Assembly: GCF_002214365.1 (NCBI RefSeq)
Contig: NZ_CP014854.1
Span: 62,001 to 126,000 of the forward strand
DNA from: Thermococcus celer Vu 13 = JCM 8558
GTDB taxonomy: Archaea > Methanobacteriota_B > Thermococci > Thermococcales > Thermococcaceae
Length of the DNA: 64,000 nt
Direction: 5' to 3'
The translations under genes and the position numbers were made by a program. Of the stretch, positions 1 to 64,000 are shown one piece after another (the first letter of the stretch is position 1; each line of letters starts with the position of its first letter). Below the pieces are notes generated by a model. It was not told the origin of the DNA. It was given only the letters and a program-made list of their open reading frames with translations, and did not search any database.

Positions 1-529
1 CTCAAACTGGCGGTTTTTGGATGGTTTCACTCTCACAAGGCGCCCTTCGGGCGCCAGAATAAAAAGTGAAACCTGTTAGGGATTGGTCTTAATGCTAATC
101 CCTCTTTAATTCTCCAAATTTAGAGCGCACGCTCTAATCTCGTTCTTTTATGAGAAAGGGCTTCTTTTGGTCAAGCTTTTTCTAAAAGCTTGAAAAAGTT
201 TGATCAAAAGGTTGTGATTCTCTTTTTTAGGGTGGTTGTGATGTGTTTGCATTGTAAAGAAGTTTTTGAGTTTGGAATTCACAGTTAACGTGTTATTGAG
301 AGGGGGTTTGCTTTTAAATAGCGCTCCTTCGGAGCGTGGGAGATTGCAAACCCCCTGAATTTGGCCTTTTAATCTTGAATTTGGAGTTCAATGACCGTTT
401 GAGGGTGCAAACACTCACGAGAGGGCAGTTAAAAGGAATCACGATTCTTCGCCAGCCTTTTCCCAAAAGGCTGTTGGCCAAGCTTTTAAGAAAAGCTTGT
501 TCCAGGGGCAAAAAAGATAAAAAAGAGCG
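1..529. repeat. gene-free region with clustered hairpins
   Basis: No convincing gene is visible in this stretch. It holds at least five strong inverted repeats: an outer stem GGTTTCAC (23-30) with GTGAAACC (66-73) around a perfect GGCGCCC/GGGCGCC hairpin (39-55); TTAGAGCG/CGCTCTAA (120-137); TCAAGCTTTT/AAAAGCTTGA (171-193); an outer stem GGGGGTTTGC/GCAAACCCCC (302-311 and 346-355) around a GCGCTCC-TTC hairpin (321-336); and AGCCTTTT/AAAAGGCT (454-472) next to CAAGCTTTT/AAAAGCTTG (479-499). The CAAGCTTTT-N3-AAAAGCTTG hairpin therefore occurs twice. This could be a structured RNA, terminators, or the end of a mobile element; the sequence does not decide between them. Confidence 0.6.
235..350 (+). 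repeat. dispersed intergenic repeat, copy 1
   Basis: This segment resembles 58759-58880. Shared blocks are GATGTGTTTGCA at the left, a TTGA-TTGGAATT / TTGAATTCGAAATT block in the middle, and CTTTTAAAT-GGCGCTCCTTC at the right, with nearly the same distance between the outer blocks (71 and 72 bases). Both copies carry a small hairpin with a TTC-containing loop. The family identity is unknown to me. Confidence 0.55.
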
Positions 530-1198
530 TTACAGCTTGATGGGCGCCCCGAAGGCCCTGTCGCCCGCGTCCCCGAGGCCGGGCAGAATGTAGCCGTGGT
601 CGTTCAGCTCCCTGTCTATCGCGGCCACGAACATCTCGACCTCTGGATGGGTCTCCTTTATCCTGTCTATTCCCTCGGGCGCCGCGAGGACGCCAACCAC
701 AACGTAGCGCTTGGCCCTTCCGTACTTCTTCACCTCGTCGAGAACCTTGACGAGAGTCGAGCCCGTCGCTATCATCGGGTCCGCCACGATTACCGTGTCC
801 TCAGGCTTTATCCGGGGCACCTTAACGTACTTCATCTCTATCTCGAACTTTGGAGCCTTCCCGCGGGATGCGGAGACGATGCCGACGCGGGCGTGGTCGA
901 GAACCTTGATGAGACCCTCCATCAGCGGTATCGCCGCGCGTAGAACGGTTATTATGACGACGTTTCGCCTGTCCTTGATCCTCGTCCCGGTGGTTTCCTC
1001 GAGCGGCGTCTTTACCGGGATTTTCTCGACCTCCATCGTTTTGGTGAGCTCGTAGGCCATGTACCTGCCGAGCTTGACGAGTCCCTTCCTGAAGGGTATA
1101 GGTCCCGTCCTCTCATCTCGGAGTTCCGTCAGAACCTCCATGATGAACGGGGAGTCTTCGAAGGAGTAGACACCCTCCCACCTCGTGTCCTCTATCAT
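530..1198 (-). CDS. upp: uracil phosphoribosyltransferase
   Basis: This gene encodes a 222-residue uracil phosphoribosyltransferase, which makes UMP from uracil and PRPP in pyrimidine salvage. The PRPP-binding loop DPMIATGST is at residues 140-148, and the C-terminal [11 protein letters not shown] segment matches the uracil-binding end of the family. The frame is open further upstream, but the ATG at 1198 is preceded by GGTGAGGGCA, a good ribosome site, and starts at the usual family N-terminus ([11 protein letters not shown]). It stands alone, downstream of the MATE transporter gene on the same strand. Confidence 0.95.
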
Positions 1199-1316
1199 TG
1201 CCCTCACCGAAGATGGGTCTGGACTGGGATTTATTAGCCTTCCGGCTGTCAAGTTATTGTATCCCTAAGTCATGTTTTTGATTTTTCCGCGATTATCCCG
1301 ACCATCGCCTGTGGGT

Positions 1317-2711
1317 TCAGTCCCTTTCCTCTATGATGCGGCTCATCCAGCTCCCTGTCAGGAACCAGGCGAGGGCAACGATAGCGCCGAGGACGTTGCT
1401 CAGACCCATGCCCAGCCACATCCCGGCGGTGTCCTTCGCGAGAACCCCGAGGCCGTAGCTGAGGGGAAGCCTCAGCCCCCAGAGGCGGAATATACCAAGG
1501 ACCATGCTCTTCTTGGTGTGTCCCGAGCTCTGGAAGACGTTGTTCACGGCGGAGAATATCCCGAAGAAGGGCAGGGAAGCCGAGAAGTACTTCACGACCT
1601 TCGCGCTCTCGGCTATTATGGCCGGATCGTTGATGAAGAACCTGAATATCTCAACCCGGAAGAGGATGAAGATCAGCGTCCCGATCCCGAGGATGGTGAA
1701 GTTTATGGCCATTGTTTTTTCGGCTATGGCCTTCGCCCGCCCGTAGAGCTTCGCCCCGACGGTCTGCCCAACCATCGTGCCCATGGCCATGCTTATGCCA
1801 TCGGAGAAGGCGAACATGAAGTTGGTGAGCCTGTTGGTTATCGAGTAGGTTGCGAAGGCCACGTCGGCATCGCCGAACCGACCGCCGAGGGTGAAGATTA
1901 TCCTTGTGAGTATGACGAAGCCAAGGGCCGTGCTTGATGAACCGACGCTCGAGGGTACCCCCACGCGGAAGATGCGCCCGTAGAACTTCCAGTCCGGCTT
2001 CAGGCCCTCCACCGTCAGGTGTATTCCCACCCTCCCCGTGAAGAGGAGGTAGCCACCGACGAGCGAGCCGAGGCTGTTGGAGAGCATCGTCGCCACGGCC
2101 GCCCCCACGACCCCGAGTTGGGGAAACGGTCCCCAGCCGAATATGAAGAAGGGGTCAAGTACGAGGTTGAGGAGAACCGTGGCTATGTTTATCTTGACCG
2201 GTGTTTTCGTGTCGCCTATGGCCCTCAGGAGGAAGTTGAAGGCGAAGAGGGTGAAGGCGAAGGGTATACCCGCGAAGATAACCCTCGTGTAGCTGAGGGC
2301 GTATGGATAGACGGTACCGCTGACGTTCATGAAGTCGAGCAGGTAGGGGGCCGAGATCACGCCGAACACGCCGACACCGATAGCGAAGAGCATCATGAGT
2401 GAGTAGAGCGCCCCGGCCGCTTTGTTTGCTTTCTCGTACTGCCTCGCGCCGACGTACTGGCTCACGAAGGCGAAGCCGGCCGTCGCGAAGCCCATTCCGA
2501 TGGCCATGAAGAACCAGACGAGGGGCCAGGCCGTTCCCGGGGCGGCCAGCTCCGCCCTTCCGAGTTTTCCGAGCCAGAACGTGTCGGTGAGGTTGTAGAG
2601 GACCTGAACGAGCTGGTTTACGATTAGAGGATAGGCTAAGACGATGAGCGTTTTAACTATCGGGCCGTTGATGATCCGATCGCGCATCTCCTCAACTTTA
2701 CCGTTCTTCAT
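1317..2711 (-). CDS. MATE family efflux transporter
   Basis: This is a 464-residue membrane protein of the MATE superfamily, probably a Na+ or H+ coupled exporter of toxic compounds. About twelve hydrophobic helices are visible, starting with IVKTLIVLAYPLIVNQLVQVLYNLTDTFW split over two segments, a typical MATE N-half. A strong TATA element (minus strand TTTTTATACC, 2735-2745) lies only about 15 bases from an upstream in-frame ATG at 2723, so the ATG at 2711, about 25 bases downstream, is the better start on a nearly leaderless transcript. The substrate cannot be told from sequence. Confidence 0.88.
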   Translation of the reverse strand: MKNGKVEEMRDRIINGPIVKTLIVLAYPLIVNQLVQVLYNLTDTFWLGKLGRAELAAPGTAWPLVWFFMAIGMGFATAGFAFVSQYVGARQYEKANKAAGALYSLMMLFAIGVGVFGVISAPYLLDFMNVSGTVYPYALSYTRVIFAGIPFAFTLFAFNFLLRAIGDTKTPVKINIATVLLNLVLDPFFIFGWGPFPQLGVVGAAVATMLSNSLGSLVGGYLLFTGRVGIHLTVEGLKPDWKFYGRIFRVGVPSSVGSSSTALGFVILTRIIFTLGGRFGDADVAFATYSITNRLTNFMFAFSDGISMAMGTMVGQTVGAKLYGRAKAIAEKTMAINFTILGIGTLIFILFRVEIFRFFINDPAIIAESAKVVKYFSASLPFFGIFSAVNNVFQSSGHTKKSMVLGIFRLWGLRLPLSYGLGVLAKDTAGMWLGMGLSNVLGAIVALAWFLTGSWMSRIIEERD

Positions 2712-2839
2712 TGAGACAGGCATCGAAACGTTGGTATAAAAAGCTTATCCTGGATAAAGGAGCCAGCCCAGGGATATCGGTGCTCTGCGTTCAGAATCTA
2801 TCCTTCAAACAAAAACTAAGTGGAGAAAAGGAAAGAAGC

Positions 2840-5191
2840 TCACTCGAGGAGCCTCTTCCTGGCGGCCTCGAGCATGATCTTCTGCTCTTCCCTGGCGACG
2901 GTCTTCCTGATGAGCTCGACCGCGTCCGGGTTCGCGGAGATGCTGTCGATGCCGAGCCTGACGAGGAGCCTGGCCATCTTCGGGTCGCTGCCGGCCTGTC
3001 CGCAGATGCTGGTCTCGACGCCGTGCTTCTTGCAGACCTTTATGACGTTCTCGATGAGCTTGAGAACGGCAGGGTGCTTCTCGTCGTAGAGCTTGAAGAC
3101 GCGCTCGTTGTCCCTGTCGATGGCGAGGGTGTACTGGGTGAGGTCGTTGGTACCGAAGCTGACGAAGTCAAGGCCCTCCTTGACGAGGTCCTCGATGATG
3201 AGGGCGCTCGCCGGGGTCTCTATCATGACGCCCCACTCGACGTCCCTGTGCGGGACAAGGCCGACCTCGAGGGCTATCTCCTTGGCCTTCCTTATCTGCT
3301 CGGGGTGGCTAACGAGCGGGAGCATGACGCCGATGTTGTCGTAGCCCTCGTCGACGAGCCTCTTGATGGCCTTGAACTCGGCCTTGAGGAGCTCCGGCTG
3401 GTCGAGGCCTCTCCTTATTCCCCTCCAGCCGAGCATCGGGTTCCTCTCTTCGGGCTCCTCCTCTCCGCCGGGGAGCTCGCGGAACTCGTTAGTCGGGGCG
3501 TCGAGGGTCCTGTACCAGACGCGCCTCGGGTAGAAGGCCTCCACGACCTTCCTGATGCCCTCGACGAGCTTCTCGATGAGCTCCTCCTCCTTGCCCTCCC
3601 TGATGAACTTGACCGGGTGGGCGCCTATGCCGAGTATCATGTGCTCGGCCCTGAGGAGTCCGACGCCATCGGCACCGGTGGCCGCGGCGCGCTCGGCGAC
3701 CTCGGGCATGGAGACGTTGACCTTGACCTCTGTGGCGGTGACGAGCGGGGCACCCGCGACGACGACCTTGCCGCCCTCGGCCTTCTCCTCCTTCTCCTTG
3801 ACGAGGCTCTTGACAATGCCCTCGTAGACGACACCCCTGGTACCGTCGACGGTGACGAGCATGCCGTCCTTGAGGACCTTGGTGGCCTCCTTGGTGCCGA
3901 CGACGGCGGGGATGCCGAGCTCCCTGCTGACGATGGCGGCGTGGCAGGTCCTTCCGCCCTCGTCGGTGACTATAGCCGAGGCCCTCTTCATGGCCGGAAC
4001 CATGTCCGGGTTGGTCATCGTGGTTACGAGGACGTCGCCCTCCTTGACCTTGTCGATCTCGCTGGCGTCGAAGATGACGACGACCTTACCGGCGCCGATT
4101 CCCGGTGAGGCTCCGAGACCCTTGAGGAGAACCTTCATCTCCTCGGTCATCTCGGCCTCCTCGGTCTTAACCTCCTCCTTGAGGGTGGTTATCGGCCTGC
4201 TCTGGACGATGTAGAGCTTACCGTCGTCCTTGTCGTAGGCCCACTCGATGTCCTGAGGCCAGCCGTAGTGCTCCTCGATCTTGGCGCCCATCTTGGCGAC
4301 CTCGATTATCTGCTCCTCGGTGAGAACCTGCTTCTCGACGTACTCGGGGCCCAGGTAGTCGGCGACCTTGACGAAAACGGTGCCCTTGCCGGTCTCGGGG
4401 TTGCGGACGACCATGACCTCCTTCTTGGCGATGTACTTCTCCTTTATCTTCCAGGTGCCCTTCTCGACGATGTACTCGTCGGGGGAAACGCTTCCGCTAA
4501 CGACGGCCTCTCCAAGGCCCCAGGCGGCGTTTATCATTATCTCGCTCCTGTCGTTGGTGACGGGGTTGGCGGTGAACATGACGCCGCTGGTCTCGCTGTT
4601 GACCATCTTCTGGACGACGGCGGAGAGGTAGACCTTGCTGTGGTCGAAGCCCTGCTTGGCCCTGTAGAAGGTGGCCCTCGCCGTCCAGAGGCTGGCCCAG
4701 CACTTCTTGACCTTCTCTATAACGTCATCAACGCCGTAGACGTCGAGGTACGTCTCCTGCTGGCCCGCGAAGCTGGCCTCGGGGAGGTCCTCGGCGGTGG
4801 CGGATGAGCGGACGGCAACGTAAACCGCGTCCTTGTTGAACCTCGCGGAGAGCTCCTTGTAGGCCCTCTCGATCTCCTCGGCTATCTCGGGGAGCATCGG
4901 GAGTTCGATTATCTTCGCTCTTATCTTGGCGGTGTTCTCCTGGAGCTGCTTGGAGTCGTCGACGTTGGTCTCGGCGACGACGCTCATTATCCAGTCCTGG
5001 AGGGTAGTACCGTCCTCCAGCTTGACGTTCTCGACGAAGTACTTGTAAGCTTCGGCCGTGACGCAGAATCCGGGCGGAACCGGAATGCCGGCGTTGGTCA
5101 TTTCACCAAGGTTGGCACCCTTTCCACCAACAAGAGGGACGTCTTCCTTTCCGAGTTCCTCAAACCACTTTATAAACCTGTATTCACTCAT
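2840..5191 (-). CDS. ppsA: phosphoenolpyruvate synthase
   Basis: This 783-residue protein is phosphoenolpyruvate synthase (pyruvate, water dikinase), which interconverts pyruvate plus ATP and PEP plus AMP plus Pi. In Thermococcales the enzyme also has a role in glycolysis. The N-terminal ATP-grasp domain begins with VGGKGANLGEM; the swivelling phosphohistidine is His417 in GGRTCHAAIVSRE; the C-terminal TIM barrel carries the catalytic Cys730 in SICGQAG. The length fits the archaeal family. The start has a strong GGAGGG site, and a TATA element (minus strand TTTTAAATAC) lies at about 5239-5248. Confidence 0.97.
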   Translation of the reverse strand: MSEYRFIKWFEELGKEDVPLVGGKGANLGEMTNAGIPVPPGFCVTAEAYKYFVENVKLEDGTTLQDWIMSVVAETNVDDSKQLQENTAKIRAKIIELPMLPEIAEEIERAYKELSARFNKDAVYVAVRSSATAEDLPEASFAGQQETYLDVYGVDDVIEKVKKCWASLWTARATFYRAKQGFDHSKVYLSAVVQKMVNSETSGVMFTANPVTNDRSEIMINAAWGLGEAVVSGSVSPDEYIVEKGTWKIKEKYIAKKEVMVVRNPETGKGTVFVKVADYLGPEYVEKQVLTEEQIIEVAKMGAKIEEHYGWPQDIEWAYDKDDGKLYIVQSRPITTLKEEVKTEEAEMTEEMKVLLKGLGASPGIGAGKVVVIFDASEIDKVKEGDVLVTTMTNPDMVPAMKRASAIVTDEGGRTCHAAIVSRELGIPAVVGTKEATKVLKDGMLVTVDGTRGVVYEGIVKSLVKEKEEKAEGGKVVVAGAPLVTATEVKVNVSMPEVAERAAATGADGVGLLRAEHMILGIGAHPVKFIREGKEEELIEKLVEGIRKVVEAFYPRRVWYRTLDAPTNEFRELPGGEEEPEERNPMLGWRGIRRGLDQPELLKAEFKAIKRLVDEGYDNIGVMLPLVSHPEQIRKAKEIALEVGLVPHRDVEWGVMIETPASALIIEDLVKEGLDFVSFGTNDLTQYTLAIDRDNERVFKLYDEKHPAVLKLIENVIKVCKKHGVETSICGQAGSDPKMARLLVRLGIDSISANPDAVELIRKTVAREEQKIMLEAARKRLLE

Positions 5192-5379
5192 GCAAATCCC
5201 TCCGCAATTGTTTACTGCGGGTGATATATCGAGGGGCCGTATTTAAAATTAACTATCCAGGGCTGTTCCCTGGCGTACAGGAATGAAAAAGAAGGCGGAT
5301 GTGTTCATTGGTGGAATGCGAACGCTCCGTATCCCCGCACTTTAATTCTGGATGGAAAGAGGTAAAAAGCACGAAGGGC

Positions 5380-7845
5380 TCAATCGAACCGCACGAGTGG
5401 ATGGAGACTCAGCAGTTCGTTCGTCATGTCCAGGGCTTTCCCCTGACCGTAGGCGTAGCTGAGGTAGCGGTAGATGGCCAGCACGGCATCCAGGGGGTGA
5501 ACTTCCTTGTTGGGGTTGAAGGTATCGAATATGAACTTCACGGTTTTGTTTTCCTCCCCGCTGAATCCGGCAACGTGGTATATGTAAAGCATCTGGGCGT
5601 AGGTGGAGCGGGAGTAGGCGTAGTCATATCTCTCGGCCTTTAGCTTTCCATTCTCGTCCTGTTGCTTCATCAGCCACCCGGCGGCGTTCTTTATCGACTC
5701 GAGTACGGTTTCATTGCCAGTCAGCTGGTAGTACCTCGCAAGACCCGAGGCTATCGCAACCGTCGTCCCCACGTTATCGTTCCAGCTACCGTCCTCCCTC
5801 TGTTCATCGAGTATCTTCGCCAGCACGTTTCTCTCGGTGGTTTCGTTGAGTATCCCCAGCTCCCTGTAAATCGGGAGCAACATGGCGTTGACGACGAGTG
5901 AGCCCCTTTTATCCTTCGGCGTCGTCATGAAGTAGTCTTCCCTCTCCCTGCTTTTGAGGAGCTCGATTGACTTCTCCTTGCCTTCAAAACTGATATCCCT
6001 GAGGGGTTCAAGGGTGTAGGCCGTGTAGAGGGTGAAATCGTTCGGTGGAACGCCCCAGGGGAATGCCCCGTTGTCCATCTGCTTGTAGGCGAGCCACTGG
6101 AGGAGCCATTCAGCCCTCTCCCTGAACGCATCATCCCCCGTCCGGTTGTAAATGTTCATGTACAAGTCCACCATCCAGGCGTTTAGGTTGAAGTAGGCTT
6201 TGTAGCGGTCATCGAAATCAGCGTAGTTGTAACCCGTCCAGAATTTCTCGAGGAACTCAACGAGGGGTCCGTAGGTTCCGGTGTGGTCCAGCACGAAGGG
6301 CTTCCCGGGCTTTATCGGGGGTTCCGGAACGAAGCGGTATATCTGGGCGTTGCCATTGCAGAACTCAAGTTTGAAGTGGGTGTCGTACGGGGCGTACTCC
6401 ATTAGGCCGTACCTGATTAGCCCATATCCCAGTCTCCTCCTGTCCACGAATACGTAGCTCACATTATATTTCCTCATAAGGAAATAAACGCGCTCCCTCT
6501 GGCTGGAGCTGAACATCACAACGTGGTCCCCGTACGCCCGACTGGCCTGCATCGCAGTTGGTGCCTCCCCGAAAAACCCCTGATAGACTTTCTTCCAGAT
6601 AACAACGTCCTTTCTGTGGGTGTTGCCTATCAGAAGATAGCCCATGTCCCACCAGACGAGTATCGTGGCGTTTTCGGAGGTGTTCTCGGCAATCCACTGA
6701 TACGCCTCCCTATCGCTAACGGTGGGGGGAGTTATGTAATTGAAGGCCCCGTAGGTTCCCTGAGCGAGGGGAACGAGGAGTGTTAACACTATAATCACAG
6801 TTGCTAAACCCTTCTTGGCCGTTAGCTCCATTATCCAGCCTGCCCCAAACCCCCTGAGGTCCTCAAAGGACTTTCTCAGGAACAAAGCCACCCTCGGGAA
6901 CACTTCGTCCATGAGGAACTCGGAGGACATGGCCGCGAGGGGTATCGTCGCGTAGGGATCACGGAAGCGGAAGGAGATGCCCCCAGCCAGTATAAAAGCC
7001 CAGGCCCAGAGGGCAAAGCCACGCCTTATCGGGTCTTTTTCGAGGTAATACCTCGTTCCAAGGGCACCGAACACGAGCTGGACAACCCCTATCCACTTGA
7101 AGTAGCCCAGGAAGCTGACCTCGGTCTTCTGCAGCCTCAGGAAGAAGTCCGCAACGAGGGAATTGATGAACCCCACCTTGAGGTACGCCACGTAGGCGAG
7201 GATTAGGAAGGCCAGGAAGTAGTGGAGGTTTCTCTTCACGACCGGCCACAGGTAAGCAAAGACTATCAGCGTGGCCGCCATCACGAAGAATATCCACCCC
7301 CTGTGGGTGAGCATGTAGACGCCGAGCAGGAGGCCGAGGGCCATGAGGTACCTCGACCGCCCGGTCTTCAGGAGCTTTATTAGGAACAGCAGGCCGAAGG
7401 AGAACATGACCAGCCCGAGGTTCTCCGGGATGTATAGCGACGTCCTGTATATGAAGTTCGGGGCAAAGGCCAGGAGTGCAGTGGCGAGGAGAGCGCGCTT
7501 TCCGTCCTCCACAAGTTCCTTGAATGCGAGGTAGAAACCAAAAACCGCTATGGTGCCGTAGATGGCGGGGAGTATAAAAAATACGTAGTCGGACGGGAAC
7601 AGCTTATACACGATCGCTCCAAGGATGTGGAAGAGCGGTGGATAGCTGTAAGCCTTTAAGCCGAGGAGGGAGGGGATGTCCTTTGAGATTGCACTCATCC
7701 CCCTTTCGACGAGCCTCAGGGTTATGTCCTTGTGGAGGTACTCATCGTATGCCGCCAGTAGAAGGGTTCTGTGCGGTGTTAACCTGATGATAAAGGACGC
7801 AATAAGGAGCAATGGGAGGTAGAGCTTTTCGACCCTGGTACTCAT
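5380..7845 (-). CDS. STT3-like membrane glycosyltransferase with alpha/alpha-toroid tail
   Basis: This 821-residue protein has an N-terminal half of about a dozen membrane segments and then a large soluble part. WWDMGY at residues 398-403 matches the WWD(Y)G signature of oligosaccharyltransferases of the STT3/AglB family, and an acidic YDEYLHKD stretch lies in the first extracytoplasmic loop position, where the family has its DxD-type metal site. The last roughly 280 residues are helical and contain three QxxxG-type repeats (QMDNGAF, QREDGSW, QQDENGK), as in alpha/alpha-toroid enzymes. I start at 7845, where ATG follows GAGGTGCCGGTGAG, rather than at the longer open frame. It could be an AglB paralogue or another GT-C enzyme; donor and acceptor are unknown. 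Confidence 0.75.
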   Translation of the reverse strand: MSTRVEKLYLPLLLIASFIIRLTPHRTLLLAAYDEYLHKDITLRLVERGMSAISKDIPSLLGLKAYSYPPLFHILGAIVYKLFPSDYVFFILPAIYGTIAVFGFYLAFKELVEDGKRALLATALLAFAPNFIYRTSLYIPENLGLVMFSFGLLFLIKLLKTGRSRYLMALGLLLGVYMLTHRGWIFFVMAATLIVFAYLWPVVKRNLHYFLAFLILAYVAYLKVGFINSLVADFFLRLQKTEVSFLGYFKWIGVVQLVFGALGTRYYLEKDPIRRGFALWAWAFILAGGISFRFRDPYATIPLAAMSSEFLMDEVFPRVALFLRKSFEDLRGFGAGWIMELTAKKGLATVIIVLTLLVPLAQGTYGAFNYITPPTVSDREAYQWIAENTSENATILVWWDMGYLLIGNTHRKDVVIWKKVYQGFFGEAPTAMQASRAYGDHVVMFSSSQRERVYFLMRKYNVSYVFVDRRRLGYGLIRYGLMEYAPYDTHFKLEFCNGNAQIYRFVPEPPIKPGKPFVLDHTGTYGPLVEFLEKFWTGYNYADFDDRYKAYFNLNAWMVDLYMNIYNRTGDDAFRERAEWLLQWLAYKQMDNGAFPWGVPPNDFTLYTAYTLEPLRDISFEGKEKSIELLKSREREDYFMTTPKDKRGSLVVNAMLLPIYRELGILNETTERNVLAKILDEQREDGSWNDNVGTTVAIASGLARYYQLTGNETVLESIKNAAGWLMKQQDENGKLKAERYDYAYSRSTYAQMLYIYHVAGFSGEENKTVKFIFDTFNPNKEVHPLDAVLAIYRYLSYAYGQGKALDMTNELLSLHPLVRFD

Positions 7846-7903
7846 CTCACCGGCACCTCTCAAACCTTTTAAGCCCTTCCATTTAACATTGGTAGGTGGT
7901 AAA

Positions 7904-8962
7904 GTGAGGGGGTTAAAAATCTTTAGCCTCGCCTTTTTCACCTATCTCCTCATCGCCCTCTATTCCAACTACCTCGACAGCAGGCTGAAGGAGTTAATCT
8001 ACGCCCGGGGGTTTTCTCCCTCCATGGTACTTCTGGGTCTGGTCTACGCTCTGATCTTCTTCCTGGCCTTCTCCTCTGGCTACCTCGTTCGATTACGTTC
8101 AAAAGGGCTCAGGGTAAACCCCTGGTTCTACATCACCGGCATATTTGCGCTCTCGTTCGTCGAGTTTCCCCTCGGCCCGCTTCTGACTGTGCTCCTGATC
8201 GGGGCCTACTGTTTCCATCCCGGAATGCGGGACAGGTTGCCGTTCCATGCCATTGGGGTGGCCATCGTAGCCCCCCTCGTCTTCTACCTAACCGTGGGGA
8301 TCCCGTTATTTAACAACTCCCTAAGGTACGTACTCGTTGGGCCCCTCGTCTTTTCCGCCCTCCTGGGGGCCTTTGGCATCGTGTACACGGACACCAGCGT
8401 CAGGGTAAAAACCCTCCTGTTCCTCGTCTTCATGCTCCTGTTTTTCCTCGGAACGTTCCGCTCTTTAATCGTGCTGGTGTACCTCGCCTACACCCTCGAC
8501 CTGTACTCGAGGGGCGTTTTTAGGCTCGACACCAGGACCATTGGAATCAGCCTTCTCCTGGGCCTCATCGTGGTGTGGCTCAGCGGTAGCGTCCAGGCGA
8601 TTCTGGTAAGGGTGGGTTTCACCTTCCTGGTGTTCCACAACCTCGTTCGCCTCTCCATCCCGTACGGTATTTTCCACGGTGCCCTGCTGTTCAGTGATAA
8701 TCCGAGACACCTGGTTGCGGGGCTTTTCGGGGCCACGGGGGTTGGCAACTACACCTACTTCTTCTTCGGGCAGGCGGTAGCAGATTTTGGAATTCTCGGC
8801 CTTATGGAAGCGTTCCTCCTGGGTTTCCTCCTGGGGGAGAGCGAGAGAAACCCAAAAAGCCTTGCTTTCGTGCTCTCGATCATGATATACGCCCTCGATC
8901 CGGGAATCGATGCCGTCCTGCTGATATCTATTCTCGGGGCTTTGCTGTGTTCGGGCGAGTGA
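7904..8962 (+). CDS. conserved polytopic membrane protein
   Basis: This 352-residue protein consists almost entirely of hydrophobic helices, about ten, with few charged residues. I do not recognise the family; the even spread of helices recalls polymerase-type or O-antigen ligase-like membrane proteins. It is divergent from the STT3-like gene with only 58 bases between the two starts, which suggests a shared promoter region and perhaps a related role in glycan export or assembly. The GTG at 7904 follows GGTAGGTGGT and is a better start than the TTG at 7889. Confidence 0.65.
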   Translation: MRGLKIFSLAFFTYLLIALYSNYLDSRLKELIYARGFSPSMVLLGLVYALIFFLAFSSGYLVRLRSKGLRVNPWFYITGIFALSFVEFPLGPLLTVLLIGAYCFHPGMRDRLPFHAIGVAIVAPLVFYLTVGIPLFNNSLRYVLVGPLVFSALLGAFGIVYTDTSVRVKTLLFLVFMLLFFLGTFRSLIVLVYLAYTLDLYSRGVFRLDTRTIGISLLLGLIVVWLSGSVQAILVRVGFTFLVFHNLVRLSIPYGIFHGALLFSDNPRHLVAGLFGATGVGNYTYFFFGQAVADFGILGLMEAFLLGFLLGESERNPKSLAFVLSIMIYALDPGIDAVLLISILGALLCSGE

Positions 8963-9130
8963 TCGTTGCGTGGATCAACCTCATGTTAGCCCAGTTTGGG
9001 GAAGGAGTTGCGTTGTTGCTCATGTGGACTTACCGATTGTTCCATCGGGCAACGAATCTGAATCAGGTGCCCAAAAAGAGTCACCGTCGGTGTTACATAA
9101 CCATTGCGGCCTCAGAATAACCCCCTAAGC

Positions 9131-9146
9131 CGAAATCTTTATATCG
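9131..9146 (+). promoter_or_regulatory. BRE/TATA promoter of the subtilase gene
   Basis: CGAAATCTTTATATCG is a clear archaeal BRE plus TATA box. Transcription would begin about 25 bases downstream, near 9165, leaving a leader of about 30 bases with a GGAGGTGT ribosome site before the ATG at 9194. Confidence 0.7.
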
Positions 9147-9193
9147 ATGCTTCGTCCACAATAGAGGTGAACACTAAACACGGAGGTGTCAGG

Positions 9194-12100
9194 ATGAATA
9201 GAAAGGCCTTGAGTCTCTTGATTGTTGTAGTGATGCTACTCTCAGTGGTTCCAGCGGCGTATTCAGTGCAGGCAGCGCCATCTCGCTCCGAAAATGTTAC
9301 TTATAAAAACACCACCCCAAGCGCAGAAGAAAAACCCTCTGGCTTTATTCCTGGGGATGTCCTGAAGAAAGAGATCGAATCCATCCTTAAAAGCAGTGAC
9401 AAGAACGTAAGGCTCATCGTTGCCCCCGACAGGGATCACGCGATGGATGTCTACAGAGCCCTTAAGAAGCTTGGAACCGTTGACCCGATAAGCAAGCCCG
9501 AATTCCAGTTCATAGTTGTGGAGATGCCCGTTTCCAGGGTGGAAGAGCTCCAGAACATCCCCGGCATCCTACACGTCTGGAAGGACAGGATGGTCAAGCT
9601 CCTGGAGCCCGTCGTCCCCGAGGCGGGGATAGGTGAAGTTTCCCCCAAGGCGGAGCTTCCCCAGCTTCCCGACATGTTCATGAGCGTCTTCACCATCAGG
9701 GCTTACGACACATGGATGGACTACGGTGTCTATGGAGATAACGTCACCGTTGCGGTCCTCGACACTGGAATCGACGTCGGGCACCCGTTCCTCCAGGTGA
9801 CCCTGGACGGAAGGCCAAAAATCATAGACGTACACGACGCGAGTGACGAGGGCAGGGCCGACATCTACTACTCAAACAACACCACCGCTAACGGATACCT
9901 CGTTGTTAACAAAAACGTGACCATCGACTGGGGAGTCTATTATATGTACTACGGACACAATTCCACCACCAATTACACCATGGGCACCTACTACGTTGGA
10001 AGCATAAGCGGTGACGACTATTACATTGGTCTCCTTCCAGAGAGATACTTTGATTTCAACAACTTCACCTCGAGGAGTGATGGGCTAACAGGCGACCTCA
10101 GCGACGTTTATCCAGTCCTGATAGTCAACCAGAGCGGGAACTTTATCGCTTACATAGACTTCGACCTTGACAACAACTTTACCAACGACCAGCCGATGGG
10201 AGTCTTCGACCTCACCCACGATTACGTCACGGTTAACTCCACAAAGGTCGACGTAGCTTTCCAGGGCTTCTATGGAGACCATGCGTACTTCATGTGGGAC
10301 TCTCACGGACACGGTACCCACGTCAGCGGTACCATAGCTGGCGTTGGACTCCCGAGCGATCCTGTGTTCTACGGTGTCTACGGTGTTGCACCGAACGCCC
10401 AGCTCATGGAGGTAAAGGTTCTTCCAGGAGAGCTCGGATTCGGAAGGACGAGCTGGATAATCAACGGAATGATATATGCAACTGAGATGGGGGCTGACGT
10501 TATCAGCATGTCCCTTGGAGGCGGCGGAGAGATAAACGACGGACTCGAAACCCCGGAGATATTCTACGTTAACCTGCTCACTGACATCTATGGAGTTACC
10601 TTCTCCATAGCGGCCGGTAACGAGGGGCCGACAACCAACACCGTCCACGCCCCCGGTGACAGCGACCTCGCGATAACCGTCGGTAACTACTGGGAGAGCG
10701 AGAGGTGGGATCTCCTCTACGGCTTTCCGGGAGTTGCTAACGGTCCCGCCATGAGTTCCAGCAGGGGCCCAAGGGACGACGGTCTTCTTGACCCGGACGT
10801 GATGGCTCCAGGAACCGCGATATTCTCGAGCCTGCCTATGTGGTACACGGTAGTCAATAATAACACCTACGGGTACTACGGCTTCTGGAGCGGCACCTCA
10901 ATGGCCACCCCGCACGTCAGCGGTGCCGTTGCCTTGATGATAAGCTACGCCAAGCAGCACAACATCACCTACAACCCGCTAATGATAAGGCGCGCCCTCG
11001 AGCTCAGCGCCAAGCCCACCAACCAGACGATGGTAGACCAGGGATTCGGTCTCGTACAGGTTGACAAAGCCATTGAGAAGCTTGTGGAGCTCAGTCAGGA
11101 GCCCACCACGTACATATTTGGAGGAACCACATTTACGAGCTTCAAGAACCCGATTGAGGCACCATTGATACCCATCTCACAAGCGTACATCGACTTCAAC
11201 GGGTACTTCCAGTACATGTTCGGCTTCCCGTACCTATACAGGGGAGTTTACATAAGGAACGAGTATCCGGGCAGCGTCCCGATATACTTCTCACCGATGG
11301 TGTACGAGCCAGGAGGGGGCCTCTGGTACGTGTTCGAGAACAAGACGTACAAGATAAGCACCAACGTCAACTGGATAATCCCCAACACAACGCAGGTCAC
11401 GATCCACGGTGCCAGTGCCATGTACATAAGCGACCTCATAGGACAGCTCTCCATAAACATCGACTACTCCAAGCTCCAGAAGAGCGGAACCTACATCGGT
11501 CTGGTCTACATCGACGACCCCGACACCAGCTACGTTGACGGCTACGTCCCGGTTGTGGTCGACATACCGATGAACCCGAACGGAGAGAGCCACGCCGAGC
11601 TATCCGACACCGCCAAGTCCGGAGAGGCCAAGCACTACTTCTTCGAGGTTCCGAGGGGAACGAAGGAGCTCCGCGTTACCCTCCGCGTTCCGACCGACGA
11701 CCAGGGTAACCCCATGGGAAGGGTCAAGCTCGTCATCGCCAGGCCACTGGGAGAAGTGGTCTACGATGGAGTTCCGGGATACTACTACGTCGGTCCGGGT
11801 GGACCGCTTGAGTACACGTGGGTCGTCGAGAACCCCGTTGAGGGAACCTGGGAGATAACCGCCTACGCCAGCGTCAGCTCCTATGCCAGAACCGGCTACG
11901 AAGACGCCCACTATGAAATTGAAGTCAGCACCGGCTCGGTGTCTATATCCCCGCAGCTCATAAAGAAGGACGCAGCCCAGCCCTCGAACGTCACCGTCAC
12001 CGCAACGGTGACCAACAACTACGGTGACTTCAACGCCAGCGTCATAGGCTACGGTCTCGGAAGGCTCGATGTGGCGTACGCAATGACCAGAAACGTCAGC

Positions 12101-13459
12101 CAGGATGAATTTGATGTCATCGGGGTATTCCCAGTTGACCCGACGACGTACTTCATCAGGTTTGGAATCACCCAGCCAGAAGACCCGAAGGCTGACCTTG
12201 ACCTGTACGTCTACTATTTCCCAACCATAAATGACCTCCTGAACTTTGAGAACTACACACTATACTACGATCAGATAGGGCCGACCAGCGATGAGGTCTT
12301 TGAGAAGTTCATGCCAGAGCCCGGCTATTACCTCGTTGCAGTTTACGGATACGACACCGTCGGATACAACCCGATCCACTACACCTTCTACTACCAGATG
12401 CTCGGCGACAACGGTGACGTGACGGTAGACAGCACGCCCTTCAGCTTCGATACTGGAACCACCAAGACCCTCCACGCCACGGCCGAGGTCTCAGACACCG
12501 GAACCTACCTCGGCATACTCGGCCTCGTGAACGCTGACACGGGAGAAACAATGACCTACGCTCCGATGATGTTCCAGGTGGGCCAGCCCGAGATGTACGT
12601 CGCGGTCTATCCAAACGCCACCCTCGGGAAGCAGTCAGTGCTTAAGATAAGGCTGCTCGACCTTGCTACAATGGAGAAGATAGACGTCCCCGCCAGGGTT
12701 ATCATAAACGGCAGGGAGTACTACACGGACAACGGGGAAGTACAGGTTTACTTCACACCCCTCCAGATGGAGGAAACGTTCGACATAGAAGTCATCAGCG
12801 ACTACTACCAGGACACCTCCAAGGAGGTAACGGTTAAGGTCAAGGAGCCGGTAGAGAACACGGTGTACTCCTCGACTCAGGTATCTCCTCAGGTTGATGT
12901 GGGCCTTGGAACCGTTACAAGCTACCACGTCACGGACACGAGCATAAATCTGACGGTCGACGGCCCGAGTGGAACAACTGGATACGTCATCGTGACACTG
13001 CCACTCGATACCCAGTACGTTGATGTGAACTCGGATCACCCGATAAGCTACTACGTCCTCAACGGCGAGAACGCGAAGTACGTTGTGATAAGAGTAACGT
13101 ACGCTTCGCCTGTGACGGTGACGATTGAGTACAAGACCTCCCGCTGGATCATCAGCACCTGGAACTACGTCTGGTACATGCTCTACCTGAGCTATGACCG
13201 CAAGTTCGATAAGTTCTACGAGAAGGCTGTCGAAGCGGGCGTCGACAACGCAACCCTCCAGAAGGCAATGGAGTACAAGCAGCTCGCCGAGCAGTACTAT
13301 AGTGCGGCAGAGCAGTACATGATGCCATCTATGGGTCAAGAAGAGCGCCTCGGAGTGGCGGTAATGGCACTGCCCTACCTCCGCAATGCCTACCTGAACA
13401 TCCTAAAGGCGTACAAACTCCTTGAGGAAGCAATAAACGCCGCTGAGACGCAGGGTTAA
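9194..13459 (+). CDS. secreted pyrolysin-like subtilisin-family protease
   Basis: This 1,421-residue protein is a very large S8 family serine protease, similar in layout to pyrolysin of Pyrococcus and stetterlysin. It has a signal peptide (residues 1-29, hydrophobic run LLIVVVMLLSVVPAA), a propeptide, and the catalytic residues Asp190 (AVLDTGID), His373 (HGHGTHVSG), oxyanion Asn476 (AAGNEGP) and Ser569 (SGTSMATPH). About 180 residues lie between Asp and His, far more than in ordinary subtilisins; such an insert is known in pyrolysin. After residue 650 come long beta-rich domains and a helical C-terminus. Many N-x-S/T sites suggest N-glycosylation. It probably degrades external protein for peptide growth. 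The start is fixed by GGAGGTGTCAGG before ATG. Confidence 0.93.
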   Translation: MNRKALSLLIVVVMLLSVVPAAYSVQAAPSRSENVTYKNTTPSAEEKPSGFIPGDVLKKEIESILKSSDKNVRLIVAPDRDHAMDVYRALKKLGTVDPISKPEFQFIVVEMPVSRVEELQNIPGILHVWKDRMVKLLEPVVPEAGIGEVSPKAELPQLPDMFMSVFTIRAYDTWMDYGVYGDNVTVAVLDTGIDVGHPFLQVTLDGRPKIIDVHDASDEGRADIYYSNNTTANGYLVVNKNVTIDWGVYYMYYGHNSTTNYTMGTYYVGSISGDDYYIGLLPERYFDFNNFTSRSDGLTGDLSDVYPVLIVNQSGNFIAYIDFDLDNNFTNDQPMGVFDLTHDYVTVNSTKVDVAFQGFYGDHAYFMWDSHGHGTHVSGTIAGVGLPSDPVFYGVYGVAPNAQLMEVKVLPGELGFGRTSWIINGMIYATEMGADVISMSLGGGGEINDGLETPEIFYVNLLTDIYGVTFSIAAGNEGPTTNTVHAPGDSDLAITVGNYWESERWDLLYGFPGVANGPAMSSSRGPRDDGLLDPDVMAPGTAIFSSLPMWYTVVNNNTYGYYGFWSGTSMATPHVSGAVALMISYAKQHNITYNPLMIRRALELSAKPTNQTMVDQGFGLVQVDKAIEKLVELSQEPTTYIFGGTTFTSFKNPIEAPLIPISQAYIDFNGYFQYMFGFPYLYRGVYIRNEYPGSVPIYFSPMVYEPGGGLWYVFENKTYKISTNVNWIIPNTTQVTIHGASAMYISDLIGQLSINIDYSKLQKSGTYIGLVYIDDPDTSYVDGYVPVVVDIPMNPNGESHAELSDTAKSGEAKHYFFEVPRGTKELRVTLRVPTDDQGNPMGRVKLVIARPLGEVVYDGVPGYYYVGPGGPLEYTWVVENPVEGTWEITAYASVSSYARTGYEDAHYEIEVSTGSVSISPQLIKKDAAQPSNVTVTATVTNNYGDFNASVIGYGLGRLDVAYAMTRNVSQDEFDVIGVFPVDPTTYFIRFGITQPEDPKADLDLYVYYFPTINDLLNFENYTLYYDQIGPTSDEVFEKFMPEPGYYLVAVYGYDTVGYNPIHYTFYYQMLGDNGDVTVDSTPFSFDTGTTKTLHATAEVSDTGTYLGILGLVNADTGETMTYAPMMFQVGQPEMYVAVYPNATLGKQSVLKIRLLDLATMEKIDVPARVIINGREYYTDNGEVQVYFTPLQMEETFDIEVISDYYQDTSKEVTVKVKEPVENTVYSSTQVSPQVDVGLGTVTSYHVTDTSINLTVDGPSGTTGYVIVTLPLDTQYVDVNSDHPISYYVLNGENAKYVVIRVTYASPVTVTIEYKTSRWIISTWNYVWYMLYLSYDRKFDKFYEKAVEAGVDNATLQKAMEYKQLAEQYYSAAEQYMMPSMGQEERLGVAVMALPYLRNAYLNILKAYKLLEEAINAAETQG

Positions 13460-13467
13460 CCTCGTAC

Positions 13468-13484
13468 CCTTTTATTTTTTGCTC
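13468..13484 (+). terminator. T-rich terminator after the subtilase gene
   Basis: A T-rich run (CCTTTTATTTTTTGC) follows the stop codon of the subtilase directly, as expected of archaeal T-tract terminators. It is followed at about 13490 by TTTTTAAAC, a likely TATA element for the next gene. Confidence 0.45.
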
Positions 13485-13528
13485 AACATTTTTAAACTTC
13501 CACGCGTCCCTTCTCCCGGTGTCGTCCC

Positions 13529-13828
13529 GTGATATACGTTAAAATCTATCGAGTCCAGGGTGAAGTCTTACTCGCGGCGTGCGACGAGGAGCTCCTTGGG
13601 AAAACGTTCCGGGAGGGCGAACTAAAGCTCGAGGTGAAGGAGCGATTCTACAGGGGGGAACTCGTCGACGAGGACGCACTGGAGGACCTGCTGAACGAGG
13701 CAACCATCGCCAACCTCACGGGGGAGAGGTGCGTGAGAAAGGCGATGGAACTGGGCTACGTCGATGAGGGAAGGGTACTGTGGATTCAGGGGGTCCCCCA
13801 CGCCCAGATGGCGAAGCTCCTCTTCTGA
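13529..13828 (+). CDS. DUF424 family protein
   Basis: This 99-residue protein matches the archaeal DUF424 family as I remember it: a small alpha/beta protein starting MIYVKIYRVQGEVLLAACDEE, with a conserved ANLTGE segment. No enzyme function is established. In several archaea the gene sits beside translation genes, and here it precedes the NMD3 homologue by 45 bases, so the two may be co-transcribed. The GTG start at 13529 lies about 35 bases after a TATA element and has only a weak ribosome site. Confidence 0.75.
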   Translation: MIYVKIYRVQGEVLLAACDEELLGKTFREGELKLEVKERFYRGELVDEDALEDLLNEATIANLTGERCVRKAMELGYVDEGRVLWIQGVPHAQMAKLLF

Positions 13829-13873
13829 GATTAGGTTTTTAAACCTCCCACCCCACTCCCCCCGGTGGGAGAT

Positions 13874-15040
13874 ATGGGCGAGAGGTTCTGTTACAGGTGC
13901 GGGATAAGTGAGAGCGAGGGCGGTCCGCTCATAGACGGCCTCTGTCAGGTCTGTTACCGAAAGGAGAACCCGGTTCTGCTCATCGATGACGAGATCGAGG
14001 CCGAGGTGTGCGGGAACTGCGGCAGTTACAAAAAACGGGGCGTATGGGTTGACCCCCAAACCTACGATCTCGAGGGACTCATATTCGAGGTCGCGGAGAA
14101 CGCGCTTCTGGAGACCATAGGAGATTCCCTCGACGAGAGGGTTGAGGAGTTCGAGGTGGTCCCCCCAGAGGAACTGGACGGGATGAACGAGCTCCCCGTC
14201 GGAAGGGCCCTCGTTGCCTTCGAGCCGATCAACTGGCACATCGAGCACTTCCCGGCGGTGGTGACGTACGAGGTCCGTGTTAAAGCGCGGATACACGAGC
14301 TCCAGCGCGAACTCCACGATGAGAACAAGAGGGTCACCGTCTACGTCCGCCAGACGGTCTGCCCGCGCTGTTCCAAGTTCCTCGGCGGCTACTTCGAGGC
14401 GATACTCCAGGTTAGGGCGGAGGGAAGACCGCTGAGCGAGGAGGAGCGGAAGGCCATCGGAAAGCTCGTGGAGGAAAAGGTGGACGAGATAATGCGGGGG
14501 GACAGGATGGGCTTCATCCAGGACACCATCGAAAAGGAGGAGGGACTCGACTTCTACATGGGCTCGACGTCCTCTGCGAGAAAGCTCGCCCACGCGATAA
14601 GGGAGCGCTTCGGTGGGACGATAAGCGAGGCGTACGAGCTCGTTGGAGTCGATCGGCAGACGAGTAGAGAGGTGTACCGCACCAGCGTGAGCGTTAGGAT
14701 TCCGAAGTTCAGAAAGGGGGACATAGTAACGGACGGACGCGGCAACGTCTACGAGGTCGAGCGCGTGGACGGAAGGGGCCTGTCCCTGAGGAACCTGTCT
14801 ACCTGGGAAAGCGAACACCGCAACTGGAAGAGCGTAAAGCGGGAGGGGATGGACGTCGCGGAGAGGGAGGAGAGCGAGGCCATGGTCACGAGCGTAACCC
14901 CAACCGAGGTTCAGCTCATGGACATGGAGACCTACGAGACCTACGAGCTCGAGAGGCCGGAGATGGAGCTCAGAGAGGGCGAGGTGTACAGAATCGTGTC
15001 CGTCGGCGGCAAAAGGTACTTCCTCGGCAGGAAGGAATGA
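13874..15040 (+). CDS. NMD3 family ribosome-associated protein
   Basis: This 388-residue protein resembles the N-terminal part of NMD3, which in eukaryotes is the export adaptor of the large ribosomal subunit. Two zinc-binding pairs are visible near the N-terminus (CYRCG, CQVC, then CGNCG) and a further pair (CPRC) in the middle. The rest is alpha/beta followed by an OB-like C-terminal segment. Archaea have no nuclear export, so the role is probably in late ribosome assembly or subunit quality control. The ATG at 13874 has GGTGGGAGAT upstream; the GTG nine bases earlier lies inside that site and is unlikely. Confidence 0.88.
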   Translation: MGERFCYRCGISESEGGPLIDGLCQVCYRKENPVLLIDDEIEAEVCGNCGSYKKRGVWVDPQTYDLEGLIFEVAENALLETIGDSLDERVEEFEVVPPEELDGMNELPVGRALVAFEPINWHIEHFPAVVTYEVRVKARIHELQRELHDENKRVTVYVRQTVCPRCSKFLGGYFEAILQVRAEGRPLSEEERKAIGKLVEEKVDEIMRGDRMGFIQDTIEKEEGLDFYMGSTSSARKLAHAIRERFGGTISEAYELVGVDRQTSREVYRTSVSVRIPKFRKGDIVTDGRGNVYEVERVDGRGLSLRNLSTWESEHRNWKSVKREGMDVAEREESEAMVTSVTPTEVQLMDMETYETYELERPEMELREGEVYRIVSVGGKRYFLGRKE

Positions 15041-15060
15041 CCCGCTTTTGACCCATCAAC

Positions 15061-15069
15061 GTTTTTAAC
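15061..15069 (+). promoter_or_regulatory. SurR-type core site overlapping a TATA box
   Basis: GTTTTTAAC matches the GTTn3AAC core bound by SurR, the redox-sensing regulator of sulfur and hydrogen metabolism in Thermococcales. The same bases include the likely TATA box (TTTTTAAC), about 33 bases before the ATG at 15100. A bound protein would block transcription, which agrees with the known SurR repression of the Pyrococcus NAD(P)H sulfur oxidoreductase gene. The third half-site (n5 then GTT) is poor, reading TCT. Confidence 0.5.
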
Positions 15070-15099
15070 TCAAGTCTCGAACCTTCCCCGGTGGTGAAT

Positions 15100-16425
15100 A
15101 TGAAGAGGACGGTGGCGATTATAGGCGGTGGAGCGGCCGGAATGAGCGCGGCGTCACGCGTCAAGAAGCTCAGGCCCGAGTGGGACGTAAAGGTCTTCGA
15201 GGCTACCGAGTGGGTCAGCCACGCCCCCTGCGGCATCCCCTACGTCGTCGAGGGGCTCTCCCCCAGGGAGAAGCTCATGCACTACCCTCCGGAGGTCTTC
15301 ATCAAGAAGCGCGGGATAGACCTCCACATGAGGGCAGAGGTGATAGAGGTCGAGCAGGGGAGCCTGCGCGTCAGGGAAGGCGATGGGGAGCACGAGTACG
15401 GGTGGGACTACCTCGTCTTTGCCAACGGCGCCTCCCCGAAGGTTCCGGCACTTGAGGGGCTCGAACTCGAGGGGGTCTTCACGGCCGACCTCCCGCCGGA
15501 CGCCGTCGCCATAACGGAATACATGGAGAAACACGACGTCAGAGACGTTGTCATCTTGGGCACGGGTTACATCGCCCTCGAGATGGCCGAGGCGTTCGTC
15601 GCGAGGGGCAAGAACGTCACCCTCATAGGCAGGAGCGAGAGGGTTCTGAGAAAGACCTTTGACAAAGAGATCACAGACATCGTTGAGGAGAAGCTGAGGG
15701 AGAACCTCAACCTCCGCCTCGAGGAGCTCACACTTCGCTTCGAGGGCGACGGAAGGGTCGAGAGGGTAATCACGGACGCGGGCGAGTACAGGGCGGACCT
15801 CGTTGTGATCGCGACGGGCATAAAGCCCAACACGAAACTCGCGAGGGAACTCGGCGTGAGGATAGGCGAAACCGGGGCGATATGGACGAACGAGAGAATG
15901 GAAACGAGCGTGGAGAACGTTTACGCCGCAGGGGACGTCGCGGAGACGAGGCACCTCATCACTGGGAGGCGCGTCTGGATACCCCTCGCACCGGCAGGCA
16001 ACAAGATGGGATACGTAGCAGGAAGCAACATAGCAGGGCGCGAGATCCACTTCCCGGGCGTGCTCGGGACGAGCGTCACCAAGTTCCTCGACCTTGAGAT
16101 AGGAAAGACCGGTTTAACCGAAGCGGAGGCCGTTAAGGAGGGCTACGATGTCAGGACGGCCTTCATAAAGGCCGGAACGAACCCCCACTACTACCCGGGC
16201 TCAAAGCCGATATGGCTAAAGGGCGTCGTTGACAACGAGACTAACAGGCTCCTCGGCGTGCAGGCCGTCGGTGCCAGGATACTGCCGAGGATAGACGGCG
16301 CCGCCGCCATGCTGACGGCCGGCTTCACGACGAAGGACGTCTTCTTCACGGATTTGGCCTACGCCCCGCCCTTCGCCCCCGTGTGGGACCCGCTCATAGT
16401 CCTCGCGAGGGTCCTGAAGTTCTGA
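15100..16425 (+). CDS. CoA-dependent NAD(P)H oxidoreductase (NSR / CoA disulfide reductase)
   Basis: This 441-residue flavoprotein belongs to the pyridine nucleotide-disulfide oxidoreductases. It opens with the FAD-binding [10 protein letters not shown] motif, has a single redox Cys44 (APCGIPYV) instead of a Cys pair, an NAD(P)-binding [11 protein letters not shown], and a second FAD motif VYAAGDVAE, then a dimerisation domain. These features fit CoA disulfide reductases and the CoA-dependent NAD(P)H sulfur oxidoreductase (NSR) of Pyrococcus, which passes electrons to elemental sulfur. Related NADH oxidases look the same, so the physiological acceptor is inferred. The SurR-type promoter site supports a role in sulfur metabolism. 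The ATG at 15100 follows GGTGGTGAAT. Confidence 0.88.
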
Positions 16426-16476
16426 CCTGGGCCCGGATCCGGGTTCCACCCTTTGCTTTCTCGATTTTCCGGCCTT

Positions 16477-17721
16477 TTACCTTCTCAGCAGGGCCACGCT
16501 CCCCCCGAGCAGGGCGAGTCCGAGTCCGAACGCCGCTCCAAACCCGGCCGAGGATACGAGGAGTCCGCTTAAGGCGCTTCCCGTTACGTAACCGGCCGAG
16601 CTCACGAGGTTGTAAGTTCCCATGGCGCTTCCCTTCTCCCTCTCCCCCGCCCTCTCGCTCACGATTGCCGTTGAGGAGACGCTTATGAAAGTCCAGGAAT
16701 AGCCCGCCAGAACGTACGAAAGGAAGGCGAGTGGTAACAGTGCCGATGAAACCATGGTTCCCGCCACTATGGCGACGAGGGCTCCGGCGCGGAGCATGAG
16801 GCCCCTTCTGAGGACCCCCTCTTTGTCTTTTCCCATGCCGAGACCCACGCGGGTGTAGTTGAGCGCGGATACCGCCGAGTTGGCGATGAGGGCGAGGTAG
16901 ATGACCCCGCGGGAGTAACCTTCCCCCGAGAGGAGCACGGGCATCTGGGGGAAGTACAGACCGGCCCCTATCCAGAACAGCAGGAACGCCAGATAGAACC
17001 GCCTGAGGCTCGTCGGGACGCTGAAGTTCGTGTGGAGCACGAAGGAGGGCATGTAGCGGGCCTTCTCAACAACGTAGTTCCTGAACGCCCTTATCGCTTC
17101 CCTGTTGATGTATATTGGTGCCTCCCGTATGGTGCGCCATCCCATGATGATGGAGGGAACCCCCGTGAGGGCAAAGGTCAGCAACAGCCCGGGTATCGTC
17201 AGGAACCCCGACAGGCCAAAGCCCAAAACCAGACCGAGCACCCAGCCCCACCCGCTTATCTCGTTGAACTTGCCTATCCCGTAGTCCCAGCTGTGCTTCC
17301 TGACGCTCCTCAGGACGAGGGCTATCGGGACCGAAAGGGTCGAGGCCAGGAAGAACGCGTAGGTTGTGTTCACGGCGATGAGCTGAAGTGGAGTTTTCAC
17401 GAAGGCCATCGCGGTGAGGAAGACCGGCACGCTGGCGAAGCCGAGCAGTATGAAGGGCTTTCTCCTGAGGGTTCTGTCGCTGAGCCTGCCCCAGAACAGG
17501 GCACCGAGCATGGAAGATAGGCTCGCGAGGGCGAAGGCCAGACCGACGGTCGAGGCGTTTCCCCCGAGCTCGAGGATGTAAAGGCTAACCAGGGCGGAGC
17601 TTCCCCCCGTGGCCACCTTGAAGGGAACGAAGGAGTAAAACCACCCCGGGATCCTCGGGACGTAGCGGTAGCGGTTGGACACGGACGCGTTCCTCACCGC
17701 GATGGCGACCCTCTGACTCAT
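16477..17721 (-). CDS. MFS family transporter
   Basis: This 414-residue protein has about twelve membrane helices and the MFS loop motif G-RLSDRTLRRKPF between helices 2 and 3, so it is a major facilitator superfamily permease. The substrate is unknown; loop structure and length fit the drug or sugar exporter groups. It is convergent with the CoA-dependent oxidoreductase, with 51 bases between the stops. Confidence 0.85.
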   Translation of the reverse strand: MSQRVAIAVRNASVSNRYRYVPRIPGWFYSFVPFKVATGGSSALVSLYILELGGNASTVGLAFALASLSSMLGALFWGRLSDRTLRRKPFILLGFASVPVFLTAMAFVKTPLQLIAVNTTYAFFLASTLSVPIALVLRSVRKHSWDYGIGKFNEISGWGWVLGLVLGFGLSGFLTIPGLLLTFALTGVPSIIMGWRTIREAPIYINREAIRAFRNYVVEKARYMPSFVLHTNFSVPTSLRRFYLAFLLFWIGAGLYFPQMPVLLSGEGYSRGVIYLALIANSAVSALNYTRVGLGMGKDKEGVLRRGLMLRAGALVAIVAGTMVSSALLPLAFLSYVLAGYSWTFISVSSTAIVSERAGEREKGSAMGTYNLVSSAGYVTGSALSGLLVSSAGFGAAFGLGLALLGGSVALLRR

Positions 17722-17795
17722 TTTCCCACCTGAGGCCCCCGGAAGGCGCCGCCGGTTTAAAAAGGTTCGTGATGGTGGAGATGCTATGATGCCCA

Positions 17796-18141
17796 GAAGA
17801 GTTCATTAACTTAAGTGAGGCACATACTGTCAGGATAACTGGGGTATCACCTCCTGAAGCTATTCAGCAACACCCTCGGAGGTTAGGACGGAAAACTTAA
17901 ATCAAGGAGGAGCTTCTCAGGAGATTGGGGACTAAATAGGAAGGAATCTTGATGATATTGGCCTCATGTATTACGATCTTAGTTCCTCCCTTACTCATGA
18001 GACACTTTGGCGGCAAATCCTAAAGGGGAAACCATCAAAAGAATTAGTGAAAACTGAAGTCCTCTGCATCGTTGGAGCATTTGCCTTTTATTTTCCGCCG
18101 CTCTTTTCATACTTGGTTTCTTCGGTTTATAAGCAAAGGTA
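17796..18141 (+). pseudogene. decayed gene of unknown family left of the tungsten oxidoreductase cassette
   Basis: The gap between the MFS gene and the ferredoxin gene holds coding-like pieces in shifting frames. One reads EEFINLSEAHTVRITGVSPP and on to a stop at about 17900; a second reads IKEELLRRLGTK near 17905-17940; a third, with an ATG at about 17968, reads MYYDLSSSLTHETLWRQILK and continues through a hydrophobic FAFYFPPLFSYL segment to TAA at 18141. Frames switch at stop codons, as expected of a degraded gene for a small membrane-anchored protein. The last piece, about 58 residues, could alternatively be a live short gene. I do not recognise the family. Confidence 0.4.
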
Positions 18142-18142
18142 A

Positions 18143-18193
18143 GTCTAAACGGTTTAATTTGTCTTTAAAGGCAGGTCTAAACGGTTTAATTTG
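18143..18193 (+). promoter_or_regulatory. tandem operator-like repeats before the tungsten oxidoreductase operon
   Basis: The 19-base sequence GTCTAAACGGTTTAATTTG occurs twice, at 18143-18161 and 18175-18193, exactly 32 bases (three helical turns) apart. Each copy contains the imperfect palindrome TTAAAC-like core TAAACGGTTTA. The second copy ends a few bases before a likely TATA box (AATATATAC, 18200-18208). A dimeric regulator binding both copies on one DNA face and acting from just upstream of the promoter is the simplest reading. Confidence 0.6.
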
Positions 18194-18240
18194 CATAAGA
18201 AATATATACAACTTCATCCTAAAATTGTTAGGTGTTATAA

Positions 18241-18765
18241 ATGGGCGGGGATATGGAAAGAGTGGGGATTTTGGTGACTCCCGATAAGTGCAGCGGATGC
18301 AGATTGTGTGAGATAGCATGCTCCCTGGAGCACGAGGGTATTATATGGCCCGAGGCGTCAAGGATAAGGATTTTTGAGCTTCTTCCGGGGATAAATGTTC
18401 CCCACACATGCGTCCAGTGCCCTGACTATCCGTGTGTGGCTGCGTGTCCAACAAATGCGCTGAGCGTCGATGAAAAAACGGGAGCCGTTTTGGTGGATGA
18501 GGATAAATGCATAGAATGTGGAGCGTGTGTGGCTGCGTGCCCCGGAGACGTCCCGAGGATTCCCGAAGGGAAGGGGAGCGTGGTAATATGTGATCTCTGT
18601 GGGGGAGAGCCAAAGTGCGTTGAGGCATGTCATGAAGCGGCTCACGATGCTCTGAAGATTGTTAGAGGAAACTACAGACCAATCTTCAGGACTTTTGCAA
18701 AGGATCCGGTGGCGAAAAGCTTTGAAATCGCAAGAAAAGTTTATGGCGAAGAGTTTCTGAGGTGA
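18241..18765 (+). CDS. polyferredoxin subunit of a tungsten aldehyde oxidoreductase
   Basis: This 174-residue protein carries sixteen cysteines in four clusters able to bind four [4Fe-4S] centres: CSGCRLCEIAC, CVQCPDYPCVAAC, CIECGACVAAC and CDLCGGEPKCVEAC. It belongs to the DmsB/HycB-like electron-transfer family, and resembles the small subunit (PF1479) encoded next to WOR5 in Pyrococcus furiosus. It would carry electrons between the tungsten subunit and ferredoxin. It precedes the oxidoreductase gene directly, with the downstream ATG only five bases after its stop. The ATG at 18241 follows TTAGGTGTTATAA; an ATG at 18253 is possible. Base composition is more AT-rich than the surrounding core genes. 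Confidence 0.88.
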   Translation: MGGDMERVGILVTPDKCSGCRLCEIACSLEHEGIIWPEASRIRIFELLPGINVPHTCVQCPDYPCVAACPTNALSVDEKTGAVLVDEDKCIECGACVAACPGDVPRIPEGKGSVVICDLCGGEPKCVEACHEAAHDALKIVRGNYRPIFRTFAKDPVAKSFEIARKVYGEEFLR

Positions 18766-18770
18766 GGGAA

Positions 18771-20645
18771 ATGTATGGTTACACCGGAAAACTTCTCGAT
18801 GTGAACCTGACGGGGGAAGAAATTAATGAAATTGAACTCAGCGAAGACGTTCTTAAAAAATTCTACGGCGGTAGGGGGCTTGGCACATACCTGTTATGGA
18901 AAGAGCTTGGAGAGCAATGGGAAAAAATTGATCCCTTAGGTGAGAAAAATCTCCTGCTCGTTCTTACGGGACCCCTAACAGGTTACTATCCGGGAATGAA
19001 AACCGCCGTGCTTTCCAAATCTCCGGAGAGCAATGGGGTGGTGGGGAGCGTTTTGAGCAGTGAGGTTGGGCTTGAACTCAAAGCCTCCGGGTACGATGGG
19101 ATCATTATACGGGGAAAAGCCAAAACACCTGTTTATCTCTTAATCCACAACGATAACGTAGAGATACGAGATGCGAGTAAATACTGGGGAATGGGTGGTA
19201 CCGAGCTCTACAAAACGCTCCTCAGGGATGTGTACGAGGAAATAAAGAAAAAAGAAAAACTGAAGGGAGTTCCAAAAGAGCCGGCGATGATGTACATAGG
19301 CAGGGGAGGAGAGAATAAAGTTCGTTTCGCCGCAATAATGACAAAACTCATGCACGCGGCCGGTTACGGTGGTTATGGAGCTGTAATGGGAAGCAAAAAC
19401 CTCAAGGCGATTCTGGTTAAGGGGAGTAAACCCCTTCCGGAGGTCTATGATAAAAACAAAATGAAAGCTCTCCTAAGAGAGTTTTGGAAGAAATCCTTCT
19501 CCGCGGTTACGTTCAGGGAGTGGGGAACCGCCGCTGGAGGATACAGTGTTGGACACGACCGATCAAGTGAGCCTATCAGGAACTGGCAGGAAGAGTACCA
19601 CAACGACGAGAGGATGAGTGTCGTCAACTTTGAAAACAAAGTATGGATAAAAAAGTACTGGGCGGACTATGGCTGTCCGGTCAACTGCATGAAGATCTCT
19701 TACCTGAGGAACGGGCTCCACAAAGGCGCGATTACAGATGGCCCGGACTACGAACTGATGGCATACATGGGAACGAACCTCGGCATCTTCGAGCCGGAAA
19801 AGATAGTTTACCTCTCCCATCTTGTCGATGAGCTTGGACTTGATGGCATAAACGCAGGAAATGTTTTGGGGTTTGCCGCCGAGCTCTACCAGAGGGGCAT
19901 TTTGACGAAAGAGGATCTCGGCTTTGAATTGAGGTGGGGGGACGAGGAGGCCTTTGCAAAACTAATTGAGATGATCACAAACAAAGAAGAGATCGGAGAA
20001 ATTCTGGCCGAAGGAACTTACAGAGCAGCGTTAAGGATCTCAGAGATGAAGGGAGTCGACGCAACGAAGTATGCAGTTCACGTCAAGGGCATCGGCGTCG
20101 GTGCCCATGGAATACGGAGCGAGCTTGACTACACAAGGGACGTGAGCTACGCCGTCTCCGTTCAAGGTGGGGACCACACATCGACCGCTGCCCTTCCGGC
20201 AAAGGGTTACGAGGGAGAAATGACAAGCGCATTCTACGACTCCGCAGTGATATGTATGTTCGTCACACAGCCAGGCTTTGAGAATATTTTGGAATTCGGA
20301 AACGCAGTGACTGGTTTCAAAATAACTCCTGAGCAGTGGCTAAACGAAATCGGACCTAGAATAATACACCTCCAGAGAATCCTCCTCCTTCTTGGTGGGC
20401 CTGATGTTTACTGGGATCCAAGAAAAGACGATGATAATCCTCCAAGGTTCTATGAACCCTTACCAAGCGGCCCGGTCAGGGGAAAAGCCCCAAGTAAAGA
20501 AGAGATACATACAAAGGTCAGGCAATACTACGAGGAGATTGGATACGATGAGAAGGGCATTCCACGGGAAGAAATCCTGGAAAAACTGGGTTTGGGTGAA
20601 GCAAAGAGGGATGTGAAGAGAATCAGGAGGCGGCTGGGAGTTTAA
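18771..20645 (+). CDS. tungsten-containing aldehyde:ferredoxin oxidoreductase family protein (WOR-type)
   Basis: This 624-residue protein is a member of the AOR family, which oxidises aldehydes to carboxylic acids with a tungsten bispterin cofactor and ferredoxin. The N-terminal half has the pterin-binding GGRGLG and GPLTG motifs, and C495 (ICMF) fits the last cluster cysteine of the family. In the C-x2-C-x3-C cluster motif the first Cys is replaced by Asp299 (D299-x2-C302-x3-C306). An Asp at this place has been reported for some WOR paralogues, as I recall. The adjacent polyferredoxin suggests the heterodimeric WOR5 type; the substrate is not readable. The ATG at 18771 follows GAGGTGAGGGAA; the upstream GTG lies inside that site. 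Confidence 0.88.
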   Translation: MYGYTGKLLDVNLTGEEINEIELSEDVLKKFYGGRGLGTYLLWKELGEQWEKIDPLGEKNLLLVLTGPLTGYYPGMKTAVLSKSPESNGVVGSVLSSEVGLELKASGYDGIIIRGKAKTPVYLLIHNDNVEIRDASKYWGMGGTELYKTLLRDVYEEIKKKEKLKGVPKEPAMMYIGRGGENKVRFAAIMTKLMHAAGYGGYGAVMGSKNLKAILVKGSKPLPEVYDKNKMKALLREFWKKSFSAVTFREWGTAAGGYSVGHDRSSEPIRNWQEEYHNDERMSVVNFENKVWIKKYWADYGCPVNCMKISYLRNGLHKGAITDGPDYELMAYMGTNLGIFEPEKIVYLSHLVDELGLDGINAGNVLGFAAELYQRGILTKEDLGFELRWGDEEAFAKLIEMITNKEEIGEILAEGTYRAALRISEMKGVDATKYAVHVKGIGVGAHGIRSELDYTRDVSYAVSVQGGDHTSTAALPAKGYEGEMTSAFYDSAVICMFVTQPGFENILEFGNAVTGFKITPEQWLNEIGPRIIHLQRILLLLGGPDVYWDPRKDDDNPPRFYEPLPSGPVRGKAPSKEEIHTKVRQYYEEIGYDEKGIPREEILEKLGLGEAKRDVKRIRRRLGV

Positions 20646-20714
20646 CTTTTGCTTTAACTTTTGGTTCAGGAAAGCCTTATATTCTCTTTTTAAAATCTTT
20701 CACCGGTGAGTGAG

Positions 20715-20999
20715 TTGGAAGGATGGAAGGGAAAACTAAAGCAGGGGATCCTTGAAAATGAAGAGATTTTAATAGAACTGACCCTGAGAGGAGAATGCGG
20801 TGAATGGCTCCCCAGCCTGGCATTGTATGACAAGGAGAAGGATCTATGGTATTACTTTGACAATGAGATCAGGACAGGCTTTACCGAGGATAAAGCTTTT
20901 AGAAATGCGGTTGAGTTCTTCGAGAAGCTCATCATAGGACTTGAGGTTCCTATTCTGAAGGTCTCACCCCTTAAGGAAGAGTCTCTTGGAGGGGGTTAA
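20715..20999 (+). CDS. small hypothetical protein in the tungsten oxidoreductase operon
   Basis: This roughly 94-residue protein is acidic, without cysteines except one, and without membrane segments. It has a WLPSLALYDKEKDLWYYF core and ends in -SLGGG. I do not recognise the family. It sits between the oxidoreductase gene and the MoaD-like gene, three bases before the latter, so it is probably part of the operon and may help assemble or regulate the enzyme. A TTG at 20715 preceded by GGTGAGTGAG is the likely start; a GTG at 20706 lacks a ribosome site. Confidence 0.6.
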   Translation: MEGWKGKLKQGILENEEILIELTLRGECGEWLPSLALYDKEKDLWYYFDNEIRTGFTEDKAFRNAVEFFEKLIIGLEVPILKVSPLKEESLGGG

Positions 21000-21002
21000 T
21001 GA

Positions 21003-21224
21003 ATGAAGATCAGGGTTAGGCTCTACGGTGATCTGGCCCTAAAGTATTCCCCTGATTTTGAATTTGAAGTTCCTGAGGGAAGTAAAGTCTCAGATGTCCT
21101 CAGGATTCTTGGGATAAGTGATTATGGGAACCATATAATCGTTAATGAGAAAAAAGTCGGTAGGGAGCATCCCCTAAATGAAGGAGACGTTTTAAAGATC
21201 CTGCCCGTTGTCTACGGGGGTTGA
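21003..21224 (+). CDS. MoaD/ThiS family sulfur-carrier protein
   Basis: This 73-residue beta-grasp protein ends in Gly-Gly (VVYGG), the tail that is adenylated and thiocarboxylated in MoaD-type sulfur carriers. MoaD supplies sulfur for the dithiolene of molybdopterin or tungstopterin, so its place next to a tungsten oxidoreductase fits a cassette-specific pterin synthase subunit. An archaeal ubiquitin-like modifier (SAMP) role is possible too. The start has a strong GGAGGGGG site that overlaps the end of the preceding gene. Confidence 0.85.
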   Translation: MKIRVRLYGDLALKYSPDFEFEVPEGSKVSDVLRILGISDYGNHIIVNEKKVGREHPLNEGDVLKILPVVYGG

Positions 21225-21330
21225 CCAACGTACTCACTAAACGTGGGCGTTAGGTAGAGATCAATCTTTCCACTCTCTATAGCATGTATTATGTCTCTTT
21301 CAAGTGCCCTGAGTTCTTCTTCACTCACTA
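21222..21330 (-). pseudogene. 3' fragment of an unknown gene at the cassette boundary
   Basis: On the minus strand a short AT-rich frame reads VVSEEELRALERDIIHAIES and continues GKIDLYLTPTFSEYVGQPP to a stop that overlaps the end of the MoaD-like gene. It looks like the C-terminus of a real protein that lost its upstream part where the GC-rich radical SAM fragment begins. Chance coding-like sequence cannot be excluded. Confidence 0.3.
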
Positions 21331-21594
21331 CATCACGTTCGTCCCGGACGGCGAGCCGACGCTCGACATCAACCTCTCCCGGGAGGTCGAACTGCTGAGG
21401 AGCCTCGGCATCCCCCTGGCGATACTCACGAACTCGTCCCTCATCTGGCGCGAGGACGTGAGGGAACTCCTTAGAAAGGCAACGCCGGCTGGGAGGTCGT
21501 TGAAAAGCTTCTGAAGGAGGGTAAGCTGATAGAACTCGAGTATCGCGGTCAGCGCTTCTACATGCGCGCCCTTCCGAGCAGGAGAAAGTCTTAA
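21325..21594 (+). pseudogene. remnant of a radical SAM protein gene
   Basis: The frame beginning near 21325 reads HYITFVPDGEPTLDINLSRE and on through LTNSSLIWREDVRELL, a stretch typical of the middle of the archaeal radical SAM family COG0731. The preceding N-terminal part with the CxxxCxxC cluster is absent. Near 21485 the frame jumps to NAGWEVVEKLLKEGKLIELE and ends RRKS, the family C-terminus, so an internal block is lost as well. GC-rich composition matches the genome core, unlike the AT-rich cassette that abuts it. The cassette probably inserted into or beside this gene. Confidence 0.65.
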
Positions 21595-21667
21595 TTATAT
21601 CTCCCCGACCCCAATCATGCGGGCGGTGTCCCTGACGGTGTTCGCGAGGAGGTAGTGGGGTGATGGT

Positions 21668-22810
21668 ATGAGGGTCGGGCTCATAGTCAACCCGATAGCA
21701 GGGATGGGGGGCAGGGTGGCGCTCAAGGGCACGGACGGGGTCGTTGATGAGGCCGTTCGGAGGGGTGCCAGGCCAATAGCTCAAGACCTCGTGAGGCTCT
21801 TCCTGAACGAGCTGAGCCACTATAAAGAAGCGAAGGAAATAGAGTTCCTCACGGGGCCGGGTCCCCTCGGCGAGAACATCCTGAGGGAATTCGAGTTCGA
21901 TTTTGATGTGATACGGCACAGGAAAATAGGTTACCGCGAAGTTGAGGGAGTTAGGCTTCCCGATACCACCCCGGAAGATACGAAGGAGCTGGCGAAGAGG
22001 ATGGCCAAGGCGGTGGAGCTCATCATTTTTGCAGGCGGCGACGGCACCGCCAGGGATATCCTCGAGGCCGTTGAGGAGCGGGTTCCAGTCCTCGGGGTTC
22101 CAACGGGGGTTAAGATGTACTCCGGGGTTTTCGCCTACTCCCCCGAGGACGCCGCGAGGGTTCTGATCGAGTTCCTGAAGGGAAACGCGAGGCTCGAGGA
22201 GAGGGAGGTCCGGGACATAGATGAGGAGGCGTACAGGCGCGATGAGGTGCGGGCGAAAACCTACGGAACGGCCATCGTCCCCGTTGTCGAGGCCCTCGTT
22301 CAGGGGAGCAAGGAGAGGGTCCCCATCGACGAGGAGGAAGAGCTCGAGACCATCTCCGGGGCCCTGGCGGAAGAGATCCTCGAAAACGATGGGATCTACT
22401 TCCTCGGTTCGGGTTCCACGGTAAAGAGGATAAAGGACCGGCTCGGCATAGACGGGACGCTCCTCGGGGTCGATGTTATAGAGGTGAAGGATGGGAGGGC
22501 GAGGCTCCTCGTTAAAGACGCCACCGAGGGGGATCTGCTCCGCTTTGCCGGGGAAAACCCCAGGGTAATCGTTACCGTCATAGGCGGTCTCGGGTTCCTC
22601 TTCGGGAGGGGTAACCAGCAGTTCTCAGCGGATGTCCTGAGAAAAATTCCACGGGACAATATAACCGTGGTCGCCACGCCATCGAAGCTCAAAAACGGCC
22701 CCCTAAGGGTTTACACCGGGGATAGAGAGGTGGACGAGAAGCTCCGCGGTTACATCAGGGTTCGCGTGGGCCCGTGGATGGAGAGGCTCGTCAGGGTAAC
22801 CCGGGCCTGA
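21668..22810 (+). CDS. ATP-NAD kinase family protein (COG3199 type)
   Basis: This 380-residue protein belongs to the ATP-NAD kinase-like group often called COG3199 or AcoX-related. It starts with GLIVNPIAGMGG, has the kinase motif GGDGTARDI near residues 121-129, and a second glycine motif GVPTGVKMYSG. Its precise substrate is not established; the length is close to archaeal members and longer than ordinary NAD kinases. A TATA-like TTAATTATAT is at 21591-21600, and the ATG follows GTGGGGTGATGGT. Confidence 0.82.
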   Translation: MRVGLIVNPIAGMGGRVALKGTDGVVDEAVRRGARPIAQDLVRLFLNELSHYKEAKEIEFLTGPGPLGENILREFEFDFDVIRHRKIGYREVEGVRLPDTTPEDTKELAKRMAKAVELIIFAGGDGTARDILEAVEERVPVLGVPTGVKMYSGVFAYSPEDAARVLIEFLKGNARLEEREVRDIDEEAYRRDEVRAKTYGTAIVPVVEALVQGSKERVPIDEEEELETISGALAEEILENDGIYFLGSGSTVKRIKDRLGIDGTLLGVDVIEVKDGRARLLVKDATEGDLLRFAGENPRVIVTVIGGLGFLFGRGNQQFSADVLRKIPRDNITVVATPSKLKNGPLRVYTGDREVDEKLRGYIRVRVGPWMERLVRVTRA

Positions 22811-22864
22811 TCCGGACCAGAAGCCGTTTATAGTCCGGGTTCCTACTTCCCAACGGTGAACCCC

Positions 22865-23764
22865 ATGAAGTACAGCCGCATAGCGGTCAGGCTCTTTGAG
22901 AAGGAGGAAGAGGACGTTTTCTACGACCCGGTCTATCACGGGAGGACCCTCAAGGTGTTCGGAATGGACAAGTGGGCCGGGAAGGCCCTGAAGTACTTCG
23001 CGGATCGATACAGGGAGATCGGCTACGGGGCGGTCATCTTCGACACGGAGGGAAGCTTTTCCAAGGAGGGGTTCGATACCGTTATCGAGGTGAAGGACGG
23101 CCGGGGAACCGGCCTCGACCCGCTTGTCCTCGCGCGGAAGGGACTCCTCGACGGCTACAGCGCCGCAACGATAGTCCAGACGATTTACGGGCTCGACAGA
23201 ACCCTGACCGAGAGGCTCTACGCCGATTTCCTCGCCGGGAAGGTGGAGAGCGTTCCCGAGGCGGTGAAATCCGACGGAAAATACGCCGGGGTCATAGCGG
23301 AAAGCTACACCCCGCTTGATGGGGCTTTCTACTCCGGGGAACCCCCGGAGTTCGGGGAGAACATCCTGGTGGAGCTGGGGGAGACCTACAGCGTAACCCT
23401 CGCCGGAATGGCCTTTCTGATCGTGAGCGCGGTAATCCGGCACAGGAGGAAGACGATGGTGGGCGTTAACGACGCGGCGGTCCTGGCCTACACGACCGCT
23501 GGAGGCGCTGCCCTTCCCCTCATAACGAGGCCCATCAGGGCGAGGGTGACGGTTCTCGCGACGCAGTACGCGGTGGACTCGATAACGAACCTCGCCGGCC
23601 CGAGCCTCGTCCTGTACCACGACCCGGACACCCAGAGCGTCATATACGAGGCGAACGGCGTCCCACCCGGCCCCATGAGGAAGCACGTCCACAAGGGGGA
23701 GGGCGCGTTCATCTACCGCACTCCGGAGACGATAGACGTTGAGTGGGGCGAACTACCCCTCTGA
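22865..23764 (+). CDS. uncharacterised protein, possibly a degenerate HerA-like ATPase
   Basis: This 299-residue protein has no clear family that I recognise. Its layout recalls HerA/VirD4-type ATPases: a loop GMDKWAGKAL where a Walker A would lie but without the GK(S/T) ending, a hydrophobic strand ending in acids (AVIFDTEGSF), and a late VTVLATQYAVDSITN segment like the Q/R motifs of those motors. If this reading is right, it would be a catalytically changed paralogue. The ATG at 22865 follows GGTGAACCCC. It is an isolated gene downstream of the kinase-like gene. Confidence 0.55.
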   Translation: MKYSRIAVRLFEKEEEDVFYDPVYHGRTLKVFGMDKWAGKALKYFADRYREIGYGAVIFDTEGSFSKEGFDTVIEVKDGRGTGLDPLVLARKGLLDGYSAATIVQTIYGLDRTLTERLYADFLAGKVESVPEAVKSDGKYAGVIAESYTPLDGAFYSGEPPEFGENILVELGETYSVTLAGMAFLIVSAVIRHRRKTMVGVNDAAVLAYTTAGGAALPLITRPIRARVTVLATQYAVDSITNLAGPSLVLYHDPDTQSVIYEANGVPPGPMRKHVHKGEGAFIYRTPETIDVEWGELPL

Positions 23765-23860
23765 TGTATCTCTTTGAGTTTCGCGGGGACAGGTTGCGAT
23801 TGTTTTGTTTGAAGTTTTTGACCCTCGAGCGCTTGATAGATACCAAGAAAAAAGAAAAGA

Positions 23861-25063
23861 TCACGCATGCCAGAGTATAAACTCATCAACCCTGTGGAGC
23901 ATGTCGAGGGCAATCGCAAAGTGTGCCTTGGCTTGCATCGGCTTTTTGTGCTTCAGGAGCCCAATACCAAGCCTGACCTCCTGCATTGCAACTTTAAGGT
24001 GGAGTTCAGCCTTTCTTGTATCCACCCCTTCCTTCTTGAGCTCTCTCAATGCCTTTCCATCTTTCCTGATTCTGCCGTTGAGCTCCCTGATAAATGCCTT
24101 TGCGTCCTTTATCTTTTCTTCAACCTGCCTCTCGTAAGCCTTCCTCTGTATAAAGCTCACCGCCTTTGAAAACTCCCTTAAAGTTGCACCGTTCTCCTGT
24201 ATGACACCGAGGGCATCCTCCCATTTCTCCTCCCCTGCAAGGCCGTTCACTTCATCATAAATCGCCTTTACCCGCTCCGTCAGATTCTCAAGCTTGCTTA
24301 CATCAGCTCCCCGTTCATTCCAGAGTTCTATGGCCTTCTCCGCTATCTCTATTCCCCTTTGTGTTTTGTTCAGGAATACCTTAACCACTTCCTCTGCATT
24401 CTCATAGGCGAGCTGCTCCTTTAGATCCCTGAGCTGCTCATCGAGCGCCGCCTTCTTCTCCCTCGCAGCCTGCAGATCCTCCCGTGCCTTTGCAAAGTCC
24501 TTTTCTTTTATATCATCAAGCACAGCCCTGTAGGCCTCTCTGGTCTCATTCAGAAGCTCTGGAGCATTGCCAACGTCGATACCCTGCTTCTGTGCAGCGT
24601 TTATTATGTGTTCCGCCATTTTAAAGTACTCCCCCATCCTCCTGGCTTCCTCAAAAAATCTGTCCCGCAGGTTCTCCTTGCCCTTCCTGAGGCTCTCAAG
24701 AACCACCTTGTAGTGGTGCATTGCGGTTAATCCATCCAGTATTGTGGTGTAGTAATCGCCGCTTTCATAGGCATTCATGGCGCTATCCCTGTACTGCTCG
24801 GCGAGTTCATAGTGCTGCAGGATGCTCGAGTTCTCGGGAAGTGTTGTATTGCCCATAATGTTCTCCGTTATTGTGCTGAGCTTCGTAAGGACATCCACTA
24901 TATGCCGGGCTATGACCTGCTCCTGGGTTGCATTCTGGATCTCCGGGGGCATTGGCTCCACGGCGCCTGCACCCGCATTCTCATCCGCAAGGCTCAGACC
25001 CGCCGGGATGAGGCTCCCGACGAGCAGCCCTATCAACACCCAAACCCTAACATTCCACCTCAT
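23861..25063 (-). CDS. secreted or anchored coiled-coil protein of unknown function
   Basis: This 400-residue protein begins with a signal peptide or membrane anchor (VRVWVLIGLLVGSLIPAGLSLA) followed by an almost entirely helical, charged region rich in Glu, Lys and Ala, with strong coiled-coil character between about residues 100 and 350. Several N-x-S/T sites lie in the first part. No enzymatic motif is visible. The ATG at 25063 has GGTGATTCCC upstream; the GTG three codons earlier is inside the ribosome site. It begins an AT-richer stretch that extends to about 28.75 kb. Confidence 0.7.
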   Translation of the reverse strand: MRWNVRVWVLIGLLVGSLIPAGLSLADENAGAGAVEPMPPEIQNATQEQVIARHIVDVLTKLSTITENIMGNTTLPENSSILQHYELAEQYRDSAMNAYESGDYYTTILDGLTAMHHYKVVLESLRKGKENLRDRFFEEARRMGEYFKMAEHIINAAQKQGIDVGNAPELLNETREAYRAVLDDIKEKDFAKAREDLQAAREKKAALDEQLRDLKEQLAYENAEEVVKVFLNKTQRGIEIAEKAIELWNERGADVSKLENLTERVKAIYDEVNGLAGEEKWEDALGVIQENGATLREFSKAVSFIQRKAYERQVEEKIKDAKAFIRELNGRIRKDGKALRELKKEGVDTRKAELHLKVAMQEVRLGIGLLKHKKPMQAKAHFAIALDMLHRVDEFILWHA

Positions 25064-25248
25064 GGGAATCACCGGTTAAAAGTGGGATCTCCATCTATTT
25101 TAGGAACCCGGTGAAAAGAACGTTTCGAATCGTTCCAGAAGCAAACAGGGGGAATCGGAAGGGGTAATTTTTAAAAATATGTATTATCCACGGAAAACAT
25201 ACGTATTAAACGGCTATAAGCCTGAGTTACTAAGATCTTCTCATGCCC

Positions 25249-26223
25249 TTAACCAACCTTCTTGGATAGCCGTTCATAAGCCGCTTTTATCCTTTCAAAA
25301 TCCCCATTAAAGAAGACGCATTCCTTTATACAGACCCCGCATCCAAGGGTTCTGGAAAAAACTTTGGCACATTTTACGGGATCTATGTGCTGTTCCCGCC
25401 CATCGGGGAGAACTTTAGGTTTTAAGTAGATCGCCTTAGCAGGACACGTCCGAACGCATTTATTGCATATATCACAAAACTTCGGGATCCACGAATATTG
25501 CTCTATGTTGGAATCCGTGTATGGAAGCTCCAGATCAGTATATATGGCTGTAATCCTCTGGGATGGGCCGGCTTTTTCGGAAATCAAGAGGCCATGCTTT
25601 CCTATGTATCCAAGTCCCGCTTTTTGGGCCAGCAGGGAGAAGTTGGTGTTTCCTCCAACGGGTGGATCAGGCTGGGCATTGTACCCCCTCTTCCGCATAA
25701 ACTCTGCCAGTTTGTATGAAGCCCTGCTGAGCTCCGCGTATGTCCTCCAGACCTCTCTACCCGCGGTTATGCTGGGGGCGGTTTTTATTTTCTCTTTGTC
25801 CATCTCCATGGTTAAGACTATGGCATTCTTAAACAGTATGGCCCTGTTTCGAAAAATGTGCTCTCTAGGGACCTCTGTGTAACCCACGGCTGAGACCCCA
25901 AGTTTTTTTGCGCATTCTTCCAGTTCTTTAAAAAATTCCGGATCAGCACTCCTGGCTGCGTTGGATGGATTTCGTCTTACACTTCTCGGACATCTCCAGG
26001 CATAAAAAGCCGTCTTCAGGAAGTGGGGCAGCACTGCCAAAATTTTTAGTATATGGATTCCCGGGCTTCCATGTATGGCCACAAACTCCGGAACCATATA
26101 GCCCACTGGAGACCTTGGAGAGGGTTCTATCACCGGTGTATTCTCCGGAACAATGTCCCGGATGTCGGGCGCTATCCAGGAAATCATCCTTCGTATAATT
26201 CGCACTTTTAGCCCCTGTTCCAT
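25249..26223 (-). CDS. Fe-S protein related to epoxyqueuosine reductase / reductive dehalogenase family
   Basis: This 324-residue protein ends with two [4Fe-4S] motifs, CDICNKCVRTCP and a second CAKVFSRTLGCGVCIKEC, preceded by a domain with GGNTNFSLLAQKAGLGYIGKHG. That arrangement is found in QueG-like proteins and the catalytic domain of reductive dehalogenases, which bind a corrinoid. The N-terminal hundred residues are poorly conserved. It is longer at the front and lacks QueG hallmark contacts that I could confirm, so a tRNA queuosine role is unlikely in an archaeon; a corrinoid-linked redox function is an inference. Its start lies 39 bases from the end of the tnpB gene. Confidence 0.7.
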   Translation of the reverse strand: MEQGLKVRIIRRMISWIAPDIRDIVPENTPVIEPSPRSPVGYMVPEFVAIHGSPGIHILKILAVLPHFLKTAFYAWRCPRSVRRNPSNAARSADPEFFKELEECAKKLGVSAVGYTEVPREHIFRNRAILFKNAIVLTMEMDKEKIKTAPSITAGREVWRTYAELSRASYKLAEFMRKRGYNAQPDPPVGGNTNFSLLAQKAGLGYIGKHGLLISEKAGPSQRITAIYTDLELPYTDSNIEQYSWIPKFCDICNKCVRTCPAKAIYLKPKVLPDGREQHIDPVKCAKVFSRTLGCGVCIKECVFFNGDFERIKAAYERLSKKVG

Positions 26224-26261
26224 ATCCTTATCACTTCCCCCTTTATTTCTTCTCCGTTCTG

Positions 26262-27428
26262 TTAGCCGTAACTTTTGTAAACATCGTTACGGCCAACCTT
26301 CCACCCTCCCATCTTCATCGGGTGGCTTTCGGGGGGAACGGAAACTCCCCACATCTTCAGGGCTCTCAAGCGGATATTCCACGAACCAACAACGTCCCTA
26401 TCCGCCTCAAAACCACACTCACACTTCACCCCCCGGTACCCATTCGGGCTTAGTTTTCCCCCACATACCGGGCACCGGGAAGAAGTGTAAGCCGGGTCAA
26501 CAAAAACAACACTCACACCCCTCAACTTCGCCTTGTACTCGATGATTGACTGCAACTTTCGAAAACTCCAGCGGTGAAGCCTCCCGTTCATTTCAGCCGA
26601 ATACCTTATTGACTCCCGAATGTTCGTCAAGTCCTCGAGGGCAATCCCACCGTATTCTTCCGCCAGTTCAACAATCTTATTCGCTATTTTGTGGTACAAG
26701 TCATTCAGCCGGTTCTTTTCTCTTCCCCCATACTTCTCAAGGAGTTTCTCCCGCCTCTTTCCAGCCTTCAACTTCTTCTGGATTTTTCGTCTTTTCACGT
26801 AATAACCCGTCCGGATTTCACGCTCGTGAGTGATGACTTGCACGAACTCACCATCCGGGAGGCTTAAGGTTACATTGTTCTCGTTCAGGTCAACGCCGAC
26901 GAAAGACTTGGCTTCTCCAACTTCAACTTCCTTGGAGAAGACGACGTTCACGAAGACGCCTTTTGAGGTTTTGACCAACCAGGCCTGCCCAACCTTCCAG
27001 CCCCTGAACTTTTCGTGGTACCTTGCGGGATAGAACTCGAGGGAAACCCTTCCGCCCGGGGTGGAGAGTTTTACCTCTCCTTTCAAGTCGAGCTTGAAGA
27101 GGTGGTCGTCCAGCATTATGACTTCTTTCTTGAAGGCTGGCTTTCCCTTTGCCTTTTCCTTCTTCTTCCTCTTCCTGTAACTCTTGTAGATTGCCGTTGC
27201 CATCTGGCAGGCCGTGTAAAGGTAGTGGCTTGGTAGTTCCGAGTACTCTTTGCGCAACTTTTTGTACGTTTCTTTTTTCAGCCTGTAGAAGCTGGTGATG
27301 TTGTTTTCGTGAGCGTGGGTGATGAGGGTGTTCACTATTTCTCGGTAAGTTTGGAATAGACCGTCTAACCCGTTTGGAGGGTTTTTGAGCTTGAATTTTG
27401 CGGCGAGTTTAATCGTCTCTGAGGGCAT
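26262..27428 (-). CDS. tnpB: TnpB RNA-guided nuclease of an IS607-type element
   Basis: This 388-residue protein is a TnpB, the ancestor-type relative of Cas12 that cleaves DNA guided by an RNA made from the element end. The RuvC acidic residues are visible as Asp180 (VGVDLNENN), Glu265 (ALEDL) and Asp343 or Asp345 (ADRDVVGSWNI). The zinc finger is C319-x2-C322 and C336-x-C338. All key residues are present, so it should be active. It overlaps the tnpA gene by 20 bases. The guide RNA would be expected to span its 3' end and the element boundary near 26225-26300. Confidence 0.93.
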   Translation of the reverse strand: MPSETIKLAAKFKLKNPPNGLDGLFQTYREIVNTLITHAHENNITSFYRLKKETYKKLRKEYSELPSHYLYTACQMATAIYKSYRKRKKKEKAKGKPAFKKEVIMLDDHLFKLDLKGEVKLSTPGGRVSLEFYPARYHEKFRGWKVGQAWLVKTSKGVFVNVVFSKEVEVGEAKSFVGVDLNENNVTLSLPDGEFVQVITHEREIRTGYYVKRRKIQKKLKAGKRREKLLEKYGGREKNRLNDLYHKIANKIVELAEEYGGIALEDLTNIRESIRYSAEMNGRLHRWSFRKLQSIIEYKAKLRGVSVVFVDPAYTSSRCPVCGGKLSPNGYRGVKCECGFEADRDVVGSWNIRLRALKMWGVSVPPESHPMKMGGWKVGRNDVYKSYG

Positions 27429-28017
27429 TCTTCACGGCCTCGATGAGGCGTTTTTTCTTGTGAGAACGCATTCCGTAAAGCCTTCCCGCGAAGGAGGTTA
27501 CTATTGCTAATAAATCTTTCACGAGTTCCTTTTCTGGTGTTTTTTCCTCATCGTCGAATACGACTTCGAGTTCGACACCGTGGGAGTTGAGGTAGCGCTC
27601 AAGGTACTTGAAGCCGAATCTTGTTAGCCTGTCCTTGGAGGTTATCACAACTCTTGTTACCTCTCCGCTCTCAACCAATTTGAAAAGCTGTTTCAGGCCT
27701 TTTCTGTTTTCATTCAGGCCTGATGAAATGTCCGTTATGGTTTTTGTGATGTGGTAACCTTTGGCAGTGCAGTAGTTTTTGAGGTATTCTATTTGTCGTT
27801 CGAGGTCTTCTTTCTGGTTCCTGCTTGAAACCCTTGCATAAATAACCGTTTTGTTGGGAGTTTTGCCTTCAAGTATTCGTAGGATTTCGTTTTCGGGGAT
27901 GCGGTATTCTCTTCCTATCCTGAAGGCTTTTATCTTACCCGCTTTTATCCATCTTAAGACTGTCATCTTTGAAACGCCAAGCCTTTCAGCGACCTCACCA
28001 GTCCGGTAAAGCTTCAT
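27409..28017 (-). CDS. tnpA: IS607-type serine recombinase
   Basis: This 202-residue protein has an N-terminal MerR-like helix-turn-helix (EVAERLGVSKMTVLRWIKAG) and then a serine recombinase catalytic domain whose nucleophile lies in VIYARVSSRNQKEDLERQ, with an SKDRLTRFG segment downstream. It catalyses movement of the element. A TATA-like minus-strand TTTATATAC at about 28046-28054 lies some 30 bases before its ATG, so transcription probably starts just inside the element end. The length is normal for the family. Confidence 0.92.
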   Translation of the reverse strand: MKLYRTGEVAERLGVSKMTVLRWIKAGKIKAFRIGREYRIPENEILRILEGKTPNKTVIYARVSSRNQKEDLERQIEYLKNYCTAKGYHITKTITDISSGLNENRKGLKQLFKLVESGEVTRVVITSKDRLTRFGFKYLERYLNSHGVELEVVFDDEEKTPEKELVKDLLAIVTSFAGRLYGMRSHKKKRLIEAVKNALRDD

Positions 28018-28089
28018 ATGTCATCGTTCATGAGATAGTTGTGAAAGTATATAAATGTTTCAGTAGTTATCATTTAAAGGACAGCCCCC

Positions 28090-28757
28090 ACCATCCTCTT
28101 CCTATCACAAAAGAACTTCACAAGAAGGGCTTCATAGATATAAGTGAAGGTACCCCGGCATATTTCAGAGCCGTGGAACCCGAGAAAGTTATTGCTTCGT
28201 TAAGGGATAAATACCTAAGATCAGCGGAAGAGGTTATAATCAAGCTGAAAAGCTATCAAAAGGGACAAAGAGAGAACTGGTCACCTGTATGGTATCTCCA
28301 GGGAGAGTGGAACATAAGGGGTAAAGTCAGGGATCTTGTAGAGAACTCTGAAAAGGAATTCATAACGGCTTTTGTGGATGCAAAGATGGCCTTGAAGTTT
28401 AAAAAAGCCTTTGAAACGGCAAAACATAAGGGGCTGGACGTAAAAATCATCCTCCTTGAGAAAAACAAGCGTTATCTTAACGCTTTAAGCCGGTTCGGGG
28501 AGGTAATTCCCGTATCCCTCGAAGATATCCTGTATAGAGAGGAAGAGGACTTCCAAAAAATCTTCACGGAGGCGTTGTTCTCAAGCGAAGCGCCCTCCAG
28601 GGTAAAGGGGGTCTTTGTTCGAGACGGAAAGGAGTCCATCATGGTGTACGAGGAGGACGGAATAATCAAGGGCCTGATCGTGAGGATACCCTTCATCCCA
28701 CTGTTCCAGAGGATGGTAATTCTCTATTTAATCGAAAAAAGCAGGGAAAAGAACTAA
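28090..28757 (+). pseudogene. TrmB-family regulator without its DNA-binding N-terminus
   Basis: The frame from about 28099 reads LPITKELHKKGFIDISEGTP and continues for about 215 residues to the stop at 28757. It matches the second half of a TrmB-type winged helix (KELHKKGFIDI, PAYFRAVEPEKV) plus the coiled-coil and effector domain. The first 45 or so residues, including the recognition helix, are missing at the border with the IS607 element. No proper start codon is present nearby. The remaining frame is intact, so the break is recent or the rest still has some use. Confidence 0.75.
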
Positions 28758-29950
28758 CGCAAACTTCTAACAAGCTCCTCCATAACGCCGAGGAACGTTT
28801 CGACCTCCTCAACGCTGTTGTAGACGTGGAATGAAGCCCTGACGGTCCCGTTTATTCCAAGCTTCTTCATAACGGGCAGAGCGCAGTGGTGGCCCGAGCG
28901 AACCATTATATTGTGCTCGTCCAGAACTGCGGCGACATCGTGCGGGTGAAGAGGCGGTACGTTGAAGCTCACGACTCCAGCATGCTTCTTAAGGTTCCTG
29001 GGCCCGTACCATGGAACCTCAAGCTCGTCGAGCCCCTCGGTCATCCTCTCCACGAGTTTCCGCTCCTGCCTCTCGATTCTCTCAATCCCGATTTTCTCGA
29101 TGTACCTTATCCCCGCGGCGAGGCCTATTGCACCGCCTATGTTGGGCGTTCCGGCCTCGAACCTCTCCGGCGGCCTGGTCAGCCTGTAACCGCGCAGGTC
29201 AACGTCCTCTATGGTCCCTCCTCCGATGAGCGGGGGCTCGAACGTATCGAAGAACTCCCCGTTGATGTAGAGCACACCTATTCCCGTGGGCCCCATCGGC
29301 CCCTTGTGGCCGGAGAGGCCGAGGAAGTCGGCGTTCATCTTCTTCACATCAACCTCCATGTGGCCGGCACTCTGGGCGGCGTCGACGACGAATATCGCCC
29401 CCTCCTCCTTTGCCATCTTTCCGAGCTCCTCCACCTCGTGGATGACCCCGAGGGCGTTGGAGACGTGCTGAACCGCAACGAGCCTTGCCCCCTTGATCTT
29501 CCTCTCGGCGTCGCTCAGATCGAGGTTGCCCTCGTCGTCGCCCTCGATGAACTCGAGCCTTAGGTTCAGCTTTCTCGCGAGCCTCTGCCAGGGGAGCAAA
29601 TCGGAGTGGTGCTCGTAGGGCGTGGTCACTATCCTGTCCCCGGGCTTGAAGAGGCCCTCGAGACCCAGGGCCACGAGGTTGAGGCTCTCGCTGGTGTTCT
29701 TCGTGAAGACCACCTCTTCAAACCTGGCGTTGAGGAAGTCCGCGACGATTCTCCTGCTCTCCTCGTACTTATGCGTCGCCATCTGAGAGAGCCTGTGCAC
29801 CCCCCGGTGGACGTTGGCACGGTATTTGAGGTAGTACTCGTCCATCGCCTCTATCACCGGCTTCGGGGTGAGGGAAGTCGCGGTGTTGTCGAAGTATATG
29901 ACCTCAGAAGTCAGCGGTATATCCTTCCTGACGTCCTCAGGAATCCTCAT
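28754..29950 (-). CDS. cysteine desulfurase (SufS/Csd type)
   Basis: This 398-residue PLP enzyme is a class V aminotransferase of the SufS/CsdA group, which removes sulfur from cysteine to supply Fe-S clusters and other sulfur compounds. PLP-binding Lys216 lies in SGHKGPMGPTG, and the sulfur-accepting Cys356 lies in RSGHHCALP, the short-loop form of group II enzymes. It overlaps the upstream 97-residue gene by four bases (ATGA), so the two are co-translated. Its 3' end touches the truncated TrmB-family gene. Confidence 0.9.
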   Translation of the reverse strand: MRIPEDVRKDIPLTSEVIYFDNTATSLTPKPVIEAMDEYYLKYRANVHRGVHRLSQMATHKYEESRRIVADFLNARFEEVVFTKNTSESLNLVALGLEGLFKPGDRIVTTPYEHHSDLLPWQRLARKLNLRLEFIEGDDEGNLDLSDAERKIKGARLVAVQHVSNALGVIHEVEELGKMAKEEGAIFVVDAAQSAGHMEVDVKKMNADFLGLSGHKGPMGPTGIGVLYINGEFFDTFEPPLIGGGTIEDVDLRGYRLTRPPERFEAGTPNIGGAIGLAAGIRYIEKIGIERIERQERKLVERMTEGLDELEVPWYGPRNLKKHAGVVSFNVPPLHPHDVAAVLDEHNIMVRSGHHCALPVMKKLGINGTVRASFHVYNSVEEVETFLGVMEELVRSLR

Positions 29951-30240
29951 GAGACCACCTCCAGAACCCCGGCGCAGTCGTATATCCTGCCGGCGATGGA
30001 CTCTCCCTTCTTCGGGTCCTCAAGGAGTTTGACTATTATCTTGCCGCTCGGGTAAACGCTGACCTCGTATCCCTCCATCTCAAGGATGAGCATCATTTCC
30101 GGAATGAGCTTCTTAACGGTGTATCCCCTCTCCCGGAGACACCCGGCGGTCTTGGCCAGGTCTACCTTCACCTGGCGGTCCCAGGAGTAACCGCTCACCA
30201 CGATGCCCTTCATCGTTACACAGGGTTTTGCGATTATCAT
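29947..30240 (-). CDS. small conserved protein coupled to cysteine desulfurase
   Basis: This 97-residue protein shows a mixed alpha/beta pattern (VTMKGIVVSG, then MMLILEMEGYEVSVYPSGKI), reminiscent of a TBP-like or steroidogenic-type fold, and three cysteines that do not form a known motif. I do not recognise the family. Four-base overlap with the desulfurase gene suggests a linked role, perhaps in sulfur transfer. The ATG at 30240 follows GGTGATGGT, with a TATA element near 30250 or, more likely, at 30271-30279. Confidence 0.65.
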   Translation of the reverse strand: MIIAKPCVTMKGIVVSGYSWDRQVKVDLAKTAGCLRERGYTVKKLIPEMMLILEMEGYEVSVYPSGKIIVKLLEDPKKGESIAGRIYDCAGVLEVVS

Positions 30241-30281
30241 ACCATCACCGTATAAAACTCGGAAAAAGACGATTTATGGAT

Positions 30282-30298
30282 TTCTTAAACCAAAGGTT
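30282..30298 (-). promoter_or_regulatory. SurR-like site upstream of the desulfurase operon
   Basis: TTCTTAAACCAAAGGTT (plus strand) matches the extended SurR consensus GTTn3AACn5GTT except in the first triplet. It lies immediately upstream, on the minus strand, of a TATA-like CCATAAATC (30272-30280). The same arrangement is present before hypF. Confidence 0.4.
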
Positions 30299-30316
30299 GA
30301 GGACGAAAATGGGAAA

Positions 30317-31327
30317 TCAGCAGACCCTCGGAACGGGGTCGCCGGCTGGGGGCTCAAGGAAGCGCTTTCCGCCTATGCCCGTCTCGACGAGGACCTTACC
30401 CCTGTACTCGCCTATGACCTCACCTATCACCGCCGCGTCCTTCCCCCTATCGGTGCTTCTCATGGCCCTGAGGGCGTCCTCGGCGTACTCCCTCGGGACG
30501 ATCATGACGACCTTGCCCTCGTTGGCGACGTCGAAGGGGCTTATGCCCAGCATGTCGCTCGCGGCCCTGACCTCCGGCCTTATCGGGACGTCCGTTTCCC
30601 TTATTAGTATCCCCACGTTCGCCTTTTCCGCCATCTCGTTGAGGGCGTTGCTCAGCCCGCCCCTCGTGGGGTCCTTCATGGCGTGGACGTTCTCCCAGCC
30701 GATGGCCGTTCCCACGGCCTCTACCACCTCCCACACCGGGCCCACGTCGCTCTCCAGCTCGGTCTCGAAGGCTATCCCCTCGCGGTGGCTCATGAGGGCT
30801 ATCCCGTGGTCCCCGATGGTGCCGCTGACGAGGACGACGTCGCCAACTTTAGCCCCCGCGTCGCTCACGGGCCTCTCGGCGAGCCCTATTCCTGCGGTGA
30901 CGACGAAGATACCTATCCCGTCCTCGACGACCTTGGTGTCGCCGGTGACTATGGGAACGGGCACCTCTCTGGCCGTTTCATCCATCGAGCGGAGTATCCT
31001 CTCCAGATCGTCACCGTCGAAGCCCTCCCCGATTATCATGGAGTTCGCCAGGGCCAAGGGTCTGGCCCCCATCACCGCAAGGTCGTTCACCGTCCCGCTG
31101 ACGGCCAAACGTCCTATGTCCCCGCCCGGGAAGAAGAGCGGCTTAACCGTGTGGCCGTCTATCGTGAAGACGAGGTGCCCCTCGCCAAGGGGTATTGTTG
31201 CGCCGTCGTCGAGGGCGTCGAGCCCTATCCCCCCGGCCGACTTCAGGGTCAGGTTCTTCAGCACGACCTCCCTCAGGAGTTCCTCCATTACCTCCCCACC
31301 GGCCCCGTGTTCGAGCTTTATCCTCAT
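30317..31327 (-). CDS. hypE: hydrogenase maturation protein HypE
   Basis: This 336-residue protein is HypE, which dehydrates a thiocarbamoylated cysteine to a thiocyanate, giving the CN ligand of the [NiFe] centre. It has the AIRS-like ATPase fold with LEHGAGGEVMEEL at the start, PTRGGLSNAL in the middle and the essential C-terminal cysteine in PVPRVC. The ATG at 31327 follows GGAGGGAGAAGG; the frame extends further upstream without support. It lies 47 bases downstream of hypF on the same strand and probably belongs to the same transcript. Confidence 0.95.
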   Translation of the reverse strand: MRIKLEHGAGGEVMEELLREVVLKNLTLKSAGGIGLDALDDGATIPLGEGHLVFTIDGHTVKPLFFPGGDIGRLAVSGTVNDLAVMGARPLALANSMIIGEGFDGDDLERILRSMDETAREVPVPIVTGDTKVVEDGIGIFVVTAGIGLAERPVSDAGAKVGDVVLVSGTIGDHGIALMSHREGIAFETELESDVGPVWEVVEAVGTAIGWENVHAMKDPTRGGLSNALNEMAEKANVGILIRETDVPIRPEVRAASDMLGISPFDVANEGKVVMIVPREYAEDALRAMRSTDRGKDAAVIGEVIGEYRGKVLVETGIGGKRFLEPPAGDPVPRVC

Positions 31328-31374
31328 CCTTCTCCCTCCACAGGAATTTTGATCTTCCCGGTTAAATCCTTTCC

Positions 31375-33693
31375 TCACATCGTCAGGTCCTCCCTCGTGA
31401 GGTAGCCCTCGAGGTAGAGCCCCCCGAGGAAGGCCTGGCCGACGTTTATCCCGTTGTCGCCGCGCGGAACCTCGTGGGTGGTGTAGAACCTCAGCCCGCT
31501 GGCCTCTACGATTTTCCTCACGGTCTTGACGATGAGCTCGTTGAAGGCCACGCCCCCGCTTATCCCGACGTTCTTCACCCCGAACTCCCTCGCCTTTTCA
31601 ACGGCGACCTCCCCGAAGGCCCTCGCGAGCGCCAGATGGGCCGAGTAAGCTACGTCAGCGGGGTTCGCCTTCCCGGTGAGCTCGAGGGCTCGGGCGAAGA
31701 GTTCTTCCACCTTTATCAGTTCCCCCTCGACGGGCACATCGAACCCAAGGTCGTTCTTGCCGCGCATCGCAAAACTCTCCAGCTTCATGGCCGGCTCGCC
31801 CTCGTAGTGCCTCCTGTAGGCGACGTTGAGGAGAACCGAGAGGGCATCGAGGACCCTGCCCGTTGAAGAGGAGTAAGCGGTGTTGACCCCCTTGGCCAGC
31901 TGGGTCAGGATGACGTTGAACTCCACCCTCCCGTAGGGAAGGCTCTCCACCGCCCTCGGACAGCATCCCTCGATTATCTCGGCCAGCTCTTCTATGCCGT
32001 AAACTTTGCTGAGTATCCCCATCAGCGCCCTCAGCGGGTAGTGGCTCGCCAGATCGCCGCCCGGCAGGGGGTAGTAGTCTATGTGGGCCAATCTCTCCAC
32101 GTCCTCGTAGCTCAGGTATATCACCTCCCCGCCCCAGGTGTGGCCGTCGGTACCGTAACCCACGCCGTCAACGGCTATCCCAACCATCTCATCGAGGTTC
32201 CCCTCCGCCATGACGCTCGCCACGTGGGCGTAATGGTGTTGCACCTGCAGGAGCTCGACGCCGAGTTCGTTCGCCAGCTCCATCGCCAGCTTCGTCGTGT
32301 TGTAGGCGGGATGCAGGTCGGCTATGATCACATCGAAGTCCCCGACACGGAGTATTCGCTGAAAGTGCCCTATCGCCTCCCTCATGAACTCGAGAACCTC
32401 GACTTTGGACGTGTTCCCTATGTACTGGCTCGGATAGACCTTCCCGTTCTTCGCCACGCCGAAGGCGTTCATCAGTTCCGCTCCGACCGCCAAACCGCGG
32501 TACTCGAAGGGTATCTCCACCGGGAGCGGCACGAAACCCCTGCTCCTCCTTATCACCGCCCGTTTTCCGTCAACGAAGCGCACGACGCTGTCGTCGGCCC
32601 TGTTGAGTATCCTCCTGTTGTGAAGCAGGAAGTAGTCCGCCGTATCCCTGAGCTCCTCAAACGCCCGATCGTTGTCCTTGACCATGGGCATTCCCGGGTA
32701 GTTCGCCGAGGTCATGACGTAGACCCGGCTCCTGCTCCAGTGGAAGAGGATGTAGTGCGTTCCGGCGTAGGGGAGCATCACGCCCACCGTGTGGAGCCCG
32801 GGGGCGAGGTTCTCAGGCAGGGGGAATGGTTCCCTCTTGCGGAGGGCCACTATCGGCCTCCGGTAAGACGTCAGCTCCTCAAGTTCCGCCTCCCCCAGAA
32901 AGGCGAACTCCCTGACGGTCTCCGTATCTTTCGCCATTATCGCGAAGGGTTTCTGGGGTCTGCGGGTTCTCCTCCTCAGCTCCGCCACCGCCTCCTCGTT
33001 GGTGGCATCGCAGGCGAGGTGTATCCCGCCGATCCCCTTTATCGCCACTATATACCCTCCGTCTATGAGCTCCGCCGCTTTCTTGAGCGGGTCCCCGACG
33101 AGCTCCTCCCCATCGCTCGTGTAGAGCCGGTAGGAAGGGCCGCAGACGGGACAGCAGACGGGTTCGGCGTGGTAGCGCCTGTTGAGAGGGTCTTCGTACT
33201 CGCTTTCGCAGAAATCGCACATGGGAAACTCCCGCATCGTGGTGTTGACCCTGTCGTAGGGCAGGTCCTCGATGATGGTAAACCTCGGCCCGCAGTTGGT
33301 GCAGACGATGAAGGGGTACATGTAACGCTTGTCCGTCGGGTCGAAGAGCTCCCTGAGGCAGTCATCGCATATCGCTATGTCCGGCGGTATCACCGAGTCC
33401 CCGCCCTTCCCGCCGCGGGAGCTCTTCTCGATGTAGAAGCGGTCAAAGCCCTGGGGCGGAACTTCCCTTTTCTCTATCCGCTCTATCCTCGCCAGGGGCG
33501 GGAGCTTCTCCCTCAAATCCCGCAGGAAGGAGTCTATGTTCTCGCCACTTCCCTCAACGAGGATTTCAACCCCCGCATCGCCGAGGTTCTTAACGTAGCC
33601 CCTCACGTCGTTCTCGTGGGCTATCCTGTAAACGAAGGGTCGAAAGCCGACGGCCTGAACGATGCCCTGAACGTGAAGCAGGTAAGCCTTCAT
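31375..33693 (-). CDS. hypF: carbamoyltransferase HypF
   Basis: This 772-residue protein is HypF, which turns carbamoyl phosphate into the carbamoyl group passed to HypE. Domains in order are an acylphosphatase-like domain (residues 1-90, GFRPFVYRIA), two zinc fingers (CDDC...CTNC and CDFC...CPVC, about 105-190), a YrdC-like domain, and a C-terminal Kae1-like domain with the metal-binding HHYAH. The ATG at 33693 has GGTGGGAGGG upstream. A TATA element (minus strand CCTATAAAGG) is centred near 33731, with two SurR-type sites just beyond it. Confidence 0.96.
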   Translation of the reverse strand: MKAYLLHVQGIVQAVGFRPFVYRIAHENDVRGYVKNLGDAGVEILVEGSGENIDSFLRDLREKLPPLARIERIEKREVPPQGFDRFYIEKSSRGGKGGDSVIPPDIAICDDCLRELFDPTDKRYMYPFIVCTNCGPRFTIIEDLPYDRVNTTMREFPMCDFCESEYEDPLNRRYHAEPVCCPVCGPSYRLYTSDGEELVGDPLKKAAELIDGGYIVAIKGIGGIHLACDATNEEAVAELRRRTRRPQKPFAIMAKDTETVREFAFLGEAELEELTSYRRPIVALRKREPFPLPENLAPGLHTVGVMLPYAGTHYILFHWSRSRVYVMTSANYPGMPMVKDNDRAFEELRDTADYFLLHNRRILNRADDSVVRFVDGKRAVIRRSRGFVPLPVEIPFEYRGLAVGAELMNAFGVAKNGKVYPSQYIGNTSKVEVLEFMREAIGHFQRILRVGDFDVIIADLHPAYNTTKLAMELANELGVELLQVQHHYAHVASVMAEGNLDEMVGIAVDGVGYGTDGHTWGGEVIYLSYEDVERLAHIDYYPLPGGDLASHYPLRALMGILSKVYGIEELAEIIEGCCPRAVESLPYGRVEFNVILTQLAKGVNTAYSSSTGRVLDALSVLLNVAYRRHYEGEPAMKLESFAMRGKNDLGFDVPVEGELIKVEELFARALELTGKANPADVAYSAHLALARAFGEVAVEKAREFGVKNVGISGGVAFNELIVKTVRKIVEASGLRFYTTHEVPRGDNGINVGQAFLGGLYLEGYLTREDLTM

Positions 33694-33736
33694 CCCTCCC
33701 ACCGGTTTCCTCTTGGTAATCCAGGCCTTTATAGGT

Positions 33737-33753
33737 TTCTAAAACCAAAAGTT
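33737..33753 (-). promoter_or_regulatory. SurR-like site 1 upstream of hypF
   Basis: TTCTAAAACCAAAAGTT (plus strand) fits GTTn3AACn5GTT with one altered triplet (TTC for GTT). It abuts the hypF TATA box (33728-33735) on its upstream side, a position expected for activation. Confidence 0.45.
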
Positions 33754-33768
33754 GAAAACGTAAGGGGA

Positions 33769-33785
33769 GTTTTGAACCTTTGGTG
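33769..33785 (+). promoter_or_regulatory. SurR-like site 2 upstream of hypF
   Basis: GTTTTGAACCTTTGGTG matches GTTn3AACn5GTT with one mismatch in the last base. It begins 32 bases, about three helical turns, from site 1 and ends one base before the hypD stop codon region, so it lies in the short hypD-hypF gap. Confidence 0.5.
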
Positions 33786-34904
33786 CTAAAACAGGGCGCC
33801 GTACTTGTAGAATATCGAGCACGTTCCCTCGTAGGAGACCATGCACGGGCCTACTGGGTGCCTCGGCGTGCACGTCTTTCCGAAGTGCGGGCAGTCCGTG
33901 GGCAACGCCAGACCGCGGAGCACGGCGCCGCAGAGGCAGCCCTTCTCGAGGTCGGGCAGTTCCGGAACCTCCGGGTCGTAGTACGTTCTTATCTCCAGGT
34001 CCTTCCACTCCCTCCTCAGCTCGAGGCCGCTCCGCGGTATCACACCGAGCGCGCGCCATTTTGCGTCCTTAACCTCGAAGAACTTATCCATGAGGGCCTG
34101 AGCGGTGACGTTGCCCTCGTACCTAACCACCCTCGTGTACTCGTTGATTATCCTCGCCTCCCCTTTCTTGACCATCCGGATGAGGAGCAGGATGGCCAGC
34201 AGCACGTCAACGGGCTCAAAGCCCGCTATGACCTGGGGGATTCCGTAGTCTTCCGTTATGTACTCCCAGCCCTTCACGCCGATTATCGTGGAGACGTGGC
34301 CGGGGGTGACGAGCCCGTGGAACCTCGTCCCCTGCTTCACGAGCGCCTCCACGGCCGGGGGAGTCAGGCGGTGAACCGAGTATATCTTGAAGTTATCGAG
34401 CCCCTCCTCAACCGCCGCGTTCAGCATCCCGGCGGCGGGGGCCGTCGTTGTCTCGAATCCTGGCGAGAAGTGGACGACCGTCCTCTCGGGGTTCTCCTTA
34501 GCTATTCTGTAAGCGTCGAATATCGAATAGACAACCCTGACGTCGTAGCCCTCGCTTTTCAGGTCCGCGAAGCTTCCCTTGGGGGTTGGGATCCTGTACA
34601 TGTCCCCGAAGGTGGTGAGGATTATTCTGTCACCCCCCTCGTACGCCCGCCGCATTATCTCCCCCATCTTCACTATGTCCTCTACGGGGGTTATGCAGAC
34701 TGGACAGCCGGGGCCGCTCATTATTTTGACGTTCTCGGGCAGGAGGGACCTTATCCCGGAGCGGGTTACCGTGTCCTCGTGCGTTCCGCAGACGTGCATG
34801 AAGCGGAACTCGTCGATGCCCTTCGCTTCCTCATGGATTTTCCGGACGATCCTCTGGGCCAGCTCCCTGTTCCTAAAGGCCTTAGAGACGTCTGTCACTG
34901 CCAC
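33786..34904 (-). CDS. hypD: hydrogenase maturation protein HypD
   Basis: This 372-residue protein is HypD, the Fe-S scaffold on which Fe(CN)2CO is assembled together with HypC. Conserved features are MHVCGTHEDTVTR with the redox cysteine, SGPGCPVCITP, and the C-terminal [4Fe-4S] cysteines in CLCGAVLRGLALPTDCPHFGKTCTPRHPVGPC (split here over two motifs). The length equals that of the Thermococcus kodakarensis protein as I remember it. The gene overlaps hypC by 10 bases, so the pair is translated together. Confidence 0.96.
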   Translation of the reverse strand: MAVTDVSKAFRNRELAQRIVRKIHEEAKGIDEFRFMHVCGTHEDTVTRSGIRSLLPENVKIMSGPGCPVCITPVEDIVKMGEIMRRAYEGGDRIILTTFGDMYRIPTPKGSFADLKSEGYDVRVVYSIFDAYRIAKENPERTVVHFSPGFETTTAPAAGMLNAAVEEGLDNFKIYSVHRLTPPAVEALVKQGTRFHGLVTPGHVSTIIGVKGWEYITEDYGIPQVIAGFEPVDVLLAILLLIRMVKKGEARIINEYTRVVRYEGNVTAQALMDKFFEVKDAKWRALGVIPRSGLELRREWKDLEIRTYYDPEVPELPDLEKGCLCGAVLRGLALPTDCPHFGKTCTPRHPVGPCMVSYEGTCSIFYKYGALF

Positions 34905-35125
34905 CCCTCCAGGACATCCTCAACCTCCGCCCACGCCTCGAGTATCTCCCTCGCCCTCTCCTCCTCCAGCTTCTCTATCGCGAAACCTGTATGGACTATG
35001 ACGTAGTCCCCCACCTTAACGCCGGGGAGCAGGTCGAGGCGTGCCTCCCTTCTCACGCCCCCGAAATCGACGAGCGCGACTTTTCCGGTTATCTCGACTA
35101 TCCTTCCAGGAACGGCCAGGCACAT
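34895..35125 (-). CDS. hypC: hydrogenase maturation chaperone HypC
   Basis: This 76-residue HypC/HupF family chaperone starts MCLAVPG, and Cys2 is the residue that holds the iron unit and contacts the hydrogenase large subunit. It forms the HypCD complex with the next gene product. An OB-like beta domain is followed by a helical, acidic tail. A perfect SurR-type site lies at 35176-35192, upstream of AT-rich TATA candidates at 35160-35174. Confidence 0.95.
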   Translation of the reverse strand: MCLAVPGRIVEITGKVALVDFGGVRREARLDLLPGVKVGDYVIVHTGFAIEKLEEERAREILEAWAEVEDVLEGWQ

Positions 35126-35175
35126 TTTGTCTCACCCAAGAATGACTTAACAGGGACTCTTTTAGCTCTTTTTAG

Positions 35176-35192
35176 AACCATAGGTTTTCAAC
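35176..35192 (-). promoter_or_regulatory. SurR-type full site upstream of hypCD
   Basis: On the minus strand GTTGAAAACCTATGGTT matches GTTn3AACn5GTT exactly. It lies about 50-65 bases upstream of the hypC start, just upstream of the TATA region, the position in which SurR activates hydrogenase genes in Pyrococcus. Confidence 0.6.
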
Positions 35193-35272
35193 CCACTCAT
35201 CCACCAAACAACCCGCCGAGAGGAATGCGGAAAAGGCACGAAGCTTAAAAATCCGGAACCGGAAAACGTAAC

Positions 35273-35845
35273 ATGCTCGGGGTCGTCCTGGCTGGTGGTA
35301 AGGGAAAGCGTTTCGGAGACGATAAGCTGTTTTTCAGGATAGACGGAAAGCCGCTCGTTCAACACGCCGTTGAGAGGCTCCAGTCGGCCTCGTTCATAGA
35401 CGAGGTGGTTCTGGTGGCCTCGCCCGATAACACCCGAAAACTCCGGGGCCTCGGCCCCGAGGTCATCGTCGATGAACTGACCATCGGGCCCATCGGCGGA
35501 GTTTATACCGCGTTAAGCCTTGGTGACGCCTTCGTCGCCGCCGGCGACATGCCCATGATAGTTCCGGAATTCGTTGATTACTTGATTCGGGAATTCGGAC
35601 GCCGTGGAAAAATCGTCTGCGTCCCCCGCTGGAGCAACGGCTACCTCGAGCCCCTCCACGCGGCCTATTCTGAGAAGTTCCGGGACTTCCTGGAGAAACA
35701 AATAAAACGGGGAGACTACTCCCTGAACGGGGCGATAAGCTCCGCTGACGTTCACTACGTTGACATCGAGGAACTTCCTGAGGGGTGGAGGGAGAGCTTC
35801 TTCAACGTCAACCAAAAGAGCGACCTCAGGAAACTCACCGGCTGA
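35273..35845 (+). CDS. mobA: MobA-like molybdenum/tungsten cofactor guanylyltransferase
   Basis: This 190-residue nucleotidyltransferase has the [14 protein letters not shown] signature at residues 6-19 and the AAGDMPMI metal-binding segment of MobA. It attaches a GMP or similar nucleotide to the pterin cofactor, which in this organism would serve tungsten or formate enzymes. The ATG is about 25 bases after a TATA element (GCTTAAAAAT, 35242-35251) and has no ribosome site, so the transcript is probably leaderless. Its 3' end overlaps the convergent protease gene by 11 bases. Confidence 0.85.
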
Positions 35846-36305
35846 GGGAATCGGCCATGGCCCTCGCGAGCGCCTCGGCCCTTTTAACTATCCTCTCGCT
35901 CGGCTCCTGGAAGAGCCCCATGACCGCTGGCTGACAGCCTATCAGGACGAACCTCGCGCCCGTTCTGAGCTTCAGATAGCCGACGAGCACCCTCAGCGGC
36001 AGACTGTGGGTTGAAACAGCGTCCCCCACCGTCCCCTCTGGATCCGTCACGATTATCTCGCCGCCCTCGCCGCCGAAGTCGACCGCGTCCACGAATACCA
36101 CGAGGTCTGGCTCAAAAGCCGCTATCTTTCCGGTGTAGCTCTCGGGGACCTCGCCGCAGTTGAGAACGAGGACGTTTGGGTTTTTTACAAGCTCTTTCAG
36201 TCTCTCCGCGACCAGAACGCCGAAGGCGTCGTCCCCCCTGACGTCGTTCCCGATACCGCAGACGACCACCCTCTCTGCGTTTTTAAGGAGTTCGGGAAGC
36301 TCCAT
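35835..36305 (-). CDS. [NiFe]-hydrogenase maturation endopeptidase (HycI/HyaD family)
   Basis: This 156-residue protease belongs to the HycI/HybD family, which trims the C-terminus of the hydrogenase large subunit after nickel insertion. Nickel-sensing acidic residues lie in [11 protein letters not shown] (about residues 18-28) and [10 protein letters not shown], with the conserved His in STHSLPL. The ATG at 36305 follows GGAGGACTGACG. It is placed between mobA and hypB within the maturation cluster. Confidence 0.9.
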
Positions 36306-36307
36306 CG

Positions 36308-36471
36308 TCAGTCCTCCGGTTTTTTGATGACGAAATCGAAAACCTGTTTTGCGATTCTTATGGCATCCCCCGCCAGGTCCTTGGTCCAAACAGGATTATC
36401 CTGGCTACACCCACGCCCCGCTCACGGGCGACGTCCATCACGGTATCGTGAATCAGCCTTCGAACGTCCAT
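36308..36471 (-). pseudogene. fused remnant of an MNT/HEPN toxin-antitoxin pair
   Basis: An ATG at 36471 with a good GGTGGGAAAC site opens a frame that reads MDVRRLIHDTVMDVARERGV and continues to IILFG, the start of the MNT-type nucleotidyltransferase motif GSxxxG. The frame then runs into a stop, while the next frame reads KDLAGDAIRIAKQVFDFVIK, like the last helix of a HEPN protein, and ends at 36308. An internal deletion joining the front of an MNT antitoxin to the tail of a HEPN toxin explains both parts. It sits between hypB and the protease gene. Confidence 0.55.
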
Positions 36472-36518
36472 GTTTCCCACCGGTTACAGCTCTGATTAAG
36501 AAAAGAAAAAACCCTTCG

Positions 36519-37247
36519 CTAAATCCTCCCGGCCACTTCCCGTATTCTGCGGGCGAACTCCGTTCTCAGCAACTCCCCGGGATCGCCCACCTTTTCATCG
36601 AGGTCCAGGTAAAGCGGGATCCCTGCGAGGTAGGGGACGTTGAACCTCTTTGCCAGTGCCTCTATATCCTTTTCATCGTCGAGCTTCATGTTCTCGACGA
36701 TCCCGATTACCCTGTGCTCCCTCTCCCCGAGAAGGGTCAGGAGCTTCTCAACGACGTTTATGGAGAGTTTCGAGGGCGTCGCCACGACCAGGAACTCGCC
36801 CCGCTTGAGGAAGCGGAGGACGTCGAGGAACTGGTCGCCGAGACCGGGCGGCATGTCTATGATGAGGTAGTCCAGCTCGTCCCAGCGCGTTATGGCGAGG
36901 AGCTCTATTAGGGCGTCGCTTATCTCCGTCCCCCTCATCGGCGTTGGCCTGTCCTCGGAGTAGTAAACGATGCTCATGAACTTTATCCCGTGAACGGTCG
37001 GCGGGATCACCCCGTACTCCTCCTCGGGAAAGTCCTTCGGCTCGAAACCGAGGATGACGTGGTCGCTCGCGCCGTGGAAGTCGAGGTCGAGCAGGCCGAC
37101 CCTGTAACCCTTCCCCGCGAGGACGAGGGCGAGCGTCGTCGAGACCAGGGACTTTCCGACCCCGCCCTTCCCGCTGACGACTGGGATTACTCTCCTCACC
37201 CCCTCGAGCCTTCCCTCGATGCCCCTGACGCGCGGGTCGATCGTCAT
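36519..37247 (-). CDS. hypB: Mrp/MinD-type ATPase HypB
   Basis: This 242-residue P-loop ATPase has the deviant Walker A VSGKGGVGKS near residue 25 and a LIIDMPPGLGD Walker B. In Thermococcus kodakarensis the Mrp/MinD-type protein next to hypA acts as HypB, helping HypA acquire nickel for hydrogenase. The adjacency here, with a 4-base ATGA overlap with hypA, supports the same role rather than general Fe-S loading. The ATG at 37247 follows GGAGGGGGAGGT; a longer open frame is not supported. Confidence 0.9.
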   Translation of the reverse strand: MTIDPRVRGIEGRLEGVRRVIPVVSGKGGVGKSLVSTTLALVLAGKGYRVGLLDLDFHGASDHVILGFEPKDFPEEEYGVIPPTVHGIKFMSIVYYSEDRPTPMRGTEISDALIELLAITRWDELDYLIIDMPPGLGDQFLDVLRFLKRGEFLVVATPSKLSINVVEKLLTLLGEREHRVIGIVENMKLDDEKDIEALAKRFNVPYLAGIPLYLDLDEKVGDPGELLRTEFARRIREVAGRI

Positions 37248-37663
37248 ACCTCCCCCTCCTTCTCTATCTTTATGCCGCTCACGTAGACTCCCCTCCCCTG
37301 GACAACCTCGAAGTCCCTGCTGCCGCACTTCGGACATGCGAGGAAGGCGTGAACGACCTCCGGGATGAAGTGAATATCCTCCTTTATGCGCTCATCGAAG
37401 TTTTCCCTGACATCCTTAAGCTTCCACTCGTGGCCGCAATCCCTGCACCTGAACACCGCTTCTTCATCCTCAAAGATCACGTCGGCCCCCTCACCGATGG
37501 TGCCCTTGAGGAGTTCCCTCATCGCGAACTCGACTATCTCGGCGTTAACGTCCTGGAGTTCCCCCAGAACGACCCTGATGGCGACTATCCGTGACGCCCC
37601 CTCCTTCTCCGCGTAATCGAGGGCCGTCCTAACTATTCCATCAGCCAGTGCCCACTCGTGCAT
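37244..37663 (-). CDS. hypA: hydrogenase nickel incorporation protein HypA
   Basis: This 139-residue HypA delivers nickel to the hydrogenase large subunit. The N-terminal MHEWALADGIV contains the nickel-binding Met-His-Glu; the zinc domain has CRDC and CPKC pairs separated by an insertion typical of Thermococcus HypA, and the length equals that protein. The start at 37663 is set by the invariant MHE sequence, in an AT-poor context with GGGGGG upstream. A small frame upstream overlaps the start by 23 bases. Confidence 0.95.
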   Translation of the reverse strand: MHEWALADGIVRTALDYAEKEGASRIVAIRVVLGELQDVNAEIVEFAMRELLKGTIGEGADVIFEDEEAVFRCRDCGHEWKLKDVRENFDERIKEDIHFIPEVVHAFLACPKCGSRDFEVVQGRGVYVSGIKIEKEGEV

Positions 37664-37790
37664 CTCGATTTCCCCCCACAACGCTAACGATCCGGCCATT
37701 AACCCTCAGGCCATCCCATTTGATTTCCGCGTGATTGGCCCGGATGGGACTTAGGGGACAAACCTCACCGATGTTATCGTTTGTTTCCAT
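37641..37790 (-). CDS. candidate 49-residue protein upstream of hypA
   Basis: Between the SurR-type promoter and hypA, an ATG at 37790 opens a 49-codon frame that reads METNDNIGEVCPLSPIRANH and then AEIKWDGLRVNGRIVSVVGG, stopping inside hypA. Composition looks coding and the frame fills nearly the whole 5' leader. I know no family for it. It could be a small partner of hypA, a leader peptide that couples translation, or a remnant of a longer gene. The ribosome site (GTGAGATGA) is weak. Confidence 0.35.
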   Translation of the reverse strand: METNDNIGEVCPLSPIRANHAEIKWDGLRVNGRIVSVVGGNRDARVGTG

Positions 37791-37820
37791 TCATCTCACT
37801 GAGAACTTAAATCGGGATTT

Positions 37821-37852
37821 TTTAAGGATTTTTTGAACCTGAGGTTTAAAAC
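37821..37852 (-). promoter_or_regulatory. hypA promoter with a perfect SurR-type site
   Basis: On the minus strand GTTTTAAACCTCAGGTT (37836-37852) matches GTTn3AACn5GTT exactly, followed by a TATA-like CCTTAAAAAA at 37821-37830. Transcription would start near 37797, giving a leader of about 130 bases before hypA. No other gene uses this promoter on the minus strand. Confidence 0.6.
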
Positions 37853-38032
37853 CGGGTCCAACGGCCGTTTTTGGCCTGCTTTCGCCGATTTCAATCTTTA
37901 GCTTCAAAATCCCGGTGAGGACTTAACGAGCTTTCCACTGGAATCCATGGTAATCACCCCCTTTCTATGGGCACCGAAGAAACGCGTTTGAAAGGGTAAT
38001 AAAAAGGATAGGGAATCCCGGTGGTGATCCCA
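37853..38032. other. intergenic spacer beyond the hypA promoter
   Basis: I see no recognisable gene in this part of the 369-base gap between hypA and the TPR gene. A 14-codon minus-strand frame starts at 37948 (MDSSGKLVKSSPGF) with a fair GGGGTGATTACC site, but nothing else supports it. The last 30 bases contain the T-poor 3' flank of the TPR gene. Confidence 0.4.
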
Positions 38033-38992
38033 TTAAAGCTCCGCCTCCCCAAGGACCTCGAGGAGATCGAGGAGACGCGGGTCTTTGACCTTCTCGATGG
38101 CCTTCTTTACCTCCTCCGCCTCGACCTTTCCGTCCTTGTAGAGGGCCAGGGCCTTCACGGCCTCGAAGAAGTCCGCGAGCTCCGGAAGGGCCCTCGCGAA
38201 CATGTCCATGTGGAGGTAAACGGTCTCGAACTCGTCCTCGAGGAACAGCTGCCAGAGGACGTCGCTGAGAGATGTAAAGGCCACGTCCTCGTAGTCAGTG
38301 CCCTTAGCGCGGATGAGGGCGTAGAGGCACTCCTGGAGGGCCGCGTCGTAGTTCTCGTCCTCCTCAAATATCTCCTCGAAGCTCAGGTGTATCTCCACGA
38401 GGAGGTCGTCCCTGTCAAGGACCCTCGGGAGAAAGCCCGCGAGCATCGCCTTTGCCTCGTAGGTCTCGCCGGACTCAAAGGTCACGTAGGCCCTGTGGAT
38501 GGCCACCCTCAGTGCCTCGTCCTCCTTTCCGAGTTCTTTGTAGGTCTGCTCCGCCTTCTCCATTAGCTCGAGGGCCTTCTCGTACTCCTGGAGCTCCTCG
38601 TGTATGAGCGCCATGGCGTAGTATATCTTAGCTATGTTCTCCCTGTTGCCCTTCTCCGTCTCCTCCTCAAGGAGAGCGCGGTACATCTCGAGGCTCTTCT
38701 CCAGCTCCCCTATGAGGTAGTAGAGGTCGGCCAGCTCGAATTTCACCTCAAAGGTATCGCTCTCCTCGGCCATCTTCTCGAACTCGCTCAGCTTATCCAC
38801 GCCGAGGAGCTCGTGGAAGTAGTAAACGGTGAGCTTGTAGAGTTCGAAGTCGTTGCACTCCAGGGCGAGCTTCTCTGTCTTTTCGAGGACCTCCTTCAGT
38901 TCCTCGTCGCCCAGCCCGTCCACCCTGTGATACAGGAGGGTTGCAACCTTTTTGCAGTCCTTTTCCTCTATTGCCTTCAGGATCTCCTCCAT
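38033..38992 (-). CDS. TPR repeat protein
   Basis: This 319-residue acidic protein is built of helix pairs with TPR features, clearest at about residues 85-165 (ADLYYLIGELEKSLEMYRAL, AKIYYAMALIHEELQEYEKA). It has no signal peptide, so it is probably a cytoplasmic scaffold for protein contacts. Partners are unknown. The ATG follows GGGGTGTCACGAG, and a TATA element on the minus strand (GTTAAATACC) lies in the 134-base gap shared with the divergent RNase Z gene. Confidence 0.85.
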   Translation of the reverse strand: MEEILKAIEEKDCKKVATLLYHRVDGLGDEELKEVLEKTEKLALECNDFELYKLTVYYFHELLGVDKLSEFEKMAEESDTFEVKFELADLYYLIGELEKSLEMYRALLEEETEKGNRENIAKIYYAMALIHEELQEYEKALELMEKAEQTYKELGKEDEALRVAIHRAYVTFESGETYEAKAMLAGFLPRVLDRDDLLVEIHLSFEEIFEEDENYDAALQECLYALIRAKGTDYEDVAFTSLSDVLWQLFLEDEFETVYLHMDMFARALPELADFFEAVKALALYKDGKVEAEEVKKAIEKVKDPRLLDLLEVLGEAEL

Positions 38993-39126
38993 CTCGTGAC
39001 ACCCCAGAATAATTAGCCGCCGGGGTATTTAACGATTTGGCAGGTATCGAAAGTGCCCGATGTTTTTCAAGGGGCCCCAAGTCACTCCATGAGAAGAGAT
39101 TTAAGGCCCCGTTCCTACCGCCTAAC

Positions 39127-40071
39127 ATGCTCGACGTGATATTCCTCGGGACGGGCGGCATAATGCCCACGCGCGAGAGGAACGTTCCGGCCATAGCCCT
39201 CCGCTACAACGGTGAGGTTATCCTCCTCGACGCTGGAGAGGGCACCATAAGGCAGATGAACGCGGCCAAGCTCAGCCCCATGAAGGTGGACAGGATATTC
39301 ATCACGCACTTCCACGGCGACCACTACCTCGGGCTGGCCGCCCTCATTCAGACGATGAACCTCTGGCGCAGGGGGAGGCCCCTTCACGTCTACGGGCCGA
39401 AGTACACCTTCGAGTTCGTCCGGAACTTCCTGAACAGCGGCTTCTTCAGGCCCGGCTTCGACGTTCACGTCCACGAGCTCGGCGAAACCCGGTTGAAGTT
39501 AGGAGATTACGAGATCTGGAGCTTCAAGGTCGAGCACGGTATCCCGGCGCTGGGCTACGTCTTCAGGGAGAGGGATAAACGGGGAAAGTTCCTGCCCGAG
39601 AAGCTCGCCCAGTACGGCCTGAGTGAGGGGCCGATACTCGGAAAGCTTGAGAGGGAAGGCCGGATCGAGTGGAACGGTAAGGTAATTCGCCTCGAGGACG
39701 TCACCGGGCCGAGGCGGAGGGGGGTCAAGGTGGTCTACACAGGGGACACCTTACCCGTTGAGAGAACCCGGCTCTTCGCGGAAAAGGCCGACCTCCTCAT
39801 CCACGATGCCACCTACCTTAACCCTGACGACAGGGGCGAGGGCTACCACTCGACGGTCGCTGAAGCCTGCGAGGTGGCCAAAAAGGCGAGGGTCAAACTC
39901 CTGGCTCTGTTCCACAGGGCCTTCCGATACTCCTACGAAGAATACTCCGAGGAAGCCTCGAGGGTATGCCGCGAGTACGGGGTTAACTTCGTGGTTCCGC
40001 GGGACTTCGACGTTTTGACGTTCAAGTCCGGCGGGTTCAGCGTGAGAAACGTCCTGGGGGAGATGGGATGA
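39127..40071 (+). CDS. rnz: ribonuclease Z
   Basis: This 314-residue metallo-beta-lactamase is RNase Z (tRNA 3' endonuclease), which cuts precursors after the discriminator base. The zinc motif is THFHGDHYLGLAAL near residues 58-71, with further metal ligands in YTGDT and LFHRAF. Length is normal for archaea. The ATG at 39127 has no ribosome site and lies about 26 bases after a TATA element (GATTTAAGG, near 39098), which points to a leaderless transcript. The upstream open frame is therefore not coding. Confidence 0.94.
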   Translation: MLDVIFLGTGGIMPTRERNVPAIALRYNGEVILLDAGEGTIRQMNAAKLSPMKVDRIFITHFHGDHYLGLAALIQTMNLWRRGRPLHVYGPKYTFEFVRNFLNSGFFRPGFDVHVHELGETRLKLGDYEIWSFKVEHGIPALGYVFRERDKRGKFLPEKLAQYGLSEGPILGKLEREGRIEWNGKVIRLEDVTGPRRRGVKVVYTGDTLPVERTRLFAEKADLLIHDATYLNPDDRGEGYHSTVAEACEVAKKARVKLLALFHRAFRYSYEEYSEEASRVCREYGVNFVVPRDFDVLTFKSGGFSVRNVLGEMG

Positions 40072-40733
40072 GCTACCTTCGCTACGTCAGGCTCATAGGC
40101 ACGATGCACGTCTCACCGCAGAGCCGTGAGGAGGTTATACGAACGATACTAAGCGAGAGGCCCCACGCCGTTGCGGTGGAGCTCGACAGGGCCCGCTTTC
40201 TGGCTATGGGCGAGGAGAGGAGGTTATCCCTCGAGGAGTCGCTCCGCTTCGGAAGGAGGGGGCTGGTGAACTACGTCCTGGCAAAGGTCGAGGAGAAGCT
40301 CGGCGAGGAGTTCGGGATGAAACCCGGGGAGGAGATGAAGGCGGCGATAAGCGCGGCCCAGCTCCTCGGCGTTCCGCTCTACCTCATAGACGAGGACATA
40401 GGTGTTGTACTCTCCAAGATCTTAGCGGCCCCGGGGAGAGAAAAGCTCCTCATGGCGCTGGAAGCCTTAAGCGTCTTCCTTCCTGTCAAATCAGGCCAGT
40501 TCTCGGACCCGATGGAGGATTACAGGGTCATGATGCTCCAGTTCAAGCGAAGGTATCCCTACCTCTACCGCGTCCTCGTCGAGGAGCGCAACGAGATCAT
40601 GGCGAGGAACCTAATATCCATCGTCGATGAGCTCAGGCGCAGGGGGATCAGGAAGCCGAGGGTAATAGCCGTGGTCGGCCTCGGCCACAGGCCCGGGATA
40701 GAGCACATCCTCAACAATGTTAAACTTCGATAA
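40068..40733 (+). CDS. TraB/PrgY family protein
   Basis: This 221-residue protein is a short TraB/PrgY family member with the opening LIGTMHVSPQSREEV (GTxH motif), VAVELDRARF (the second conserved acidic strand) and the closing GLGHRPGIEHIL (GxxH motif). The conserved His and Glu residues recall metallopeptidases of the TIKI group, but activity in archaea is unproven. It overlaps rnz by four bases (ATGA), so the two are co-translated. It lacks the C-terminal membrane helices of longer TraB proteins. Confidence 0.85.
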   Translation: MSYLRYVRLIGTMHVSPQSREEVIRTILSERPHAVAVELDRARFLAMGEERRLSLEESLRFGRRGLVNYVLAKVEEKLGEEFGMKPGEEMKAAISAAQLLGVPLYLIDEDIGVVLSKILAAPGREKLLMALEALSVFLPVKSGQFSDPMEDYRVMMLQFKRRYPYLYRVLVEERNEIMARNLISIVDELRRRGIRKPRVIAVVGLGHRPGIEHILNNVKLR

Positions 40734-40775
40734 GGTTAAAAACCTGAAGCACCTTTGTGGTAATTAGGTGATGGT

Positions 40776-40949
40776 ATGGGAGAAAAGCTCGTCTGCCCGC
40801 TCTGCGGTGGAACGGAGTTTCAGGTTGAAGAGGGCAAGCTCGACAGCAAGTGGGGCTTCACCGCCCACAAGGTGAAGATAGTCATCTGCAAGAACTGCGG
40901 CTACGTCATGCTATTCTACAAGGGAAGGACCATCTGGGACTTCGACTGA
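40776..40949 (+). CDS. 57-residue zinc-ribbon protein
   Basis: This short gene encodes a 57-residue protein with two CxxC pairs (CPLCGG and CKNCGY) about 30 residues apart, a single zinc ribbon. It ends LFYKGRTIWDFD. The ATG at 40776 is preceded by AGGTGATGGT, a strong ribosome site, and the frame is GC-typical. Function is unknown; such small zinc ribbons in archaea often bind nucleic acid or accompany transcription and translation machinery. Confidence 0.8.
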   Translation: MGEKLVCPLCGGTEFQVEEGKLDSKWGFTAHKVKIVICKNCGYVMLFYKGRTIWDFD

Positions 40950-40996
40950 TTCGTTACGTTTATATTTGAAGTTGCCGAGCATTCCTGGGGATAGCC

Positions 40997-41179
40997 ATGA
41001 AGGACAGACTCGAGAGGATGCTCAACGTTAAGATACTCGAAATCGAGGAACTCGACGACAGGATCGTCGTCTACGTTCCGGAGGATCAGGTGCGTATAGC
41101 CGTCGGAAGCGGCGGTGCGGCGGTTAAGGCGGCGGAACTCGTGATCGGCAAGAAGATCGAAGTCAAGGGCCGGTCCTGA
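40997..41179 (+). CDS. small KH-domain protein
   Basis: This 60-residue protein reads like a single KH domain: an initial helix and strand (LNVKILEIEELDDRIVVYV), then PEDQVRIAVGSGGAAVKAAE containing the GxxG-type loop (GSGG), then a final strand. It resembles the C-terminal KH part of NusA and should bind RNA. It follows the zinc-ribbon gene by 47 bases with GGGGATAGCC before its ATG, so the two may be co-expressed. Confidence 0.75.
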   Translation: MKDRLERMLNVKILEIEELDDRIVVYVPEDQVRIAVGSGGAAVKAAELVIGKKIEVKGRS

Positions 41180-41326
41180 GCGTTCTGAGACCACCCACCG
41201 GTTATCGTCGTGGGTCCTGCGGGATGACGGGAGTCGGTTAATTTATTTTTTGAACGTTCCCATTTTCTACTGATCCCCGGATGTTCCGTGACATCATTGA
41301 GGTAAGATCCCGGCGTTTCAGTTATG

Positions 41327-41343
41327 TAACACTCACGGTGATA
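41327..41343 (+). promoter_or_regulatory. TGM-like site upstream of the pgiA TATA box
   Basis: TAACACTCACGGTGATA matches the Thermococcales glycolytic motif TATCAC-N5-GTGATA with one mismatch. That motif is bound by TGR/TrmBL1. It lies upstream of the BRE/TATA (AGGTTAAATAGG, about 41353-41364), the activating position in the known scheme. Confidence 0.55.
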
Positions 41344-41394
41344 CAAAAGGGAAAGGTTAAATAGGTTGGGACCCATTCAGTTACGGTGATGGGA

Positions 41395-43396
<2,002 letters not shown>

Positions 43397-43475
43397 AAAA
43401 AACCTTTTATGTAGGTTTTCCAAAATTTTTGCGGGATTTCCTTTTCATCTCCAAAAATTAGCAGGGGTGAGTGAG

Positions 43476-44657
43476 TTGCTTTTGGAGGCTCCGGTTTACA
43501 AGGAGCTGTTCGGAGCGGTTGAGGTTTACGAGGTCCAGAAGGTCCTCAAGCTGGACACCCAGACGCGAGACGTCGGGAGCTTCACCGTCAAAAACATCCC
43601 CCGGGAGGACATCTACGGCATCCTCGAGGACATGGCGATAGTGGTTCCGATGAGGAACGAGAAGCTCCAGCTGGTCGACGGGGTGCTGAAGGCGATACCG
43701 CACCAGTGCCCCATAATCGTAGTCTCGAACAGCAGGAGGGAGGGACCGAACCTATTTAAACAGGAGGTCGACCTGGTCAAGCACTTCTACAACCTGACCC
43801 GGTCTCGCATAATAATGGTTCACCAGAAGGACGCAGGGGTCGCCGAGGCCTTCCGGGAGGCAGGATACACCGAGATCTTAGGTGAGAACGGAACCGTGAG
43901 GAGCGGTAAAGGTGAGGGGATGCTGATAGGTATCCTCCTCGCGAAGGCCATAGGGGCAAGATACGTGGGTTTCGTCGATGCCGACAACTACATCCCGGGC
44001 TCGGTAAACGAGTACGTTAAGGACTACGCGGCCGGGTTGCTCATGAGCGAGAGCGAGTACTCGATGGTTCGCCTGAGCTGGAGGCACAAGCCGAAGGTCA
44101 GCACCAGGGGGCTCTACTTCAAGAAGTGGGGACGCGTGAGCGAGATAACCAACCGCTACATGAACGCCCTGTTCGGCGTGGCGACCAACTTCGAGACCAG
44201 CATCATCGTCACCGGGAACGCGGGGGAGCACGCGATGAGCCTGAAGCTGGCGGAGATAATGCCCTTCTCCACAGGGTACTCCATAGAGCCCTTCGAGCTG
44301 GTGTACCTCTTCGAGACGTTCGGCAGGTGGGGCGCGGATCCCCACACGGAAGTCTACGATCAGGGCGTTGAGGTATTCCAGATAGAGACCCTAAATCCGC
44401 ACCTGCACGAGGACAAGGGGAAGGAGCACGTCAGGGATATGATACTGAGCTCCCTGGGGACCATCTATCACTCAGGGCTCGCCACGGAGAACCTTAAGCG
44501 CAACATCCTCCGGGAGCTACGCCTCCACGGTTTAATCGGTGAGAACGAGGAACCGCCGAAACCGATGGTCATGCCGCCCATCGAGGGCATAGACGTTAAA
44601 GGATGGATGAAAACCCTTGAGGACAACGCAGAAACGCTCCTTCGCTTCGAGGTGTGA
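43476..44657 (+). CDS. mpgS: mannosyl-3-phosphoglycerate synthase
   Basis: This 393-residue GT55 glycosyltransferase joins GDP-mannose and 3-phosphoglycerate to give mannosyl-3-phosphoglycerate. A VVPMRNEK start of the nucleotide-sugar fold and the metal motif [20 protein letters not shown] (DAD) are visible. I start at TTG 43476, because GGTGAGTGAG precedes it and the resulting [13 protein letters not shown] equals the Pyrococcus N-terminus; a GTG at 43467 lies in the ribosome site. It is the first gene of the mpgS-mpgP-manC operon. Confidence 0.95.
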
Positions 44658-44659
44658 GA

Positions 44660-45391
44660 ATGAGGGTGATCTTCCTGGACCTCGACGGAACCCTCCTCGG
44701 CGACGACTACTCCCCCGAGCCTGCGGAACCGATAATCCGCGCCCTGCTCGACGCGGGTTTTGAGGTCATCCTCAACTCCTCCAAGACCTTCGCGGAGCAG
44801 GAGCACTACAGGAAGGCCTGGAGGTTGAGGGGGCCGCTCGTGGTGGAGAACGGGAGTGCGATCTTCATCCCCGACGGTTACTTCCCCTTCGAGGTTCCCG
44901 GGAGGAGAAGGGGAAAATACACCGTTATCGAACTGGGTGAGAGGTACGACCGGATAAAGACCGTTCTCGATAAGATCGCCCCCGAATACGGTCTCAAGTA
45001 CTACGGGAACTGCACGCTCGGTGAGGTCACCTCCTTCACGGGCCTGCCCGAGAGCCTGGCGAGGCTCGCGATGATGCGGGACTACAGCGAGACGATATTC
45101 GCGTGGAAAAAATCCGGCTTCGAAGAGTCCCTCTCCAGGGCGGGATTGAGGGTGTCAAGGGGGAGCAGGTTCATCGGCGTAACGGGGAGCACCGATAAAG
45201 GCCGTGCCGCCCGGGAGCTGCTGAGGATGTACTCCCGCCTTGGGAGGGTCGAGAGCTACGCCGTCGGCGACGGGGAGAACGACCTTCCGCTCCTCGAGGT
45301 TGTTGATCACCCCTTCACCGTAGGAACCCTCCGTTACAGGAGGGGTAGGAATATAAGCTCCATGAACGAACTCCTGGAGGTGGTGTTATGA
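44660..45391 (+). CDS. mpgP: mannosyl-3-phosphoglycerate phosphatase
   Basis: This 243-residue HAD-superfamily phosphatase removes phosphate from mannosyl-3-phosphoglycerate to give mannosylglycerate, a heat and salt protectant. The nucleophile motif FLDLDGTLLGDD is at residues 5-16, and the metal motif GDGENDLPLL is near the C-terminus. The ATG at 44660 begins two bases after the mpgS stop and uses GAGGTGTGAG inside mpgS. Confidence 0.95.
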   Translation: MRVIFLDLDGTLLGDDYSPEPAEPIIRALLDAGFEVILNSSKTFAEQEHYRKAWRLRGPLVVENGSAIFIPDGYFPFEVPGRRRGKYTVIELGERYDRIKTVLDKIAPEYGLKYYGNCTLGEVTSFTGLPESLARLAMMRDYSETIFAWKKSGFEESLSRAGLRVSRGSRFIGVTGSTDKGRAARELLRMYSRLGRVESYAVGDGENDLPLLEVVDHPFTVGTLRYRRGRNISSMNELLEVVL

Positions 45392-46770
45392 AGACGCTGA
45401 TCCTCGCCGGGGGGAAAGGAACAAGGCTCTGGCCGCTCAGCAGAGAGCTCATGCCCAAGCAATTCATAAGAATATTCGACGACGAATCCCTCTTCCAGAA
45501 GACCGTGAAGCGCGCCCTCCTCTTCTCAAAGCCCGAAGAAGTGTTCATCGTCACCAACAGGGAGTACAAATTCCGCGTTAGCGATGACCTCGACGAGCTC
45601 GGGGTCAGCGTTCCGGAGGAGAACATCCTGCTCGAGCCCGTCGGAAAGAACACGCTCCCCGCCATCTACTGGGGCATAAAACGGGTCGAGGAGGAGTTCG
45701 GAAAATCCCGCGTTGCCGTCCTCCCCAGCGACCACCTCATCGAGGCCAATGAACACTACAGAGAAGCGTTTGAGAGGGCGGAGAAGCTCGCCGGAAAGCA
45801 CCTCGTCACCTTCGGAATAATCCCCACGAGGCCGCACACGGGCTACGGTTACATAAAACCCGGGAAGAAGCTCGAGGGTGGCTTCACCGTCGAGGAGTTC
45901 AAGGAGAAGCCCGACCTCGAGACCGCGAAGCGTTACATCGAGGAGAACTACCTCTGGAACAGCGGAATGTTCATGTTCGACACGGAACTCTTCACCGAAG
46001 AAGTGAGGAGGCACGCCCCGGAGGTTTACGAGGCCTTCGAGAGGGCGGAGAGCATAGAGGAGGCCTATGAACTCGTGCCGGACCTCTCGGTGGACTACGG
46101 TGTAATGGAGAAGACGGACAAGGCCGCCGTCGTGCTCCTCAGGGCCAACTGGAACGACCTCGGGAGCTTCGATGCCATCTACGAGGTCATGGAGAAGGAC
46201 GGGAACGGGAACGCCCTCAGGGTGGACGGAAGAAGGGGCGAGTACATAACGGTTGACTCGAGGGGCAACCTCATCATGACGGAACGGCTCACCGCGACCG
46301 TTGGGGTGGAGGACCTCATCATCATCGACACGGACGATGCGCTCCTCGTGGCGAGGAAGGGTGAGAGCCAGAAGGTCAAGGAGGTTTACAGGAAGCTCGT
46401 GGAGCGGGGGGATGAGCGTGCCATCGTGCACAGAACCGCTTACAGACCGTGGGGGAGTTATACCGTTCTTGAGGAGGGTGACAGGTACAAGATAAAGCGC
46501 CTCACGGTGAAGCCCGGAAAGAAGCTCTCGTTGCAGATGCACTATCACCGCTCCGAGCACTGGGTGGTTGTGAGGGGCACGGCGGAGGTTATCAACGGGG
46601 ATAAGCGGATGCTCCTGCGCCCGGGGGAGAGTACTTTCATTCCTGCGGGGACGGTTCACCGTTTGAGCAATCCGGGGAGGGTCCCGCTTGAGGTCATTGA
46701 GACGCAGATTGGGGAGTATCTCGGTGAGGACGACATTGTCCGCTTCCAGGACGACTTCGGGAGGGAGTGA
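45388..46770 (+). CDS. manC: mannose-1-phosphate guanylyltransferase / mannose-6-phosphate isomerase
   Basis: This 460-residue bifunctional enzyme makes GDP-mannose for mpgS. The nucleotidyltransferase part begins ILAGGKGTRLWPLSRE and PKQF, and the C-terminal cupin (about residues 340-460) contains PWGSYTVLEEG, HYHRSEHWVVVRGTAEV and the late HRLSNPG, the isomerase region. It overlaps mpgP by four bases (ATGA). Confidence 0.94.
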   Translation: MKTLILAGGKGTRLWPLSRELMPKQFIRIFDDESLFQKTVKRALLFSKPEEVFIVTNREYKFRVSDDLDELGVSVPEENILLEPVGKNTLPAIYWGIKRVEEEFGKSRVAVLPSDHLIEANEHYREAFERAEKLAGKHLVTFGIIPTRPHTGYGYIKPGKKLEGGFTVEEFKEKPDLETAKRYIEENYLWNSGMFMFDTELFTEEVRRHAPEVYEAFERAESIEEAYELVPDLSVDYGVMEKTDKAAVVLLRANWNDLGSFDAIYEVMEKDGNGNALRVDGRRGEYITVDSRGNLIMTERLTATVGVEDLIIIDTDDALLVARKGESQKVKEVYRKLVERGDERAIVHRTAYRPWGSYTVLEEGDRYKIKRLTVKPGKKLSLQMHYHRSEHWVVVRGTAEVINGDKRMLLRPGESTFIPAGTVHRLSNPGRVPLEVIETQIGEYLGEDDIVRFQDDFGRE

Positions 46771-46877
46771 TACAGCCCTTTGGGAAAGCGCTGGCGGAAA
46801 AGAAAAAGAGAAAATAGCCAGTCTTTTATTTTCCACCGGTAATCGCATTAACAAGGACTGTTCGGGAGGGAGTGAGG

Positions 46878-47282
46878 ATGGGCAAAGAGAAAAAGGAGAA
46901 GAACTGCGGGGACGGGTGGGAGCGCTTCAGCTCGGCCGTCTCGTCCCTCTCGCTCAGCCTTTTACCCACGCTGCTCTTCGTGCTAATAATGGCCTACGTA
47001 ATCGTCGTTGGCCTCCAGAACGTCAGCATACCCATCACCGTTCAGGGGCAGAGCGTTACGGTAAAATACCCCCGGGTGAACCTGCCCATGGATTACCCGG
47101 CTATAAGGAACTCCGTGCTCTACCTCTTCGCCGCGATACTGATAGGATTGCCCGTCCCCCTGCTCTCGGGGAGGTGGAAGCCGCTGAAAGTACTAATCTC
47201 CCTGATACAGGCCGGGGCGTTCGTCTACGGGCTCTACACATTCGTCCTGGTGATAATCAACTTTGCAAACGCATTAACGTGA
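46878..47282 (+). CDS. small membrane protein in the mannosylglycerate operon
   Basis: This 134-residue protein has three or four hydrophobic helices (LLPTLLFVLIMAYVIVVGL, SVLYLFAAILIGLPVPLL, and a C-terminal AGAFVYGLYTFVLVIINF) and a lysine-rich cytoplasmic start. I do not recognise a family. It lies between manC and manB on the same strand, ten bases before manB, but is separated from manC by 107 bases that contain possible promoter sequence. The ATG at 46878 follows GGGAGTGAGG. Confidence 0.6.
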   Translation: MGKEKKEKNCGDGWERFSSAVSSLSLSLLPTLLFVLIMAYVIVVGLQNVSIPITVQGQSVTVKYPRVNLPMDYPAIRNSVLYLFAAILIGLPVPLLSGRWKPLKVLISLIQAGAFVYGLYTFVLVIINFANALT

Positions 47283-47292
47283 GGTGATTTCA

Positions 47293-48663
47293 ATGGGAAG
47301 GCTGTTCGGAACGTTTGGCGTCAGGGGAATAGCGAACGAGAAGATAACACCGGAGTTCGCCCTCAAACTGGGCATGGCCTTCGGGACGCTGCTCAAACGC
47401 GAGGGAAGGGAGAAGCCCCTCGTGGTGATCGGAACGGACACCCGCGTCAGCGGGGAGATGCTCAAGGACGCGTTCATAAGCGGGCTACTCAGCGTTGGCT
47501 GCGACGTCGTAGACGTTGGGATAGCCCCGACCCCGGCGATACAGTTCGCTACGGACCACTTTGGAGCGGACGGTGGAGCGGTGGTAACCGCCAGCCACAA
47601 TCCCCCGGAGTACAACGGCATAAAGCTCCTCGAGCCCAACGGCATGGGGCTGAAGAAGGAGAGGGAGGCAATCGTCGAGGAGATCTTCTTCAGCGGGGAC
47701 TTCGAGAGGGCGAAGTGGAATGAAATCGGGGAGGTGCGCAAGGAGGACGTAATAAAACCCTACATAGAGGCGATAAAGGGCAGGGTGGACGTCGAGGCGA
47801 TAAAGGCGAGAAGGCCCTTCGTGGTCGTCGACACCTCCAACGGCGCAGGCAGTCTCACCCTCCCCTACCTCCTCAGAGAGCTTGGCTGTAAGGTCGTCAG
47901 CGTGAACGCCCACCCCGACGGGCACTTCCCGGCGAGGAACCCCGAGCCGAACGAGGAGAACCTGAAAGAATTCAAGGAGATCGTGAAGGCCCTCGGAGCG
48001 GACTTCGGGGTCGCCCAGGACGGCGATGCCGACAGGGCCGTCTTCATAGACGAGAACGGGCGGTTCATACAGGGCGACAAGACCTTCGCCCTCGTGGCGG
48101 ACGCGGTTCTCAGGGAGAGGGGCGGGGGACTGCTCGTCACGACCGTGGCCACCTCGAACCTTCTCGACGATGTAGCTAAGAGGAACAACGCCCGGGTGAT
48201 GAGGACGAAGGTCGGCGACCTCATCGTCGCGAGGGCCCTGCTCGAGAACGACGGAACCATAGGCGGGGAGGAGAACGGTGGAGTGATCTTCCCGGACTTC
48301 GTCCTCGGCAGGGACGGGGCGATGACCACCGCCAAGATAGTCGAGATATTCGCGAAGTCGGGGAAGAGGTTCAGTGAGCTGATAGATGAGCTACCGCGTT
48401 ACTACCAGTTCAAGACGAAGAGGAGGGTCGACGGCGACAGGAAAGCGGTGGTCGGGAGGGTTGCAGAACTCGCGGGGGAGAAGGGTTACAGGGTCGACAC
48501 CACCGACGGGACGAAAATCCTCTTCCCGGACGGGTGGGTTCTCGTGAGGGCGAGCGGCACCGAGCCGATAATCAGGGTCTTCAGCGAGGCGAAGGAGGAG
48601 GGAAAGGCGAAGGAGTACCTCGAACTTGGGCTGAAGCTTCTGGAGGAAGCGGTCGGGGCTTAG
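47293..48663 (+). CDS. manB: phosphomannomutase / phosphoglucomutase
   Basis: This 456-residue alpha-D-phosphohexomutase interconverts mannose 6-phosphate and mannose 1-phosphate, feeding manC. Ser101 in TASHNPPEYNG carries the catalytic phosphate, DGDADR near residue 244 binds the metal, GGEENGG binds sugar, and RASGTEP near the C-terminus binds phosphate. The ATG at 47293 follows GAGGTGATTTCA. Phosphoglucosamine mutase activity is possible as well, since archaeal members overlap in substrate. Confidence 0.93.
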   Translation: MGRLFGTFGVRGIANEKITPEFALKLGMAFGTLLKREGREKPLVVIGTDTRVSGEMLKDAFISGLLSVGCDVVDVGIAPTPAIQFATDHFGADGGAVVTASHNPPEYNGIKLLEPNGMGLKKEREAIVEEIFFSGDFERAKWNEIGEVRKEDVIKPYIEAIKGRVDVEAIKARRPFVVVDTSNGAGSLTLPYLLRELGCKVVSVNAHPDGHFPARNPEPNEENLKEFKEIVKALGADFGVAQDGDADRAVFIDENGRFIQGDKTFALVADAVLRERGGGLLVTTVATSNLLDDVAKRNNARVMRTKVGDLIVARALLENDGTIGGEENGGVIFPDFVLGRDGAMTTAKIVEIFAKSGKRFSELIDELPRYYQFKTKRRVDGDRKAVVGRVAELAGEKGYRVDTTDGTKILFPDGWVLVRASGTEPIIRVFSEAKEEGKAKEYLELGLKLLEEAVGA

Positions 48664-48722
48664 CGCCCCGCTTCTTTCTACACAACCGACGTCTTGGAAA
48701 ATAACGGGAGGGATGGGAAAGG

Positions 48723-50072
48723 TCAACCGCCCCTTACGTAGAGACCAAAGGGAACCCCAACGGAGCAGGAGCTGAACCAGCCGGTCTTGAACCTGTACCT
48801 CTGGGGGCTCTTAAAGGCACGGAGCGTTATGGGTTGTTCGTAATTCTGTATTCCCCCGCCTATTGAGACGCTTCCCGCTTTTTCGTACTGAACGGACGCA
48901 ACGAGCCCGGCAACGGGGGCGGGCGCACCGAAGGCAACCGCAATGGCCCCAACGGGAACCCCCACCCCGAACCTGACACCGCAACTTCCGCCCATTCCAC
49001 TGAAGAGATACCTCATGGATACTCCCTCGTTGCTCCTCAGGGGGTACCGGATATACTCCCGCGTAAAACTGAAGAACGCCTGACCGAAGCTCGGGCTCCC
49101 CAGGGCGGTTCCCCCGTCTATTATGTACCCGTTGGCTCCCTTCTCCGCTTTCACATCGTAGATTCCGACGTCTATCCTCTCCTTTCCGGTCTCACTGCAA
49201 CCGTAGGCCCCCATCCCCTCCGCGCAGATGTACTCCTTCTCGTGCCTGTAATACGGCCTGGCCCACAGGTACACGTAACCAACGTCGCCCTTTGGAACGT
49301 CCACGGCCCGGTAGAAGTAGTACTTCCCCTCCATGGGAACCCATCTCTTCCCGTAGATGGTTACCGCGGAGGAGAGGGCTTTAACAGGATCCCCGTTCCC
49401 GAACTTCGCTTCAAGGTCTGTTCCGTAAGCTAAGGTGGCTGAGAACTGCGTTCTGTACTCCCCATCAAGGGAGATTGAACCCTGAAGTTTTCCCTTCCCG
49501 TCCCTGTTGTCGATGATCAGCAGGGGAACCTTAAGGTAGCGACTGGCTTCCCAGGAGTCATCCGCCGGTCTCCATTCGTAGTAGTACCCTCCCTCGCGGG
49601 CGGGCTTTGGAAGAGGCTCCTCCTCAAAAATCGCGACCTTAACCCTCTTGGAAACACCCCCAAGATCCGCCGCGGATAGGAATGTTGAGCCGATCCCCCT
49701 GTGAAGAACGCCGTTCTCCCTGTCCACGATCCACACGGAGAACCTGACACCGTATCTTTTTTCCTCGGTTATCCGGGGAAGGACCTTCCGCAGGCCCTTC
49801 ACTGTTAAAACGCTCCCCGTGGTGTCGAACTTCCAGAATCCGGAGCGCTTGATCCTGTAGTGGCCGAGGGGTTTGATGCCCGAGGGCGTGGCAACGTCGA
49901 CCTGAACCTGAACCTCGTAGTCCCCGGAGAAACCCCTTAGAACCTTTCCGTGCTCGTCAGTCAAAACCACGACCATTCCGTTCCCGGGCGGGGCCCATTC
50001 CGCCGATGCGTATGTTGCTATTAGAAGTGTTATTAAGGGCAACATCAACAATATTCTAATTATCCTACTCAC
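48723..50072 (-). CDS. secreted protein of unknown function
   Basis: This roughly 449-residue protein opens with a signal peptide (IIRILLMLPLITLLIATYASA) and is then beta-rich, with many Tyr, Gly and charged residues and several Cys (CAEGMGAYGC, GGSCGVRFG), as expected of an extracellular or surface protein. Glycine-rich segments near the C-terminus (SVSIGGGIQNY) may form a beta structure. No known domain is recognised. I choose the GTG at 50072, six bases after a GGTGA, rather than the TTG one codon earlier. Confidence 0.65.
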   Translation of the reverse strand: MSRIIRILLMLPLITLLIATYASAEWAPPGNGMVVVLTDEHGKVLRGFSGDYEVQVQVDVATPSGIKPLGHYRIKRSGFWKFDTTGSVLTVKGLRKVLPRITEEKRYGVRFSVWIVDRENGVLHRGIGSTFLSAADLGGVSKRVKVAIFEEEPLPKPAREGGYYYEWRPADDSWEASRYLKVPLLIIDNRDGKGKLQGSISLDGEYRTQFSATLAYGTDLEAKFGNGDPVKALSSAVTIYGKRWVPMEGKYYFYRAVDVPKGDVGYVYLWARPYYRHEKEYICAEGMGAYGCSETGKERIDVGIYDVKAEKGANGYIIDGGTALGSPSFGQAFFSFTREYIRYPLRSNEGVSMRYLFSGMGGSCGVRFGVGVPVGAIAVAFGAPAPVAGLVASVQYEKAGSVSIGGGIQNYEQPITLRAFKSPQRYRFKTGWFSSCSVGVPFGLYVRGG

Positions 50073-50162
50073 CAACGGTCACCATTGTAACTAACGCGAA
50101 AAGTATTCTTAAAATTTGTGGTAATCTAACTGTTCAAACGACCTGATTTAAACATAAAACCG

Positions 50163-50963
50163 TCAATACCCTCCCCTTCTCCACCCTTCCAGCAGTCTCT
50201 TCCCCTCCTCCACAGTCCGGGGAACCGGCAGGCCCAGGCTCAGGAAGAGCTCGGCCAGAGGGGGGACGTCGAGGTTGTGCTTCCTCAGAAGCTCCGGGTT
50301 CCCGAGTATCTCCCCAGGTTTCCCAACGGTTACTATTCGCCCCGCGTCCATCAGGGCCACCCTGTCGCAGAGCGAGAGGTAGTGGGCCTCGTGAGAGGCC
50401 AGTACCACCGTCTTCCCCCGGGCCCTGAGACTCATTATCACATCCCTCATGGTTCTTTTACCGCCCAGGTCGAGGTTGGCGAAGGGCTCGTCGAGGACTA
50501 CCACCTCGGGCTCCATCGCCAAGACCGTCGCTATCGCCACCCTCTTCTTCTCACCGAAGCTCAGCTCCTTCGTCTCCCTGTCGGCGTAGTCCTCCATTCC
50601 AACGGCCCGTAAGGCCCAAAGGACCCTCTCCCTTAGCTCTTCCCCGCGAAGGCCGAGGTTGTAGGGGCCAAAGGCGACGTCCTCGAACACGGTCGGCGAG
50701 AACAGCTGGTCGTTGGGATCCTGAAAGACCACCCCGACCTTCCTCCGCACTTCCCTCGGTTTCTCCGCGGGGTCGAGGCCTTCCACGAGAACCTTCCCCT
50801 TCTTCGGTTTGAGTACGCCGTTGAGGTGAAGGATGAGGGTGCTCTTGCCCGCTCCGTTGGGCCCGAGGAGGCCGAACAGTTCACCCCTCTCGATTCTGAG
50901 GTCCACCCCACGGAGCACCTCCCTGCCAGGGTAGGAGAAGTGAACCCCCCTGAGCTCTATCAT
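50163..50963 (-). CDS. cbiO: nickel/cobalt ECF transporter ATPase (CbiO/NikO)
   Basis: This 266-residue ABC ATPase drives metal uptake with the next three proteins. It has Walker [10 protein letters not shown], signature LSFGEKKRV and Walker [13 protein letters not shown]. Placement after cbiM, cbiN and cbiQ with short overlaps (four bases with cbiQ) makes an energy-coupling-factor transporter nearly certain. Nickel for hydrogenase and cobalt for corrinoids are the likely metals. Confidence 0.93.
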
Positions 50964-51619
50964 ACCAGCAGACCCCCCAGAGAGAGAAGAACCAATGCCA
51001 GCGTTTGAAAGCTCGGCCCGGGTTCCTCCAGCGCTGGAAACTCCCCGAAGCCCCGAGAGAGCATCGCCCGGTGTATCCTCCCGTTTCTTAGGTACGCCCT
51101 GACGAACACCTCCCCGATAAGGGAGCCGAGCCTTCTGTAGTACTCCATCCTGCCAACCCCAAAGGCCCTTGAGTCGAGGGCCCGCTTCATTCTCACCGCC
51201 TCTCTCGCGAAGAGGTCGAGGTAGCGGTAGGTGAAGGCGAGGGTGAGGACGAGTACCCGCGGGAACCTCAACCTTTTCATCTCGGCGAGGATCCTTGAAA
51301 ACCCCGCGGAGTTCACCACGACGACGGCCGTTCCGGCCGAGAGGAACGCCTTTCCAAGGAGCATGAGAAAAGAACCCACCCCCTCGTGGGTTATCGGTCC
51401 GAGCGGGGTGTTCAGGAGGGGTCTCCCGGGGTTGAAGAGCGCCAGGATGAAGAGCAAACCCTCAAAGCCGAGGAGGAAGCCGAGTTTTTTGAGAAAGCCT
51501 CTCCTCGGTCTCATGAGGATGACAACCATCAGGAAAACAGCTCCGAAATAGGCCAGCTCCGCCGGGCTTTTCCTCGTCACGACCCCAATCGCGTAGAGGA
51601 AGATGAAAAGAAGGTACAA
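50960..51619 (-). CDS. cbiQ: ECF transporter transmembrane protein (CbiQ/NikQ)
   Basis: This 219-residue membrane protein is the coupling T-component. It shows four or five helices and the two short Ala-Arg-Gly-like coupling motifs, the first as ALDSRAFGVG and the second as AMLSRGFGEF, which transmit ATPase movements. It starts one base after the stop of the cbiN-like gene and overlaps cbiO by four bases. Confidence 0.9.
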   Translation of the reverse strand: MYLLFIFLYAIGVVTRKSPAELAYFGAVFLMVVILMRPRRGFLKKLGFLLGFEGLLFILALFNPGRPLLNTPLGPITHEGVGSFLMLLGKAFLSAGTAVVVVNSAGFSRILAEMKRLRFPRVLVLTLAFTYRYLDLFAREAVRMKRALDSRAFGVGRMEYYRRLGSLIGEVFVRAYLRNGRIHRAMLSRGFGEFPALEEPGPSFQTLALVLLSLGGLLV

Positions 51620-51620
51620 C

Positions 51621-51869
51621 TCACGCCCCCCTGAAGAGCCTTGCCAGACCGTAGGAAACCCCGAATGCCAGGGTTATTCCAAGCAACCCCATGAGCACGC
51701 CCTGCCCCCATGTTGACCCGTAGTTCAAGGGGGCGTGGTAGAGGGGATTCTCCTCGAGGCCGACCTTCTCCATCGTGGCCTCAAGGCCGTCTGGATTGCT
51801 CGACGCGAGCGGAAGGACGATCGCGAGCAAAAGGGCTATGAGGGCGAGCCCTTTGAAGACCACCCTCAT
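51621..51869 (-). CDS. cbiN: CbiN-like (PDGLE domain) component
   Basis: This 82-residue protein has two membrane helices separated by an extracytoplasmic loop with SSNPDGLEATMEKVG, the PDGLE motif. In metal transporters this component aids metal loading of CbiM/NikM. It overlaps cbiM by four bases. Confidence 0.88.
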   Translation of the reverse strand: MRVVFKGLALIALLLAIVLPLASSNPDGLEATMEKVGLEENPLYHAPLNYGSTWGQGVLMGLLGITLAFGVSYGLARLFRGA

Positions 51870-52480
51870 GCCGGCACCACCTCCATCGACGGGAGCTTTG
51901 CCCTTACGGCGTGGACTATCAGGACGGTGAGTACCGCCTCGCCGATTCCGATTATCGAGTGGTAGCCGACCATCAGGGCGAGAACCCTGAGGAAGGGGAG
52001 GCTGTGGCTGAGGCCTATTTCAACGGACGCGAGGGCAGCGCCCAGGACGACGGAGAACCATGCGGCGAGTGAGGTGGCCAGGGTCTCGTTGATCCCCCTG
52101 AACCTTGAGTAGATTCCGTAGCCCACAAAAGCCCCCACGAGCCCCATGTTGAGGATGTTGGCCCCTATGGCCGTTATCCCGCCGTCGCCGAAGAGGAGCG
52201 TCTGTATTAACAGCACCGAGGTCATGACGATAACGGATGCGTGGGGCCCGAGGATTATCGCGACCAGCGTCGCCCCCAGCAGGTGCCCGCTCACCCCTCC
52301 GATTATCGGGAAGTTGACCATCTGGGCCGCGAAGATTCCGGCGGCGAAGAGACCTAAAAGGGGTATCCTCTCCTCCGGAAAGTTCCGTAGCTTTTTAGAG
52401 GCGTAGAGAACCGCCAGTACCGTTATCGCGTAGGTGATAACTATCACCGGCGCGCTCAGCAGTCCGTCCGGTATGTGCAA
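51866..52480 (-). CDS. cbiM: nickel/cobalt transporter substrate-binding component (CbiM/NikM)
   Basis: This 204-residue membrane protein binds the metal. In the family the mature protein begins Met-His-Ile-Pro-Asp-Gly and the N-terminal amine plus His2 coordinate the metal. The longer frame from GTG 52489 would bury that histidine, whereas TTG at 52480 gives MHIPDGLL with a GGGGGTGT ribosome site five bases upstream. The TTG start is therefore the right one. Other ligands lie in GGVSGHLLGA. A NikR-like palindrome is at 52499-52526. Confidence 0.9.
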   Translation of the reverse strand: MHIPDGLLSAPVIVITYAITVLAVLYASKKLRNFPEERIPLLGLFAAGIFAAQMVNFPIIGGVSGHLLGATLVAIILGPHASVIVMTSVLLIQTLLFGDGGITAIGANILNMGLVGAFVGYGIYSRFRGINETLATSLAAWFSVVLGAALASVEIGLSHSLPFLRVLALMVGYHSIIGIGEAVLTVLIVHAVRAKLPSMEVVPA

Positions 52481-52498
52481 ACCCGACACCCCCGTTTG

Positions 52499-52526
52499 GT
52501 GTTATCAATATATTGAAACGTGACAC
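52499..52526 (-). promoter_or_regulatory. NikR-like inverted repeat in the cbiMNQO promoter
   Basis: GTGTTA (52499-52504) and TGACAC (52521-52526) are separated by exactly 16 bases, the half-site spacing known for NikR operators, and the halves are near palindromic. The site covers a TATA-like AATATATT and lies just downstream of another (TTTTATC, 52531-52538), so binding would repress. A second GTGTTATCA half occurs at 52552-52560. Confidence 0.5.
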
Positions 52527-52656
52527 CAGATAAAAGCATTTCTTGAACTGGGTGTTATCAACCAAAGGTTTGGGAGTAAAGGGTACCGGCGGTAGAACCC
52601 GGTTTCGGGATAAACCCCAGAAGTAAACTCCAAAAGACTCAAAAGAAAAGGGGCCC

Positions 52657-53457
52657 TCAGAGGTAGCCCCTGTCCTCCTCCTCGGGGGTGGAGGGCATCC
52701 CTTGCTCCAGCATGGCCCTCTGCATCTCCTGAACCTTCCGGAGTATCTCCTCCGTCTCCCTGGCGCGCTCCTCGAGGGCGGTCATGTCGAGCTCGAGATC
52801 GAGGATCTTCGTCACCGCAAGGAGGACTGACTTCGCGGCCTTCGCGTCGACGATGTAGCCAAGGCTCTCGCCGAGGAGGCTTACCCCGTACATCGAGCGG
52901 AGCTTGCCCATGCCGAGGAGCAGACCCGCGGCACCGACTATCGCGCCCCCCTCGTCCTCGCGCCATATAACCTCAACCTGGCAACCCTCGAGTTTCTTCT
53001 TGTAGTAATCGACCAGCTCCTCGTGGGTTACGGCGGCGAGAACCCTCGGCTCCCCCTGGAGCTCGGGTACCTGGTAGCCGCCCATGGTGATTATCTCGCG
53101 GACGCCGAACTCGTTGACGAAGTCGAGCATCTTCCCAACGACCTCGAAGTGGCCGGGGCTGTCGGTCGGTGCAACCTGCTGGTCCCCGGTGATGATTACG
53201 ATGTCCCTGCCGTTCTCGTCCGGGTTCCTCCAGTAGTAGAACTCGTTCTTCATGAGCTCCACGACGGAGTTCTTCTTTATGAGGACCTGGTGCATGAAGT
53301 GCGGCGAGTAGAGGTCGGCGAACTTAACGGCGTTGAGCTCCTGGATGAGGTGCTCGGCGGCCAGCTTTCCAACGAGGCCGATCCCGGGGAGACCCTCTAT
53401 GAAGACGGGGTCCCTGAGTTCGGGCCTCTCATACACGTAGATAACGGACTCCTTCAT
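52657..53457 (-). CDS. PAC2 family protein (proteasome assembly chaperone-like)
   Basis: This 266-residue protein belongs to the PAC2/PbaA group, whose members in archaea assist proteasome assembly or form related chaperone complexes. Characteristic parts are FIEGLPGIGLVGKLAAEHLI, ITMGGYQVPE and GLLLGMGKLRSMYGVSLLGE (first and last given in part). The C-terminus is a charged helix ending DRGYL, compatible with an HbYX-like tail contact. It starts one base after the nop10 stop and closes the L44e operon. Confidence 0.88.
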   Translation of the reverse strand: MKESVIYVYERPELRDPVFIEGLPGIGLVGKLAAEHLIQELNAVKFADLYSPHFMHQVLIKKNSVVELMKNEFYYWRNPDENGRDIVIITGDQQVAPTDSPGHFEVVGKMLDFVNEFGVREIITMGGYQVPELQGEPRVLAAVTHEELVDYYKKKLEGCQVEVIWREDEGGAIVGAAGLLLGMGKLRSMYGVSLLGESLGYIVDAKAAKSVLLAVTKILDLELDMTALEERARETEEILRKVQEMQRAMLEQGMPSTPEEEDRGYL

Positions 53458-53458
53458 C

Positions 53459-53638
53459 TCAACCCCTCCGAGCTATACCCAGCTCCTCGCGCTTCAGCCG
53501 CCTCCTGTACTCCCCGTAGGGATCCTCCGGCGAGAAGCGCGGCGGATGGGCCACCTTGGTTTTAGCACCGCAGACCGGACAGACCTCCTTGAGGGTGTAC
53601 CTTCCGCATTCGGGGCACTTCCTTATGCGGAACCTCAT
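53459..53638 (-). CDS. nop10: Nop10, H/ACA ribonucleoprotein subunit
   Basis: This 59-residue protein is archaeal Nop10, part of the H/ACA complex that makes pseudouridine in RNA with Cbf5, Gar1 and L7Ae. It starts MRFRIRKCPECGRYTLKEVC and has the two zinc-binding pairs CPECG and CPVCG, followed by PPRFSPEDPYGEYRRRLK, the linear segment that wraps Cbf5. It overlaps the aIF2-alpha stop by four bases and is followed at once by the PAC2 gene, the common archaeal order. Confidence 0.95.
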   Translation of the reverse strand: MRFRIRKCPECGRYTLKEVCPVCGAKTKVAHPPRFSPEDPYGEYRRRLKREELGIARRG

Positions 53639-54462
53639 TGCCCTCTCCTCTTGATCTTCTTGATGCGCTTCTCCTTTCTGATGAGGGTCGCTTCGCCACC
53701 GGCTTCCTTTATGACCCTGAGGATCTCGTCGGCTACCTCCTCGAGAACCTCCTCGGCCCTGTGGTAGTCCGGGGCGGTGATGTCGATCCTGTACCTCGGG
53801 GCACCCTGGTAGGAGAACCTGACCTCTATCTCCTTCTCCTCGTTTGCCCGGTCCCTCGCCCTTATCAGGGCCTCTTTGATGGTCTCGATCCCGTTGGAGG
53901 TTGGAACGGTTATCTCGAACTCCGCGTCGATGGTGACCGTGGGTATCTCCACGTAGGCCTCTATGATGGGCTTAAGGGCCTCTATCCACTCATCGCTTAT
54001 GAGGCCTTTGAGAACGTCCATTCCGTTCTGGGCGGCGTCCTCGAAGGCGGCGTAGACCTCCCCGTACTCCTCCTCAAGGGGGACCCAGACCTCCCTCCAC
54101 GCGGTCTCGAAGTCCTTCCCCATCTTCTCAGCGGCCATCTTGAGCAGGTTCTCCGCCTTCTGGGCCCTCTTGTACTCCTGGAGCTTGGCCTTCCTCTGCT
54201 GCTGGTTCACCCTCTTCAGGCTTAGGTCGATGTGGCCCTTGCTCGGGTCAACGCGGATGACCTTCGCGACTATCTTCTGGCCCTCCTTGATGTAATCCCT
54301 GATGTTCTTTACCCAGGTCGAGGCCACCTCGCTTATGTGCATGAACCCCTCCTTTCCGGGGTACTCGTCAAGCTTGAGGAACGCACCGTAATGGTGAATG
54401 TTCTTGACGGTAGCGACGACGAACTCCCCCTCTTCGGGATACTCCTTGGCTTTCCTCGGCAT
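53635..54462 (-). CDS. translation initiation factor aIF2 subunit alpha
   Basis: This 275-residue protein is aIF2-alpha, which strengthens initiator tRNA binding to the aIF2 complex. The N-terminal S1 domain (EYPEEGEFVVATVKNIHHYG, then GFMHISEVASTWVKNIRDYI) is followed by a helical domain and an alpha/beta domain. The ATG at 54462 follows GAGGTGGTTAAA; three extra codons upstream are not used. It lies downstream of the S27e gene in the operon. Confidence 0.96.
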   Translation of the reverse strand: MPRKAKEYPEEGEFVVATVKNIHHYGAFLKLDEYPGKEGFMHISEVASTWVKNIRDYIKEGQKIVAKVIRVDPSKGHIDLSLKRVNQQQRKAKLQEYKRAQKAENLLKMAAEKMGKDFETAWREVWVPLEEEYGEVYAAFEDAAQNGMDVLKGLISDEWIEALKPIIEAYVEIPTVTIDAEFEITVPTSNGIETIKEALIRARDRANEEKEIEVRFSYQGAPRYRIDITAPDYHRAEEVLEEVADEILRVIKEAGGEATLIRKEKRIKKIKRRGQ

Positions 54463-54546
54463 TTTAACCACCTCACAATTTTCTCTGCCGGGGTAAGTTA
54501 CGAAAAGAGGTATTTAAAGTTTAGGAGAACGAAAAGAGGGAGAGGT

Positions 54547-54744
54547 TCACTCGAGAACCTCGAGAACCTTGGCCTTGAGGATGCCCTTTCCGCCGGTCGG
54601 CTCGACGAGGGTCGCGCCGCAGACGAGGCACCTGACGGTGGTCGACGGATTGCTGAAGACTATCTGCTCGTTGCCGCAGTCGATGCACTTCACCCTGAGG
54701 AAGCGGCTCTTCGGCATCGGGATGAGGTTCTTCGGGAGCGCCAT
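54547..54744 (-). CDS. rps27e: 30S ribosomal protein S27e
   Basis: This 65-residue zinc-ribbon ribosomal protein carries [20 protein letters not shown] and LVCGA, the four cysteines of S27e. It starts three bases after the L44e stop with GGAGGTGTGAAGT as ribosome site, so the two are translated from the same message. Confidence 0.96.
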
Positions 54745-54747
54745 ACT

Positions 54748-55032
54748 TCACACCTCCACCATCTCGAACTTCTTAACGCGGAAGCCCTGTCCCCTCGTGT
54801 GTGCCTTGCCGCAGACGGTGCACCTGAACCTGAGGTCGAGCTTCTTGACCGGCTTCTCCCTTCCGGCCGGGTTCGGCCTCGGGAAACCGCGGTAACCCTT
54901 CATTATCCTCCTGAAACGCCTCTGGCCCTGGCTGAGCTCGCTCCTCGGTCTCTTCTTGACCTTCTCGACCTTGTGGATCGTGTGCTTCTTGCAGTAGGGG
55001 CAGTAGGTCCTTATCTTCTTCGGATACTTCAT
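54748..55032 (-). CDS. rpl44e: 50S ribosomal protein L44e
   Basis: This 94-residue basic protein is L44e: [20 protein letters not shown] at the start, CTVCGK near the end, and the [11 protein letters not shown]-like segment [20 protein letters not shown] that contacts 23S rRNA near the E site (shown in part). The open frame runs further upstream, but the ATG at 55032 follows GGAGGTGAGAGA and matches the family. It leads the operon. Confidence 0.96.
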
Positions 55033-55088
55033 TCTCTCACCTCCAACAGAGGCCCGGTGGGCTCCTACTGCCTTCGGACACCCCCGCG

Positions 55089-55141
55089 CCATGAGGCATG
55101 ATAGTGCCTGCATGCTCCCCTACCATGAAACCCTTTAAAAT
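55089..55141 (-). promoter_or_regulatory. promoter and structured leader of the L44e operon
   Basis: A TATA element (minus strand CATTTTAAAGG, 55131-55141) starts a leader of about 75 bases. Within it, CATG-c-AGGCA pairs with TGCCT-CATG around a CTATCA loop (55089-55115), a nine-pair hairpin with one bulge. It might be a target for r-protein feedback control, or only fold by chance. Confidence 0.4.
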
Positions 55142-55243
55142 GTTTCTGTAGGGTAAGGCTTAGATACAATGGGTTATCCATAATGGAACCGCTGCGAACG
55201 TTAACGGAGGCGGGGATTAGATGGGGACCCCCTTGAGGAGTAT

Positions 55244-55660
55244 ATGAAAAGGGTGGAGATTAGAGAAAAAGTAAGGGAATCACACCACAAGAAGCGTATG
55301 GATACATTTAGCGCTCTCTTCCCGGGAGAACAGCCCCCAAAGGTTCCCTTCGATAGTTGGGGGACAATATTTGAGGAAAGGGAGTACAAGTTAAGGAGCG
55401 TGAAAGACTACCTTGATATTCTCGAAATCGCGATGAAGGCAGAAATGCTTGCGAAGGAAATTTACACTTATCTGGGGAAAATTACTGCCAACGTTGAATA
55501 TAAACGCATCTTTCTCGAGATTGCAGAGGATGAAGGAGAGCATTACGCATTCGTTGAAAATGAGTACAAAGTCCATTCAAAAATAAAGGCTCGGAAAAGT
55601 TTGCAGGAGCTCGTAGAGGAATTGGAAAAAGATAAAAACGCTCACTCCGCCGGGGCATAG
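55244..55660 (+). CDS. rubrerythrin-like ferritin-fold protein
   Basis: This 138-residue protein has a helical ferritin-like domain with carboxylate and His ligands (AMKAEMLAKEIYTYLGKI, then IAEDEGEHYAFVENEY), as in the erythrin part of rubrerythrins. It lacks the rubredoxin domain and the first 40 residues are unlike other members. It may bind a diiron centre and detoxify peroxide or store iron. The ATG follows GAGGAGTAT. The last residues overlap the convergent regulator gene by 19 bases, and composition is AT-richer than its neighbours. Confidence 0.7.
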   Translation: MKRVEIREKVRESHHKKRMDTFSALFPGEQPPKVPFDSWGTIFEEREYKLRSVKDYLDILEIAMKAEMLAKEIYTYLGKITANVEYKRIFLEIAEDEGEHYAFVENEYKVHSKIKARKSLQELVEELEKDKNAHSAGA

Positions 55661-55821
55661 TAGCAACGCTTCGGGGAGATTATCCTACCCTCCTTCTTGA
55701 GGACTTTGATGGCCTTATCGACATCCTTTTTGTCGATTCCCGCGAGCTCGGCTATCTCCTTGCTCTTCAGAGGTTTTCCCGCTTCCTTCAGAACCTTGAA
55801 AACAAGCTCAACCTCCACCAT
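55642..55821 (-). CDS. small winged-helix transcriptional regulator
   Basis: This 59-residue protein is one winged helix (MVEVELVFKVLKEAGKPLKS, then DVDKAIKVLKKEGRI and a wing PKRCYYAPAE). It resembles MarR-like or GntR-like single-domain archaeal regulators, which usually bind DNA as dimers. The ATG at 55821 follows GGGGTGAGAGGG. It is followed on the same strand by none, and lies downstream of the LysO genes. Confidence 0.8.
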   Translation of the reverse strand: MVEVELVFKVLKEAGKPLKSKEIAELAGIDKKDVDKAIKVLKKEGRIISPKRCYYAPAE

Positions 55822-55882
55822 CCCTCTCACCCCTTCTGTTTGTTGATGAAACCTAAGATGTTTGAATTTAAAAGATTATTGG

Positions 55883-56464
55883 TCAGAAACCCAGTATGAA
55901 CGGAACCACAAACGGCACCAGTGCGGTGAGAACGAAGCCGTGGACGAAAGCTATCAGCGCAACCTCGCTCCCCCCGAACTTCGTCATTAGGGGGAGTGTC
56001 GTGTCCATGGTTGTAGCGCCCCCCATTGAAACCGCCGCCTCTTTTCCAACCCTCTTGATAGCGAGGGGATACAGGAGAACCGTGAACATCTCCCTCGTCA
56101 GGTTGGCGAGGAAACCCAGGGTGCCGTAGACTGCCGAGTACTGAGCTATCAGGGGTCCCGTGAGGGAGTACCAGCCACAACCGGCCGCAACCGCCAGGCC
56201 CCATCTGAGTCCTATCCCGAGGAGCAGGGAAGCGAGGAGACCGCCGAGGAGAGACCCGGTAAGGGTGGCGAGGGGCAGTTTTATGGCCAGCCTCCCCATC
56301 CGCCTGATCTCCTTTAGCCTGAAGTTCTGCCCGAGGTCGATTCCGATTATCAGTATCAGCAGGTAGAGCACGAGCTCGTAGAGGTTGCCGAACCCCGGGG
56401 AGTACAGGTGCCCCACGAGGGCCCCCACGATCAGTGCGAACAGGACGTAGAGAATGAACCTCAT
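55883..56464 (-). CDS. LysO family lysine exporter, C-terminal part
   Basis: This 193-residue membrane protein has about six helices and the family sequence AAGCGWYSLTGPLIAQY followed by GGATTMDTTLPLM, which belong to the DUF340/LysO (YbjE) lysine exporter. In bacteria one chain of about 300 residues carries both parts; here a separate upstream gene supplies the first part. The two genes overlap by four bases (ATGA), so a two-chain transporter is made. Confidence 0.85.
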   Translation of the reverse strand: MRFILYVLFALIVGALVGHLYSPGFGNLYELVLYLLILIIGIDLGQNFRLKEIRRMGRLAIKLPLATLTGSLLGGLLASLLLGIGLRWGLAVAAGCGWYSLTGPLIAQYSAVYGTLGFLANLTREMFTVLLYPLAIKRVGKEAAVSMGGATTMDTTLPLMTKFGGSEVALIAFVHGFVLTALVPFVVPFILGF

Positions 56465-56706
56465 TTCCCATCACCCACAATGAGGGCCATCCCGATGCTC
56501 CCGGCTATGGTCAGGATGGCAAAGAGAACGGATGAAACGAGGAGCCAGAGGGCGTCCACCTTAACCTCACCGGCCTTCACCCCCATGAAGAATATCAGGA
56601 GCAGGAGGGCGGCGCTCATCGGAACGTCCAGGTTCACCCTGCGTCCCCCTCTGCGGAGCGCGTAGCCGATTAGGATCCCCGCGATTAGTGGGACGAAGAT
56701 GTTCAT
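56461..56706 (-). CDS. LysO family lysine exporter, N-terminal part
   Basis: This 81-residue membrane protein with three helices (IFVPLIAGILIGYAL, MSAALLLLIFFMGVKAGE, VSSVLFAILTIAGSIGMALI) corresponds to the N-terminal domain of DUF340/LysO. It precedes the larger part with a four-base overlap. A stop codon clearly separates the two, and the overlap is the arrangement of a real gene pair rather than a frameshift. Confidence 0.8.
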   Translation of the reverse strand: MNIFVPLIAGILIGYALRRGGRRVNLDVPMSAALLLLIFFMGVKAGEVKVDALWLLVSSVLFAILTIAGSIGMALIVGDGK

Positions 56707-56892
56707 GGAAAAACCTTCCTCTGAAGGTTAATAAACGTATCGAGGGGCTCGGTGGGTGTTCACGTCATCATCCGTGAGCCTTCAGCATGCTTGCTAATCG
56801 TCATCGCCCGGAATCCTGTATCCCCGCTTCTTTTTAAACCTATGCGGGCAAAGGTTTTTACGAGAATCACCCAAACTCAAACGGTGATTCAC

Positions 56893-58092
56893 ATGATTCG
56901 TGCATCCGAGAGGGCCATGGGTATTGAGTACGCCATCAGAGACGTCGTTCTCCCCGCGAGGGAGCTTGAGAAAAAGGGCGTAAAGGTCATCCGGCTCAAC
57001 ATAGGCGACCCCGGAAAGTACGACTTCCAGCCACCGAAGCACATGAGGGACGCCTACTGTCGGGCAATTCAGGAGGGGCACAACTACTACGGTCCGAGCG
57101 AGGGCCTGCCCGAGATGAGGGAGGCCGTGGTTCAACGGGAGAGGGAGAAAAACGGCGTCGATATAACCGCCGACGACGTCAGGGTTACGGCGGCGGTTAC
57201 AGAGGCGCTCCAGCTCATATTCGGCTCCCTCCTCAACCCGGGCGACAACATACTCGTCCCGAGCCCGAGCTATCCCCCCTACGTGGGTCTCGTGAAATTC
57301 TACGCCGCAGAGCCGAGGGAGTACCTGACGGTCGAGGAGAACGGCTGGCAACCGGACGTAGACGATATGCGGAAGAGAATCGACGAGAGGACGAAGGCCA
57401 TAGCCCTCATAAACCCGAACAACCCGACGGGGGCGCTCTACGAGAAGAAGACGATTAAGGAGATACTCGATTTGGCCGGCGAGTACGGCCTGCCGGTGAT
57501 AAGCGACGAGATATACGACCTCATGACCTACGCGGGGAAGCACGTCTCCCCGGGTTCGCTCACGAAGGACGTTCCGGTTATTGTGATGAACGGCATGTCC
57601 AAGGTCTACTTCGCCACGGGATGGCGCCTGGGCTACTTCTACTACGTCGACCCCGAGAACAAACTCGAGGAGGTCAGGGAAGCGATAGACAAGATGGCGC
57701 GGATAAGGATATGCCCCAGCACCCCCGCCCAGTTCGCCGCCATAGCTGGCTTAACAGGCTCGATGGACTACCTTGAGGATTACATGGCCAAACTCAAGGA
57801 GAGGAGGGACTACATCTACAAGCGCCTTCAGGAGATCCCCGGAATAAGCACTACCAAGCCGCAGGGGGCGTTCTACATCTTCCCGAGGATAGAGGAGCGC
57901 TCAAAGTGGAAGAACGACAAGGAATTCGTCCTGGATGCCCTCCACGAGGCCCACGTGCTCTTCGTTCACGGTTCCGGCTTCGGAAAGGCCGGAGAGTGGC
58001 ACTTCAGGATAGTGTTCCTGCCGCCGGTCGAGGTGCTCGAGGAGGCGATGAACAACTTCGAGACCTTCATGAAGAAGAGGCTCGCAGAGTGA
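56893..58092 (+). CDS. alanine aminotransferase
   Basis: This 399-residue class I/II PLP aminotransferase closely follows the alanine aminotransferase of Pyrococcus furiosus: MIRASERAMGIEYAIRDVVL at the start, RLNIGDP, INPNNPTGALY and the PLP Lys237 in NGMSKVYFATGWRLG. It converts pyruvate and glutamate to alanine and 2-oxoglutarate, an electron and carbon sink in fermentation. I use the ATG at 56893 after GGTGATTCAC; the longer frame from 56752 contains promoter sequence. Confidence 0.93.
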   Translation: MIRASERAMGIEYAIRDVVLPARELEKKGVKVIRLNIGDPGKYDFQPPKHMRDAYCRAIQEGHNYYGPSEGLPEMREAVVQREREKNGVDITADDVRVTAAVTEALQLIFGSLLNPGDNILVPSPSYPPYVGLVKFYAAEPREYLTVEENGWQPDVDDMRKRIDERTKAIALINPNNPTGALYEKKTIKEILDLAGEYGLPVISDEIYDLMTYAGKHVSPGSLTKDVPVIVMNGMSKVYFATGWRLGYFYYVDPENKLEEVREAIDKMARIRICPSTPAQFAAIAGLTGSMDYLEDYMAKLKERRDYIYKRLQEIPGISTTKPQGAFYIFPRIEERSKWKNDKEFVLDALHEAHVLFVHGSGFGKAGEWHFRIVFLPPVEVLEEAMNNFETFMKKRLAE

Positions 58093-58166
58093 ACTTCTGT
58101 ATTTCCTTTTCTCCAGTCTTTCTCTCACGGTGCATCGTAGTATTCAGTCGGGGCGGAGGGAGAGGA

Positions 58167-58370
58167 TCATCCTCCCGAAACGACCGGGATAACCTCGACG
58201 TAATCCCCGTCCTTCACCCTCTCGTCCTCGAGGGCGACCCTTCCGTTGAGCCTCGCTATGGCGCTCTCCGTGTTGAAGCCGAGCTCGTGGAGGACGTCTT
58301 TAATCGTCATACCCTTCCGCCACTCGATTTCCTTTTCCACTCCCCTCCCGAGGACCTTCACCCTTATCAT
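58167..58370 (-). CDS. MoaD/ThiS-like small protein with Gly-Gly tail
   Basis: This 67-residue beta-grasp protein ends VVSGG and contains the KDGDYVEVIPVVSGG motif of ThiS/MoaD sulfur carriers. It may supply sulfur for thiamine, tungstopterin or tRNA thiolation, or act as an archaeal ubiquitin-like modifier. The ATG at 58370 follows GGTGATGGCG; an ATG two codons earlier lies in that site. It is monocistronic. The window therefore has two such carriers, this one and the one in the tungsten cassette. Confidence 0.85.
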   Translation of the reverse strand: MIRVKVLGRGVEKEIEWRKGMTIKDVLHELGFNTESAIARLNGRVALEDERVKDGDYVEVIPVVSGG

Positions 58371-58510
58371 CGCCATCACCGGTTGGGGATAGATTGGAGG
58401 ATTTATAAGCTTAAGTCGCTTCACGCGGGTTAACCGCCGATCCCGTGCACGGCTTCGCGTCCAAAAAACTTAAAAACCCCCTCCCGCTCATATAACGTGG
58501 ACGGTGGAGT

Positions 58511-58596
58511 GCCGCGGTAGCCTAGCCTGGTAGGGCGCCGGCCTGCTAAGCCGGTGGGCGTTGCCCACAGGGGTTCAAATCCCCTCCGCGGCGCCA
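58511..58596 (+). tRNA. tRNA-Ser (GCT anticodon)
   Basis: A full class II cloverleaf is visible: acceptor GCCGCGG (58511-58517) pairs with CCGCGGC (58586-58592), the anticodon stem CCGGC/GCCGG holds loop CTGCTAA with anticodon GCT, a long variable arm GTGGGCGTTGCCCAC follows, and the T arm has GGTTCAAATCC. Discriminator G and an encoded CCA end at 58596. No intron. Confidence 0.96.
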
Positions 58597-58615
58597 TACT
58601 TTCTTCGGGTCGAAT

Positions 58616-58690
58616 GCCGGGATAGCCTAGAGGCGAGGCGAGGGACTGCAGATCCCTTCCACCCGGGTTCAAATCCCGGTCCCGGCTCCA
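58616..58690 (+). tRNA. tRNA-Cys (GCA anticodon)
   Basis: Acceptor GCCGGGA (58616-58622) pairs with TCCCGGC (58680-58686). The anticodon stem AGGGA/TCCCT holds loop CTGCAGA with anticodon GCA, and the T arm has GGTTCAAATCC. Discriminator T (U73 in the RNA) is typical of tRNA-Cys, and CCA is encoded to 58690. It follows tRNA-Ser by 19 bases, so both are probably in one transcript. Confidence 0.96.
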
Positions 58691-58758
58691 CCACATCAAC
58701 CCTTTTTTACGAAAGCGTTGACGGAAAGGTTGTGTTTCCTGTTCAATGGGTAGTTTCG

Positions 58759-58880
58759 ATGTGTTTGCACTATAAAAGGGCCCTTGAATTCGAAATTTGA
58801 TGTTAGAAATCTTTGTACAATGGGGGTTTTCTTTTAAATGGCGCTCCTTCAGAGCCCGGAATAACGGCCTTCTCTTGCAA
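58759..58880 (+). repeat. dispersed intergenic repeat, copy 2
   Basis: This is the second copy of the sequence at 235-350, with conserved outer blocks GATGTGTTTGCA (58759-58770) and CTTTTAAATGGCGCTCCTTC (58831-58850) and similar spacing. It lies directly downstream of the two tRNA genes. The outer GGGGGTTTGC stem of copy 1 is not preserved here, while the inner TTC-loop hairpin is partly kept (GGCTC-like arms). Confidence 0.55.
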
Positions 58881-58968
58881 AGTTTTGTCCCGGTTCCGAA
58901 CTCCAAAACCTTTAAATACCATGGCAATTTTAGTCAATTATGGTAAGAAAAATGCGGGAGGTGGAAAG

Positions 58969-59723
58969 ATGGTGTACGTTGCGGTTCTGGCGAACGTTAA
59001 CGGCAATTTCCCTGCCCTTGCAAAGGCCCTTGAAAAGATAGAAGCGCTGAAAGAAGAGGGGTACGAGATCGAGAAATACTACATAATCGGAAACGTGGTC
59101 GGCCTGTTTCCCTACCCGAGGGAGGTCCTGGACGTCCTCAACGACCTCATGGAGAACAACAGCGTTAAGGTGATCAGGGGTGAGTTCGACCAGGTTATAG
59201 CCGAGAGCGATCCCCACGCCGAGGGGCCGGACTACATCGACCGCGTGGACTACCCGAGTACGTCAAGCTGGGCTTGAAGTACACGTGGGAGAACCTCGGT
59301 CACGAGGGCAAGGAATTCATACGTGACCTGCCAGTATACCTCGTGGACAAAATAGGTAAGAACGATATATTCGGTGTGTACGGCAGCCCCATCGACCCGT
59401 TCAGGGGAGTGGTCCTTCCGGAGCAGCCCACGAGTTATTACGATGCGATAATGCGCCCCATGAGAAACTACGAGGTGCTCTTCGTGGCCTCGCCGAAGTA
59501 CCCAGTCAACGCGATGACGCGCTACGGCAGGGTTATCTGCCCGGGGAGCATCGGGTTCCCGCCTGGGAAGGAACACAGGGCCACCTTCGCCCTCGTGGAC
59601 GTTGATACCCTCCACACCAAGTTCATAGAGGTCGATTACGACAAGAAACTGATCGAGGACAGGATACGTCGGGAAGGTTTGCCCGAGGACCTCGTTAAGG
59701 TCCTCTACCGCGGAAAGATCTGA
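58969..59723 (+). pseudogene. metallophosphoesterase gene with a frameshift
   Basis: Two frames together make one calcineurin-like phosphoesterase-type protein of about 251 residues. The first runs from ATG 58969 (VYVAVLANVNGNFPALAKAL, with the DxH position changed to LANVNG) to a stop at 59277. The second picks up as EYVKLGLKYTWENLGHEGKE and ends at 59723. Loss of a single G near 59254 (CCGAG where CCGGAG is expected) explains the switch. Either a real mutation or a sequencing error is possible. The full reading is uninterrupted elsewhere, so damage is recent. Confidence 0.75.
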
Positions 59724-61017
59724 GCAGGCTTATCCCTTCCCTCACCTCCCTTCTATTGTAAAGAAGGAACAGCGGAAGGCCCACCAAGGGGGCGTACCTT
59801 GAAAGGAAGGCGAGGGACTGGAGGAACAGCGCGACGGCCAGCGAAACGTATGGCCTGGGGGACACCCCAAGGAGTATCCGTGCGTAGTGGGCAACACCCA
59901 CGAGTATGACGCCGTAACCGAACATCAGGCCCATCATCACGCCCATCGCTCCAAAGGCGGGTATGAGGTAAAACCACGAAGCGAGGGCCGTAGAGGCACC
60001 GAGAAGCGCCACCAGGGTCCCCCTCCTAACGTACGCGGTGGCGTTTAGGGCAACTATACTCGGGTTGTAGGCGATGTAAACCTCCACTGCCATGAGACCG
60101 AGGTAAAAGGCCGGACCAACGTCGAAACCGAACGTTGCCGAGAGGATCTCCCTGCCCGGGAACATGAGGGGGAACACCACAACGGCGATGATCAGTATCA
60201 GAAGGGACGTCGTCTCCTCGGCCATAAGTTTAACGTAGTTTTTCTCGTTCCGTCCGTACTCGTAGGAGAAGAGGGGCATCATGGCCGATTGGAGGACCTG
60301 GGGGAGGTACGTCAGGAGAAACGCCGTTGAGAGTATCGCCGATACATTCCCAGCAACCTCCGGGCCGGCGAGGTACTCGCCCATGAAATAGGGTCCCTGT
60401 ACCAGAAAGACCCCCGAGAGGGTGCCGAGGAAAGCGAAGGATGAATACGAGACGAGGAGCCTCATCTCCTCGCCCCGGGGCATCCCGATCAGGTTGAACT
60501 TCACCAGATACCCGGCGGCAAAAAGGGCTATCAGCCCAAAGAAAAGTAGATATGGCGCAAAGACGTTCTGGAATAAAAATCCCACCAGGAACCCCGCGAA
60601 GGATAGAGTTATTATGTACGCGTAGTGTTCCCCCCTGTGCATACCGTAGAGGAAACTCCTGAGGGTCAGCTGAACTCCCCGGAGGGCTGCGATGATCCCC
60701 AGGTACGCGTTAACCGGAAGCAGGAAAAGACCCGTTAGGGGGAGGAGAAACGAGGGAAGGGTCATGGAGCGTATTGAGTCCTGACCCCTGGTTCCCAGAA
60801 ATTCGGAGGTGTACTTACCGAGGGCCACGGCAAAGAAGCTCAACGGTATGGCTATGAAGAAGGCCTTTGAGAGGAGGGAGTTAGCGGTACCCAGCTCCTC
60901 GAGGCCAAAACGCCTTGCCACCATTGCACTGTACAAAAATCTGCCGAGGCCGGTGAGACCCAGGGCAACCACCGATGCCAGTGAATGACGCAGAATGACC
61001 CGACGCTCGTAGCTCAT
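59695..61017 (-). CDS. polysaccharide flippase-type membrane protein
   Basis: This 440-residue protein has twelve or more membrane helices and the start VALGLTGLGRFLYSAMVARR FGLEELG typical of the Wzx/MurJ-like polysaccharide transporter family (MATE superfamily fold). It probably flips a lipid-linked saccharide across the membrane for glycosylation or envelope sugars, and the STT3-like enzyme elsewhere in the window could use such a substrate. Its 3' end overlaps the phosphoesterase gene by 29 bases on the other strand. Confidence 0.85.
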   Translation of the reverse strand: MSYERRVILRHSLASVVALGLTGLGRFLYSAMVARRFGLEELGTANSLLSKAFFIAIPLSFFAVALGKYTSEFLGTRGQDSIRSMTLPSFLLPLTGLFLLPVNAYLGIIAALRGVQLTLRSFLYGMHRGEHYAYIITLSFAGFLVGFLFQNVFAPYLLFFGLIALFAAGYLVKFNLIGMPRGEEMRLLVSYSSFAFLGTLSGVFLVQGPYFMGEYLAGPEVAGNVSAILSTAFLLTYLPQVLQSAMMPLFSYEYGRNEKNYVKLMAEETTSLLILIIAVVVFPLMFPGREILSATFGFDVGPAFYLGLMAVEVYIAYNPSIVALNATAYVRRGTLVALLGASTALASWFYLIPAFGAMGVMMGLMFGYGVILVGVAHYARILLGVSPRPYVSLAVALFLQSLAFLSRYAPLVGLPLFLLYNRREVREGISLLRSFRGRGP

Positions 61018-61041
61018 GGATGGAGAGAGGAAGGGAGAAAT

Positions 61042-61341
61042 TTAACCTTTTTGGAAACCGAGGTAGAAGCCGGCTATGAACGCCCCCGTACCCGGGAGGA
61101 TGCCGATTGCCTTCTGACTGAGGGAAACCACCTGGGATGTCAAATTACCGGTAAGGTTGAACAGCTTGTCCGTGTTTATCGTTATCACGCCCTTCTGCTG
61201 AAGCCAGAAGAGACTGAGCAGGTAGGCACCTATTAAGGCCATCGCTATCTTCATAACCTTCTTCAGGGCGAATCCCGTCAGGAAACCTGCCACCGCTCCG
61301 ACTCCCACGTCACCCGTAATTCCAGCCACGCTTAGATCCAT
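61042..61341 (-). CDS. FUN14 family membrane protein
   Basis: This 99-residue protein fits the FUN14 family: a glycine-rich helix GVGAVAGFLTGFALKKVMKI, a second helix AMALIGAYLLSLFWLQQKGV and a C-terminal glycine-rich helix. Archaeal FUN14 proteins have no established function. It is divergent from the PadR-type regulator with 109 bases between the starts, and the regulator may control it. Confidence 0.78.
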   Translation of the reverse strand: MDLSVAGITGDVGVGAVAGFLTGFALKKVMKIAMALIGAYLLSLFWLQQKGVITINTDKLFNLTGNLTSQVVSLSQKAIGILPGTGAFIAGFYLGFQKG

Positions 61342-61450
61342 TTATAACCACCCACAATACGTTGGCATTGTGGGGATAAAACCTTTTTGCCAAAACGCTT
61401 AAATTACACAACTCCAAAATATTTCTAAAGCATAAAAGTGGGTGTGAGGA

Positions 61451-61777
61451 ATGACGACCCCCATGGAGAGGCTCAAAAATAAGATAACGAAGGAGGTTCT
61501 GTGGCTCTACATCCTGAGGCTTTTGAAGGAGAGGCCCATGTACGCCTACGAGCTCAAGGAGAGGATAAAGGAGGCCTTCGACTTCGAACCCGCAACCGTC
61601 AGCTCTTACGTGGTCCTTTACAAGCTGGAGAAGGAGGGGTACGTTACCGCGGAGTGGCAGGAGAGCGAGACCGGGAAACCGTCCAGGAAGTACTACAGAC
61701 TCACACCCGAGGGTGAAAAGCTCTTTGAGGAGGGTGTGGCTTTTCTCGAGAACATGCTCTCAAAACTCAAAGGATGA
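61451..61777 (+). CDS. PadR family transcriptional regulator
   Basis: This 108-residue protein has the PadR winged helix: KEVLWLYILRLLKERPMYAY, then ATVSSYVVLYKLEKEGYV and a wing GKPSRKYYRLTPEG, with a dimerising C-terminal helix. Members often repress adjacent membrane genes. The ATG at 61451 follows GTGAGGA; an internal ATG at 61463 is possible. The divergent FUN14 gene is the obvious candidate target. Confidence 0.88.
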   Translation: MTTPMERLKNKITKEVLWLYILRLLKERPMYAYELKERIKEAFDFEPATVSSYVVLYKLEKEGYVTAEWQESETGKPSRKYYRLTPEGEKLFEEGVAFLENMLSKLKG

Positions 61778-61827
61778 CCCAGAGAACGGGAGGAGCCCAA
61801 AAGAGAAACCTTTGAGGGCCAACGCCC

Positions 61828-62004
<177 letters not shown>

Positions 62005-62049
62005 TTAATTCAAATCCAACACAGGTACAGCAGACGATTTTTAAAGCTT

Positions 62050-62137
62050 TGGTGCGGGGGACGGGATTCGAACCCGCGCAGCCCTGCGGCAGCGGATCTT
62101 AAGTCCGCCCCCTTTGGCCAGGCTCGGGCACCCCCGC
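62050..62137 (-). tRNA. tRNA-Leu (TAA anticodon)
   Basis: Read on the minus strand, acceptor GCGGGGG pairs with CCCCCGC, the anticodon stem GCGGA/TCCGC holds loop CTTAAGA with anticodon TAA, and a long variable arm marks a class II tRNA. The T arm has GGGTTCGAATCCC. Discriminator A and an encoded CCA end at 62050. No intron. Confidence 0.96.
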
Positions 62138-62176
62138 GCGAGGGAGAGTAAGCGAGGGGGATTAAAAGCTTTCCCC

Positions 62177-62782
62177 TCAGGTCCTCACTATCCTCATCTC
62201 AAACTCCTCAACCGGAACCTTGAAGTCCTCTCTGCTCTCTATCTCCTTCCTGTTGTAGAGGATCTCCCTCGCGAGGATCCAGTAGATGAGCGCAAGGGCT
62301 TTTCTTCCCTTGTTGTTGGTCGGGATCGCCAGGTCAACGTAGCTGAGGAAGTTCTCGGTATCGACGAGGGCCACTATCGGGATCCCGATCTCGATGGCCT
62401 CCTTCATGGCCTGGTGGTCGGCCCTCGGGTCCGTTACTATGAGGACGTCCGGCTCTATGAAGTTCTTTACCTGCGGGTTGGTCATCGTCCCCGGCAGGAA
62501 ACGGCCTGGGATGGCCCTGGCACCGGTGACCTCCCCGAACTTCTTGACGGGTTTCTGACCGTAGAGCCTGACGCTGACCGCGAGTATGCTGGTCGGATCA
62601 AACTTGGCGAGGAACTTACCGGCCGTCCGGAGCCTCTCGTCGGTTTTCCTGACGTCAAGGACGTAGAGGCCGTCCTGCCTGACGCGGTATATGAACTTCT
62701 TCATGTCCTGGGTCTTCTGCTGGGTGCCGATGTGGACACCCGCGGCAAGGTACTGGTCGAGTGGAACAAGGTATTCCTCCAT
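62177..62782 (-). CDS. rps2: 30S ribosomal protein S2
   Basis: This 201-residue protein is archaeal S2 (SAe family), with [20 protein letters not shown] at the start, [10 protein letters not shown] and [13 protein letters not shown] in the middle. The ATG has GGAGGTGTGAAGG upstream. It follows the enolase-like gene by 13 bases in the same order found in many archaea. Confidence 0.96.
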
Positions 62783-62795
62783 CCTTCACACCTCC

Positions 62796-63821
62796 TCATC
62801 CTTCAAAGGTTATTATCCTACCCCTTTCACCCAGATCTTCGGCTATTCTTATCAGCTCGTTCAGCTTGGCGATGGAATCCGAGCGAAGTACCATCGCCGG
62901 ACAGCGGAGACCCACTGCAAGGTGGGCCAGTGCCTCGTCGGAGGACTCGTAGCGAGCCTCCGCGAGGATGGGGGTTATCCTCTCCGACTTGGCATCGTTC
63001 ACGAGGTTGTATAAGTCGGTGAGCGTACCGAGGTTTATGGGTTTTACGGACAGGGCGTTGTAGTAGCGCCTGTCGAGTACATCCTTCTCGCGGAAGAGGT
63101 GTTCGCCGTCGACGAACACCCCGTGGGTGCCCGCTATCAACTCGAGGAAGAGCTCCTCGTTGCCAAGGGGCTTTATGTAAGCCACGTTGTTGTCCTCGAC
63201 TATGGAGAGCACTTCCTCCATTCCCATGGGAACCTTCTGCACGAGGCCGAGGGCGACTTCGAGGCCGAGTTCATCGGTGGCCCTCTCGGTCGCCTCCGAA
63301 AAGGCCTCCACGGTTCCACCCCGTGCATACTCCAATACCTTATTGAGGGCATCGACGACGTCGGTTATCTCCATCAAATCCCTGACCATCACGTAGTAGT
63401 CGAAGCTCTCCCCCCTCGCCATCTCCAGTATGGGGACGGGCAGCTCGGTCGTGAAGGTGCCGCCTATGTAACCGTAGAGGGGCATCCTCTTGACGCCCGC
63501 GGCGGCCTTGGCGGCGGCTATCGAAACCGCCAGCGCGGTGTTGGCACCGATGTGACTGAAGTCCTCGGTTCCGTCTATCTCCCAGAGGTAACTGTCTATG
63601 AGCTCCTGCTCGCTGGCGTCGAAGCCCATGAGCTCGGGTCCGATTATCTCGTCCACCTCGCTCACGGCCCTGTGGGCCTCGGCTATGTACAGGGCCGGGT
63701 TCTCATCCACGGGGGCGGCGAACCTTCCAAAGCCGGAGCTCGTTACGACGTCCACTTCAACGGAGTACCTGCCCCCCTTGAGCACCGTAACCCTGCCAAT
63801 TACGTTCTCTATTACCGTCAT
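62796..63821 (-). CDS. enolase-like protein
   Basis: This 341-residue protein has the enolase N-terminal domain (RGxxTVEVDV-like GGRYSVEVDVVTSSGFGRFA, IGANTALAVSIAAAKAAA, PLYGYIGG) and a barrel that ends early, about 90 residues shorter than true enolases of roughly 430. Metal-binding Glu and Asp positions of the barrel are hard to recognise (SLGGxE-type motifs are missing or changed), while IKPLGNE and ILAEARYESSDEALAHLAVG roughly follow the normal chain. It is probably a non-catalytic or altered paralogue kept in the ribosomal operon between rpoK and rps2. Confidence 0.75.
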   Translation of the reverse strand: MTVIENVIGRVTVLKGGRYSVEVDVVTSSGFGRFAAPVDENPALYIAEAHRAVSEVDEIIGPELMGFDASEQELIDSYLWEIDGTEDFSHIGANTALAVSIAAAKAAAGVKRMPLYGYIGGTFTTELPVPILEMARGESFDYYVMVRDLMEITDVVDALNKVLEYARGGTVEAFSEATERATDELGLEVALGLVQKVPMGMEEVLSIVEDNNVAYIKPLGNEELFLELIAGTHGVFVDGEHLFREKDVLDRRYYNALSVKPINLGTLTDLYNLVNDAKSERITPILAEARYESSDEALAHLAVGLRCPAMVLRSDSIAKLNELIRIAEDLGERGRIITFEG

Positions 63822-63827
63822 TTTTCA

Positions 63828-64000
63828 TCAGCTCGGCCTGATTACGGTTAGTGGGATCACTCCCTTCTCAAACTCAAGCAGTGCGGCCTCGAGCGGCGTG
63901 ATTCCTTCCGGGACGTCGATGAGCAGGGGTGCGCCCATCGCTATCTGGAGCGCCCTCGCCCCTATAATGCGGGCCTTTTCAAACCTCGTGTACCTGAACA
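63828..64000 (-). CDS. rpoK: RNA polymerase subunit RpoK (start cut by window edge)
   Basis: This 57-residue small RNA polymerase subunit, homologous to bacterial omega and eukaryotic Rpb6, reads [20 protein letters not shown] and ends [10 protein letters not shown]. The first base of its ATG would be position 64001, just outside the window, so only that base is missing. It precedes the enolase-like gene by six bases. Confidence 0.94.

Follow-up and report, generated by a model that had tools for sequence, protein, structure and literature searches.

Two identical 19-base sequences lie in tandem before a tungsten oxidoreductase operon of Thermococcus celer Vu 13, which raises the questions of whether they are operators, which regulator they might serve and why there are two of them. 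We addressed these questions by analysis of the window (the whole 64,000-nucleotide stretch of DNA containing the repeat) and by comparison with other Thermococcaceae genomes. The original prediction had described two perfect copies three helical turns apart, placed just upstream of a TATA box and recognised by a regulator that might sense aldehyde, tungsten or a pterin.

A tandem repeat abutting the WOR5 core promoter

The search recovered two perfect copies of GTCTAAACGGTTTAATTTG with a period of 32 bp, at 18143-18161 and 18175-18193 of the forward strand, as had been described. With up to three mismatches allowed, the chance expectation for this sequence in the 64-kb window was 0.02, none of 100 shuffles of the window contained two matches, and a search of the whole 1.87-Mb genome found no third match. 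Reading of the sequence showed that the likeness extends beyond the 19-mer (AAAGG(T/C)A(A/G)GTCTAAACGGTTTAATTTG), with 24-25 of 27 positions equal. The position just upstream of the TATA box also held true, as the proximal copy runs directly into CATAA. The C that follows this copy both closes the predicted operator and opens the CATAA at the BRE position, whereas the base after the distal copy is T. The features of the locus are collected in Table 1. A scan for promoters and terminators returned nothing, the method being a bacterial one and ill suited to archaea.

Table 1. Features at the WOR5/ASOR locus (positions in the window)
Feature	Position	Strand	Basis or remark
Predicted proximal (core) operator, GTCTAAAC-GGTTTA-ATTTGC	18175..18194	+	Orthologous to the element in other WOR5 promoters
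Predicted distal (auxiliary) operator copy	18143..18161	+	32 bp upstream of the proximal copy, same helix face
Tandem duplication, two nearly identical 27-bp copies (AAAGG..TTTG), period 32	18135..18193	+	Sequence; alignment with G034
Core promoter: CATAA at BRE position (18194-18198), TATATA (18203-18208)	18194..18208	+	Sequence; TATA-anchored alignment
WOR5/ASOR small subunit, polyferredoxin	18241..18765	+	
WOR5/ASOR large tungstopterin subunit	18762..20645	+	Protein search
Small protein without assigned function, kept beside WOR5 in many relatives (cluster 14)	20706..20999	+	
MoaD/ThiS-like sulfur carrier, conserved last gene of the WOR5 cluster (cluster 2)	21003..21224	+	

The assignment of the downstream genes to a tungsten oxidoreductase was borne out by the large subunit, an orthologue of Pyrococcus furiosus WOR5 (6x1o, 1238 bits). 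This enzyme is now named ASOR, aliphatic sulfonate oxidoreductase, and is induced by cold shock (PMC13328260, PMC12096430). In relatives, a divergent DMT-type transporter gene lies directly upstream of WOR5; it has been lost in the present genome, and the operon seems to have moved. Upstream of the operon, 18113-18135 resembles a TATA relic of that divergent gene, and 21212-21614, downstream, resembles a C-terminal relic of a neighbour gene (cluster 6). A radical-SAM-like fragment lies at 21284-21514; relatives showed no such fragment upstream of their NAD-kinase-like gene. One Pyrococcus-like genome (L070, G005) has a WOR5 gene interrupted by ten in-frame stops, a pseudogene in decay. A tandem TTTAACTTTTGC at 20640-20663, 3′ of the large subunit gene, scored 10.4 bits with the operator matrix described below (20640-20659), and was rejected as a further operator since relatives do not keep this site.

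Conservation of the element in WOR5 promoters

WOR5 was found in 48 of 94 Thermococcaceae genomes. A search for the motif before these homologous operons, as suggested with the original prediction, located a matching element in fixed register at the WOR5 promoter of 24 of the 94 genomes, belonging to five genera. The absence from all such operons that would have told against the prediction was not observed. When 23 such promoters, representing five of the six genera, were aligned on the TATA box, a sharply bounded common block of 23 bp emerged, followed on its 3′ side by four unconserved bases and TATATA. Among eleven representatives, positions T-25, A-23, C-21, G-20, T-18, T-13, C-9, T-7, A-6 and A-5 were invariant. 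A strict model of the block gave a single strong site per genome in the 24 genomes, always at WOR5 and with 38-48 bits (12 of these 24 sequences form its training set), and the next-best sites reached at most 20 bits. In the present genome, itself a training member, the proximal site scored 43.5 bits (E 4.9e-11), and the distal copy was the second-best match at 20.1 bits. Only the present genome has two copies of the element; elsewhere, WOR5 promoters of this type contain a single one.

Most Thermococcus WOR5 promoters carry a different upstream sequence, TCTnnRCGTTTT, at two TATA spacings that differ by 11 bp, one helical turn (L046, L051, L052, L059 and other Thermococcus). These promoters showed no fit to the operator defined below, and a matrix built from the other tungsten genes found nothing in them.

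Related sites before other tungsten genes

The strict scan had led us to regard the element as specific to a single gene. This view proved to come from too strict a model and was dropped after weaker matches were seen at the moeA promoter of two genomes and at the promoter of FOR (formaldehyde oxidoreductase) of a third, all in the same TATA register. A second model, built from WOR5, moeA1 and FOR sites, was therefore run on 40 genomes. At E < 0.01, 60 of its 61 matches fell on tungsten genes according to our own classification, most of these families being represented in the training set. Below this level, a group of matches lay before moaB, a family outside the training set, in about 13 checked genomes, and others were found at moaA (one genome) and, weaker still, at wtpA. 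Weak matches within coding sequence or at unrelated genes (the thermosome gene of G002, pilin-like and FUN14-like genes) were set aside. The thermosome promoter of this Palaeococcus-like genome (L196, G002:C1:95387-95418) carries TTAAACGCATCTATTTGCGTAA before its TATA box, a sequence close to the operator, which may reflect chance or a shared regulator.

The wtpA and moaA genes were then fetched by protein search in 22 genomes and their promoters were read. In the moaA promoters of all genera, GTTAAAC-like and TTTACC-like half-sites precede the BRE; in many genomes a further conserved CTACTTGTAGTTTTCGAT precedes the operator by about 10-30 bp (L436-L446). Comparison of all sites suggested that the 19-mer is part of a broader operator, GTTAAAC-n6-(G/A)TTTRC, a dyad of roughly 20 bp abutting the BRE. 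The 19-mer proposed earlier is hence not the actual unit, which includes the next base, C, and stands alone in the other WOR5 promoters of this type. The dyad centre deduced from WOR5 alone had been 3 bp off and was set right by the sites of the other tungsten genes. Sites of this form precede wtpA, moaA, moaB-moeA2, moeA1 and FOR, with 7-8 bp between the operator and the TATA box; measured from the operator end, the gap is 8 bp for moaA, moaB and moeA1, and it is 7 bp for FOR and WOR5. The FOR gene in this set corresponds by orthology to P. furiosus FOR, whose structure has been solved (1b25). Because moeA2 follows moaB, it lacks a site of its own. At AOR promoters no operator was found save for one weak case.

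Scoring with a position matrix placed several moeA1 and FOR promoters above all 466 control upstream regions. Matrices were next built with one family left out at a time, and the promoters to be scored were chosen solely through protein searches, without the genomes from which the idea had come. The results showed that 44 of 64 promoters reached at least the 99th percentile of 166 promoter-like controls (FOR 8/8, moaB 8/10, moeA1 9/12, moaA 12/21 and wtpA 7/13); in genus g4, the promoters of moeA1 and wtpA scored poorly. With the matrix that excludes WOR5, most of the 23 WOR5 promoters had their best site at the WOR5 element, and in 17 of the 23 the score was at or above 8.7 bits, the 99th percentile of the controls. 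In the present genome the proximal and distal copies are the two best positions of the promoter with this matrix (7.9 and 6.3 bits), and 18 positions of the 64-kb window score at least 7.9 bits; because the local site is weak by itself, its membership of the regulon leans on the orthologous promoters. Orthologous promoters share ancestry, so that these counts overstate independence; the agreement across unrelated gene families is free of this weakness.

Spacing and origin of the second copy

The three-turn spacing noted by the original prediction recurs at FOR promoters, where 18 of 18 genomes have a second operator at a distance of 31-32 bp from the best-scoring one, compared with 23 of 466 controls. 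The FOR promoters of g2, g4, g5 and g6 have a third operator, with sites near −65, −97 and −129 from the start codon, and the FOR promoter of the present genome is also paired (17.0 and 7.8 bits). A second operator at the same distance was present in 11 of 11 promoters of another AOR-family gene (MEAKGGYWG...), which resemble FOR promoters so closely that they are probably homologous and not an independent case. At wtpA promoters, overlapping pairs at 18-19 bp appear to replace the 32-bp arrays. The wtpA promoter of the present genome (L421, G000:C1 ~1670290-1670400, minus strand) shows an apparent overlapping pair, GTAAAC-n6-ATTTAAC and CTTAAAC-n6-GTTTCC, about 19 bp apart. In view of the FOR arrays, the spacing first noticed here is a conserved feature elsewhere in the proposed regulon, on which the WOR5 promoter of the present genome has converged.

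The nearest relative, G034, whose large subunit is 87% identical, has no distal copy. Its promoter aligns with ours on both sides of the repeat pair and lacks 22 bp present here. Since all other WOR5 promoters of this type are single-copy, the second copy is a recent local duplication. The simplest history would be that 32 bp were duplicated in tandem between two TTTG words and that 10 bp were then lost, and the perfect identity of the 19-mers would therefore reflect their age and not constraint.

This history bears on the strongest alternative, namely that the proximal site is functional and the distal copy a neutral product of slippage, which is compatible with the explanation that we prefer for the proximal site. 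The single copy in the nearest relative and in all others, the TTTG words flanking the duplicated segment, as slippage would leave them, and the loss in the distal copy of the C adjoining the BRE all agree with it. However, all 19 bases have been kept although the flanks have diverged, and the spacing is the one that FOR promoters keep across genera. We regard a neutral distal copy as possible but rather doubtful.

A candidate tungsten regulon and its regulator

We consider it fairly likely that the two 19-mers are operator copies of a Thermococcaceae tungsten/tungstopterin regulon, recognised by a dimeric regulator with a cooperative distal site. Sequence comparison shows the element itself, its fixed register, its sharing with tungsten genes, the recurrent spacing and the recent origin of the distal copy here; the bound protein, its dimeric state, the cooperativity, the signal and the sign of regulation are what we infer from them. 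A dimeric helix-turn-helix regulator would bind the proximal copy and contact or block TFB/TBP, and binding would be strengthened cooperatively by another dimer, occupying the distal copy on the same helix face three turns upstream; the FOR promoters would use the same core and auxiliary arrangement. Activation is somewhat favoured over repression by the operator position, the layout being like that of Lrp-type activators and TFB-RF1, but a site touching the BRE could equally block TFB.

In P. furiosus, WtpA was seen at low and was absent at high tungstate, which has been read as tungstate feedback (PMC10221389). The proposed regulator is therefore presumed to read tungstate or the tungsten cofactor. 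Of the signals first suggested, tungsten and a pterin gain support from the relatives of the element before tungsten-uptake and tungstopterin genes, and nothing supports aldehyde. No recurrent regulator gene was found, by eye or by clustering, beside WOR5, wtpA, moaA, moaB, moeA1 or FOR. A search with HTH_1, which a divergent helix-turn-helix could escape, found no ModE-like protein above the cut-off in eight of nine genomes, the present one included; the ninth has one in a 377-aa frame (L344, G086:C1:1014031-1014213), possibly ModE-like.

A second alternative is that WOR5 has a regulator of its own, responding to cold shock, sulfonate or sulfur state, and that the resemblance to the other tungsten operators arose by convergence of AT-rich sequence before the BRE. 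It draws on the strict model, which singled out WOR5 in all 24 genomes, on the induction of WOR5 by cold shock in P. furiosus (PMC13328260) and on the low score of the local site with the tungsten-gene matrix. It sits poorly with the recovery of the element by the matrix trained without WOR5 and with the distance from element to TATA, which equals that of FOR, and we judge it unlikely. It is very improbable that the block is simply an extended core promoter, consisting of the BRE and upstream TFB contacts, without any regulator: it does abut the BRE, with a right end CRTAA at the BRE position, but its conservation, invariant positions included, reaches 18 bp upstream of the BRE, its best genome-wide matches lie almost only at tungsten genes and not at promoters at large, and the further FOR copies, 32 and 64 bp upstream, are far from TFB.

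The candidate tungsten regulon would in its full form comprise wtpABC, moaA, moaB-moeA2, moeA1, FOR and WOR5 under one putative tungsten-sensing regulator with three-turn operator arrays, the WOR5 array having just been gained by the 32-bp duplication; for this whole picture we see the chances as evenly balanced. No description of a tungsten regulon in Thermococcales was found in the open-access literature. Thermococcales depend on tungsten, and the feedback on its uptake proposed for P. furiosus has had no regulator assigned to it. The shared operator offers a defined bait for such a regulator, predicts its targets and ties WOR5 to tungsten supply besides cold shock. G034 with one site and the present genome with two form a natural before-and-after pair for cooperativity at three-turn spacing in an archaeal promoter.

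Comparison with known regulatory systems

The original prediction had noted no match to SurR or TGM, and our counts agree. The SurR operator (GTTn3AAC, long form GTTn3AACn5GTT) was found in 0 of the 23 WOR5 promoters, its short form occurring in 1 of 121 among the other promoters tested. Neither the TGM of TrmBL1 (TATCACn5GTGATA) nor the TFB-RF1 operator (TCTGn5CAGA, TCTGAAnTTCAGA) was found in any promoter tested. SurR, of the same order, also uses a GTT/AAC-rich motif upstream of redox-enzyme genes, but the spacing of its half-sites differs (PMC12162507). TFB-RF1 of P. furiosus activates by recruiting TFB through a palindrome at a fixed distance upstream of a weak BRE (PMC5937170); the fixed distance to the BRE is alike here, whereas motif and targets differ.

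In archaeal promoters activated by Lrp-type regulators, a dimer binds immediately upstream of the BRE, and additional sites lie two or three helical turns farther upstream (PMC2995911, PMC10201364). The layout described here, with a core site by the BRE and auxiliary sites three helical turns off, resembles that of Ptr2, LysM, Ss-LrpB and BarR; motif and effector differ, and no Lrp gene is tied to the present sites. Such array geometry was seen at FOR (18/18) and the other tungsten-enzyme gene (11/11) with 31-32 bp, and at the local WOR5 promoter with 32 bp. ModE regulons place metal-oxyanion uptake and cofactor genes under one dyad operator, but no ModE-type HTH_1 protein is common to the genomes studied here (one of nine above the cut-off). 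In Desulfovibrio, a single regulator, TunR/TupR, is described as controlling both the genes for molybdate/tungstate transport and those for tungstoenzymes (Rajeev et al. 2019, as cited in PMC10102598). That system is bacterial and its regulator is known, whereas the archaeal set adds moaA, moaB and moeA1 and works with other promoter machinery. As far as that description goes, the TunR regulon would be the nearest functional counterpart of the regulon proposed here.
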